This document shows, in pieces, positions 1 to 37,750 of a stretch of DNA of 37,750 nt. The notes under the pieces were generated by a model. The model saw only the letters and a program-made list of their open reading frames with translations. It did no database searches and had not been told where the DNA came from. How positions within the stretch are numbered: the stretch's first letter is position 1; every line of letters starts with the position of its first letter. The DNA comes from Candidatus Onthousia faecavium (lineage in GTDB: Bacteria; Bacillota_I; Bacilli_A; RF39; UBA660), in contig DVIS01000027.1 of NCBI GenBank assembly GCA_018711135.1, positions 1 to 37,750 of the forward strand. The letters run 5' to 3'. A program made the translations under genes and the position numbers.

Positions 1-177
1 CATACTTATAACATTATCACTTTCTGTATAAGTCATCGTAATAGCCCCACTTGTAATACTATTTACTTTAGTTCCTGTATCGGTATAACTAAAAGCGGCA
101 TAACTTACACCCACTACTGCTACAATCATTATTAAGATTAAACCTAATATTATGACTTTTTCTTTCTTTTTCTCCAT
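1..177 (-). CDS. TasA-like surface protein, N-terminal fragment (runs off the left end)
   Basis: Reading the minus strand from ATG at 177 gives 59 codons that stay open to the window edge, so the C-terminus is missing. The product starts with a lysine/glutamate-rich tip (MEKKKEKV), one membrane or signal segment ending in SYAAFSYT, then a VNSITSGAITMTYTES stretch. This is nearly the same as the start of the full-length protein at 19409-20674, so it is a paralogue. The signal plus the following beta-rich start resembles TasA/camelysin-type proteins handled by SipW-like signal peptidases (family knowledge). A Shine-Dalgarno AAAGGAG lies about 10 nt upstream. It has its own repeated leader (247-397). 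What the missing C-terminal domain is cannot be seen. Confidence 0.85.
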   Translation of the reverse strand, partial: MEKKKEKVIILGLILIMIVAVVGVSYAAFSYTDTGTKVNSITSGAITMTYTESDNVISM

Positions 178-246
178 TTTCTTTAACTCCTTTATCAATA
201 TTTTTGACATTAGTTATATCATACCCTATTTTTTAATCTTTATACT

Positions 247-262
247 CTGGCTATATAACCAG
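247..262. promoter_or_regulatory. 16-bp near-palindrome upstream of the TasA-like gene (copy 1)
   Basis: CTGGCTATATAACCAG is an inverted repeat with one mismatch. The same element, perfect, is at 20754-20769 upstream of the paralogue, in the same position relative to the terminator and the gene. It lies upstream of a conserved AATAGGGT...TATAA stretch that could hold the -10. Likely a protein-binding site; the factor is unknown. Confidence 0.5.
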
Positions 263-272
263 TTTACACATC

Positions 273-305
273 AAAAAAAGAACAGAATCCTCCTATCCTG
301 CTCTT
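273..305 (-). terminator. Intrinsic terminator at the end of the leader ORF (copy 1)
   Basis: On the minus strand an 11-bp stem (AAGAGCAGGAT / ATTCTGTTCTT, two G-U pairs) with loop AGGAGG is followed by seven T. The stop codon of the small ORF 293-397 is in the loop region. The same hairpin is at 20782-20813. It would end a leader transcript before the TasA-like gene, so it may be an attenuator or the end of a separate small mRNA. Confidence 0.75.
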
Positions 306-397
306 ATGTCATGACGAAAGAAAGTAATTAAATTACTAGTAAACTGCCCCCCCCAGTTAACACACCGTAAACCGAATATATCTGCCATTTTTTTCAT
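293..397 (-). CDS. 34-residue leader peptide or small protein upstream of TasA-like gene (copy 1)
   Basis: ATG at 397 is preceded by AGAAGG with 8 nt spacing, and the frame runs 34 codons to TAG. The peptide starts MKKMADIFGLRC, then contains VNWGGQF and ends TFFRHDIRAG. The paralogous leader at 20801-20902 encodes VTWGGHF ... TFFNHGIRAG in the same place with an in-frame one-codon length difference, which favours translation over chance. The last codons form the 5' arm of a terminator, so IRAG may be conserved by RNA structure. The WGG codons contain a run of eight G. A TG-extended -10 (TGCTATTAT) is visible about 30 nt upstream. Function unknown: leader peptide for attenuation, independent small protein, or remnant of a gene end. 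Confidence 0.5.
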   Translation of the reverse strand: MKKMADIFGLRCVNWGGQFTSNLITFFRHDIRAG

Positions 398-439
398 ATT
401 TAAGACCTTCTTTCTATCTTTTACTAACTTAATAATAGC

Positions 440-466
440 AAAAAAAAAGAACTTAGACAAGTCCTT
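440..466 (-). terminator. Intrinsic terminator after rubrerythrin
   Basis: Minus-strand stem AAGGACTT / AAGTTCTT (8 bp, one G-U) with loop GTCT, followed by a run of T (complement of 440-448). It starts directly at the rubrerythrin stop codon. Confidence 0.85.
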
Positions 467-1009
467 TTATTCATAGTTATTAGCTTTAACTTCCATAAAG
501 CTTCTTGGATGATTACATACTGGGCAAACATCAAGAGCATCTTTACCAATGTAAACATGTCCACAATTACGACAAATCCAAATCTTGTCTCCATCTTTAT
601 GGAATACACGATCATCTTTAACATTCTTTAATAATGTTAAATATCTTTCCTCATGTTCTTTTTCAATTTTAGCAACACTTTCAAATAAATATGCTAAACG
701 ATCAAATCCTTCTTCACGAGCAGTTTCAGCAAAACCTTTATACATATCAGTCCATTCATAGTTTTCACCAGCTGCTGCATCTTCTAAGTTAGTCATAGTA
801 TCAGGAATATCTCCACCATGAAGTTCTTTAAACCATAATTTAGCATGTTCCTTTTCATTATTAGCTGTTTCTTCAAAAATGGCAGCTATTTGTTCATATC
901 CATCTTTACGAGCTTTTGAAGCATAATAAGTATACTTATTACGAGCTTGACTTTCTCCTGCGAAAGCTGTCATTAAATTTTGTTCTGTTTTTGAACCTTT
1001 TAGTTCCAT
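467..1009 (-). CDS. rbr: Rubrerythrin
   Basis: 180 residues, the usual length for a single rubrerythrin. It reduces hydrogen peroxide to water in the cytoplasm of anaerobes, using electrons from NAD(P)H-rubredoxin routes. The N-terminal ferritin-like four-helix domain (about 1-140) shows the diiron ligand pattern: AGES in helix 1, ETANNEKEH in helix 2, and [15 protein letters not shown] in the fourth helix. The C-terminal rubredoxin-like part (about 143-175) has the two Cys pairs CRNC and CPVC that bind one Fe. ATG at 1009 is preceded by GGAAGG. It is the last gene of a perR-hydrogenase-rbr set, 41 nt after the hydrogenase and closed by a terminator, so peroxide control through the upstream PerR-like repressor is likely (inference). 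Confidence 0.95.
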
Positions 1010-1027
1010 ATAATTACCTTCCTTCTA

Positions 1028-1042
1028 TTATAATATTTATAT
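1028..1042. promoter_or_regulatory. Possible second PerR-type box before rubrerythrin
   Basis: TTATAATATTTATAT matches 12 of the 14 defined positions of the PerR box TTATAATNATTATAA. It is in the 41-nt gap between hydrogenase and rubrerythrin, just upstream of the Shine-Dalgarno site. In such AT-rich DNA a chance match is quite possible. Confidence 0.3.
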
Positions 1043-1050
1043 TAAAGAGA

Positions 1051-2361
1051 TTACTCTCCTAATATACTACTACGATCTTTAAAGCTTGTATGCAATATTT
1101 TTAAAGCCTTATCACTACCTGGTTCTTTTAAATATGTTTTATAAATACTTATGATATCGGGGTTAGCATAACTTGCTTTAATTTTATTCTTATTATCATC
1201 TAGGTATAGGGCAAGAGATCTTTTCATATTAATTTCTCTTTGTTTATTAATAGCACCTAAAACTTGACCGCCGCCTCCAACACAACCGTTAGGACAATTC
1301 ATAACTTCAATAAAGTCATAATCAGTTAATTCTTTTAATACTTCTTCAATATTTGGCATGCCACTAACTGCAGCGACTTTTAAAGAATATTTTCCTAAAT
1401 TAACTGTAGCTTTCTTGACTTTATTATCTCCTCTAATCGCTTCAAAGTCAAATAATTCTTCTTTTTCTTCGCCAGTTAAGAAATAGTTAGCACATCTTAA
1501 AACAGCTTCTAAGACACCCCCACTAGATCCAAAGATAAGACCTGCGCCACTACCTTTAGCAAGGATACTATCAAACTCTTTGGGCTTAACTTTGCTAATA
1601 TCAATGTTACTTTCTTTTAAAAGAAGAACCAATTCACTTGTCGTAAGAGCTATATCCATTCCCATCTCTGTTCTTTTTATTTCAAATTTCTTCGCGGTGC
1701 AAGGGACTACCACGACATTTATAATGGCACTTTTTGCAATATTTTGCATCTTTGAGAAATAAGTGTTTATAATAGCAGATTGACAAGCGATAGGACTTTT
1801 TGTAGTCGATAAATGATTTAATAATGAGGGATGATATATTTCTAAGTATTTAACCCATGATGGGCAACAGGAAGTAAACATTGGTAGATTTTCTTTAGCT
1901 TCTTTTCGTCTGATTAGCTCAGTAGCTTCTTCCATTATTGTAAGGTCAGCACCAAAAGTTACATCAAAGACATAATCAAAGCCTGCCATTTTTAAAGCTC
2001 CAATCAATTCTTTTTCAAGAAAAGTCCCTGGGTCTTGATTAAATCCTTCCCCAATTGATGTTCTAACAGCGGGAGCAATAGAAATAGTAACAATTTTTTC
2101 CGTATCATGCAGATAATTTAACACTCTTTTATAATCATATTTAGGTATCAAAGCCCCAACAGGACAATTCAAAATACACTGACCACAGTTAATACATACT
2201 GCTTCTTTTGCTTTCATATGATCATATTTAACACCAACAAAATCCTCACAAATAGTTTTACATCTACCACAATTAATACACTGCTCTTCAATTCTCTGAA
2301 TTGCAATATTATCAAAAGCAATCTTTACTGCTTTATCTTTACAAGAATCATTTGATACCAT
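1051..2361 (-). CDS. [FeFe]-hydrogenase catalytic subunit, two-cluster type
   Basis: 436 residues. Two [4Fe-4S] ferredoxin motifs are at the N-terminus (Cys 28/31/34/38 and 56/59/62/66). The H-cluster domain has all three signatures: TSCCPSW with Cys165-166, VPCTAKKFE with Cys221, and VMNCPNGCVGGGGQ with Cys356 and Cys360; FGSSGGVLEA (Glu285) fits the proton path. All cysteine ligands of the active site and the proton-relay cysteine are present, so it should be catalytic, interconverting protons and H2 with ferredoxin. The size is smaller than clostridial CpI, which has extra clusters. Subgroup (A, B or C) cannot be assigned by eye. The HydEFG maturases are not in the window. ATG at 2361 has GAGGT 8 nt upstream and overlaps the end of the perR-like gene by 14 nt, so the two are translationally linked. 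Confidence 0.9.
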   Translation of the reverse strand: MVSNDSCKDKAVKIAFDNIAIQRIEEQCINCGRCKTICEDFVGVKYDHMKAKEAVCINCGQCILNCPVGALIPKYDYKRVLNYLHDTEKIVTISIAPAVRTSIGEGFNQDPGTFLEKELIGALKMAGFDYVFDVTFGADLTIMEEATELIRRKEAKENLPMFTSCCPSWVKYLEIYHPSLLNHLSTTKSPIACQSAIINTYFSKMQNIAKSAIINVVVVPCTAKKFEIKRTEMGMDIALTTSELVLLLKESNIDISKVKPKEFDSILAKGSGAGLIFGSSGGVLEAVLRCANYFLTGEEKEELFDFEAIRGDNKVKKATVNLGKYSLKVAAVSGMPNIEEVLKELTDYDFIEVMNCPNGCVGGGGQVLGAINKQREINMKRSLALYLDDNKNKIKASYANPDIISIYKTYLKEPGSDKALKILHTSFKDRSSILGE

Positions 2362-2740
2362 CTTTTTCTACCTCACTATTACTGCAGTTAGGGCAAACTC
2401 CTTCTAATAAGAGATCCACTTTAAAAATATTTAGATCTTTAGTTGATAATAAATTAACAATGAAATCATGATTGAGGTTAAGATCAATAATTTTACCACA
2501 ACGTAAACAATAGAAATGATAGTGTTCTTTATGATAATCATAATGAATACCATTAGGGCAAGCAATTCTTAAAATCTTATTATCTAAAACAAGTTTATTA
2601 ATTGTTCTATAAATAGTCGCTTGACCAATATTAGGATATTCACTATTAACTAAATCACACAATTCTTTAATCGTTGGATGTGATTTAGACTCTTTGAGTA
2701 TCTCTAAAATCTGTTGTTGTTGTTTTGTATTTCTTTCCAT
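2348..2740 (-). CDS. perR: Fur-family regulator, PerR-like
   Basis: 130 residues. N-terminal winged helix (about 1-75, with QATIYRTINKL as recognition helix) and C-terminal metal-binding dimer domain. By alignment to B. subtilis PerR from memory, all five regulatory-metal ligands are kept: His in SHPT (His37), Asp in YDY (Asp85), both His of EHYH (His91, His93) and Asp of IIDL (Asp104). The structural zinc pairs CLRC and CPNC are present. PerR senses peroxide by iron-catalysed oxidation of His37/His91. Linkage to rubrerythrin supports PerR over Fur, although the operator at 2754-2768 is Fur-type in sequence. I place the start at ATG 2740, which has AGGTGG just upstream; TTG at 2743 would be too close to it. 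Confidence 0.85.
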   Translation of the reverse strand: MERNTKQQQQILEILKESKSHPTIKELCDLVNSEYPNIGQATIYRTINKLVLDNKILRIACPNGIHYDYHKEHYHFYCLRCGKIIDLNLNHDFIVNLLSTKDLNIFKVDLLLEGVCPNCSNSEVEKDGIK

Positions 2741-2753
2741 CAAACCACCTTAT

Positions 2754-2768
2754 TGATAATTATTATCA
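2754..2768. promoter_or_regulatory. Perfect Fur/PerR-type operator
   Basis: TGATAATTATTATCA is an exact 7-1-7 inverted repeat, identical to the Bacillus Fur box TGATAATNATTATCA. It begins at about the transcription start of the perR promoter and ends 14 nt before the perR ATG, a classical repressor position giving autoregulation of the whole operon. Confidence 0.85.
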
Positions 2769-2774
2769 TTTAAA

Positions 2775-2803
2775 ATTATAGTAGTTCTCCTTCTTCTTGT
2801 CAA
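2775..2803 (-). promoter_or_regulatory. Sigma-A promoter of the perR-hydrogenase-rbr operon
   Basis: Consensus TTGACA (2798-2803) and TATAAT (2775-2780) on the minus strand with exactly 17 bp between them. Being perfect, it needs a repressor; the operator lies directly downstream. Confidence 0.9.
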
Positions 2804-2856
2804 TCGTTTTCACACATTATTTTAAAGTTCAACATATTCTATAATAGGTGATCTTT

Positions 2857-3078
2857 ATGAGATTTAAAGGCAATAAACATAGTTTCTTTTGTAGATGTAA
2901 TTTTTGTAAACAAAAAAGAAGAAATAATATCTTCTATTTAGGGGCTTTACTGTCTTTAGTAGTAATTATTTGTTATCAAGCTATTATTTTACTAATTGTC
3001 GTTACAAGATTTAATGCTCTTCTTCTTTTATTAGAACTAATTTTATTTATTATGTTGGTGATTTTCTTGATTATATGA
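2857..3078 (+). CDS. Small Cys-containing two-helix membrane protein, unknown function
   Basis: 73 residues from ATG 2857, which has the extended Shine-Dalgarno AGGTGAT at the right distance; the GTG at 2848 is part of that site, not a start. The basic N-terminus has the Cys motif CRCNFC (about residues 12-17) followed by KQKRR, then two hydrophobic segments (about 26-48 and 53-73) reaching the C-terminus. TATAAT at 2840-2845 lies close to the start, so the 5' leader may be very short. It is one of only two plus-strand genes here, transcribed away from perR, and its end runs 36 nt into the end of the ysxE-like gene. I do not recognise the family; the charge pattern suggests a cytoplasmic N-terminus. 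Confidence 0.6.
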   Translation: MRFKGNKHSFFCRCNFCKQKRRNNIFYLGALLSLVVIICYQAIILLIVVTRFNALLLLLELILFIMLVIFLII

Positions 3079-3924
3079 GACAAAATCACTTGTAAGTTTT
3101 AATTTATCAAAAAAAGTGACTAGTTCCCCACATTTATCTAAAGATGAAGGATAAATATCTATTTTTTCTGGAATAACAAGATTGATAATTAAATATAACA
3201 TTTCTTCTTCTTTATACTGATATTTGTGTTGATAAAATCTAAAATTACTTCTCATATCTGTATCTTGGTAATTTTTATGATAAAAGGAAATAAAGTCTTC
3301 ACTAACTGCACCTAAATGAGCATTTTCAAGACTAATTAGGTATCCTTCATCGTTATTAGTAACTAAAAAGTGATCTAACTCTAATTTACCATGACAATAG
3401 ACAAGACGTTCTGTCTTTTTCTCTTTAACAAGGCTATACCACTTTTCTAAAACATGTTTTGCATAATTTAAAGCTTGATAAATAATTGAAGAATTACGTA
3501 TAAATAAGTATTCACTAGGAGCCATATAAACCTTACTTTCAACGACATCTTGTAATGTATAATAGTAATTTTCTAAATAAATTATTCTCTCTTTATAAGT
3601 ATCATACTCTTCTTTTATTTTATCTTTATCTAACTCTTTATATGTAGTTGTCTTATTTTCTAAAAGGCTAAGAACATACATTAATCTTTTTGCTTTTTCA
3701 TCTTTATCGAGCTTTAATGATTCCAAATAATCAAAGTACAAGTCATTTTCTTTAATTTCTAAAGGTCGTAAATAGTTATTAAAACCATGATCATCTAAAT
3801 AGTGATAAATATCTAAAATATCATATCTTTTTTTCTTTTTAACCACTATTTTTCTTTTATCATCATAATTTATTACTTTTACACTTTTAACATAACTATA
3901 CTTAGTTATTTTCTTTTCATCCAT
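3043..3924 (-). CDS. YsxE/CotS-like kinase-fold spore coat protein
   Basis: 293 residues. In Bacillus, ysxE follows spoVID and encodes a coat-associated protein of the aminoglycoside phosphotransferase-like CotS family. Here the same neighbour relation holds: the start (ATG 3924) overlaps the end of the spoVID-like gene by 8 nt with only a weak ribosome site of its own, so coupling is likely. The centre has LVYCHGKLELDHFLV (about 184-198), matching the catalytic-loop region of the fold, but the order is HGKLELD instead of the usual HGDxxxxN, and a DFG-like Asp is not clear (SLENAHLG). It may therefore be a pseudokinase. Function is taken mainly from position plus fold. Confidence 0.6.
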   Translation of the reverse strand: MDEKKITKYSYVKSVKVINYDDKRKIVVKKKKRYDILDIYHYLDDHGFNNYLRPLEIKENDLYFDYLESLKLDKDEKAKRLMYVLSLLENKTTTYKELDKDKIKEEYDTYKERIIYLENYYYTLQDVVESKVYMAPSEYLFIRNSSIIYQALNYAKHVLEKWYSLVKEKKTERLVYCHGKLELDHFLVTNNDEGYLISLENAHLGAVSEDFISFYHKNYQDTDMRSNFRFYQHKYQYKEEEMLYLIINLVIPEKIDIYPSSLDKCGELVTFFDKLKLTSDFVSYNQENHQHNK

Positions 3925-4747
3925 CTGTTTCTACTGAGGTTGGAATAATTAATTTGCTTCCTACCTTAAGATTATCTAGATCATTATACTCGTGTAGAGC
4001 TTCTCTTGTGGTTTTATACTTTTGAATAACATCATCGATATTATCATTTTCTCTTAAAATATAGATAGAATATGTCGCATATGTTTCTTTAGTATTAGCA
4101 AAAGCGGAAAAAATAGAATCCATGACCTCATTATTATCTTGTTTTTCTTTAACAGTCGTATTGGTATTTTCTTTTGACACTTTTTCTTCACCACCTATAT
4201 TTATATCAAGAGAATTTAAAAGTTCATCTTGGGTTTGATTACTAGTTTCTAAAACCTCTATTTCTTCTTGTTCATTATTCATTTCTTCTCTAATTGAATC
4301 ATTTTCTATTTTTTCATTTTTTTCTTCTTTAAAATCTTCTAACTCTATATTATTTTTTTCTTCACTTTTTTCATCATTAGCATTTTTTTCCGTATTGTTT
4401 TCTTCTTCAACTGATATTTCTATCTTTTCTAGTCCTTCTATCAACAACTCTATATTTAGTACTAAAGTTTCTTCGTTAACTACCTTATAAGTAAAATTAT
4501 TAATTGTTACATTTCTCTTAGTTTCTTCTAAAGGTGTTGTTAGCATAATTTCTACGGGTATTTTATAATTAAATTCTTCTTCAATAGTGCTAGCTTCCGT
4601 CATTTTATAAGTACCACTAATTATTAAGTTTCCTTCTATCTCATTATCGTTTATAAATGTTAATTCTTGTTCAAGAGCGATACTGGTAATTTCCCCTATC
4701 ATGGTCTTAAAAGTTATTTCTTTTTCTAATGACATAACCTTTCGCAT
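3917..4747 (-). CDS. spoVID: SpoVID-like spore coat morphogenetic protein with LysM domain
   Basis: 276 residues in three parts. The N-terminal beta-rich domain (about 1-115) has FKTMIGEITSIALEQ and EGNLIISGTYKMTEAS, typical of SpoVID. A very acidic low-complexity linker (about 116-220) is full of Glu, Asn and Lys. The C-terminus (about 228-270) is a LysM motif (YILRENDNIDDVIQKYKTT ... LKVGSKLIIP). SpoVID guides encasement of the forespore by coat proteins; LysM contacts peptidoglycan or its precursor lipid II. Start ATG 4747 has AGGAGG 8 nt upstream. A TATACAAT (4773-4780, minus strand) resembles a sigma-E -10, but no well-spaced -35 is visible. B. subtilis SpoVID is much longer, so this is a compact version. 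Confidence 0.75.
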   Translation of the reverse strand: MRKVMSLEKEITFKTMIGEITSIALEQELTFINDNEIEGNLIISGTYKMTEASTIEEEFNYKIPVEIMLTTPLEETKRNVTINNFTYKVVNEETLVLNIELLIEGLEKIEISVEEENNTEKNANDEKSEEKNNIELEDFKEEKNEKIENDSIREEMNNEQEEIEVLETSNQTQDELLNSLDINIGGEEKVSKENTNTTVKEKQDNNEVMDSIFSAFANTKETYATYSIYILRENDNIDDVIQKYKTTREALHEYNDLDNLKVGSKLIIPTSVETDG

Positions 4748-4784
4748 TTTATCTTCCTCCTAATTCTAATATATTGTATAGAAA

Positions 4785-4823
4785 AAAGATTATGACCGTT
4801 TTCTAATTTTTGTCATAATCTTT
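4785..4823 (-). terminator. Intrinsic terminator inside the end of the 210-residue gene
   Basis: Perfect 12-bp inverted repeat AAAGATTATGAC / GTCATAATCTTT on the minus strand, followed by T residues. The 5' arm and loop encode the last residues of the gene 4790-5422. It separates the lon unit from spoVID, which must have its own promoter. Confidence 0.75.
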
Positions 4824-5422
4824 TCTTTCTCTTTCTTAGTGTCAAAACTTTGCAAACAGCTTTTTAATTGAAATATGGTATTATCAGAAAGATCATTTTT
4901 ATTATTTTCTAAATCTAATAACATGATATATAGATAGTAAGAAGCAGCAGTATTTTTCTCATAATAATCTTTATATGTATATTTTAAATAATTAGCCGCA
5001 TAAATAATATAAGGACTAGTATCAATAGATGTTGCTTCTTTTTCTTGTAATAACATATTTTCCAAACATACAAGATCAAGGTATTCTTTTCTATCAAAGT
5101 AATAGCCATGTTTAAATCTTTCTCTATCAAGATAAGATGTTACCAAGGCATTTTTAGTTTGAGAATCTAAATTAGCTAAAGAATTTAATTTTTCTAAAGT
5201 TTTTTTATCGTGATTAAAAATAGAAACCATAATTGAAGCTTGAAGAATACTTTTATCAACTAATAAGAATTCTTTTTCTATTTCAATTAATTTATTAAGC
5301 ATTTTGCTCGTCTTGTTAGCCTCGCTATTTAACAAAATAAAATTACTATCAAAAGATGCTAACGTTGCTTTAAATTCACTTATTTTTAATCTTTCTTTTA
5401 TTTTTAAATTTGTTAATTGCAT
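4790..5422 (-). CDS. Protein of unknown function downstream of lon
   Basis: 210 residues, mostly charged and leucine-rich, predicted helical throughout, with no membrane segment, signal peptide or Cys motif that I can see. The N-terminus (KIKERLKISEFKATLASF) and the C-terminal KKEKEKIMTKIRKRS are basic. It overlaps the end of lon by 10 nt, so it is made from the lon message, and it ends in a terminator. In Bacillus the gene after lon is the GTPase ysxC; this protein has no P-loop, so it is not that. A role as Lon partner or adaptor is possible only by position. No family recognised. Confidence 0.7.
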   Translation of the reverse strand: MQLTNLKIKERLKISEFKATLASFDSNFILLNSEANKTSKMLNKLIEIEKEFLLVDKSILQASIMVSIFNHDKKTLEKLNSLANLDSQTKNALVTSYLDRERFKHGYYFDRKEYLDLVCLENMLLQEKEATSIDTSPYIIYAANYLKYTYKDYYEKNTAASYYLYIMLLDLENNKNDLSDNTIFQLKSCLQSFDTKKEKEKIMTKIRKRS

Positions 5423-7731
5423 ACTACCTCTTTTTCTTTAAATAATTTACTATAAACATCTTGATAATTATTTACAAAGATAAATGTTATTTTATCTTTT
5501 ATTTCTTCAGGAATATCTTTAAGATCTACTTTGTTAGGGGTTGGGAGAAATATTGTTGTAATACCTTCTCGGTAAGCACCTAAAACTTTTTCTTTAACTC
5601 CCCCTATTTCAAGAATATCACCTTGAAGAGTAATCTCTCCTGTCATTGCTATCTTAGAAGAAATTTTTGTTCCTGTTAAAGAACTAAGTAAAGCAGTTGT
5701 TAAAGCAATACCGGCACTTGGTCCTTCTTTAGGAATTGCTCCTTCTGGAACGTGGATATGAATATCGTTTTTAAAGATTTCTTTTGTTAATCCAAAAATT
5801 TTAGCATTGGCTTTAATATAACTTAACGCTATTTGGGCTGACTCTTGCATTACCTCGCCTAAGGAACCTGTTAAAAGAAGATTGCTGTTACCTGGATAAT
5901 ATGTTGCTTCAATTGGTAAAGTATCCCCCCCATATGGAGTATAAGCCAAGCCATTAACTACTCCTTTTAAAGAGGTTTGTTTTTTCTCTTTTGCAGTATA
6001 AATTTTCTTATCTAAATAGTTAACTAAGTCTTTACTGTCAATTAAATAAAAAACTTGATCTTGGCCAGTTAACACTTTTTTAACAATTTTTCTAAGTATT
6101 TGTGCTATTAATCGTTCTAAGTTACGTACTCCTGCTTCCTTTGTATAATAGTTAATAATATCAAGAATCGCTTCATCAGTAAATTGAACTTGTAACACGC
6201 TAAGTCCATGTTCATCTAAAGCTTTAGGGATTAAATAATTCTTAGCAATTGCTAGTTTTTCATATTCTGTATAAGAATCTAAATAAATAATTTCTAACCG
6301 ATCTTTTAATTCTAAAGGGATTTGTTCTTCATAATTAGCAGTAGCAATAAACAACACATTGGATAAATCGTATTCTTCATCTAAGTAATGGTCAAAAAAT
6401 CTACTATTTTGCTCTTTATCTAAAACCTCTAATAAACTACTAGCAGGATCTCCCTTAATACTTTTTGTCATTTTATCTAACTCATCAATAACAAAGACGG
6501 GATTAGAACTACCGCATTTTCTAATACCTTCAATAATTCTTCCTGGCATCGCCCCAATATAAGTTCTTCTGTGTCCAACAATTTCGGCTTCATCATTAAC
6601 TCCACCAACTGAGACACTAACAAGGCGTCTATTTAAACTTTTCGCAATACTATAAGCAAGAGAGGTCTTACCAATACCAGGAGGTCCGATTAAGCAAAGA
6701 ATAGGACTTTTATTTAAGGGGGCATTTTGCTTTACAGCAATATACTCTATAATTCTACTTTTTACCTTACTAAGACCAAAGTGGCCTTCATTTAATGTTT
6801 TTTCTATTTCTTTTATATCGGTTATATCTTTAGTTTTATAATCCCATGGTAAACTTAGTAACAACTCTAAATGTTCTCTTAACATGGCAAATTCTGGCGA
6901 ACTAAAATTGGTACTACGATAACGTGCGATCTCATCTTTAATATGAGCTTTAACTTTTGATGAACACTTTATTTTTTTTAATCTATTATTAAATTTATCA
7001 ATTTCTTTGGTCCTACTACTTTCTTCTCCTAGTTCTTCCTTAATAATTTTTAATTTTTCCTGTAAATAATATTTACGTTGATCCTCATCAATATTTTTCC
7101 GAACTTGCATTTCTATTTCTTTTTCTAATTTTGCTAAAGAAAGTTCTTCTTTAAGTTGTCCGGCCAAATTTTTAGCACGTTTTGTAACATCTAATTCATA
7201 AAGGTATTGTTTTTTTACATCAGGACTTAAATTTAGTAAAGAAACAATTAAATCAGTTAATTCATCTAAACTGGTAATAGAGGATATTTCTGCTAACATC
7301 GCATTACTAACTGAGGCTACCTCGCTAACATATTTTTCATAATTACGATAAAGCATATCTAAGTATATTCTTTCTTCTTTTGTAGAAAGAGGTTTAACTA
7401 TCACATCCTCATAAGTAGCATAAAAAATATCTTTATTTTCTTCATAATTTTCAATAATAACACGCTTTATTCCTGCAATACTATAGCGAACCTTAGAATT
7501 TGGAATATTTAGTTTTAAAGTTAAAGTAGCTAAAAGACCAACATTAGGAAATTCTGTAACATCATCTTTACTAACATCATCAAGGGAATGTATAATTATA
7601 AGTTCTTTTGATTGACTCTTCTCTAGCATATCTAACAATTCCTGCTCTTTATAATTAGTAGTTTCACTACGATATTCCGTATTAGGAAACAAAATACCAT
7701 TATTAATGATTAAAACAGGTAATTTAGACAT
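5413..7731 (-). CDS. lon: ATP-dependent protease Lon
   Basis: 772 residues, full length for a bacterial LonA. The N-terminal substrate-binding domain (1-200) and coiled region (200-300) are followed by the AAA+ module with Walker A GPPGIGKTS (about 348), Walker B FVIDELDK (about 415), and a C-terminal protease domain with the catalytic Ser in PKEGPSAG (about 671) and Lys in GGVKEK. It degrades misfolded and regulatory proteins in the cytoplasm. ATG 7731 follows a G-rich site GGGGGGATAAAA. It has its own promoter (7757-7784) behind the pilin terminator, and is followed by an overlapping gene of unknown function. No HrcA/CIRCE or CtsR-type repeat is evident in the short upstream gap. Confidence 0.97.
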   Translation of the reverse strand: MSKLPVLIINNGILFPNTEYRSETTNYKEQELLDMLEKSQSKELIIIHSLDDVSKDDVTEFPNVGLLATLTLKLNIPNSKVRYSIAGIKRVIIENYEENKDIFYATYEDVIVKPLSTKEERIYLDMLYRNYEKYVSEVASVSNAMLAEISSITSLDELTDLIVSLLNLSPDVKKQYLYELDVTKRAKNLAGQLKEELSLAKLEKEIEMQVRKNIDEDQRKYYLQEKLKIIKEELGEESSRTKEIDKFNNRLKKIKCSSKVKAHIKDEIARYRSTNFSSPEFAMLREHLELLLSLPWDYKTKDITDIKEIEKTLNEGHFGLSKVKSRIIEYIAVKQNAPLNKSPILCLIGPPGIGKTSLAYSIAKSLNRRLVSVSVGGVNDEAEIVGHRRTYIGAMPGRIIEGIRKCGSSNPVFVIDELDKMTKSIKGDPASSLLEVLDKEQNSRFFDHYLDEEYDLSNVLFIATANYEEQIPLELKDRLEIIYLDSYTEYEKLAIAKNYLIPKALDEHGLSVLQVQFTDEAILDIINYYTKEAGVRNLERLIAQILRKIVKKVLTGQDQVFYLIDSKDLVNYLDKKIYTAKEKKQTSLKGVVNGLAYTPYGGDTLPIEATYYPGNSNLLLTGSLGEVMQESAQIALSYIKANAKIFGLTKEIFKNDIHIHVPEGAIPKEGPSAGIALTTALLSSLTGTKISSKIAMTGEITLQGDILEIGGVKEKVLGAYREGITTIFLPTPNKVDLKDIPEEIKDKITFIFVNNYQDVYSKLFKEKEVVCN

Positions 7732-7756
7732 TTTTATCCCCCCAAAACTAATAAAT

Positions 7757-7784
7757 ATTATATCGTAATTTCAAAATTTTACAA
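7757..7784 (-). promoter_or_regulatory. Promoter of lon
   Basis: TTGTAA (7779-7784) and TATAAT (7757-7762) on the minus strand with 16 bp spacing, 26 nt or so upstream of the lon start. Confidence 0.65.
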
Positions 7785-7788
7785 TAGA

Positions 7789-7814
7789 AAAAGAACAAGT
7801 TTTTTTGTTCTTTT
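7789..7814. terminator. Bidirectional terminator after the first prepilin gene
   Basis: Perfect 10-bp inverted repeat AAAAGAACAA / TTGTTCTTTT with a 6-nt loop and T-rich 3' side on both strands. It ends the pilin transcript directly before the lon promoter. Confidence 0.85.
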
Positions 7815-7822
7815 CTTTGCTA

Positions 7823-8419
7823 TTAACCAATAATTTGAATCAAACTACATGTACCATCAGCAGTTCCAGCAACTCCACCTTTATAAAGATTCAATGTTTC
7901 AGGTGATGCTTCACTAACACTCGCAGGCAAAGTTTGATAACTACCACTTGGTTTTGGAGCAGTTGTAACATCTCTTAGAATAACATTGTTTCTTTCAACA
8001 TCAGCTTCACGCATTAATCCAAAGCCATTACCTTGTTCATCAACCATTTGGACATAATATTCATACTTATCATCTTCTGATGAACCAGCAGCAGTTACAT
8101 TTCTAATAACAACATAACTATCATTATCTTCATATGCCCGACCAAATGGACTATCTTCAGAACCACTTTCTAGGGGAATTGAACTAGTTCTAACAGCAAT
8201 ACATTGCCCACGTCCTATTTCTGGATAATCACCATTAACAAAGCTTAATCTTGCAGAAGCTGCATATGATTGAGCTGTTGTAATAAATGTATCCTTTCTA
8301 GCATTAGTAATATAACTAGACATAGCTGTAATAGCTAAAGTCATCAAGATAGCTAAGATGATTATTACTGCTAACAATTCGATTAAAGTAAAACCTCTTC
8401 TATTCATTTTTCTTTTCAT
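7823..8419 (-). CDS. Type IV prepilin-like protein
   Basis: 198 residues from ATG 8419, chosen because GGAGGT stands 8 nt upstream; upstream start codons lack a ribosome site. MKRKMNRRG ends the class III leader, and FTLIELLAVIIILAIL is the mature N-terminal helix with Glu at +5. The leader is cut and the Phe methylated by a PilD/ComC-type peptidase, which is not in the window. The globular part has two Cys (in RGQCIAVR and DGTCSLIQ near the C-terminus) that could form a disulfide. It is a tandem paralogue of the next gene upstream: both share a Cys-V, SYVVI and GxxxxxR framework. No pilus ATPase or platform gene is nearby, so whether it is a major or minor pilin is unclear. Confidence 0.9.
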   Translation of the reverse strand: MKRKMNRRGFTLIELLAVIIILAILMTLAITAMSSYITNARKDTFITTAQSYAASARLSFVNGDYPEIGRGQCIAVRTSSIPLESGSEDSPFGRAYEDNDSYVVIRNVTAAGSSEDDKYEYYVQMVDEQGNGFGLMREADVERNNVILRDVTTAPKPSGSYQTLPASVSEASPETLNLYKGGVAGTADGTCSLIQIIG

Positions 8420-8466
8420 GTAATTTACCTCCATATCCTTACTATTAAAGATTAACAAATATTTTA

Positions 8467-8982
8467 CTAACTGTCAATAACATTTATGACATTATATGTA
8501 GCAATTTGACTACCAACTGTTGGTTTTGACAGATTAAGATCAGCATCTTTCACCACTAATTTTCGAGCATTCTCTTTATTCAATTCATCTCTTGTTGCTA
8601 ATTTTATACCTCTTTTACTGCCATCAAAATCTTCTTCTAAAGAAGCTAAATAAGTATAAGTACTACCTGTTCTAGCTATAACAACATAGGAATTATCAAG
8701 ATTATAGTTACCTCCTTCTGGAGGATCTGAAAATTCTGATAAATCTAGAGCACTCATTAAAACAACAATACAGCTACCATTTGTAGTAGGCAAAGGAATA
8801 TTGGTGTCACTTCTCACTTTATATTCTGCCAAAGTTATCATTCTCTTAGCATCCTCTACATAAGTATTTTGCTTATTTTTATCAATGGTACTCATGACAT
8901 TGGGAACTGCTACAATCATAATAATCGCTAAAATTAAAATAGTTGCTAAAAGTTCTATCAATGTAAAACCTCTTTTATTAAT
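8467..8982 (-). CDS. Type IV prepilin-like protein with apparent AUU start
   Basis: 171 residues. The frame reads NKRGFTLIELLATILILAI, a canonical prepilin start, but there is no ATG, GTG or TTG before it: the in-frame stop is at 9004-9006. The only sensible start is ATT at 8980-8982, which stands 7 nt after a strong AGGAGG and gives (M)NKRG / FTLIELL, matching MNRRG of the neighbour. A start at the internal TTG (8961) would remove the leader. The mature part has one Cys (NGSCIVVL) and the SYVVI framework of the downstream paralogue. It sits between the hydrolase gene 9022-10209 and the first pilin. AUU starts are rare and usually limit expression. Confidence 0.85.
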   Translation of the reverse strand: MNKRGFTLIELLATILILAIIMIVAVPNVMSTIDKNKQNTYVEDAKRMITLAEYKVRSDTNIPLPTTNGSCIVVLMSALDLSEFSDPPEGGNYNLDNSYVVIARTGSTYTYLASLEEDFDGSKRGIKLATRDELNKENARKLVVKDADLNLSKPTVGSQIATYNVINVIDS

Positions 8983-9021
8983 ATTAACACCTCCTAGTAT
9001 ATTTTAAGTATAACACTTTTC

Positions 9022-10209
9022 TTAATCTAACAAAACATTTTTTAAATTTTCTTTTTCGGCAAAAGAGGAAGCGGTTAAATTTTTATTAAAAAGAGAATCA
9101 TAGCGAAAAATAGCGAAACCATCATAATTAGAAAGATTACGACTTATTAAAACCTCTCGTGAAATTATATTGTTATAAAGAATCCATTCATTAGCACCCT
9201 CTTTAGCATATGTATCAACATTACCAGTTTTATAAAAAGCTAAAGCGGGTATTAAGTCAATATCATTAGTAATTAGATTATCCCAACTTTTAACAGTCTC
9301 TTCAAAAGGTTTAACACTGTTTAAAAAGCCATAATAAACTTGGGGCATTAAATAATCAATATAACCAGATTTAGTAGCAAAAAGCCTAGTATCAATATAG
9401 TTACTACTATAATTATTTTCCATATTTCCATCGGGACTAATACCAAATAAAATATCTTTATTGTATTTTTTAATTAAATCATAAGTTTTTTTTATTAAGG
9501 AGGTGGTAACACTAAGACGATAATCTGTTAAAGTTAAATTAGGATTTTCTTCTAAAGCTTTTTGATAATTTTCTTTATCAATATCACTACTTTTAGGATA
9601 AAAATAATCATCAAAATGAATACCATCAACTTTATAGTTTGTAATTATCTCCTCTATGCCCTCTAATATAAGTTCTTCGGTTTCTTTGCTAGCAGGATTA
9701 TAGTAAATACCATAGTTAGGAATAACTGCCACAGCATTTGTATTTAAAAGAGAATAAGCCGGATTTTTTGCACTTATGGAAGAAATATCCGTTTTAGTGC
9801 TAATGCGATAGGGATTAACCCAAGCATGAAGTTCTACTTTTTCCTGATGCGATTTTTCAATGAAGTATGCTAAAACATCCATGGGTAACTCATCCCCTTC
9901 TGTTGCCACAATATTTCTACTACTTGGAAAAATCTTTGACGGATATATCGCATCACTAAAGCTTCTAACTTGAAGTAAAATCATATTGAATCCGAAATTT
10001 TTAACGTCATCAATCATATTATTAATTGTTTTCTCTATATTTTCTTTACTTTTCCCCTTTAAATAGTTATTAAGTTCAATATAAGAAATAAAAATAGCTC
10101 TTTTTTCTTTCGGTTGTTCTTCTTTTAAGGTATCTTTATTGCTAGGAATAAAAATATATATCAATAGCAAAAAAATAATAATTATTATTAAATAGTATTC
10201 TCTTTTCAT
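9022..10209 (-). CDS. GHL10 (YngK/DUF187-like) family glycoside hydrolase, membrane-anchored
   Basis: 395 residues. One N-terminal membrane segment (about 5-22, very rich in Ile and Leu) is followed by an extracytoplasmic domain. KRAIFISYIELNNYL, NMILLQVRSFSDAIYPS, LHAWVNPYRI, VDGIHFDDYFYP and GISPDGNMENNYS are the conserved blocks of the GHL10 TIM barrel (YngK-like). The His-Phe-Asp-Asp block probably holds catalytic acidic residues. Substrate unknown; family members are thought to act on cell-wall or surface glycans. No good Shine-Dalgarno precedes ATG 10209, which lies 40 nt after the DUF421 gene, so translation may be weak. The next gene downstream is the AUU-start prepilin. Confidence 0.8.
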   Translation of the reverse strand: MKREYYLIIIIIFLLLIYIFIPSNKDTLKEEQPKEKRAIFISYIELNNYLKGKSKENIEKTINNMIDDVKNFGFNMILLQVRSFSDAIYPSKIFPSSRNIVATEGDELPMDVLAYFIEKSHQEKVELHAWVNPYRISTKTDISSISAKNPAYSLLNTNAVAVIPNYGIYYNPASKETEELILEGIEEIITNYKVDGIHFDDYFYPKSSDIDKENYQKALEENPNLTLTDYRLSVTTSLIKKTYDLIKKYNKDILFGISPDGNMENNYSSNYIDTRLFATKSGYIDYLMPQVYYGFLNSVKPFEETVKSWDNLITNDIDLIPALAFYKTGNVDTYAKEGANEWILYNNIISREVLISRNLSNYDGFAIFRYDSLFNKNLTASSFAEKENLKNVLLD

Positions 10210-10249
10210 AATTATAAAATACTATCTAGAGAATAATTATTATGTCGAA

Positions 10250-10897
10250 TTATGAGATGCAATCACTATTTTTTATTATAAATAATTGTTTATCTTTATA
10301 AAAGGCATAGAAAATATCATCTAATTTTACTTTTTTTACTTTTAATAAGGAATAAAGCCAAGCTTCATCTTTGTTTAAATCTTTTAGGGTATCTTTTTGA
10401 ATCTTACCGTCTAAAATAACAGGTAAAGGATATGGTCCTTTCGTTGAAGCATTTTTCTTAAAGACAGAGAGTTTACCACTCGTCTCTAAAATAGCATATT
10501 CAACCTCTTCGATGCTTTTTACCTCTCTAGCTCGTAATTGTGTTAAAAGGTCTTCTAAATTATATCGCTGTTTAATCATTTCTTTAAAGTTAACTTTACC
10601 ATTATCAATTATTACTGAAGGATTACCATCCAAAATTGTTCTTAATTTAGGACTTTTTAAAGATACTTTAGCAAGTAGTATTTGTAGTACAACTAGAAGT
10701 AGTAAGGGTAACAAAGTTAGAAAGACATTTTCTTTATAGTTTTCAATACTAATAGCAGCAAGTTCAGCAATTAAGACGGAAACGATTAAGTCAATGATTC
10801 CTAACTCTCCGACTTCTCTTTTTCCCATAAAACGATAGACTAACACAATAACCCAATAAAAAAGAAAAGTTTTAAGTAAAACTATTAGATAATCCAT
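10250..10897 (-). CDS. DUF421 (YetF/YcaP) membrane protein
   Basis: 215 residues. Three N-terminal membrane segments (about 3-20, 33-52, 60-78) precede a cytoplasmic domain. FMGKREVGELGIIDLIVSV and LDGNPSVIIDNGKVN are hallmark blocks of DUF421, and RYNLEDLLTQLRARE is the helix that follows. In Bacillus, YetF-type proteins occur in the spore inner membrane and affect germination or stability; here that is inference from family only. ATG 10897 follows GGTGATATT. It lies between the dTMP-kinase-like gene and the hydrolase; the 40-nt gaps suggest a shared transcript. Confidence 0.85.
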   Translation of the reverse strand: MDYLIVLLKTFLFYWVIVLVYRFMGKREVGELGIIDLIVSVLIAELAAISIENYKENVFLTLLPLLLLVVLQILLAKVSLKSPKLRTILDGNPSVIIDNGKVNFKEMIKQRYNLEDLLTQLRAREVKSIEEVEYAILETSGKLSVFKKNASTKGPYPLPVILDGKIQKDTLKDLNKDEAWLYSLLKVKKVKLDDIFYAFYKDKQLFIIKNSDCIS

Positions 10898-10939
10898 AAT
10901 ATCACCATTAATAGTATTAACTTTAACTTTTCTTTTATA

Positions 10940-11587
10940 CTACTTAATTATACCTTTAGTTTGTAATAGAGCAATAATTTCTTTATGTATTTCCTCTTTA
11001 TTTTTTATTTTATCTTCTTTAACACATTCAATTTTATCCCAATTATATAATCCTGCTAATTCTAAATAAGCTTTAAAGACTTTATTTTCTTCTTGTCTTT
11101 GAAAAGGAAAAGATACTTGTTCAAGATAGTTATAAGGCATTTTTAAAAGAATAGTATAATCAGGCTTCGGTAATTTTAAAAGCCAGTATTCTAATTTATC
11201 TATCCACTGATACATATAAAATCTATCATCACTATTATCATATTTACTACCTTGATGAGCCATATTAGAGCTAGTATAACGGTTAAGAATAACGATATAA
11301 TCTTGGTCTAAATATTTTTTTATTTTAGTACTGTTATATTTTCTATCAGCAGCTGTGTATAGACAAACTAATTCTGGATCTAAATTTTGATATCCTTCTT
11401 TAAACCAACTAGGACTTGTTTTATCTAAAAGACAAGTTTCAAAAATTTTTCCCGTTGGCGTTTCATACATTGGAAAAGAAAATTCAATCGCTTTATAACC
11501 ATGATTATTTAAGTAATCTACTAGCATTTTACTTTGTGTTTCTTTCCCACTTCCATCAATACCTTCTATAACTATTATTTTTCCCAT
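10940..11587 (-). CDS. Thymidylate kinase-like P-loop protein
   Basis: 215 residues. P-loop GIDGSGKETQ at the N-terminus, ILNRYTSSNMAHQGSK as the DRY-type nucleotide-binding motif (Asp replaced by Asn), and QRQEENKVF as a possible lid. This is the dTMP kinase fold (dTMP + ATP to dTDP + ADP), but it is a divergent subgroup: Glu follows the P-loop Lys where Ser or Thr usually stands, and the region LEYWLLKLPKPDYTILLKMP replaces the normal LEYWAAxGLRPDLTLLLD. It is only 8 nt downstream of an HD-domain gene, so both are co-transcribed. Whether this is the housekeeping tmk or a second deoxynucleotide kinase cannot be told from the window. Confidence 0.75.
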   Translation of the reverse strand: MGKIIVIEGIDGSGKETQSKMLVDYLNNHGYKAIEFSFPMYETPTGKIFETCLLDKTSPSWFKEGYQNLDPELVCLYTAADRKYNSTKIKKYLDQDYIVILNRYTSSNMAHQGSKYDNSDDRFYMYQWIDKLEYWLLKLPKPDYTILLKMPYNYLEQVSFPFQRQEENKVFKAYLELAGLYNWDKIECVKEDKIKNKEEIHKEIIALLQTKGIIK

Positions 11588-11595
11588 ATTTCCCT

Positions 11596-12177
11596 CTATA
11601 TTTCAATATTATTATGACTATCAAACGGTATTAAAATACATTTTCTACTAGCTAAATAATCACACATATGCACAAAATTTTGATATTTAGTATGGGGTTT
11701 TTCTAAGACCTCATTGCCATTATAATCAACTGTAAAATTACCCATATGTGTTTTAATCGCCTCACTAATAAATGTAGCATCGTCTAAAGATAATCCTACA
11801 TCGTTATAATGATCTAAAACAACTTTAGCAGCAATTAAAGGGTGGTCAAACCTGGTATATTTCTCTTCTTTTACTCCTTTTTTGAAACCATCATGAAATA
11901 GTAAAGCAATTAACATTAGATCTTGTTCAATAGATGTATATTTATTGCCAATTGAAGGATCTTGTAAAAGTTCATAACCAATCCTAACTGCTGCTTTGGT
12001 ATGTCTTAAAAGTCCTCCATCTCCTAAAGCATAAGAGGGATGATATTTTCCTGTTGAACTAGCTGCTTCGTGAAAAAAGTAATCTGGTAATAAAAAGATT
12101 AACTTTTTAAGGCTTTCTTTTAAGTTATCATTTTTTAGATAATTAATTTCATCATAAAATATTTCTTGTTTGTTCAT
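11596..12177 (-). CDS. HD-domain phosphohydrolase
   Basis: 193 residues. HD-superfamily metal ligands can be followed in order: LRHTKAA (His), LLFHDGFKKG (His-Asp), DHPLIAA (second-shell His), KTHMGN (His) and HMCDYLAS (Asp). HD proteins cleave phosphoesters such as nucleotides, dNTPs or cyclic dinucleotides. Pairing with a dTMP-kinase-like gene suggests nucleotide salvage or dNTP balance (inference). It has its own consensus promoter (12199-12227); a small-RNA-like element lies upstream of that. ATG 12177 has a GTAGG-type ribosome site. Confidence 0.75.
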   Translation of the reverse strand: MNKQEIFYDEINYLKNDNLKESLKKLIFLLPDYFFHEAASSTGKYHPSYALGDGGLLRHTKAAVRIGYELLQDPSIGNKYTSIEQDLMLIALLFHDGFKKGVKEEKYTRFDHPLIAAKVVLDHYNDVGLSLDDATFISEAIKTHMGNFTVDYNGNEVLEKPHTKYQNFVHMCDYLASRKCILIPFDSHNNIEI

Positions 12178-12198
12178 AAAATACCTACTTCCTAACTA

Positions 12199-12227
12199 AT
12201 TATATCATGATAAACATTAGTTTGCAA
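12199..12227 (-). promoter_or_regulatory. Promoter of the HD-domain / dTMP-kinase-like unit
   Basis: TTGCAA (12222-12227) and TATAAT (12199-12204) on the minus strand with 17 bp between them, downstream of the small-RNA terminator. Confidence 0.7.
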
Positions 12228-12302
12228 AGAACCTAACTCTATTTATCTTCAATTACATATTGTTAACTACTAAAATTTTATCTTCATAATTTAATTTTCC
12301 CA

Positions 12303-12436
12303 TACAAAAACCTCATTCCCTTTGTCCAAGAAATGGGGTTCATATCACAAAAGATTAAGTGCTTACAATAGTGGTAAGTACTCAACATTGGAGTATTAAT
12401 TATTCCCTTTTTTATTTTATGAAATTTTCTTCATCC
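12303..12436 (-). ncRNA. Candidate small RNA, copy 1 of an unrecognised family
   Basis: Minus-strand unit in the 324-nt gene-free stretch 12178-12501. A promoter is visible: TTGTCA (12464-12469) and TG-extended TACTAT (12443-12448). The RNA would start with a hairpin ATGAA/TTCAT around GAAAAT, then the conserved single strand AAAATAAAAAAGGGAATA, then GTTGAGTACTTACC and TTGTAAGCACTT. It ends in a terminator at about 12305-12340 (ten pairs, one mismatch, then T5). A second copy is at 35280-35388, with compensatory change in the first hairpin. No ORF with ribosome site is conserved between the copies. Separate promoters on both sides show it is not simply the leader of the HD gene. Not a class I recognise. 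Confidence 0.6.
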
Positions 12437-12501
12437 ATATACATAGTAACATACAAAATCTTTTGACAAGGTCCTCTTTCTTACTTTTAACAACTATTAT
12501 G

Positions 12502-13683
12502 CTATATTTGTTCATCGCTTTTCTTTACTTTTTCTATTTCTAAAATTAAAGTATCATAATGCAAACTCCCAAAACTTGTAAAAGCAATATTACCTTTACT
12601 ATTAATAATGAAAGTGTTTGGATAAGTTGTAATATAATACTGATTAAATAGATCATTAGAAGCTAATAAAGATGGAAAGGTATAATTATTTTTTTCAATG
12701 AAATCTTTAATTTCTCTTTCTTTATTTCTTGAGGTATTAGCAATAGCAAGAATAACAACATCATCTTGATTATTATTATAGTGTTTATAGGCCTTTTCGA
12801 TATTTGGTAATTCATCAAGACAAGCAAAACAATCAATCGCATAAAAATGTAAAACAATAGTCTTACCTTCATAATCACTTAAGGAGTGCTCTTTATTAGC
12901 TTGATCTTTTAAAGTAAAATTAATAGGTTTAGCAAGTTCTAGTTTTGAAGTTGTTGATACCTCATCATCATCTAAAGAAGAGGTACCCTTAGTCATTGAA
13001 AAACCAAGATAAGCCGTATAAGAACCCATAATAATTATTAAAACTGCCCCAACTTTAACAACAACTTGTAAAAATTGTTGTTTTCTTTTAATAAGATTTA
13101 AAATCTTAGTTGTAAATAATCCTAAAACTAAAAATGGTAAAAGAAAACCTAAAGCATAAACTAAAACCAATAAATTACCTAAAATAGCACTACTTGCTGT
13201 ACTAGCCATAATTAAAGTTGATGATAAAGCTGGTCCTACACATGGTGTCCAGGCGAAAGAGAAAAGAAATCCCATTAAGAAAGCTGTCTTCTTAGTCATC
13301 TTATTAGGATTAAAATTAAACTTTAACTTTTTCTCCTTATTAAGAAAATCAACTTTAATAATTCCTAATTGGAATAAACCTAACAAAACAATTAAAATTC
13401 CCCCAACCTCTAAAAAGATCTTTCTATTATCCTTAAAGAATAAACCTAAACCTGAAAAAGATAAACCTAAGATGAAAAAAGACATAGATATTCCCAAGAC
13501 AAAAAATAAAGTATAAATAATTACTACTTTCTTCTTATAAGTAATATTACCCTGTTCATCTATCTCTTTACCATTACTTGCTAAATATCCCATATATAAA
13601 GGAATTAATGGAATAACACAAGGTGAAAAGAAAGACACTAATCCTTCTACAAACACAACGAAAAGCTGAATAATAAAAGACAT
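12502..13683 (-). CDS. CcdA-type membrane thiol transporter fused to a TlpA/ResA-like thioredoxin
   Basis: 393 residues. The first 240 form a CcdA/DsbD-type six-helix membrane domain with both redox Cys in FSPCVIPLIPLYMG and WTPCVGPALSS. After a linker, the domain from about 255 is an extracytoplasmic thioredoxin-like fold (FTLKDQANKEHSLSDYEG, then FYAIDCFACLDELP with a CFAC active site, and TTYPNTFIINSKGNI with the cis-Pro region). The protein would carry reducing power across the membrane and deliver it to oxidised targets, as in cytochrome c maturation or spore-coat/peptidoglycan thiol-redox work. CFAC is an unusual pair compared with WCxPC. ATG 13683 has AGGAGG upstream and a strong promoter at 13737-13766. 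Confidence 0.9.
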   Translation of the reverse strand: MSFIIQLFVVFVEGLVSFFSPCVIPLIPLYMGYLASNGKEIDEQGNITYKKKVVIIYTLFFVLGISMSFFILGLSFSGLGLFFKDNRKIFLEVGGILIVLLGLFQLGIIKVDFLNKEKKLKFNFNPNKMTKKTAFLMGFLFSFAWTPCVGPALSSTLIMASTASSAILGNLLVLVYALGFLLPFLVLGLFTTKILNLIKRKQQFLQVVVKVGAVLIIIMGSYTAYLGFSMTKGTSSLDDDEVSTTSKLELAKPINFTLKDQANKEHSLSDYEGKTIVLHFYAIDCFACLDELPNIEKAYKHYNNNQDDVVILAIANTSRNKEREIKDFIEKNNYTFPSLLASNDLFNQYYITTYPNTFIINSKGNIAFTSFGSLHYDTLILEIEKVKKSDEQI

Positions 13684-13736
13684 AGCTAACCTCCTAATTA
13701 AGTTTATACAACTTTAAATAATAACACACCTTGAAG

Positions 13737-13766
13737 ATTATACCGTATAACTTAAAGATTAGTCAA
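13737..13766 (-). promoter_or_regulatory. Promoter of the CcdA-thioredoxin gene
   Basis: TTGACT (13761-13766) and TATAAT (13737-13742) on the minus strand with 18 bp spacing. Confidence 0.75.
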
Positions 13767-13794
13767 TTACATATATCAAGCATTAAATAAAATA

Positions 13795-14745
13795 TTAAAC
13801 TAAAAATAAATAAAGGTAATAAGCTATAAAAATACTGATCATTACGAAACCTTCTTTTTTAGAGATTACTCGCATACTCCTTGAAAAAAAGAATAATACT
13901 AGCGAGGTTAAGAAAACTGCTAATATATCGACAATATTGTAATTAGTTAAAGGAATACCACCATATATAAGAATAGGTAAACCTAAAACAATACAAATAT
14001 TAAAGATATTAGTTCCGATGATATTACCAATTGCCATATCAAACTCTTTCTTATGAGCACTAGTTACCGTCATAATCAACTCTGGTAAACTAGTTCCAAT
14101 TACAATAACCGTCATCGTAATAATCTTTTCACTAATATTTAACTTTCTCGCAATAATTTGTGCATTATCAACAATTAAATTACTACTAATAGATATTGCT
14201 GCTAAAGAAAGAATTAATAAACTAATAATGACAAAAATATTACGATACTTTGGAACTAGCTCCTCCTCTTTATTATTCCCTTTTCGTACTGTTTGAACAA
14301 TATAAAGTATAAACATCATAAATATAGCTATTAAAATAAGTGCATCACTTCGAGAAAAATAATTAGAGGTTAAAGGATTAAATAAACTATCTAACATTAA
14401 AATAGCAAAACTTGTTGTAATAATAAGTAATAATGGCAATTCTTTTTTTATAGTCGTATGTTTAATTCGTAAAGGATTTATAATTGCTCCTAAGCCAATT
14501 ATTAAAAACACATTAACAATACAACTACCAATAACATTAGCAAAAGCTATTGTATCATTATTAGAAGCAATACTACTAAAAGAAATACCAATTTCAGGAG
14601 CAGAGGTCCCAAAAGCTACAATTGTAAGAGCAATAAGTATCTTAGGAACCTTACACTTTAAGGCTAAAGATGAGGCACAATCTACTAAAATTGAGGTTGC
14701 TTTAATAATGACAATAAAACCTAAAATAAGAAAAAATAATTCCAC
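13795..14745 (-). CDS. Calcium/sodium antiporter (CaCA superfamily, YrbG-like)
   Basis: 316 residues, about ten membrane helices in two inverted halves. The two alpha-repeats are clear: ALTIVAFGTSAPEIGIS in the first half and MTVIVIGTSLPELIMTVTS in the second, each followed by a GNIIGTNIFN- or NVIGSCIVN-type helix. Such proteins exchange Ca2+ against Na+ or H+ across the cytoplasmic membrane. The start is GTG at 14745; AGGAGGGG lies 8 nt upstream within the last codons of lepA, so it is co-transcribed with lepA and probably coupled. No terminator is obvious before the next promoter. Confidence 0.9.
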   Translation of the reverse strand: MELFFLILGFIVIIKATSILVDCASSLALKCKVPKILIALTIVAFGTSAPEIGISFSSIASNNDTIAFANVIGSCIVNVFLIIGLGAIINPLRIKHTTIKKELPLLLIITTSFAILMLDSLFNPLTSNYFSRSDALILIAIFMMFILYIVQTVRKGNNKEEELVPKYRNIFVIISLLILSLAAISISSNLIVDNAQIIARKLNISEKIITMTVIVIGTSLPELIMTVTSAHKKEFDMAIGNIIGTNIFNICIVLGLPILIYGGIPLTNYNIVDILAVFLTSLVLFFFSRSMRVISKKEGFVMISIFIAYYLYLFLV

Positions 14746-14750
14746 ACTAT

Positions 14751-16547
14751 TTACCCCTCCTTTGTACTTAAAATAGCCAAAAACGCTTCACTAGGTACCT
14801 CCACACTACCAATTTGTTTCATACGTTTTTTACCTTCTTTTTGTTTCTCTAAAAGTTTTTTCTTTCTCGTTATATCTCCACCATAACATTTTGCTAAAAC
14901 ATCTTTTCTTAATGCTTTTATATCTGTCCTAGCGATTACTTTATTACCAACCGAAGCTTGTACTGGTATTTCAAATAATTGTCTTGGAATAACATCTTTT
15001 AATTTATGAACAATCATCTTACCGCGATTATAAGCAAAATCTTTATGGACAATCACACTTAAAGCATCAACAACCTCACCGTTAAGTAAGATATCTAATT
15101 TAACCAAATCACTCGCTTCATAACCAATTAAATCATAATCAAAGGAAGCATAACCTTTCGTAATAGATTTTAACTTGTCAAAGAAATCATAAACTATTTC
15201 TGCTAAAGGTAATTTATAAATTATACATACTCTATTGTCATCAAGATAAGACATGTTAATAAAGGTACCTCTTTTATCTTGACATAATTCCATTAAAGGG
15301 CCGATATAATCTTTTGGGGTATAGATTTGAGTCTTAACAAATGGCTCTTTTATTTCTTTTATTTTTACTTTAGGAGGCATCTTATTAGGGGCATCAACTA
15401 AGATTACAGTGCCATCAGTTAAAGTTACTTCATATATAACTGAGGGAGTTGTGGCCACTACCTCAATATTAAATTCTCTTTTTATTCTTTCAATTGTAAC
15501 CTCCATATGCAAAAGGCCTAAGAAACCAGTTCGAAAACCAAAACCTAAGGCAACTGATGTTTCTGGTTCAAAAACTAAAGCGGCATCATTTAATTTTAGT
15601 TTCGCTAAAGCTTCTCTCAACTCTTCAAATTGACTAGTTTCAAGAGGGTATAAACCACAGTAAACGACACTCTTTAATTTTTTATATCCAGGTAATGGCT
15701 CTATACTATCTTTCGTTTTATTTAAAGTAATTGTATCCCCAACATGAACATCACTAATACTCTTAATAGAGGCATAAATATACCCTACCTCGCCTGTTGT
15801 TAAATTATCTACTTCTATTTCTTTAGGGGTATTTTTTAAGATTGCCAAAACCTCATAACTAGCTTTACTCTCAAGCATATAAATGATATCACCTTTTTGT
15901 AATTTACCATTAAAAACTCTAACCGCTGTTAAAACACCCCGGTAAGAATCAAAAATACTATCAAAGATTAAGGCTTGTAATGGTTTCATGTTATTGCCTT
16001 TAGGAGCAGGAATTCTTTCAATAATAGCTTGTAACAATTCTTTAATTCCTATACCTGTTTTTGCACTAGTTAAAATAATATCTTCTTTATCAAAGCCTAA
16101 ATTAAGTAACTCTTCTTCTACTCTAGGTATATCAGCACTAGGTAAGTCTATTTTATTTATTACTGGAATAATAGTTAAATTATTATCAAGGGCTAGATAA
16201 AGGTTAGCTAAAGTTTGTGCTTCTATTCCTTGGGTCGCATCAACCACTAAAATTGCTCCTTCACATGAAGCAAGGGATCTATTAACCTCATATGAAAAAT
16301 CAACATGACCTGGTGTATCAATTAAATTTAACAAATAATTTTTATCATTGTATTGATAATTTATGGATACAGCATTTAATTTAATAGTGATGCCCCGTTC
16401 TCTTTCAATATCCATGGAATCAAGAAGCTGATCTTTCATTTCTCTTTTTTCTACCGCTTTAGTCTCTTCTAAAATTCTATCTGCTAATGTGCTTTTACCA
16501 TGATCGATATGGGCTATAATTGAAAAATTACGAATGTTTTCTTGCAT
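14751..16547 (-). CDS. lepA: Elongation factor 4 (LepA), ribosome back-translocating GTPase
   Basis: 598 residues, standard length. G-domain motifs are complete: AHIDHGKST (G1), ERGITI (G2), DTPGHVDF (G3), NKIDL (G4) and TSAKTG (G5), followed by the EF-G-like domains II, III and V, and the LepA-specific C-terminus with [17 protein letters not shown] and [22 protein letters not shown]. It acts on stalled or mistranslocated ribosomes. ATG 16547 follows GGAG. A strong hairpin terminator (16561-16587) ends exactly at that ribosome site. The order rpsT/gpr-spoIIP-yqxA-lepA is the one seen in Bacillus. Confidence 0.97.
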
Positions 16548-16560
16548 TTACATCAACTCC

Positions 16561-16587
16561 AAAAAATAGTAACATGTGTTACTATCT
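16561..16587 (-). terminator. Terminator directly before the lepA ribosome binding site
   Basis: Minus-strand perfect 8-bp stem ATAGTAAC / GTTACTAT with loop ACAT, then a T6 run that is immediately followed by GGAG of lepA. It would end the gpr-spoIIP-yqxA transcript, or act as an attenuator for lepA. A separate lepA promoter would have to lie in 16590-16650, where only weak candidates are visible. Confidence 0.75.
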
Positions 16588-16650
16588 TAACATATTTTGT
16601 TATTTATCGTCTATTATCTTTAAAGTGTTTTCTTGTAAATTTTTACATTT

Positions 16651-16974
16651 TTAAGATGAGACAGCTTCATTTAACATTTCAAAGAAAGCATTCATCCCTT
16701 TATTAAAGGTATTTTCAATAAAATAAGAAATATCTAGTCCAAGCCTTGCAATTCCGTTAGTATAATCTGTTTTATCATCTTTAATATAATCTTTTAAAGT
16801 AACATCACGTCCAGCAGCAATGTCTTCTTCATATTCTCTTATTTGTTCTTCTGTAAGCATGTTTTTTTTATTTTGCGTATATTCGTTATAACCATTTAGT
16901 TGCATGAAATAAAGGATAGAAAAAAGAAAAATTAAGATTAGGGCAATTAGTCTTGCTATGTTAGTTTTGGTCAT
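16651..16974 (-). CDS. YqxA-like (DUF3679-type) small protein
   Basis: 107 residues with one N-terminal membrane segment (about 7-24) and an extracytoplasmic remainder that ends in an amphipathic FNKGMNAFFEML helix. Its place between spoIIP and lepA, its length and its topology are those of B. subtilis YqxA, a protein of unknown function; sequence similarity itself is too weak to judge by eye. ATG 16974 has GAGGTGATT upstream and overlaps the end of spoIIP by 14 nt. Confidence 0.6.
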   Translation of the reverse strand: MTKTNIARLIALILIFLFSILYFMQLNGYNEYTQNKKNMLTEEQIREYEEDIAAGRDVTLKDYIKDDKTDYTNGIARLGLDISYFIENTFNKGMNAFFEMLNEAVSS

Positions 16975-17929
16975 TTTTAATCACCTCACTTAACACTTCG
17001 CACACAACTAGCAAAGTCTCGTAAATTTCATCGATTGTATTTTCTGGCCCTCCTAATTCAATTAAAATAGCTCGATTAGAAAAATCTTGATTATAAACTC
17101 CATTGACTCCTGGTCCTTGTTTTTGATAAATACCTTTAGATAGTCCTGGAACTTTTTCATTAATCTTATCAGAAATAAGCGTTGTAAAATCTAAATTTTC
17201 TTGATAATTGGGATTTTCTAATCCAATCAAAAATAAGACTTTGGCATAGTTTTTATCTTCATAGGTTAGAGTTGTTTTATCTTTAGTAAGAGAATCACGA
17301 TGAATATCAATAAAATATTTTAAAGTTGGATTATTAGCTTTCGCTTGTTCCATTAACACTCTACTTGCCTGATAACTGCCAGCATAATTTAATCCAAGAC
17401 TACTCCTAACACTACTAATAGTTGTCTCTTCTATTAAAACCTTAAACCCATCTTTTTCTAGTTCTTCCTTTACAACATAATCGGCTAATTTAACCGTTGG
17501 CATAACACTATATTCCGCAAATGAGGTCGCCTTATATTCCTCGGTATCATGAGAGTTATATAGATATATGGTTGGATTTATCTTTTCATTTTTATTATCT
17601 GTTTTAACTGTTTCTATGCCATTTTCAACGGTATTATTTTCCGTTAATCCTTTATAATTACTATTTAAAAGGGTAAAGGGTTTAGTAAAATCTATATCTA
17701 TTATCTTCGTCATGATCTTATGAAAATAACTGTAGTTATTATGATGACTAACTAAAAAAGCGTTACTATTTTGTGTTAAAAGAGTTAATAATTCTTGATT
17801 TTTAACAGGAAGGTTAATTTTAGCTAAAATTTTTACAGTTACTATTAAAGATGATAAGCATATTAAAAGAATAATGATTAGTTTAATTTTAAATTTCTTT
17901 AGTTTTTTTGCTTTAAATTTTTTTCCCAT
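16961..17929 (-). CDS. spoIIP: Stage II sporulation protein P
   Basis: 322 residues from ATG 17929, chosen because the full Shine-Dalgarno AAGGTGATC precedes it. A basic N-terminus and one membrane anchor (about 17-37) are followed by an extracytoplasmic domain. The amidase core shows IYLYNSHDTEEYK (zinc ligands expected here), KYFIDIHRDS and RAILIELGG. SpoIIP is an N-acetylmuramoyl-L-alanine amidase and endopeptidase that, with SpoIID and SpoIIM, thins septal peptidoglycan and drives engulfment of the forespore. It lies 52 nt after gpr. B. subtilis SpoIIP has HTHxxESY at the first motif, so the sequence is somewhat divergent there. Confidence 0.92.
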   Translation of the reverse strand: MGKKFKAKKLKKFKIKLIIILLICLSSLIVTVKILAKINLPVKNQELLTLLTQNSNAFLVSHHNNYSYFHKIMTKIIDIDFTKPFTLLNSNYKGLTENNTVENGIETVKTDNKNEKINPTIYLYNSHDTEEYKATSFAEYSVMPTVKLADYVVKEELEKDGFKVLIEETTISSVRSSLGLNYAGSYQASRVLMEQAKANNPTLKYFIDIHRDSLTKDKTTLTYEDKNYAKVLFLIGLENPNYQENLDFTTLISDKINEKVPGLSKGIYQKQGPGVNGVYNQDFSNRAILIELGGPENTIDEIYETLLVVCEVLSEVIKNDQN

Positions 17930-17981
17930 AAAGATCACCTTATTATTATTTTAAAGGCTATCTTCTTAAAATTCTGTCGAA

Positions 17982-18998
17982 TTAATTTAACTCTAAACTT
18001 TTATTTATTCCTACAGCAAGTAATTTACTTAACTGTTCAATCACATAATCTATTTCTTTAGGTGTTACTAATAAATTATATCCTAAAGGAGTTAACACTT
18101 CACTTATTAAAGTCTTAATTTCTTCATCGTTAAGATTACCTATCAAACCCATAACCTCTTTTTTTTCCTCTTTACTTAATGTCTTATCGTGATTTTTATA
18201 ATTACGATTTTCTGGTAAGACTAGTTTTAAAGCTTTATTATTGGCATTTTCTTTTTCATAACTAAAATGTCTAAACATATAATTAATCGTATTACTAACT
18301 ATCGTTGTCGCATCAACTACAGTTGGTACCCCAATAGCGATAACTGGAATATTAAGTGAAGATTCATTAATAGCAAAGCGATTATTTAAAAGCCCACTCC
18401 CAGGAGTAATACCTGTATTAGTTATCTGAATAGTTTTATTAATTCTCTCTAAACTAGAAGCTGCTAAAGCATCTATAACAATTAAGAAATCTGGTTTTGT
18501 CTTTTCTATAACTCCTTCAATTATTTCTTTAGTTTCAATTCCCGTTGTCCCCATAACTCCAGGACTAAGTGATGATATTACTCGGTATTTCTCATCTAAA
18601 GCAAGTCCTACCTCTATTATTTGTCTTGTTATTTTAACGCCTTCAACAGTAAGTGGACCTAAAGCATCGGGAGTAGCCTTTCTGTTACCTAAGCCTACAA
18701 TTAAGCATGAATAACTATTTTTTACCTCTGTAAGTTTTAACATCTCTTTAAGTTCTCTAATCAAGACATCCAACACCTTATTAAAGTTTCCTTCATCTGT
18801 AACATCATCAAAGTAAATAGTTTTATAAACTCCCGCCTCTTTCTCTATTATTTTTGCATCATCTGATGATAATGTTACAGTTTCTACTTTAATATTATTA
18901 TAACTTTTAACCTCTTTCTTTATATTATTATTACTATCTATATGTTCACTTATTAAATCTGTTCTAAGTCTATATTTATTTAAATCTATCTCATGCAT
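17982..18998 (-). CDS. gpr: Germination protease GPR
   Basis: 338 residues from ATG 18998, which has GGTGAT upstream; a longer reading frame from 19025 lacks a ribosome site. GPR degrades small acid-soluble spore proteins early in germination and is made as a zymogen with a short N-terminal pro-sequence. Family blocks are visible: LIVGLGNRKATPDALGPL, VMGTTGIETKEII, IDALAASSLERINKTIQ, TGITPGSGLLNNR and IAIGVPTVVDATTI. The upstream CATACTA (19071-19077, minus strand) fits a sigma-G -10, but no matching -35 is at the right distance. It is divergent from rpsT and heads the gpr-spoIIP-yqxA unit. Confidence 0.95.
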   Translation of the reverse strand: MHEIDLNKYRLRTDLISEHIDSNNNIKKEVKSYNNIKVETVTLSSDDAKIIEKEAGVYKTIYFDDVTDEGNFNKVLDVLIRELKEMLKLTEVKNSYSCLIVGLGNRKATPDALGPLTVEGVKITRQIIEVGLALDEKYRVISSLSPGVMGTTGIETKEIIEGVIEKTKPDFLIVIDALAASSLERINKTIQITNTGITPGSGLLNNRFAINESSLNIPVIAIGVPTVVDATTIVSNTINYMFRHFSYEKENANNKALKLVLPENRNYKNHDKTLSKEEKKEVMGLIGNLNDEEIKTLISEVLTPLGYNLLVTPKEIDYVIEQLSKLLAVGINKSLELN

Positions 18999-19041
18999 AT
19001 TAATCACCAGTAATATTGTTGACAAGTTTTTAGAAAAATAT

Positions 19042-19070
19042 TTGCAAAAACACTAAATATTTGGTAGAAT
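19042..19070 (+). promoter_or_regulatory. Promoter of rpsT
   Basis: TTGCAA (19042-19047) and TAGAAT (19065-19070) with 17 bp spacing, about 30 nt before the rpsT start codon. Confidence 0.65.
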
Positions 19071-19101
19071 TAGTATGTTTAACAAAAGAGAGGTGAAAAA
19101 C

Positions 19102-19365
19102 ATGCCAAATATTACAAGTGCTAAAAAAAGAGTGCGTAGTAATGCAAGAAAAGCTGAGGTTAATACTTTAGTTAGATCAAGTATGAGAACAGCTGTTAAA
19201 AATGTTGAAAAAACAGTTACTGCTGGTACTAAAGAAGAAGCTAGTAACAAATTAAACATTGCATTACAAAGAATTGATAAAGCTTGTAACAGTGGACTTG
19301 TTCATAAGAACAAAGCTGCTAGATTAAAATCAAGACTTACAAAAGCCGTAAATAGCATGGAATAA
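19102..19365 (+). CDS. rpsT: 30S ribosomal protein S20
   Basis: 87 residues from ATG 19102, chosen because GAGAGGTG stands at the right distance; the ATG at 19075 is upstream of that site. Highly basic and helical, with MPNITSAKKRVR, VRSSMRTAVKN and IDKACNSGLVHKNKAARLKSRL, all typical of S20, which binds 16S rRNA early in assembly of the small subunit. It is monocistronic with its own promoter and a strong terminator, and lies divergent to gpr as in Bacillus. Confidence 0.97.
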   Translation: MPNITSAKKRVRSNARKAEVNTLVRSSMRTAVKNVEKTVTAGTKEEASNKLNIALQRIDKACNSGLVHKNKAARLKSRLTKAVNSME

Positions 19366-19369
19366 GAAA

Positions 19370-19406
19370 AAGAAATGTGGATAGTGTACACGCACATTTC
19401 TTTTTT
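19370..19406. terminator. Bidirectional terminator between rpsT and the TasA-like gene
   Basis: 10-bp perfect stem AAGAAATGTG / CACATTTCTT with T6 on the plus strand and a T-rich tract on the minus strand. It serves convergent rpsT and 19409-20674. Confidence 0.9.
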
Positions 19407-19408
19407 AT

Positions 19409-20674
19409 TTATCCTAATGTCAGAACGAAAGGATCTGTTTTAGTTCCTGTTCCTGTTACTATTTGTACGTTAGATTTTAGATTTAGTGATGGCCGCACAC
19501 CGAAAGCATTGGTCGAACTATTACCGATCACACTGCCGTTGTAGTGCACCCACCGAACGCTCGACCAAGAATAAGGCGTGATACACCACCAATAAAGTCC
19601 ATTATTTAAATAGCCATTGCTATAAGTTGTTCCACTATAACTCATTGTATATTCATAAATATTTAATAAACCTACTGGATCTGTTACCATTGTTGTTTCA
19701 GCTGGCTTCGTTGTAGCAGTTGTCTCTGTAGCATTCCACACACTATCTAACTTAATAAAATTCTCATAATCTCTTAAATTTCCTAAGAAACCATCTACAC
19801 TTGTATCATTCAACCATTCTTCCATATAACTACCTTCAAAAGCAGTATTAGCAAATGCATTATATGGAATTATACTTATATTCCACTGAGTTACTAATTT
19901 AACACTATTATCATCTGGATCTATTGACACTGCTCTCCATAATTTACCACTATACCAGATATAGTTATTTGGATCTTCCCCTGTTATAAATGTTTGATCT
20001 GGATCTGTTGTATTTATTGCTCCATTTTCTCCTACTCCTGCTAGTAATTTTTCAGCAGCAGTCGGTAATATATCTTCAGGATTACCATCTTTACCATAAA
20101 CGTTTATCTTGACACTAAACTCTAAACCTCCTCCGTCTCCTTGAGGATTATATTCTTCTGTTACATACATTCTAAGACGATAGTTATTAGTTTCACTTGA
20201 ATTCATACTACTAGCATATAAACTCATTTCTCCTGATGGTCTTCCGGCTTCACTTTCTTCATTATATGTCTCTGGACTCATTAACTCTTCTTCTGTACCA
20301 TCCTCAGTTATTCTTGTTAAGTATAACTTAATATTAGACCCATCTATCTTTCTATCACTTGTAGTAACATCTTTAGCACTTATTTCATAGTTAATATTAA
20401 CATTACCAGTTATGCTACTTGAAATAGTAAAATCAAAGTACTCTCCTTCTTTTAATCTTACTGTACCTGTTTTATCTGTTGTTGGTAGTGCTCCATCCAT
20501 CGTAATGATATTATCACTTTCGGTATAAGTCATCGTAATTGCACCTGTTGTTATACTATTAACAGTCTGACCTGTTCCTGTATAACTGAATGCGGCATAA
20601 CTTACTCCTATTACTGCTACAATCATTATCAATATTAAACCCAAAACTATTACTTTTTCTTTCTTTTTCTCCAT
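19409..20674 (-). CDS. TasA-like surface protein with C-terminal FGE/C-type-lectin-like domain and a variable block
   Basis: 421 residues. N-terminal signal/membrane segment (about 8-28, ending SYAAFSYTG) and a TasA/camelysin-like beta domain (about 30-185: VNSITTGAITMTYTES, KEGEYFDFTI, NVNINYEISA). A second domain (about 215-421) has NYIWYSGKLWRAVSI, MEEWLNDTSVDGFLGNL, WWCITPYSWSSVRWV and GVRPSLNLKSNVQIV, like the DUF6273/formylglycine-generating-enzyme or C-type-lectin fold used by many gut Firmicutes. Residues 369-394 are a GC-rich, hypervariable block (see 19493-19570). Probably exported and wall-displayed for binding; the ligand is unknown. ATG 20674 has GAGGAG upstream. It has a repeated leader with terminator and palindrome, and paralogues at both window ends. 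No SipW-like peptidase is present here. Confidence 0.8.
   Translation of the reverse strand: MEKKKEKVIVLGLILIMIVAVIGVSYAAFSYTGTGQTVNSITTGAITMTYTESDNIITMDGALPTTDKTGTVRLKEGEYFDFTISSSITGNVNINYEISAKDVTTSDRKIDGSNIKLYLTRITEDGTEEELMSPETYNEESEAGRPSGEMSLYASSMNSSETNNYRLRMYVTEEYNPQGDGGGLEFSVKINVYGKDGNPEDILPTAAEKLLAGVGENGAINTTDPDQTFITGEDPNNYIWYSGKLWRAVSIDPDDNSVKLVTQWNISIIPYNAFANTAFEGSYMEEWLNDTSVDGFLGNLRDYENFIKLDSVWNATETTATTKPAETTMVTDPVGLLNIYEYTMSYSGTTYSNGYLNNGLYWWCITPYSWSSVRWVHYNGSVIGNSSTNAFGVRPSLNLKSNVQIVTGTGTKTDPFVLTLG
19493..19570 (-). other. Hypervariable 26-codon block (variable region A)
   Basis: Codons for residues 369-394. By hand count 43 of 78 bases are G or C and none of the 26 third codon positions is A, while flanking codons are A/T-ending. 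Compared with block B (37400-37477) the length is equal, a framework of V, R, V, Y, G, N, S, A is shared, and about half the positions differ (W/S, S/Y, W/N, H/Y, N/D, S/I, I/Y, G/Y, F/N). The 3' flank is nearly identical in both. This is the pattern of a diversified ligand-binding surface. Confidence 0.65.
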
Positions 20675-20718
20675 GACTACTCCTCTTTCTATTATCAGTT
20701 ATTTTGACATTAGTTATA

Positions 20719-20769
20719 ATTATACTACACCCTATTTTTTTAGTTTTTATACCCTGGTTATATAACCAG
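20719..20769 (-). promoter_or_regulatory. Palindrome and probable promoter of the TasA/lectin-like gene (copy 2)
   Basis: Perfect 16-bp palindrome CTGGTTATATAACCAG (20754-20769) and, 29 bp downstream on the minus strand, TATAAT (20719-20724). No good -35 is present, which suits activation by a factor bound at the palindrome. Copy 1 (247-262) has the same layout. Confidence 0.5.
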
Positions 20770-20781
20770 TTTACGCATCAC

Positions 20782-20813
20782 AAAAAAGAACAGAATACTC
20801 CTATCCTGCTCTT
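20782..20813 (-). terminator. Intrinsic terminator in the leader (copy 2)
   Basis: Minus-strand 11-bp stem AAGAGCAGGAT / ATTCTGTTCTT with loop AGGAGT and T6. It is almost identical to 273-305. It either ends the upstream ABC exporter/leader transcript or attenuates the TasA-like gene. Confidence 0.75.
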
Positions 20814-20902
20814 ATTCCATGATTAAAGAAAGTACTTAAGCTTCTAAAGTGCCCACCCCAGGTAACCATTTGTAAACGGGCATTAGTATAAATTTGGTAC
20901 AC
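20801..20902 (-). CDS. Leader peptide frame homologous to 293-397 (copy 2), start uncertain
   Basis: The frame carries VTWGGHF ... TFFNHGIRAG and stops at TAG in the same terminator loop as copy 1. The usual-codon start would be GTG 20902 (33 residues), but its position overlaps the only ribosome-like site AAAGGTG; an ATT 9 nt further would be correctly spaced, and ATG 20869 has no site. It may be translated weakly, be coupled to the short ORF 20883-20942, or be a decaying copy. Part of the 350-nt gene-free stretch 20675-21024. Confidence 0.35.
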   Translation of the reverse strand: MYQIYTNARLQMVTWGGHFRSLSTFFNHGIRAG

Positions 20903-20942
20903 CTTTTTTTAGAGGGTATACCATCATATTTATTCTCTTCAT
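20883..20942 (-). CDS. Possible 19-residue leader ORF
   Basis: ATG 20942 has GGGAG 8 nt upstream and the frame runs 19 codons (MKRINMMVYPLKKGVPNLY) to TAA. It spans a hairpin GGTATACC / GGTGTACC (20896-20921) that partly hides the AAAGGTG before the next leader frame, a layout like translational attenuators. Copy 1 has no equivalent, so it may be chance. Confidence 0.3.
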   Translation of the reverse strand: MKRINMMVYPLKKGVPNLY

Positions 20943-21024
20943 CTTAATTACTCCCTTCATTACTTTCTTTTTATCTTTATACTTATTCTATCATAGTAAA
21001 CTTATTGTTATCTATCGCTTAATT

Positions 21025-22326
21025 TTAAACATCCTTAGTTTTAAAAGCTTTAAAGAATTTAGACCAAACCTTTTCGTTTGAATAGTTTAATATACCTACT
21101 TTATATACTTTTAAACCATATTTTAAAATTATATAGATGAAAATAATTAGAATAACTATTGATATTATGATATCAACAATACTTATTTGTCCCATAATAT
21201 AAAGACTTGGACTAACAAAAGAAGAAAGGAATGGAACATAAGATAAAATTCTAATTAAGGTTGAACCTTCAAACATCCCTGCCATCATCGCAAGATAATA
21301 ACCTGCTAAAGAAATAAGCATGATTGGTGTTTGTAATTGACTAAAGTCTTCCATATTTACAGTCATCGAAGCTAAAATACCTGCTACAACGGCATAAGCA
21401 ATGAAAGATAAAACAATTAAAATTAAGGTTAAAGGGATAACATAGACTAATTTATCTAAGAAACCACTTGCTACTAAACTATCAAAAATAGAGGTAAACT
21501 CACTTGGCATTGATAGACCACTACTTAACATATTAGTACTTAATAAAAAGCCAATTACTGCATAAATAATAAGTAATACACCTTGAATGATAACAAAGAT
21601 ATTACTAGCTAAAACTTTAGATAAAAGATGCATCTTTGGTGAAACATTAGAGATAATTATTTCCATACTCCTGGTTGTCTTCTCTTCACATATTTCTCCT
21701 CCTACCATTTGTACTAAGAAAATCGTCAACATGAAGAAAGGTAAAATAATTGTTGGAAAGACACTACTCATAATAAGATTCATATTTTCATCAACATCAG
21801 TCTCTTCATTAAGGACAACCCTATCAATTGTTATTGGACTAGATATACTATTTAAGATATTATAATCAATATTATTAACAGCCATACCTATCGTTGTTTT
21901 CGTAGCAGTTAAAGCCTGTGATAATAATTGATAAGTTAAGTTATCAATCTTATTATTACTTATAATACTAGCTTTTAAGTACTCCTCATCACTATTTTCT
22001 AAAGCAATGATAAGCTCATCATCTTCAAGATTTTCTTGCTCTTCTTCAATCGTTTTATCACTTTCTAAAATCTTAAACTTTTCTTCCTCATCACTATTAG
22101 AAACTTCTAAATTTTCTTTTAATAATGATGAAGCATTAGTACTATTATCAACTATTATAATATTAGTTCTACTATCAAAATCTCCGCCAAAGAAAGTAAT
22201 AACCGAATTAATATTTAAAAGTAAAATGATAACAATAGCTAAGATAACATTGGTAATAATGAACCATTTAGATTTTATTTTCTTATTTAAACTTACTTTT
22301 GTTAAATACCAAAATTTCTTATTCAT
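21025..22326 (-). CDS. ABC-2 type exporter permease (NatB-like)
   Basis: 433 residues from ATG 22326 (site AGGTGG upstream; the GTG in that site is not the start). One N-terminal membrane helix (about 22-44), a large extracytoplasmic domain (about 45-185), then five or six helices (from about 186) and a basic C-terminus. KTTRSMEIIISNVSPKMHLLSKVLAS is the conserved ABC-2/NatB coupling region. Together with the ATPase at 22319-23215, which it overlaps by 8 nt, it should form an exporter; Na+/drug export is known for NatAB, but the substrate here is open. The two genes follow the glycan locus. Confidence 0.85.
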   Translation of the reverse strand: MNKKFWYLTKVSLNKKIKSKWFIITNVILAIVIILLLNINSVITFFGGDFDSRTNIIIVDNSTNASSLLKENLEVSNSDEEEKFKILESDKTIEEEQENLEDDELIIALENSDEEYLKASIISNNKIDNLTYQLLSQALTATKTTIGMAVNNIDYNILNSISSPITIDRVVLNEETDVDENMNLIMSSVFPTIILPFFMLTIFLVQMVGGEICEEKTTRSMEIIISNVSPKMHLLSKVLASNIFVIIQGVLLIIYAVIGFLLSTNMLSSGLSMPSEFTSIFDSLVASGFLDKLVYVIPLTLILIVLSFIAYAVVAGILASMTVNMEDFSQLQTPIMLISLAGYYLAMMAGMFEGSTLIRILSYVPFLSSFVSPSLYIMGQISIVDIIISIVILIIFIYIILKYGLKVYKVGILNYSNEKVWSKFFKAFKTKDV

Positions 22327-23215
22327 GGATACCACCTACTTTCGCAATAAAAATCTCATTCAAACTAGGCTCTACTAAATCATACTTAGTTATATTTTTA
22401 TTCTTAACAAGGTTAAAGACTTTAGAAGCAACATCTTTACTTTCTATTTTTACCTCAAGTTCTCCTCTTACTTTATTAACACTAATAACACCTTTTAACT
22501 TTTCAATCTCATCTATTGGTAACTCTTCTCCTCGCAACATAATATTCTTAATGCCATAGTCTTCTTTGATTTGTTTTAAAGAACCACTAACAACCGGAGT
22601 CCCTTTAACAAGAATAATTAATTTCTCACAAAAGTCTTCAATATGTTCCATCTGATGAGAAGAAAAGATAATAGAACACCCTTCTTTTTGCAACTCATAA
22701 ATAGCATCCTTCATCATTTTAACATTAATAGGATCAAGTCCTGTAAAAGGTTCATCGAGTATTAAAAGTTTAGGATGATTAATTACTGCTGATATAAACT
22801 GAATCTTCTGTTGATTACCTTTAGATAATTCTTTAATCTTTCTATTTTTATAACTTTTAATATTAAAATGCTCTAACCATTTATCTAATTCTTTTTCAAT
22901 TTTATTTTCATCAAGCCCTTTTAACACTCCATAAAACTTTATCTGTTCTAAAACTGTTAATTTAGTAAGTAAGCTTCTCTCTTCAGTTACAAAACCAATC
23001 TTATCAGTTTCATTATAATCTATTTTTTTACCATCTAATAAGACTGTCCCTTCATTCGCTTCAATTAACCCCATAATAATTCTAAAAGTTGTCGTTTTAC
23101 CTGCTCCATTTTCTCCAAGCAAACCAAAGATTTCTCCATCTCTAACCGTAAAAGATAGATTATTAACCGCTTTATTTTTACCATAGTATTTTGTAATATT
23201 TTTAACCTCAAGCAT
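22319..23215 (-). CDS. ABC transporter ATPase (NatA-like)
   Basis: 298 residues. Walker A GLLGENGAGKTT, signature LSKGNQQK, Walker B LLILDEPFTGLDP and switch His in SSHQMEHIE are intact, so it should hydrolyse ATP. The C-terminal 80 residues form the extension usual in ABC-2 drug/Na+ or bacteriocin exporters. ATG 23215 follows GGAG and is 1-2 nt from the stop of the HAD gene, so it is read from the same transcript; its partner is the permease just downstream. Confidence 0.92.
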   Translation of the reverse strand: MLEVKNITKYYGKNKAVNNLSFTVRDGEIFGLLGENGAGKTTTFRIIMGLIEANEGTVLLDGKKIDYNETDKIGFVTEERSLLTKLTVLEQIKFYGVLKGLDENKIEKELDKWLEHFNIKSYKNRKIKELSKGNQQKIQFISAVINHPKLLILDEPFTGLDPINVKMMKDAIYELQKEGCSIIFSSHQMEHIEDFCEKLIILVKGTPVVSGSLKQIKEDYGIKNIMLRGEELPIDEIEKLKGVISVNKVRGELEVKIESKDVASKVFNLVKNKNITKYDLVEPSLNEIFIAKVGGIHE

Positions 23216-23216
23216 A

Positions 23217-23798
23217 TTATTTTTTCTCCTTTAAATCTTTAATTTTTGTTATTTTATTTTTATCAACCAAATAAGCTTTAGAAGCCAAATCTATAAGTGG
23301 TTGATCACTATAACTATCAGTATACACCTCTATTACTTTAATATCTTTATATTTTTGTTTTAAATAAGTAACTTTCGCCTCACCTTTACAGTTAGCTTTA
23401 ATAAATTTACCATTTTTCTTATTAACATCACTAGCAATTAAGTCTTTAACTTTTAACTCTTTTGTAATAGGTTTTAACAAAAAATAAGGTGAAGCTGAGA
23501 CAATGATATCATTATGATGATCTTTTTCTAAATAAAACTGTTTTATCTTTTTCTTATTAACATACCAAAAGTCTTTAATGACTTTATCTATATCTTTAAA
23601 AGCTTTTAAAAAGGAAAAGAAGACCTCTTTTACATAAGTTTTATTCTTTATCTTTAGAAAATAAAGGAAATAAGCCCCTATTACTTTTACGATATTAAAT
23701 ATAAGATACTTTTTTCTTTTAACACAGAAAAGATAAAAGTCTAAAGATGAATCCCCATCATAGATTGTTTTATCAAAATCATAGATATTACATTTCAT
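23217..23798 (-). CDS. HAD-IB family phosphatase
   Basis: 193 residues. Motif I DFDKTIYDGD (nucleophile Asp at about 8), motif II SASPYFLL, and motif IV region YTDSYSDQPLIDLAS with the acidic pair. The cap is short and helical with a hydrophobic stretch (about 32-51), suggesting contact with the membrane. Family relatives include phosphoserine phosphatase-like enzymes. The nearby UbiA-family gene, which resembles decaprenyl-phosphate phosphoribosyltransferase, suggests it removes the 5'-phosphate from a polyprenyl-phosphoryl-ribose 5-phosphate (inference). 8 nt separate it from the upstream membrane protein. Confidence 0.75.
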   Translation of the reverse strand: MKCNIYDFDKTIYDGDSSLDFYLFCVKRKKYLIFNIVKVIGAYFLYFLKIKNKTYVKEVFFSFLKAFKDIDKVIKDFWYVNKKKIKQFYLEKDHHNDIIVSASPYFLLKPITKELKVKDLIASDVNKKNGKFIKANCKGEAKVTYLKQKYKDIKVIEVYTDSYSDQPLIDLASKAYLVDKNKITKIKDLKEKK

Positions 23799-23806
23799 AA
23801 CTACTC

Positions 23807-25423
23807 CTAATAATATTTAATAGCAAAGTTAAAGATATTAATTACCTCTTTCATATTAAATACAAACACTCCTATAATTAATATAACCGTTACTGCTACA
23901 AATACTTTCCTGTTTTTAAATATTTTTTTTAGTAATAAGTAATATAATGTTAAATAAGCAAAAGAGAAATATAAACTATAAAGAATTAAACCATTCTCTG
24001 TTGTCCCCCAACCAATTATTAGTAATAAAAGGATTGAAAAGATAACCCAAAGAAATGAGAATTTAGCAAAGTTATTTTTACGATTGAGAATGAAACTAAC
24101 CACAACTGCTATTAATAAGATAATACCAATAATACTAAAGGTTGTTACCTCTTGCAATTGATAAGTAGGAAAACCATCAATCATTACTAAATGTCCTTTT
24201 GGAGCCAAAAGTGTCGCTTGAACAAAGTTTAAGAACTGATAAAGTTTATCAGTAAATGAAAGTTTTAAAGCAAAACTAGAGGTAAGTTCACCAAATCTTG
24301 TTACAAATAAAAGTAACTGTGGTAATTGTCCACTTATAACAAATATAGATATAAAAGCTAAGAAACATTTAAAGACATCACTAATCCATTTTTTTAGCGT
24401 TTTTCCTTTACTAATTAATGGGAAAATAACTCCTGATGTTAACATCGTTCCAACCGCTCCAATATATGGATAGTTAATTTTATCTTTAGTTGTAAAATAA
24501 TAATATAAAGAAAGAACTAAGTAAAATAATCCTATAACATACTGCTCTAAGATAATACTAAAGATTAAAGTAGGAAAACTAACACTAAATAAAAGATATA
24601 AATACTTTTTATCCTTCTCTTGAACTTGTATCATTCTAGCTATTAAGATAACTATTATAGCAAGTAAGATAAACTGAATAAAACACATCATGGTAGGATA
24701 AGCAAAACCATCAGGTAAAAAGAAAAATAACTCACCTAAAACTTTAGCAACTACAGAAAAAGGAAGTGCAAAAACACCAAAAAGCGGTTGTCTTATATCA
24801 TTCTCAGCAAAACTGACATTAAAATAAGTATCTTCATAAACTAAAGATCCAGAATCAGTCGTATATAAGACATCATATATTTTCAAATTACCTTCATGAT
24901 ATGGAATAGAAAAAGCCGTCGTAACCGTATTGGCATAAAAAGCTACAATAAAGCCTATAATACCAATAATTACTAAATATCTCTTTTCCATCTTTGATAA
25001 TCCTAAAATAAATTTCTTAATTTTAGGTATAACTTTATCAATAAATAGATAAATAAAACAAGTTAAAGCTGGTATTGCTAACAAGGCTACAAGTTTATAT
25101 AAACCATCTTCTAAATAAATACCAAAGATATCATTAATTTTAGCACCTAAACTATTAATCGCTAGATTATTTATCTTACTAAATAACCCTAACATATATA
25201 AACTAACAGCAAGAGCTACTAATAATTTCTTGTTATTTATTTTACTAAATTGATGAGAAAACTTACACACTAAAATAAAGGCAATTATTAAAGAAATAAA
25301 AGCCCCAATACAAACAAATAAAGTCTCATACCTATTTGATAATAATAATGTTAAAAAAGGACATGATAAGACAAAAATAATTTGCATTATAATACTTATC
25401 ACACTTTTTTCTTTACTCCTCAT
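23807..25423 (-). CDS. Polytopic membrane protein, possible GT-C glycosyltransferase
   Basis: 538 residues from ATG 25423 (extended site AGGTGAT upstream). About 12-14 membrane helices, with one larger extracytoplasmic loop (about 170-215) containing YHEGNLKIYDVLYTTDSGSL and FNVSFAENDIRQPLFG. Size, topology and an acidic first loop suit GT-C enzymes, which use polyprenyl-phosphate sugars outside the membrane. It is placed between a UbiA-type transferase and a HAD phosphatase and could use their product as donor (inference). I do not recognise a specific family. Confidence 0.6.
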   Translation of the reverse strand: MRSKEKSVISIIMQIIFVLSCPFLTLLLSNRYETLFVCIGAFISLIIAFILVCKFSHQFSKINNKKLLVALAVSLYMLGLFSKINNLAINSLGAKINDIFGIYLEDGLYKLVALLAIPALTCFIYLFIDKVIPKIKKFILGLSKMEKRYLVIIGIIGFIVAFYANTVTTAFSIPYHEGNLKIYDVLYTTDSGSLVYEDTYFNVSFAENDIRQPLFGVFALPFSVVAKVLGELFFFLPDGFAYPTMMCFIQFILLAIIVILIARMIQVQEKDKKYLYLLFSVSFPTLIFSIILEQYVIGLFYLVLSLYYYFTTKDKINYPYIGAVGTMLTSGVIFPLISKGKTLKKWISDVFKCFLAFISIFVISGQLPQLLLFVTRFGELTSSFALKLSFTDKLYQFLNFVQATLLAPKGHLVMIDGFPTYQLQEVTTFSIIGIILLIAVVVSFILNRKNNFAKFSFLWVIFSILLLLIIGWGTTENGLILYSLYFSFAYLTLYYLLLKKIFKNRKVFVAVTVILIIGVFVFNMKEVINIFNFAIKYY

Positions 25424-25432
25424 AATTATCAC

Positions 25433-26290
25433 CTATAAAACATATAAAATCATTATTAAACACAAAACATAAACTAAACCTAAAGCCATTATGACTTTAT
25501 CATGTACTATAACCTCAACTGGATCACCATCACTTTCTCCTTCAATGTCCATACTATATTTCATAGCAATAATTATTACTAAAGGAACAGTCCAGATAAG
25601 CAAATTATTACTTTTCGAGACGATAGATAAATCTGTTGTCCATAAAGAATAAAAGATAATAGTCATCGTCAAAAACATATACATATTTTTATCTAAGAAT
25701 TCTTTTGTATAATACTTTAAAACTTTTCTTGTCTTACTACCATTTTTAACAATTTCATTTCTTCTTTTTCCTAATCCTAAATAGAAAGAAATAGCAATAA
25801 CTGTTAAATATAACCAATTAGAAACCGTAATTGCAAGAAGAGATGCCCCAAATAAAACTCTAATAACAAAACCAGAAACTAAAATAATAATATCAACTAA
25901 TGGGACATCTTTTAAGCCTAAACTATAAAATAAGTTTAAAAGGAAATAAAGTCCTAAAAAGCCTATTGATAAAAGACTAAAATCAAGAACGATAACTAAT
26001 AAAGCGACAATAATCAATAGAAAAAACATAAAAATGAGAGCATTTCTAACACTAATTTTTCCTGATGCAATCGGCCTCTTACACTTTGTTTTATGTTGTC
26101 TATCTTTTTCTCTATCTTTAATATCATTTATTATATATATAGAACTAGCAACCAGTGAAAAACAAATAACTCCTCCTAATGTTATTAATATATTAGAAAG
26201 TGATAAAAGTTTACCACTAAAAAGTAGTGGTAAAAAGATGAGAAAGTTTTTAATATAATGCTTTGGTCGCATTAGTTTAATATATTCCAT
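25433..26290 (-). CDS. UbiA-family prenyltransferase, decaprenyl-phosphate phosphoribosyltransferase-like
   Basis: 285 residues, eight or nine membrane helices. IINDIKDREKDRQH is the NDxxDxxxD motif, followed by KTKCKRPIASG, which is close to the block in mycobacterial DPPR synthase (Rv3806c) and its relatives; the second acidic motif region is DIEGESDGDP near residue 262. That family transfers phosphoribose from PRPP to a polyprenyl phosphate. Quinone or haem prenylation is unlikely in this glycan setting. ATG 26290 has GAAAGGA upstream; it is 1-2 nt after the GT2 gene. The HAD gene two positions downstream could be the matching phosphatase. Confidence 0.8.
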   Translation of the reverse strand: MEYIKLMRPKHYIKNFLIFLPLLFSGKLLSLSNILITLGGVICFSLVASSIYIINDIKDREKDRQHKTKCKRPIASGKISVRNALIFMFFLLIIVALLVIVLDFSLLSIGFLGLYFLLNLFYSLGLKDVPLVDIIILVSGFVIRVLFGASLLAITVSNWLYLTVIAISFYLGLGKRRNEIVKNGSKTRKVLKYYTKEFLDKNMYMFLTMTIIFYSLWTTDLSIVSKSNNLLIWTVPLVIIIAMKYSMDIEGESDGDPVEVIVHDKVIMALGLVYVLCLIMILYVL

Positions 26291-26291
26291 A

Positions 26292-27230
26292 CTAATTTCC
26301 TTTCTCTTTTTTAGTCCTAATCAAAACTAGTTCAAATAACTGACGATGTTTTTTCACTAACACCTCAAGAATAATTCCACAAACAAATAGCAAAATTGCA
26401 ATAATTAACATGAAACCAGCAAATATTAAAGTTGGAATTCTTGGAACTAAACCAGTTTCAAAATATTCAACAAAAACAGGAATACCAAAGATTAAAGAAA
26501 TTATTAAAAAGATTAAACTAATTACCGAAAAGAATAAAGTTGGTTTATATTCTTTAAATAACCTTGCAATAGTCTTTAAAACTTTAAAACCATCACTATA
26601 AGTATTTAACTTTGATATACTCCCTTCCGGTCTATCCCGATATTCAACTGGTATTTCTTTTAATAAGAAATTTTTATCAAGAGCATGAATAGTCATTTCT
26701 GTCTCTATTTCAAACCCTTTAGATAAAACTGGAAATGTCTTAACAAATTCATAACTAAAAGCTCTATACCCTGTCATAATATCTCTAATATTACTATGAA
26801 ATAAGGTATTGATTAGTCCTCTTACTAACTTATTACCAAAATTATGAAATGGTCGTTTATTTTCAGTAAAATATGTAGATGATAATCTATCTCCTATTAC
26901 CATATCAGCTTTACCTTCTAAAACTAAGTCACACATTTCTTTAGCATTTTCTTTAGGATAAGTATCATCACCATCAATCATCAAATAACAGTCAGCATCA
27001 ATATCTTTAAACATTGTTCTTATAACGTTACCTTTACCTTGACGATATTCATACTTAACAATTGCTCCCGCTTTTTTAGCAATTTTATCAGTTCCATCTG
27101 TAGAATTATTATCATAAACATAAATATCTGCATTAGGTAAAACCGCTTTATAGTCCTTTACCACTTTCGCAATTGTTTTACTTTCATTATAGCAGGGAAT
27201 TAAAACTGCAATTTTCTTATCTTTACTCAT
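26292..27230 (-). CDS. GT2 polyprenyl-phosphate glycosyltransferase (GtrB/DPMS-like)
   Basis: 312 residues. GT-A domain with VLIPCYNESKTI, YVYDNNSTDGT, YLMIDGDDTYP (DxD-type metal site) and DIMTGYRAFSYEF, then two C-terminal membrane helices (about 233-252 and 266-290). Such enzymes move a sugar from a nucleotide donor to undecaprenyl phosphate on the inner face, giving a lipid-linked donor for GT-C enzymes outside. Several possible GT-C partners are encoded nearby. ATG 27230 has AGAGGTG upstream. Confidence 0.88.
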   Translation of the reverse strand: MSKDKKIAVLIPCYNESKTIAKVVKDYKAVLPNADIYVYDNNSTDGTDKIAKKAGAIVKYEYRQGKGNVIRTMFKDIDADCYLMIDGDDTYPKENAKEMCDLVLEGKADMVIGDRLSSTYFTENKRPFHNFGNKLVRGLINTLFHSNIRDIMTGYRAFSYEFVKTFPVLSKGFEIETEMTIHALDKNFLLKEIPVEYRDRPEGSISKLNTYSDGFKVLKTIARLFKEYKPTLFFSVISLIFLIISLIFGIPVFVEYFETGLVPRIPTLIFAGFMLIIAILLFVCGIILEVLVKKHRQLFELVLIRTKKEKGN

Positions 27231-27232
27231 CT

Positions 27233-28381
27233 CTACACCTCTTCCTTAACATCTATTTTAACAAAATGAATACTATTTATAAAGTTATAATATTTTTCTC
27301 TTATCTTAGCAGATACTTTCAAGTTATAAATTGCTTTAAACAATACTTGTCTTAGCCATTCTATTATTAAACAAGTAATATATATAAATAATGATATCAC
27401 AATAACATAAATTATAAATCTATATGAATATATTGGCCCATTATTTATTTTTAAAGCTTCATATAGTAAAGCTCTAACAAAATTATTATCATGGATTAAG
27501 TAAACACCAATCGTAAGAACAGATAATCTATTAATTAGTTTACTTTTAATTGATAAGGTTCCAAAGAAAGCGAAATATGCTATCGTTTGGATAACTACAA
27601 ACGGATTATTATAAAGAATAGCATTATTTGTAATATAAGAACTTAACTCATCCATAAGGCTATTAACACCACTCAAAGAAGAAGCATACTCATAAAATAC
27701 ATAATTTAAAGTAAGAGCAAAGAAAAATATAAAGATTAAAACTAATTGATACATTCTCTTAGACATAACTTTAAATATATGACTTTTATCTAATGGATAT
27801 CTTCTTAAATAAGCCCCAATTAAATACATATAAACGAATTGGTATAAAGAAAAACCATTATTCTCAAAGAACTGTCTTCCAGTTACAACTGGAATAATAG
27901 AAAAGATTATAAACATCACCAACAAAAGTTTTTGAAAGCTCTTCTTATCAAAGTTCTTTAATCCTCTATTTATAAAAGGACTTAAACAGTATAATAAGAT
28001 ATAACATTTAATAAACCAATATTCATTTATATTTATAGGAAATGCTTCTTTAAAGATTGTTACCTTATCTAGAGTAATAATTCCTAAAGCAAGTAACACC
28101 ACCATAATAACAATTCTATAAAATAAACTAGCATTAATAATTGACCACAATTTCGACTGTTTAAAATTACTTGTTGACTGGTAATAACCAGATAATAAAA
28201 CAAAGGAATTAACATGAACTAAAGTAAAGAATTCTAAAAACTCTAAAATTATCTTTGCTCCTTCATTATAACAGTTTTGTAATACCTCACCATGATAAAT
28301 AACATGATACAAGATAATTAAAAACATTGATATAATACGCATTAATTCATAGTTAGAGTTTCTCATCTTTACTTTATCCAT
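27233..28381 (-). CDS. Acyltransferase-3 family membrane O-acyltransferase
   Basis: 382 residues, about ten membrane helices. MRNSNYELMRIISMFLIILYHV near the N-terminus holds the conserved Arg and His of the OafA/WecH family; SFVLLSGYYQS, INEYWFIKCYILLYCLSPFI and TIGVYLIHDNN follow in the expected order. It would transfer acetyl or similar groups to sugar hydroxyls of the surface polymer. The tail after about 350 is basic and cytoplasmic. A 75-nt gap with an AT-rich promoter-like stretch separates it from the upstream GT-C gene. Start ATG 28381 is at the window's usual type of weak G-rich site. Confidence 0.88.
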   Translation of the reverse strand: MDKVKMRNSNYELMRIISMFLIILYHVIYHGEVLQNCYNEGAKIILEFLEFFTLVHVNSFVLLSGYYQSTSNFKQSKLWSIINASLFYRIVIMVVLLALGIITLDKVTIFKEAFPININEYWFIKCYILLYCLSPFINRGLKNFDKKSFQKLLLVMFIIFSIIPVVTGRQFFENNGFSLYQFVYMYLIGAYLRRYPLDKSHIFKVMSKRMYQLVLIFIFFFALTLNYVFYEYASSLSGVNSLMDELSSYITNNAILYNNPFVVIQTIAYFAFFGTLSIKSKLINRLSVLTIGVYLIHDNNFVRALLYEALKINNGPIYSYRFIIYVIVISLFIYITCLIIEWLRQVLFKAIYNLKVSAKIREKYYNFINSIHFVKIDVKEEV

Positions 28382-28456
28382 CTTCCGAATCCCCCATATC
28401 CATACCTTATAAGAATAATATAATATTTTTTATTTTTTGTAAAGTATTGCAAATAA

Positions 28457-30190
28457 TTATTTTGATTTAACGATATAACTAGCTAATAGCAAAAGTGGTA
28501 AGCATGTAAAAGCACTATAAATATATCTAAATTCAGCAAAAACAGGCGTTGCAACCATCATCGTTAACCAAATACCAATAACAGGAACGAAAATATAAAG
28601 GGATCTAATATTTTTACGTTTAATCGCTACCATAAAAGCAATAAAGATTAACCAAATACATAAACCGATACTCCAAGAAAAGTTAAAAACTGGAATCTCT
28701 TTAGTTGTCAGATGATTAGTTGCCTCTTTAACTGCTTCAGGCAATAAACTACTATCAGTTAAACCAATGTCATTTTTATCTATTTTAGTAACCACAGTCC
28801 AATAATCAATATTAGGATACCAATAACCTAAGGTAGATATTAAATAAGCTTCACTGGCCACACTAAAATGTTTAAAGCATAGACTTGCCCATAATTTTAA
28901 ATATGTAAGTTTATTCTCTTCAAAAACCTCTTTATTATATTCATCATTAAATTTAATACTATCAACAATCTCTGGATTATAAGAATTTCTCAAAGTCTCT
29001 AAAGGTATTAATTCATTAATAAGCTCTTCCTCTTCTTCTGTAAACTCTACTCCTTTATAAGCCATTCTACCTAACTGCTGTAAAGGAATCGCTAAATACT
29101 CCGTAGAACTAGAACTTTTAACATTAAAATAACTGTAAATTGGTCCTTTAACACCAAAATAAACTACAAAAACAATTAAAAGCATCAAACCAATAGTCTT
29201 TATCTGCTTTCTAAAGACTATTAAAGTAATAATTGCCAAAATAATATACATATAAATAGCATTATTTCTAAAGAAGACGGTTAAAATAGAAATTATAATA
29301 AAAGTATAAGAATTTCTAAACGTAATCGTTTTCTTTTCTAAAAGTTTAACTAATTCCATCGTTAATAATAAAACTAAACCACTAAATATAACATCTTTCC
29401 AATTAGAGATACTATAGAAAGCATGAACTGGTAAAATGGTAAAATATAATAAAACAAAGAATAAAATATATTTATTTACCCCTCTTTTATAAAGGAAAGA
29501 TATGAACTTACCAAAGATTAAAGACATAATAATCATTTGTGTAAGCGTAATTAAAGAACATGCAATAACAGTATTATTAAATATAGCCATTCCTAATTTA
29601 TAAGGAATTGTCATAAATAACAGATGAATAACTGTATGATGATCACTAATTGTACTAAAATTATTAACAATCATATTTAATTCAGAAATAGAATCATTAG
29701 TAAATAAACCAGGATAATAGATTAAAAAGTATGGTAAAAAGCACAAGAAAATGATTAAACTTGCTCCTAAAAAGACATTAATTTTTCTTTTAAAAGTAAA
29801 TTTCTTAATAACCTTCGCTTCACATACTACTGGTAAAACATTAATTAGTAGTAGGTAAAAAATTGAGGTATAACCACCAATATATATAAGCGATTTTAAT
29901 TTAAAAAATTCTCCAAAGACACTATAAGTATCATTATATCTAAAGGTATAACAAATCATACCCAATAGGTATATAATAGCAAGAAAAATAGAAAGTAAAA
30001 AGGTAAAGCGAGCATACTTTTTATTAAACAAGTCACTTTTATAAGCACAAATAATAAATATAACAAGGACTGCTAATAGTAAGACATTAAAGTTAGCAAT
30101 ATAATCTTGATAGATTAAGGTTACATAACTTAGTAATCCCATTAGTATAGATGTGATGACTTTTTTATTATTTTTTATTAACTCTTTCAT
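28457..30190 (-). CDS. DUF6020-like polytopic membrane protein (GT-C-like)
   Basis: 577 residues with about 12-13 membrane helices. The first large loop has YYPGLFTNDSISELNMIVNN and SDHHTVIHLLFMT, a pattern I associate with DUF6020/GT-C-like proteins, in which the acidic residues of the first loop coordinate metal or donor. A second extracytoplasmic segment (about 370-480) includes WYPNIDYWTVVTK. It likely adds a sugar from a lipid-linked donor during surface-polymer decoration. The start ATG overlaps the stop of the pyruvyltransferase gene as ATGA, so translation is coupled. Confidence 0.7.
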   Translation of the reverse strand: MKELIKNNKKVITSILMGLLSYVTLIYQDYIANFNVLLLAVLVIFIICAYKSDLFNKKYARFTFLLSIFLAIIYLLGMICYTFRYNDTYSVFGEFFKLKSLIYIGGYTSIFYLLLINVLPVVCEAKVIKKFTFKRKINVFLGASLIIFLCFLPYFLIYYPGLFTNDSISELNMIVNNFSTISDHHTVIHLLFMTIPYKLGMAIFNNTVIACSLITLTQMIIMSLIFGKFISFLYKRGVNKYILFFVLLYFTILPVHAFYSISNWKDVIFSGLVLLLTMELVKLLEKKTITFRNSYTFIIISILTVFFRNNAIYMYIILAIITLIVFRKQIKTIGLMLLIVFVVYFGVKGPIYSYFNVKSSSSTEYLAIPLQQLGRMAYKGVEFTEEEEELINELIPLETLRNSYNPEIVDSIKFNDEYNKEVFEENKLTYLKLWASLCFKHFSVASEAYLISTLGYWYPNIDYWTVVTKIDKNDIGLTDSSLLPEAVKEATNHLTTKEIPVFNFSWSIGLCIWLIFIAFMVAIKRKNIRSLYIFVPVIGIWLTMMVATPVFAEFRYIYSAFTCLPLLLLASYIVKSK

Positions 30191-31347
30191 TTTTTATTCA
30201 TTCCCAAAACTTTTCTAATATTTTCAGCATATCTATATCTCTTAGAATTATATAAAGCCATTAATTTATCTTCTAACTCTTTAGATTCATGTTTATATTT
30301 ATCACAAAGGATATTTGTCTTTTCATATTCATCTTTATAGTAATTACGTTGATATTGTAATTCTTCTACCATAAAGTATAAACTCTCCGCTTGTCTTTTT
30401 AAATCTTTAACTTTATCTTCTTTAAATTTCTCATACTCTTCATCAGATATTTTTTTAGATTGAGCATTTTTAACAAAATCTTGGCATTTTTTAATTAATT
30501 CTTCTCTATATTTTAAGTAATAAGTAGGATTATCTAATGGTTTATCTATATATTCTAATAAAGCTTTAGCATCTTCTAAACATTCTCTTTTCGTAATAGA
30601 ATTACACATTTTAGAATACAAGTTCATTCTATTAACAACATCTTGATTAGTATCATCATATATTAAGAGAACAGGTGCTTCTATAGCAAGACAAGGTAGA
30701 CATGAATGTAATCTACTTGTAATAACACATCTAGCTTGTTGATATTTTCTAAGCAGTTTACGCACATTTTTCTCACGTTCTTCAAGACTAAGTTTAGAAT
30801 TTTTCTTACTATCAAGATCATGACAAACCTCTACTACTTTCAAGTCAGTATGTTTCTTTATCGTATCTACAATTTTCTCATCTAAATCAACCACACAAAT
30901 ATAGTTTTCTTTTTTAATATTCTCTTCTTTAGGAATAGTTAAAGTCATACAACCAGAGGAATAGTTTACAACTCCTGCTTCATCTAAATATTTTTTCACA
31001 AGATCATCTCTTAATCCAATTGGTTCATGTTTCTTTAACCAGTCCATCGCTAAGCCTTTTAAATAGGTTGGTCCATTAAATTCAGTATTCCGAAGATGCA
31101 TAGAAACAGGTAAAGGATTAATATAAGGTGAAGGTGGAAAGCAAGATCTATTACTTAACCACCAACCATTCATAATACAGTTAACTGTCTCTTTATCATT
31201 TGAGACAAAAGAGTCTATCTCTTCTCTATCTATAATGTAATCAATGTGTGGTAAAAACTGTTTAGCAGCATAACTTTGCACATCATCACCAATATTATCG
31301 GTATTTTTAAAAACTACCAAACCAAATTTAGGTTCATTTTTCTTCAT
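30187..31347 (-). CDS. Polysaccharide pyruvyltransferase family protein with C-terminal coiled coil
   Basis: 386 residues from ATG 31347, chosen for its 7-nt spacing from AAGGAG; the ATG two codons earlier is too close. The first 290 residues fit the CsaB/PS_pyruv_trans fold: GDDVQSYAAKQFLPH, MNGWWLSNRSCFP, PIGLRDDLVKKYLDEAGV, and CVITSRLHSCLPCLAIEAPVLLI. These proteins add pyruvate ketals to sugars from phosphoenolpyruvate, although some relatives act as GT-B-like enzymes. From about 315 to 365 the sequence is a charged coiled coil, as in other glycan-locus proteins, possibly for assembly with partners. Confidence 0.85.
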   Translation of the reverse strand: MKKNEPKFGLVVFKNTDNIGDDVQSYAAKQFLPHIDYIIDREEIDSFVSNDKETVNCIMNGWWLSNRSCFPPSPYINPLPVSMHLRNTEFNGPTYLKGLAMDWLKKHEPIGLRDDLVKKYLDEAGVVNYSSGCMTLTIPKEENIKKENYICVVDLDEKIVDTIKKHTDLKVVEVCHDLDSKKNSKLSLEEREKNVRKLLRKYQQARCVITSRLHSCLPCLAIEAPVLLIYDDTNQDVVNRMNLYSKMCNSITKRECLEDAKALLEYIDKPLDNPTYYLKYREELIKKCQDFVKNAQSKKISDEEYEKFKEDKVKDLKRQAESLYFMVEELQYQRNYYKDEYEKTNILCDKYKHESKELEDKLMALYNSKRYRYAENIRKVLGMNKK

Positions 31348-31358
31348 ATTCATTCTCC

Positions 31359-33365
31359 TTAATCACCGTAATAAATAATAGGTGGTGTTAATTTATGATA
31401 GTTATCACTCTTCCTAGCTTTCTTAATAAATTTAACTAATTCCCCTTTTTCAAAAGCACTATTACGTTTTTTAATATAGTTTTTTAAGTCTTGATCATGT
31501 AATGACTCTATTCTTTGTTTATAAAGATCATTATTAAAAATATCAAGAACAATATCTTTTAAGTTTTTATAAATATAATTAACATACTCTTCAATATATT
31601 CATCAGTAATTGTATATAATTGATTAAAAATATACTCTTCAATTCGCCAAGAATAAGTATAGTACTTAAATTTATCTTTCGAAACATTCAAATAGCCTTC
31701 ATATTTTTCTAATCTCTCATCTACTTTTTTCAAGATATCTATCATACTAAATCCCGGTTTTGTTCTCATAATAGAGTTACTTCTAATATAGTATTCGTAA
31801 TAAGGCTTATTAATATACTTAATAGTTTCTGCTTTTAACATAATAAATGGATTAGTACTTAAGTCTTCAAATTTATCTTCTATATAGGTAATATCTAATT
31901 CTTGATATAGAGATTTTTTAACAATTTTATTACAAGTTGAAGGCATAATTGTCGTATATAATAGTCCTTCATAACGATTAATATTATTGAAGATATAATC
32001 TAAAGCCGCTGTTTCGTAATTACTATCATCAGTTACTGTTAACCAATCACACATAACAATATCAACGTCTTTTTCTAGATATGGTAAAGCCCTAGTAAAG
32101 AAATCTATATTAATAGTATCATCTGAATCAATTGACGCAATATATTTACCCTTCGCTTCTTTTAAGCCTACATTTCTAACATTACCAAGACCATGATTTT
32201 CTTGTTTAATATATCTAATTAAGTCTTTATATTTCTCAAGATATTCTAAAATTACTTTTTCACTATTATCAGTAGAGCCATCATTAATAATTAATATTTC
32301 CATATCTTTAACAGCAGCATTAATAATAGAATCAAGTGACTTAGCTAAATATTTCTCTGTATTATAAACAGGTACTACCACTGTCATTAGTAATTCATTT
32401 TTATTATCTATTTTTTTAGTTTCTTCCCTTAATCCTAAAAACTCTTCTATACTCTCTTTACTTTTTTTAGCATAATCTTTTCTAAACTTTAAATATTCTT
32501 TAAGTATTTTATCTTTATTTTTAAGCGCTTCTTGTATTTTCAAAGCAATATAATCAATACTATCATCACTTTTAACTACTAACAGCTCTTTTAAGTACTT
32601 ATAATCATCTAATATTTCCATATTTCCGATAAGACAAGGAATACCTCTATCCATACTTTTAAGAAAAATTATCTTATTATTAGCAGCAAAATTTATATAA
32701 AGATTTATCTTATTATTTTCATATAACTCATTACAATCACTAGCTGTTTCATAGTCAATTTGAAAAGTTCTTAAAAACTCTTTTGTCGTCTTAGAAGGAT
32801 TATATATTTTAGCTTTAAAATCATCATCTAATAATTTTATTGCACTAAGTTCATTGTAAAAACTATGCTTTGGATCTTCTTGATTATTTAATAACCCAAT
32901 TGTCTTCTCTTCTGTTTCTGTTTTAACATTTTCTTCTTTTTCCATATCAAGAAGAAGATACTTAACCTTTTCTTTTTTCTTTAAAGTCTCATATAAACCT
33001 CTATCTAACAACCCAACAGTTGCTTCATATTTTTTAGCTAATTCCTCAATTTTTAGAAAGATGTCATAAATAAATCTATCAGTCAAAGATCCAAGTGACT
33101 TAGTAAAAATAAAGTCAATAAGAGGTTCTACTTGCAAGCTATTAATAAGTTGAACATATTCTACTTGATAATCAACAAAGATTAATTTTTTAAAGTTATT
33201 TTTATTAATAAACTCTTTCATAAAATCTACATCATCTAAGCTATTATTCATAAGTATAACATTTTTAAAAGAATAGTTAAATGCATCCATTAGATCTTTA
33301 CTCATAGTTGGTACTATAACTAAATATTTTTTATTATATATTAAATCTAAACTCTTCTCTATCAT
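31359..33365 (-). CDS. Two-domain glycosyltransferase: GT4-like N-terminus, GT2 C-terminus
   Basis: 668 residues. The first 320 resemble a GT-B half with a degenerate donor site (INFAANNKIIFLKSMDRGIPCLIGN), but the catalytic Glu motifs are not clear. From about 328 a GT-A/GT2 domain follows: TVVVPVYNTEKYLAKSLDS, ILIINDGSTDNS, NVGLKEAKGKYIASIDSDDTI with the DxD. It then runs into a long helical C-terminus (about 560-668). Probably an inner-face polymer-building enzyme, perhaps for polyol- or sugar-phosphate repeats, as in teichoic acid synthesis. ATG 33365 has GTAGGTG upstream, 10 nt after the previous gene. Confidence 0.8.
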   Translation of the reverse strand: MIEKSLDLIYNKKYLVIVPTMSKDLMDAFNYSFKNVILMNNSLDDVDFMKEFINKNNFKKLIFVDYQVEYVQLINSLQVEPLIDFIFTKSLGSLTDRFIYDIFLKIEELAKKYEATVGLLDRGLYETLKKKEKVKYLLLDMEKEENVKTETEEKTIGLLNNQEDPKHSFYNELSAIKLLDDDFKAKIYNPSKTTKEFLRTFQIDYETASDCNELYENNKINLYINFAANNKIIFLKSMDRGIPCLIGNMEILDDYKYLKELLVVKSDDSIDYIALKIQEALKNKDKILKEYLKFRKDYAKKSKESIEEFLGLREETKKIDNKNELLMTVVVPVYNTEKYLAKSLDSIINAAVKDMEILIINDGSTDNSEKVILEYLEKYKDLIRYIKQENHGLGNVRNVGLKEAKGKYIASIDSDDTINIDFFTRALPYLEKDVDIVMCDWLTVTDDSNYETAALDYIFNNINRYEGLLYTTIMPSTCNKIVKKSLYQELDITYIEDKFEDLSTNPFIMLKAETIKYINKPYYEYYIRSNSIMRTKPGFSMIDILKKVDERLEKYEGYLNVSKDKFKYYTYSWRIEEYIFNQLYTITDEYIEEYVNYIYKNLKDIVLDIFNNDLYKQRIESLHDQDLKNYIKKRNSAFEKGELVKFIKKARKSDNYHKLTPPIIYYGD

Positions 33366-33375
33366 ACTTTTTCAC

Positions 33376-35190
33376 CTACATCCTAAGAAAATCTTCTATA
33401 TCTTTTTTAGCTTGTTCCAAATTATCTTTAGAAAACTTTTTATATAATTTAAGCACCTCATCTTTAGAAGCAAGAGATCTATCAATCTTCTCTTTTATCT
33501 CAAGAGGATTTTCTTCATTATTAACCACTAAATACTCTTCTAAAGGGCCATCTTTAAAGTAATGATGATTATTACCAGTAATACAAGGAACTCCCATTTC
33601 TAAGCTTTCTAAAGGTAACATAGGAGCACATTCTGAAAAAGTCACATATAAGTTAATATCATTCAAAGACATTCTTGCTATTAACTCTTCTCTTTTTAAG
33701 GAATTATCAACTCCTTCTATTTTTACCCCAACAAGATTTGCAAACTCTATCGCTTCCTCATTTAAAGGTACCATATCAATAACAGCATTATCTATTAAAG
33801 AAGCCGCTGCAATTTGGGTAAACATATTCTTCCGCCAATCATCACATTTCGCTGCATATAAACCAATTCTAATTTCTTTACTATTTTTCTTCTTTAATGG
33901 TTTAACTGACGTAGTAACTTTATTAGTAATAAATTTAGCTTTATAACCTTCTTTTAAGTAAAAGTTTAACAAACTCTCTTTACAAGTTGCCATAACACTA
34001 ATGATGCCCTTTTTATGAAGATTAATTATCTCTAAATTCCGTTCAAACCCGTATGAATCTAATACTTGAGAATGGCTTCCATGCCAATAAGTCTTTAATT
34101 TTAAACTAGGATCTTCTTCTTTTAAGTACTTAGCTAAGTCTTTATAACCTTTAGCAAAAGAACTAAAAACTACTTGTTTGATACTCGTATTAGTAATAGC
34201 ATCCCCTATTCTCTTAACATCCTGCTTTCTATATATTTCTCCACAATCAACTGTATTTTCAAATAACTCTTTAGTAGCACTAGTAACTCCTAACCATTCT
34301 CTATTATGAAAGACAATGTAAGATACATTCTTAGCAGCTAAAACATTTATTGATTTAATAGTATTATCAATTCTCTCTAAATATTTATCATCTATTAACT
34401 GTTTCTTTCTTTTATTATTTCTATAAATAACAACCGGAAATAAAACTACTTTCGCACATTTTCTTATTATATCTTTAGTTTTTCTATAGTAATGAAGAAT
34501 AGCAAAAGTCTTCTTACGTCCTATTTTTCTTACCATATTAGTTTCAATTCGCTCTTTTAAAGGAATCCAACTAGCATCATAGTAATGAATCATACATGTA
34601 TTATCTGTAAAGATATTATTAGTCCTGTCATATGAGTATGGATAAAAATATTCTCTTGGATAGATATATATCCCATCTCCTAGGATTTGAATTTCTTTAC
34701 TACCTTTTTTTAGTCCTAATGGATCTAAGATAGAACTTAATAGTTTAGGAATAGCATAATTAGATATATTTTCAATCTCAAAATGAGGAATAGCTTTATA
34801 TGTTTCTAATAATTGCGTAGGTAATAAGGCATTTTCTTTATTTTCATACCAAACCCCAACAGCAACATAGCCTGTATCTTCTATTCCTAAAAAGGTATTA
34901 CCTGTCTCTAATAACTTAGTAATATCTTTAATTACCTCCATATCAGTATCAAAGTAGATACCACCATATTCTTTTAAAGCTTTCGCTCTAGCATAATCTG
35001 CCACAAAAGCCCATTTCTTATTTTCATAAGCTTCTTTTATAAATGGACACTCATCTAAATCAACATTTTCTTCTGACCATTTCATAATAGTAAAATCAGG
35101 CAAATACCTCTGCCAACTTTTTAAACATTTTTCTGCTAATTTTGGAAAAGGTTTATCTCCAAACCAACAATAATGAATATATTTCTTCAT
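33376..35190 (-). CDS. Two-domain glycosyltransferase: GT32-like N-terminus, GT4-like C-terminus
   Basis: 604 residues. The N-terminal domain (about 1-230) has IHYCWFGDKPFPKL, WAFVADYARAKALKEYGGIYFDTDMEV with the DxD (DTD), typical of GT32/capsule-sugar transferases. The C-terminal domain (about 275-604) is GT-B/GT4-like: TYWHGSHSQVLDSYG, RIGLYAAKCDDWRKN, TFSECAPMLPLESLEMGVPCITGN with the donor-binding Glu block. One chain thus carries two complete catalytic domains. It has its own promoter at 35230-35258 and probably begins the transcript that runs through the following glycan genes. Confidence 0.85.
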   Translation of the reverse strand: MKKYIHYCWFGDKPFPKLAEKCLKSWQRYLPDFTIMKWSEENVDLDECPFIKEAYENKKWAFVADYARAKALKEYGGIYFDTDMEVIKDITKLLETGNTFLGIEDTGYVAVGVWYENKENALLPTQLLETYKAIPHFEIENISNYAIPKLLSSILDPLGLKKGSKEIQILGDGIYIYPREYFYPYSYDRTNNIFTDNTCMIHYYDASWIPLKERIETNMVRKIGRKKTFAILHYYRKTKDIIRKCAKVVLFPVVIYRNNKRKKQLIDDKYLERIDNTIKSINVLAAKNVSYIVFHNREWLGVTSATKELFENTVDCGEIYRKQDVKRIGDAITNTSIKQVVFSSFAKGYKDLAKYLKEEDPSLKLKTYWHGSHSQVLDSYGFERNLEIINLHKKGIISVMATCKESLLNFYLKEGYKAKFITNKVTTSVKPLKKKNSKEIRIGLYAAKCDDWRKNMFTQIAAASLIDNAVIDMVPLNEEAIEFANLVGVKIEGVDNSLKREELIARMSLNDINLYVTFSECAPMLPLESLEMGVPCITGNNHHYFKDGPLEEYLVVNNEENPLEIKEKIDRSLASKDEVLKLYKKFSKDNLEQAKKDIEDFLRM

Positions 35191-35229
35191 ATAAATACCT
35201 CATACTTTCTTCCTGTTCTAAACATTTCC

Positions 35230-35258
35230 ATTATAACAAAGATAAAATTCTTTTACAA
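35230..35258 (-). promoter_or_regulatory. Promoter of the glycosyltransferase operon
   Basis: TTGTAA (35253-35258) and TATAAT (35230-35235) on the minus strand with 17 bp spacing, about 40 nt before the GT32-GT4 gene and downstream of the small-RNA terminator. Confidence 0.7.
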
Positions 35259-35279
35259 CAAAAGAGAAGAATAAGAAAT

Positions 35280-35388
35280 AGAAAAAACACTTGTCATCAA
35301 AAGAACAAGTGCTTGCACAAAACGGTGAGTACTCAACCTACGATGTTAAGTATTCCCTTTTTTATTTTATGTAAATTTTCTTTACATA
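35280..35388 (-). ncRNA. Candidate small RNA, copy 2 of an unrecognised family
   Basis: Minus-strand unit between wzt and the glycosyltransferase operon. Promoter: TTGTCA (35415-35420) and TG-extended TACTAT (35392-35397), 17 bp apart. The first hairpin is perfect (ATGTAAA / TTTACAT, loop GAAAA), followed by AAAATAAAAAAGGGAATA, GTTGAGTACTCACC and AAGCACTT, all shared with copy 1 at 12303-12436. The terminator (35282-35311) has stem CACTTGT / ACAAGTG and T6. The middle hairpin (GAATACTTAAC / GTTGAGTACTC) has one mismatch here. Function unknown; the conserved GGGAAT in an A-rich strand could pair with mRNA. Confidence 0.65.
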
Positions 35389-35455
35389 TTCATAGTAACA
35401 TAAGAAAAGAACTTTGACAAGATATTGTCACTATCTTTCATCCCAATAATACTCT

Positions 35456-36214
35456 TTAATCCTTTAAATCTTTTCCCATTTGTTTTTTATAATATTCCTT
35501 ACAAATTTTATCAGTTTCACCTATTTTAACAACTTTACCATGTTCAAGCCAAACAACTCTATTACATAATTCCATAATTGATGATAAGTCATGAGAAACA
35601 TAAAGAACTGTTGTTCCTCCTTTAATCATTTCCATCATTTTATTTTTACTTTTCTCTTGGAACTTAATATCACCAACTGATAAAATTTCATCAACAATTA
35701 AAATCTCAGGATTAACAACTGTGGCAATAGAAAATGCTAGTTTAGCAACCATACCAGAAGAAAAGTTTCTAACTGGTGCATCCAAGAAATCTTTTAACTC
35801 AGAAAACTCTACAATTTCATCAAATTTCTCATCTAAAAACTCTTTAGAATATCCTAAAATTGAACCATTAAGATAAATATTTTCTCTTGCTGTTAATTCC
35901 GCATCAAAACCAGCTCCAAGTTCAATCATAGGTGAAATAACTCCATTAACAGTAACCTTACCCTTTGTAGGTTTTAACACTCCACTAACTACTTTTAACA
36001 ATGTACTCTTACCAGCTCCATTACTTCCAATCAAGCCAATAACCTCGCCTCTTTTAACCTCAAAAGAAACATCACTAAGAGCCAAAAAAACATCTTTCTT
36101 ATTTTTCTTTTTTCTCTTCTTAGGACTAAAGAAATTAATAAAAGCCTGTTTAATCGAAAATTCTTTCTCTATTCCTAAATTAAATTTCATCGAAACATGT
36201 TCTAATTTAATCAT
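35456..36214 (-). CDS. ABC exporter ATPase of a surface polysaccharide or teichoic acid (Wzt/TagH-like)
   Basis: 252 residues. Walker A GLIGSNGAGKST, signature NFSSGMVAKLAFS, Walker B ILIVDEILSVGD and switch His VSHDLSS are intact. The N-terminus has the extra basic loop (SPKKRKKKNKKD, about 30-42) typical of TagH/Wzt. It lacks the C-terminal carbohydrate-binding extension of some Wzt proteins, so export is probably not coupled to chain-end recognition by this subunit. AGGAGGTG gives a perfect ribosome site at ATG 36214; the permease is 12 nt upstream. Confidence 0.93.
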   Translation of the reverse strand: MIKLEHVSMKFNLGIEKEFSIKQAFINFFSPKKRKKKNKKDVFLALSDVSFEVKRGEVIGLIGSNGAGKSTLLKVVSGVLKPTKGKVTVNGVISPMIELGAGFDAELTARENIYLNGSILGYSKEFLDEKFDEIVEFSELKDFLDAPVRNFSSGMVAKLAFSIATVVNPEILIVDEILSVGDIKFQEKSKNKMMEMIKGGTTVLYVSHDLSSIMELCNRVVWLEHGKVVKIGETDKICKEYYKKQMGKDLKD

Positions 36215-36226
36215 CTAAGTCACCTC

Positions 36227-37039
36227 CTAAATATAATATATAAACTTATCTTGATTCTTCTTAAAGATAATCGCTCCAATTAGTAGTGTACCTACTCCTA
36301 AAAGTCCTACAACAACAAGGGTAAGAAGAGAAGGACAATTACCATAAAGAACAATCTCTCTTACTGCCGTTATAAATTGATATAAAGGATTGAATTTAAA
36401 TAATGTTTGAAGTGAAGCTGGTAATATTTCAATACTATAGAATACTGGTGTAAAATAATTCCAAATTGTTAAGATAATACCATATATATAGAAAACATCT
36501 CTTAAGAACACGGAAATACATGAAAGTAGCATTCCAATACCAACTGTAAACAAGAAGAAACATAAGAAGATATATGGTATTAGTAAGTAATACCAGTTAA
36601 TAGAAGCTGGATAAGTTCCAAGACCAAACTGGGTTAATATGATTAAAATAGCCCAAGGTATTAAGGTCATAACAAAGTTAATTCCAACAAAGATACATTT
36701 AGCGATAGGGAAAATATACTTAGGAATATAGACTTTACTTATTAAAGCAAAGTTACTAACTACTGAGGTCATCGCATTATTAGTCGCTTCACTAAAATAT
36801 TGAAACATAATAGTACCTGTCATCAAATAGACAAGATAATTAACACCTTCTACACTAAATCTAAACATTTGTGAAAAGACCATTGCCATAACAGCAACCA
36901 TTAATACTGGATATAATAGACTCCAAACAACACCTAATACTGATCTTTTATATTTTACTTTAAAGTCTCTAGTTATTAATTGTTGCATTAAAAACTGATA
37001 TTTTTTAAAATTGTACCAAATATTTTTTAAACTAGTCAT
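36227..37039 (-). CDS. ABC exporter permease of a surface polysaccharide or teichoic acid (Wzm/TagG-like)
   Basis: 270 residues, six membrane helices. LITRDFKVKYKRSVLGVVWSLLYPVLM is the conserved cytoplasmic N-terminal coupling region of the Wzm/TagG/RfbD family, and RDVFYIYGIILTIWNYFTPVFYSIEILP and NPLYQFITAVREIVLYG are the other family blocks. With the ATPase it exports a lipid-linked glycan to the outer face. ATG 37039 has AAGGAG upstream. A promoter TTGTCC (37134-37139) / TATTAT (37110-37115) with 18 bp spacing lies about 70 nt before it. Confidence 0.93.
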   Translation of the reverse strand: MTSLKNIWYNFKKYQFLMQQLITRDFKVKYKRSVLGVVWSLLYPVLMVAVMAMVFSQMFRFSVEGVNYLVYLMTGTIMFQYFSEATNNAMTSVVSNFALISKVYIPKYIFPIAKCIFVGINFVMTLIPWAILIILTQFGLGTYPASINWYYLLIPYIFLCFFLFTVGIGMLLSCISVFLRDVFYIYGIILTIWNYFTPVFYSIEILPASLQTLFKFNPLYQFITAVREIVLYGNCPSLLTLVVVGLLGVGTLLIGAIIFKKNQDKFIYYI

Positions 37040-37109
37040 TTTCTACTCCTTCTTTTAATTATCAAATATTAAATTGTAAAGCTATTAAAGCTATTACTAA
37101 TTTTAGCAA

Positions 37110-37139
37110 ATAATAACCAAAAATTCAATTATTGGACAA
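37110..37139 (-). promoter_or_regulatory. Probable promoter of the Wzm/Wzt exporter genes
   Basis: TTGTCC and TATTAT on the minus strand, 18 bp apart, in the 273-nt gene-free stretch 37040-37312. It is downstream of the terminator at 37170-37199. Nothing else gene-like is visible in that stretch. Confidence 0.5.
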
Positions 37140-37169
37140 GTATTTTTATGATTTAGTACTACAAGTACC

Positions 37170-37199
37170 AAAAAAGTGCAGTTTTTTTACAAACCACAC
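37170..37199 (-). terminator. Intrinsic terminator of the right-end TasA/lectin-like gene
   Basis: Minus-strand 9-bp stem GTGTGGTTT / AAACTGCAC (two G-U pairs) with a 6-nt loop, then T6. It lies about 115 nt after the stop of 37313-37750. Confidence 0.8.
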
Positions 37200-37277
37200 C
37201 CTTAGATATTTACTTTTAATACTCTAATCTTATTTAATGTTAAAGTTGCTATTCACATACATCATTAATTTAGTCAA

Positions 37278-37305
37278 CAGTCTAGGTAATACATTCCCTA
37301 GACTG
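37278..37305. repeat. Hairpin after the right-end gene
   Basis: Perfect 9-bp inverted repeat CAGTCTAGG / CCTAGACTG with a 10-nt loop, starting 8 nt past the stop codon. No T run on either strand, so it may protect the mRNA 3' end or bind a protein. Confidence 0.5.
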
Positions 37306-37312
37306 ATGACAT

Positions 37313-37750
37313 CTAACTTACTAACTGTAACTCGAACGGCGAATTCAAAGTTCCATCACCATTTACAATTTGCACGTTAGATTTTAGATTTATGGATGGC
37401 CGCACGCCATTCGCGCTCGAAGGACTATTGTAGTACGCGATGCCATCGTAGTAGACATTGCGCACGTAAGACGAAGAATATGGTGTTAAAAACCAATAAT
37501 TCGTATTATTACCATATCTATCAAATTGTCCTGTCATTAATTCGCCCATTCTCAAAAGTCCTACTTTGGCTGTCGTTACACTTGATGTTAGAATGTTGTC
37601 TGTTTCATTTGTATACTTTGCTAATTTATAACTTGCTCCACTACCGACTGTTCCCAAGTACCATGTTGTACTATCTTCTAGCATTGCTATATCTTCATTT
37701 GTCAAATATCCATTACTTGTATTCAAATAGTCATTATTCAAAAATGCTCC
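37313..37750 (-). CDS. TasA/lectin-like surface protein, C-terminal fragment (runs off the right end)
   Basis: 146 codons open to the window edge; the frame continues upstream of the apparent TTG start, so the start is outside. It matches the C-terminal domain of 19409-20674: TSNGYLTNEDIAMLED, YWFLTPYSSSYVRNV, GVRPSINLKSNVQIV and a final GDGTLNSPFELQ. The block at 37400-37477 is the second variable region. The upstream third (SSVTTAKVGLLRMGELM) is the DUF6273-like part. Its N-terminus, likely a TasA-type signal as in the paralogues, cannot be seen. It sits next to the surface-glycan exporter genes but has its own terminator. Confidence 0.8.
   Translation of the reverse strand, partial: GAFLNNDYLNTSNGYLTNEDIAMLEDSTTWYLGTVGSGASYKLAKYTNETDNILTSSVTTAKVGLLRMGELMTGQFDRYGNNTNYWFLTPYSSSYVRNVYYDGIAYYNSPSSANGVRPSINLKSNVQIVNGDGTLNSPFELQLVS
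37400..37477 (-). other. Hypervariable 26-codon block (variable region B)
   Basis: Equal in length to block A (19493-19570), 42 of 78 bases G or C, no A at any third codon position. It encodes SSSYVRNVYYDGIAYY and then NSPSSANGVR. It is followed by CCATC and an almost identical 3' flank (TAAATCTAAAATCTAACGT) as in block A. Confidence 0.65.

Follow-up and report, generated by a model that had tools for sequence, protein, structure and literature searches.

We found that the short block at 19493-19570 of the window (the whole 37,750-nucleotide stretch of Candidatus Onthousia faecavium DNA under analysis) is, judged from its sequence, very probably the variable region (VR) of a remote target of a cellular diversity-generating retroelement (DGR). 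That the gene carrying this block is the product of a DGR is nearly certain. The gene has been diversified in the past; its present activity is unproven, because no template matching all of the non-A bases of the block was found. The window comprises positions 1-37750 of contig C4 in a 55-contig, 1.28-Mb draft genome (G000) that is 92% complete, and a second copy of the target gene is therefore truncated by the contig end (Table 1).

The adenine-restricted mismatches described below, taken together with what is known of DGRs, suggest how the block would have arisen. Reverse transcription of the RNA of a template repeat (TR) would introduce errors at adenines, and the resulting cDNA would take the place of the VR. 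The AAY codons of the TR would keep the framework residues fixed and would avoid stops. The gene in the window would thus be a target located away from any cassette.

Table 1. Positions of the target genes and of the DGR-related features discussed in the text
Feature	Location	Strand	Description	Basis
Remote DGR target gene	19409..20674	(-)	421 aa	ORF and DUF6273 match
VR block of the window gene	19493..19570	(-)	residues 369-394 (SWSSVRWVHYNGSVIGNSSTNAFGVR)	register, GC and wobble statistics
Variable codons of that block	residues 372, 375, 377-379, 381, 383-385, 389, 391		n=11	
Germination protease gene	window 17982-19025		spore-specific	
Second target gene	37313..37741	(-)	5' part cut by contig end; second-domain-type VR domain	ORF, translation
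VR block of the second target gene	37400..37477	(-)	SSSYVRNVYYDGIAYYNSPSSANGVR	mismatch pattern against C6 paralogue
Hairpin just past the stop of the second target gene	37273..37310	(-)	14-bp stem	sequence; covarying stem, 10 loci
DGR-type reverse transcriptase	C1:2772-3719		intact, 316 aa	motifs IGNYTSQ, YMDD
Second DGR	L070 (contig C30 of the same genome) 2900-8081		RT, clear Avd, two TRs of NNGSFRLV type	
Palindrome TTATAAGACATGTCTTATAA, then tyrosine recombinase genes	L082 3948-3967; L242 (G034:C8); L256-L261			

The variable block and its gene

The first-pass annotation had described a block of about 55% GC in an AT-rich gene, with no A at its wobble positions and with differences from its paralogue at about half of its residues, and this description was borne out; the sole amendment concerns the second copy, which the contig end truncates. 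The GC content is 55.1% in the block and 32.7% over the remainder of the gene. Adenine occupies none of the 26 third codon positions of the block as against 168 of 396 in the rest of the gene (Fisher p=1.3e-6), and G or C occupies 17/26 as against 68/396 (p=2.4e-7). Further, the block and its counterpart in the second copy share 13 of their 26 residues. Both the GC-rich appearance of the block and its lack of wobble A can be put down to the TR, which has A mostly in positions 1 and 2 of its AAY codons.

Searched as DNA at E<=1e-6 against the 35 genomes of the genus, the block matched only itself. When the window protein is compared with two orthologues from a sister species (G022), identity outside the block is 82-85%, and the residue is kept at 1-3 of the 11 template-variable positions. 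Across the family, 13 template repeats and some 100 VRs are in register with the block, and about a dozen VRs of the GVRP type in the genome of the window share this register. Relative to the TR consensus, the block is changed at 11 of 23 A columns and at 2 of 21 others in codon positions 1 and 2 (p=0.006), and it differs at 13 of 23 non-A wobble positions. The best single template mismatches the VR at 12 of 24 A and 14 of 49 non-A positions (p=0.06); a template agreeing with it at all non-A positions was not found in the 92%-complete draft or in the related genomes.

The encoded protein begins with a membrane or signal helix, continues with an N-terminal region that appears beta-rich in a low-confidence model, and closes with a single DUF6273 domain that ends in the VR. 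The match to DUF6273 (PF19789) scores 30.2 bits, above the curated cut-off of 23.5, and such a match is present in 9 of 15 aligned family members. The label “TasA”, which the first-pass annotation had attached to the protein, has to be dropped: no TasA-type match was returned for the window protein from Pfam or NCBIfam, or for its relatives from Pfam. The VR domain may have a C-type-lectin fold, but AlphaFold models built from the single sequence and from 18 sequences were too poor to bear on this (mean pLDDT 39.8 and 45.5, respectively), and a sequence search of the PDB with the target profile gave no real match. The sequence predicts an exported protein, and its role may be that of a variable protein for binding or adhesion.

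The gene is flanked by genes for a germination protease (Pfam Peptidase_A25) and an ABC-2 transporter, and we read an ORF between these housekeeping neighbors as ribosomal protein S20. We therefore take the context of the gene to be chromosomal, and not a prophage. The germination protease, a spore-specific enzyme, is encoded here in a genome reduced to 1.28 Mb.

Intact cassettes in related genomes

Intact cassettes occur in related Candidatus Onthousia genomes, with the order target gene (~640 aa), hairpin, non-coding TR, Avd-like gene and reverse transcriptase (RT). Each target has two domains of the DUF6273 kind, each with a VR at its end, and both are diversified; VR1 lies ~825 nt and VR2 ~187 nt upstream of the TR. 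Across 25 cassette VR/TR pairs representing 13 templates, mismatches fall on 290 of 581 template adenines and on 122 of 1244 non-A positions (p=5e-77). In the best single cassettes, the A and non-A mismatches are 14/23 and 0/53, 13/24 and 0/52, and 13/27 and 0/46. Opposite the template adenines of the cassette pairs, the VRs carry A 291, G 145, T 109 and C 36 times. Further, the private non-A bases of one template (GGTGTGTC and GGCATGCGG, on contig C20 of G016) recur in its neighboring VR.

The same pattern is found between paralogues in the genome of the window. The copies on C1 and C54 (first domain, C54a) differ at 16 of 23 template-A columns and at none of 44 others (p=2e-10). A 351-nt stretch of the second target gene in the window is near-identical to a copy on C6 outside the VR region, and the two differ at 13 of 23 template-A columns and 1 of 44 others (p=5e-7). 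These comparisons bear on the notion that exchange among paralogues (by recombination or gene conversion) or positive selection alone generated the variation with no retroelement involved. A large paralogous family with common frameworks would provide the material for such exchange, the window gene itself looks recombinant, and a TR-VR chimera exists on C55. However, related copies differ at the template-A columns, with all four bases represented there, and a non-coding template, an RT and an Avd-like protein all exist. The idea is already contradicted by these observations, and we consider it very improbable.

The hairpin that follows the cassette stop codon has a 14-bp stem in which five pairs are changed on both sides among 10 loci; in the stem alignment of these loci, 97.9% of the cells are paired. 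No Rfam family matched the cassettes. The hairpin behind the second target gene of the window is of the kind that precedes the template repeats in intact cassettes. Past it, a short GTATGTGAATAGCAAC at 37245-37265 on the minus strand resembles a decayed template remnant. The first-domain VRs are diversified without a hairpin of their own, and therefore a neighboring hairpin would seem not to be strictly needed for the diversification of a VR.

Several template lineages, distinguishable by their wobble bases, are present side by side across the genus and inside single genomes. The earlier proposal that the two copies in the window derive from different templates is therefore reasonable. In genome G019, two cassettes are intact; their templates differ, and each template matches both VRs of the target in its cassette with 0-1 non-A mismatches. 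Of 21 VRs in the loci sampled from this genome, 19 have the GC-rich wobble, so that at least 19 of its VRs retain the signature. For many copies elsewhere, among them C8 and C24 in the genome of the window and most of the copies sampled in G013, the tested template was not matched or the signature was lost.

Reverse transcriptases and templates in the genome of the window

The first-pass annotation had counted the lack of both an RT and an A-rich near-copy of the block in the genome among the findings that would refute its proposal that the protein is or was a DGR target. Both were found, so that objection falls. An intact DGR-type RT is present on C1, where it is preceded by a 113-aa Avd-like ORF, and four A-rich near-copies of the block, with AAC or AAT at the varying codons, lie outside target genes on C1, C6, C39 and C49. 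The RT and Avd-like genes and these templates, together with the adenine-only pattern in relatives and in paralogues of the same genome, uphold the proposal. The RT matches RVT_1 (82.5 bits) and a phage-RT PHROG (E 9e-70), and its best PDB match is 8ub7 (E 1.7e-18); this entry and its group we take to be the RT complex of the DGR of Bordetella phage BPP-1. The Avd-like protein matches the PHROG “Avd protein of DGR” (E 3.3e-7) and stays under the Pfam and NCBIfam cut-offs. Relatives of the C1 RT also occur in Faecalibacterium phages. A viral origin was considered and rejected: the target has no relative in viral contigs, and the RTs there are only 29-38% identical.

All four TR copies are damaged, and the assembly holds no intact TR. 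The copy on C39 has lost ~18 nt between two AACAACAA runs, the RT of that contig has decayed, and its VRs do not match its TR. The TR on C6 breaks off at a palindrome that is followed by a recombinase gene, that on C49 is cut within the AAC run, and that on C1 has lost its 5' part and stands beside a putative IS element. A plain BLAST search of the short flanks of the RTs of this genome returned no template matching the window block. On C55 (L071, 30-300), the upstream flank of a template continues directly into a VR-like end, which looks like a TR/VR recombinant.

The second DGR of the genome, on C30, is complete in its RT, its Avd and its two TRs, and it might for that reason be thought the source of the window block. 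We rejected it. Its templates encode a different variable motif, of the NNGSFRLV type, and although further copies of it lie on C30, with similar sequences on C9, C14, C54 and C36, none lies in the window. There is hardly any chance that this element wrote the block.

Past and present rewriting of the window gene

The DNA before the VR of the window gene is nearest to a first domain (C54a, 91%), and the DNA after it is nearest to a second domain (C54b, 95%). With a first-domain-like head and a second-domain-like tail, the domain can be read as the remnant of two domains that collapsed into one by recombination, probably through a deletion between the two repeats. C54 need not be the donor of this mosaic. 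The window gene is not followed by a hairpin of the cassette-target type, and neither a hairpin nor a TR was found downstream of it.

Two accounts of its present state, both of which retain a DGR as the origin of the block, have to be weighed. In the first, the block is an old, frozen product: the hairpin was lost in the two-domain collapse, all templates of the strain were broken, and the block is now subject to ordinary evolution. The missing downstream hairpin and TR, and the lack of an intact TR in the assembly, agree with this account, as do the many non-A wobble differences between the block and all known TRs, the mosaic domain, and the existence of family members (C8 and C24) that are devoid of the GC-rich signature. 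Yet the A-free, GC-rich wobble of the block is intact, unlike that of the decayed C8 and C24, in which A occupies 9/24 and 8/24 third positions. Further, first-domain VRs of relatives are diversified with no adjacent hairpin, and 8% of the genome is missing from the assembly. In our estimation, the chances of this account being correct are about even.

In the second, the gene is still being rewritten in trans by the C1 RT from a template that lies in the unassembled part of the genome. The RT and Avd-like genes on C1 are intact, the wobble signature of the block is preserved, and several template lineages coexist per genome in relatives. No such template was seen, however, and the target has no adjacent hairpin; we thus hold continued rewriting to be possible but somewhat doubtful.

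Insertions in the templates

One mode of template damage is seen in several genomes of the genus. A 20-bp palindrome (Table 1) occurs exactly once in each of seven of the 35 Onthousia genomes, always inside a template of the GVRP type. It occupies the same template codon in six of the seven, and the junction differs in G016. In G034 the insert starts with three tyrosine recombinase genes (325, 317 and 413 aa) that overlap by 14 bp and all match Phage_integrase; a second recombinase trio follows, and the template lacks its right half. The palindrome has no match in viral contigs.

The G034 insert fits the recombinase-in-trio (RIT) elements described previously (PMC3414803), with which it shares a flanking palindrome and a run of three tyrosine recombinase genes that overlap one another. 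It differs from them in sitting inside DGR template repeats. The template halves at the palindrome differ between genomes, and both independent events and one old insertion are possible. These facts raise the tentative possibility, one that we would not call probable, that a RIT-like trio has specialized on the DGR template as its insertion site, repeatedly shutting off hypermutation and thereby freezing target families. Such freezing may have reached the window gene. The recombinase insertions offer a natural experiment on the consequences of switching the mutator off.

The target family and its relation to known systems

Every one of the 35 genomes, which measure ~0.9-1.7 Mb, contains the target family. 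At E<=1e-20 the number of matches ranges from 5 to 35 per genome, and not all of these matches are DGR-diversified copies. Contigs C1 and C6 start with sequence that is also found near the window end (37640-37663). Assembly therefore breaks in repeated target genes, and because of this the gene counts from draft genomes probably underestimate the true numbers. Candidatus Onthousia, a gut lineage that is uncultured and has a reduced genome, maintains a genus-wide hypermutation system with several parallel templates. Its products are predicted exported proteins, each with two variable patches, and their families reach 35 homologous matches in a genome. Further, the wobble bases record the last template that wrote each copy, so that past template use can be reconstructed even from draft genomes.

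The DGR of Bordetella phage BPP-1 couples an RT with Avd, mutates specifically at A, has a hairpin after its VR, and serves one target, a phage tail protein, from one template. In the Onthousia cassettes, the hairpin also directly precedes the TR. In the prophage DGRs of Faecalibacterium (PMC11792537), the VR is at the C-terminal end of a DUF6273 domain, as it is here; RTs related to the one on C1 are found in phages of this genus. The Onthousia systems differ from these in that they are chromosomal, their targets have an N-terminal membrane helix, the cassette targets contain two DUF6273 domains per protein, and the remote families are large.

The cellular DGRs of Thiohalocapsa PB-PSB1 have 15 targets, which are NTPase or vWA conflict proteins (PMC10907252; PNAS 2024). 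Like the systems described here, they have more than one DGR locus and template in a genome, act in trans on remote targets, include proteins with tandem VR domains, and have lost templates to mobile elements. The Onthousia targets, by contrast, are predicted exported DUF6273 proteins, of which a genome may have as many as 35 homologous matches. In the cyanobacterial DGRs, 219 orthologues were counted in 21 genomes (~10 per genome), and a C-terminal CLec domain of the targets is grafted to various N-terminal domains (PMC7517822). Dispersed target paralogues and transposases near targets are common to these and the Onthousia systems, and the target domains differ. Thus, DUF6273 variable domains, remote targets, tandem variable domains and template loss to mobile elements are already known for DGRs; what looks new is the size of the two-domain target family and a trio element confined to DGR templates. 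A literature search, which was not exhaustive, gave no report of DGRs under Onthousia, RF39 or related names among its top-ranked hits.

Two further sets of RTs came to light. A target-like family ending in VRPVIN...GFTSGDGTAS sits upstream of other RTs (L188, L191, L235, L238, L196 and L216) that are ~42-43% identical to the C1 RT, and this family with its RTs may represent a DGR lineage that runs in parallel within the group. Contig C20 of the window genome (L003) encodes a third RT, of another kind (QG..YRDD, 510 aa), which adjoins a resolvase-like recombinase gene.
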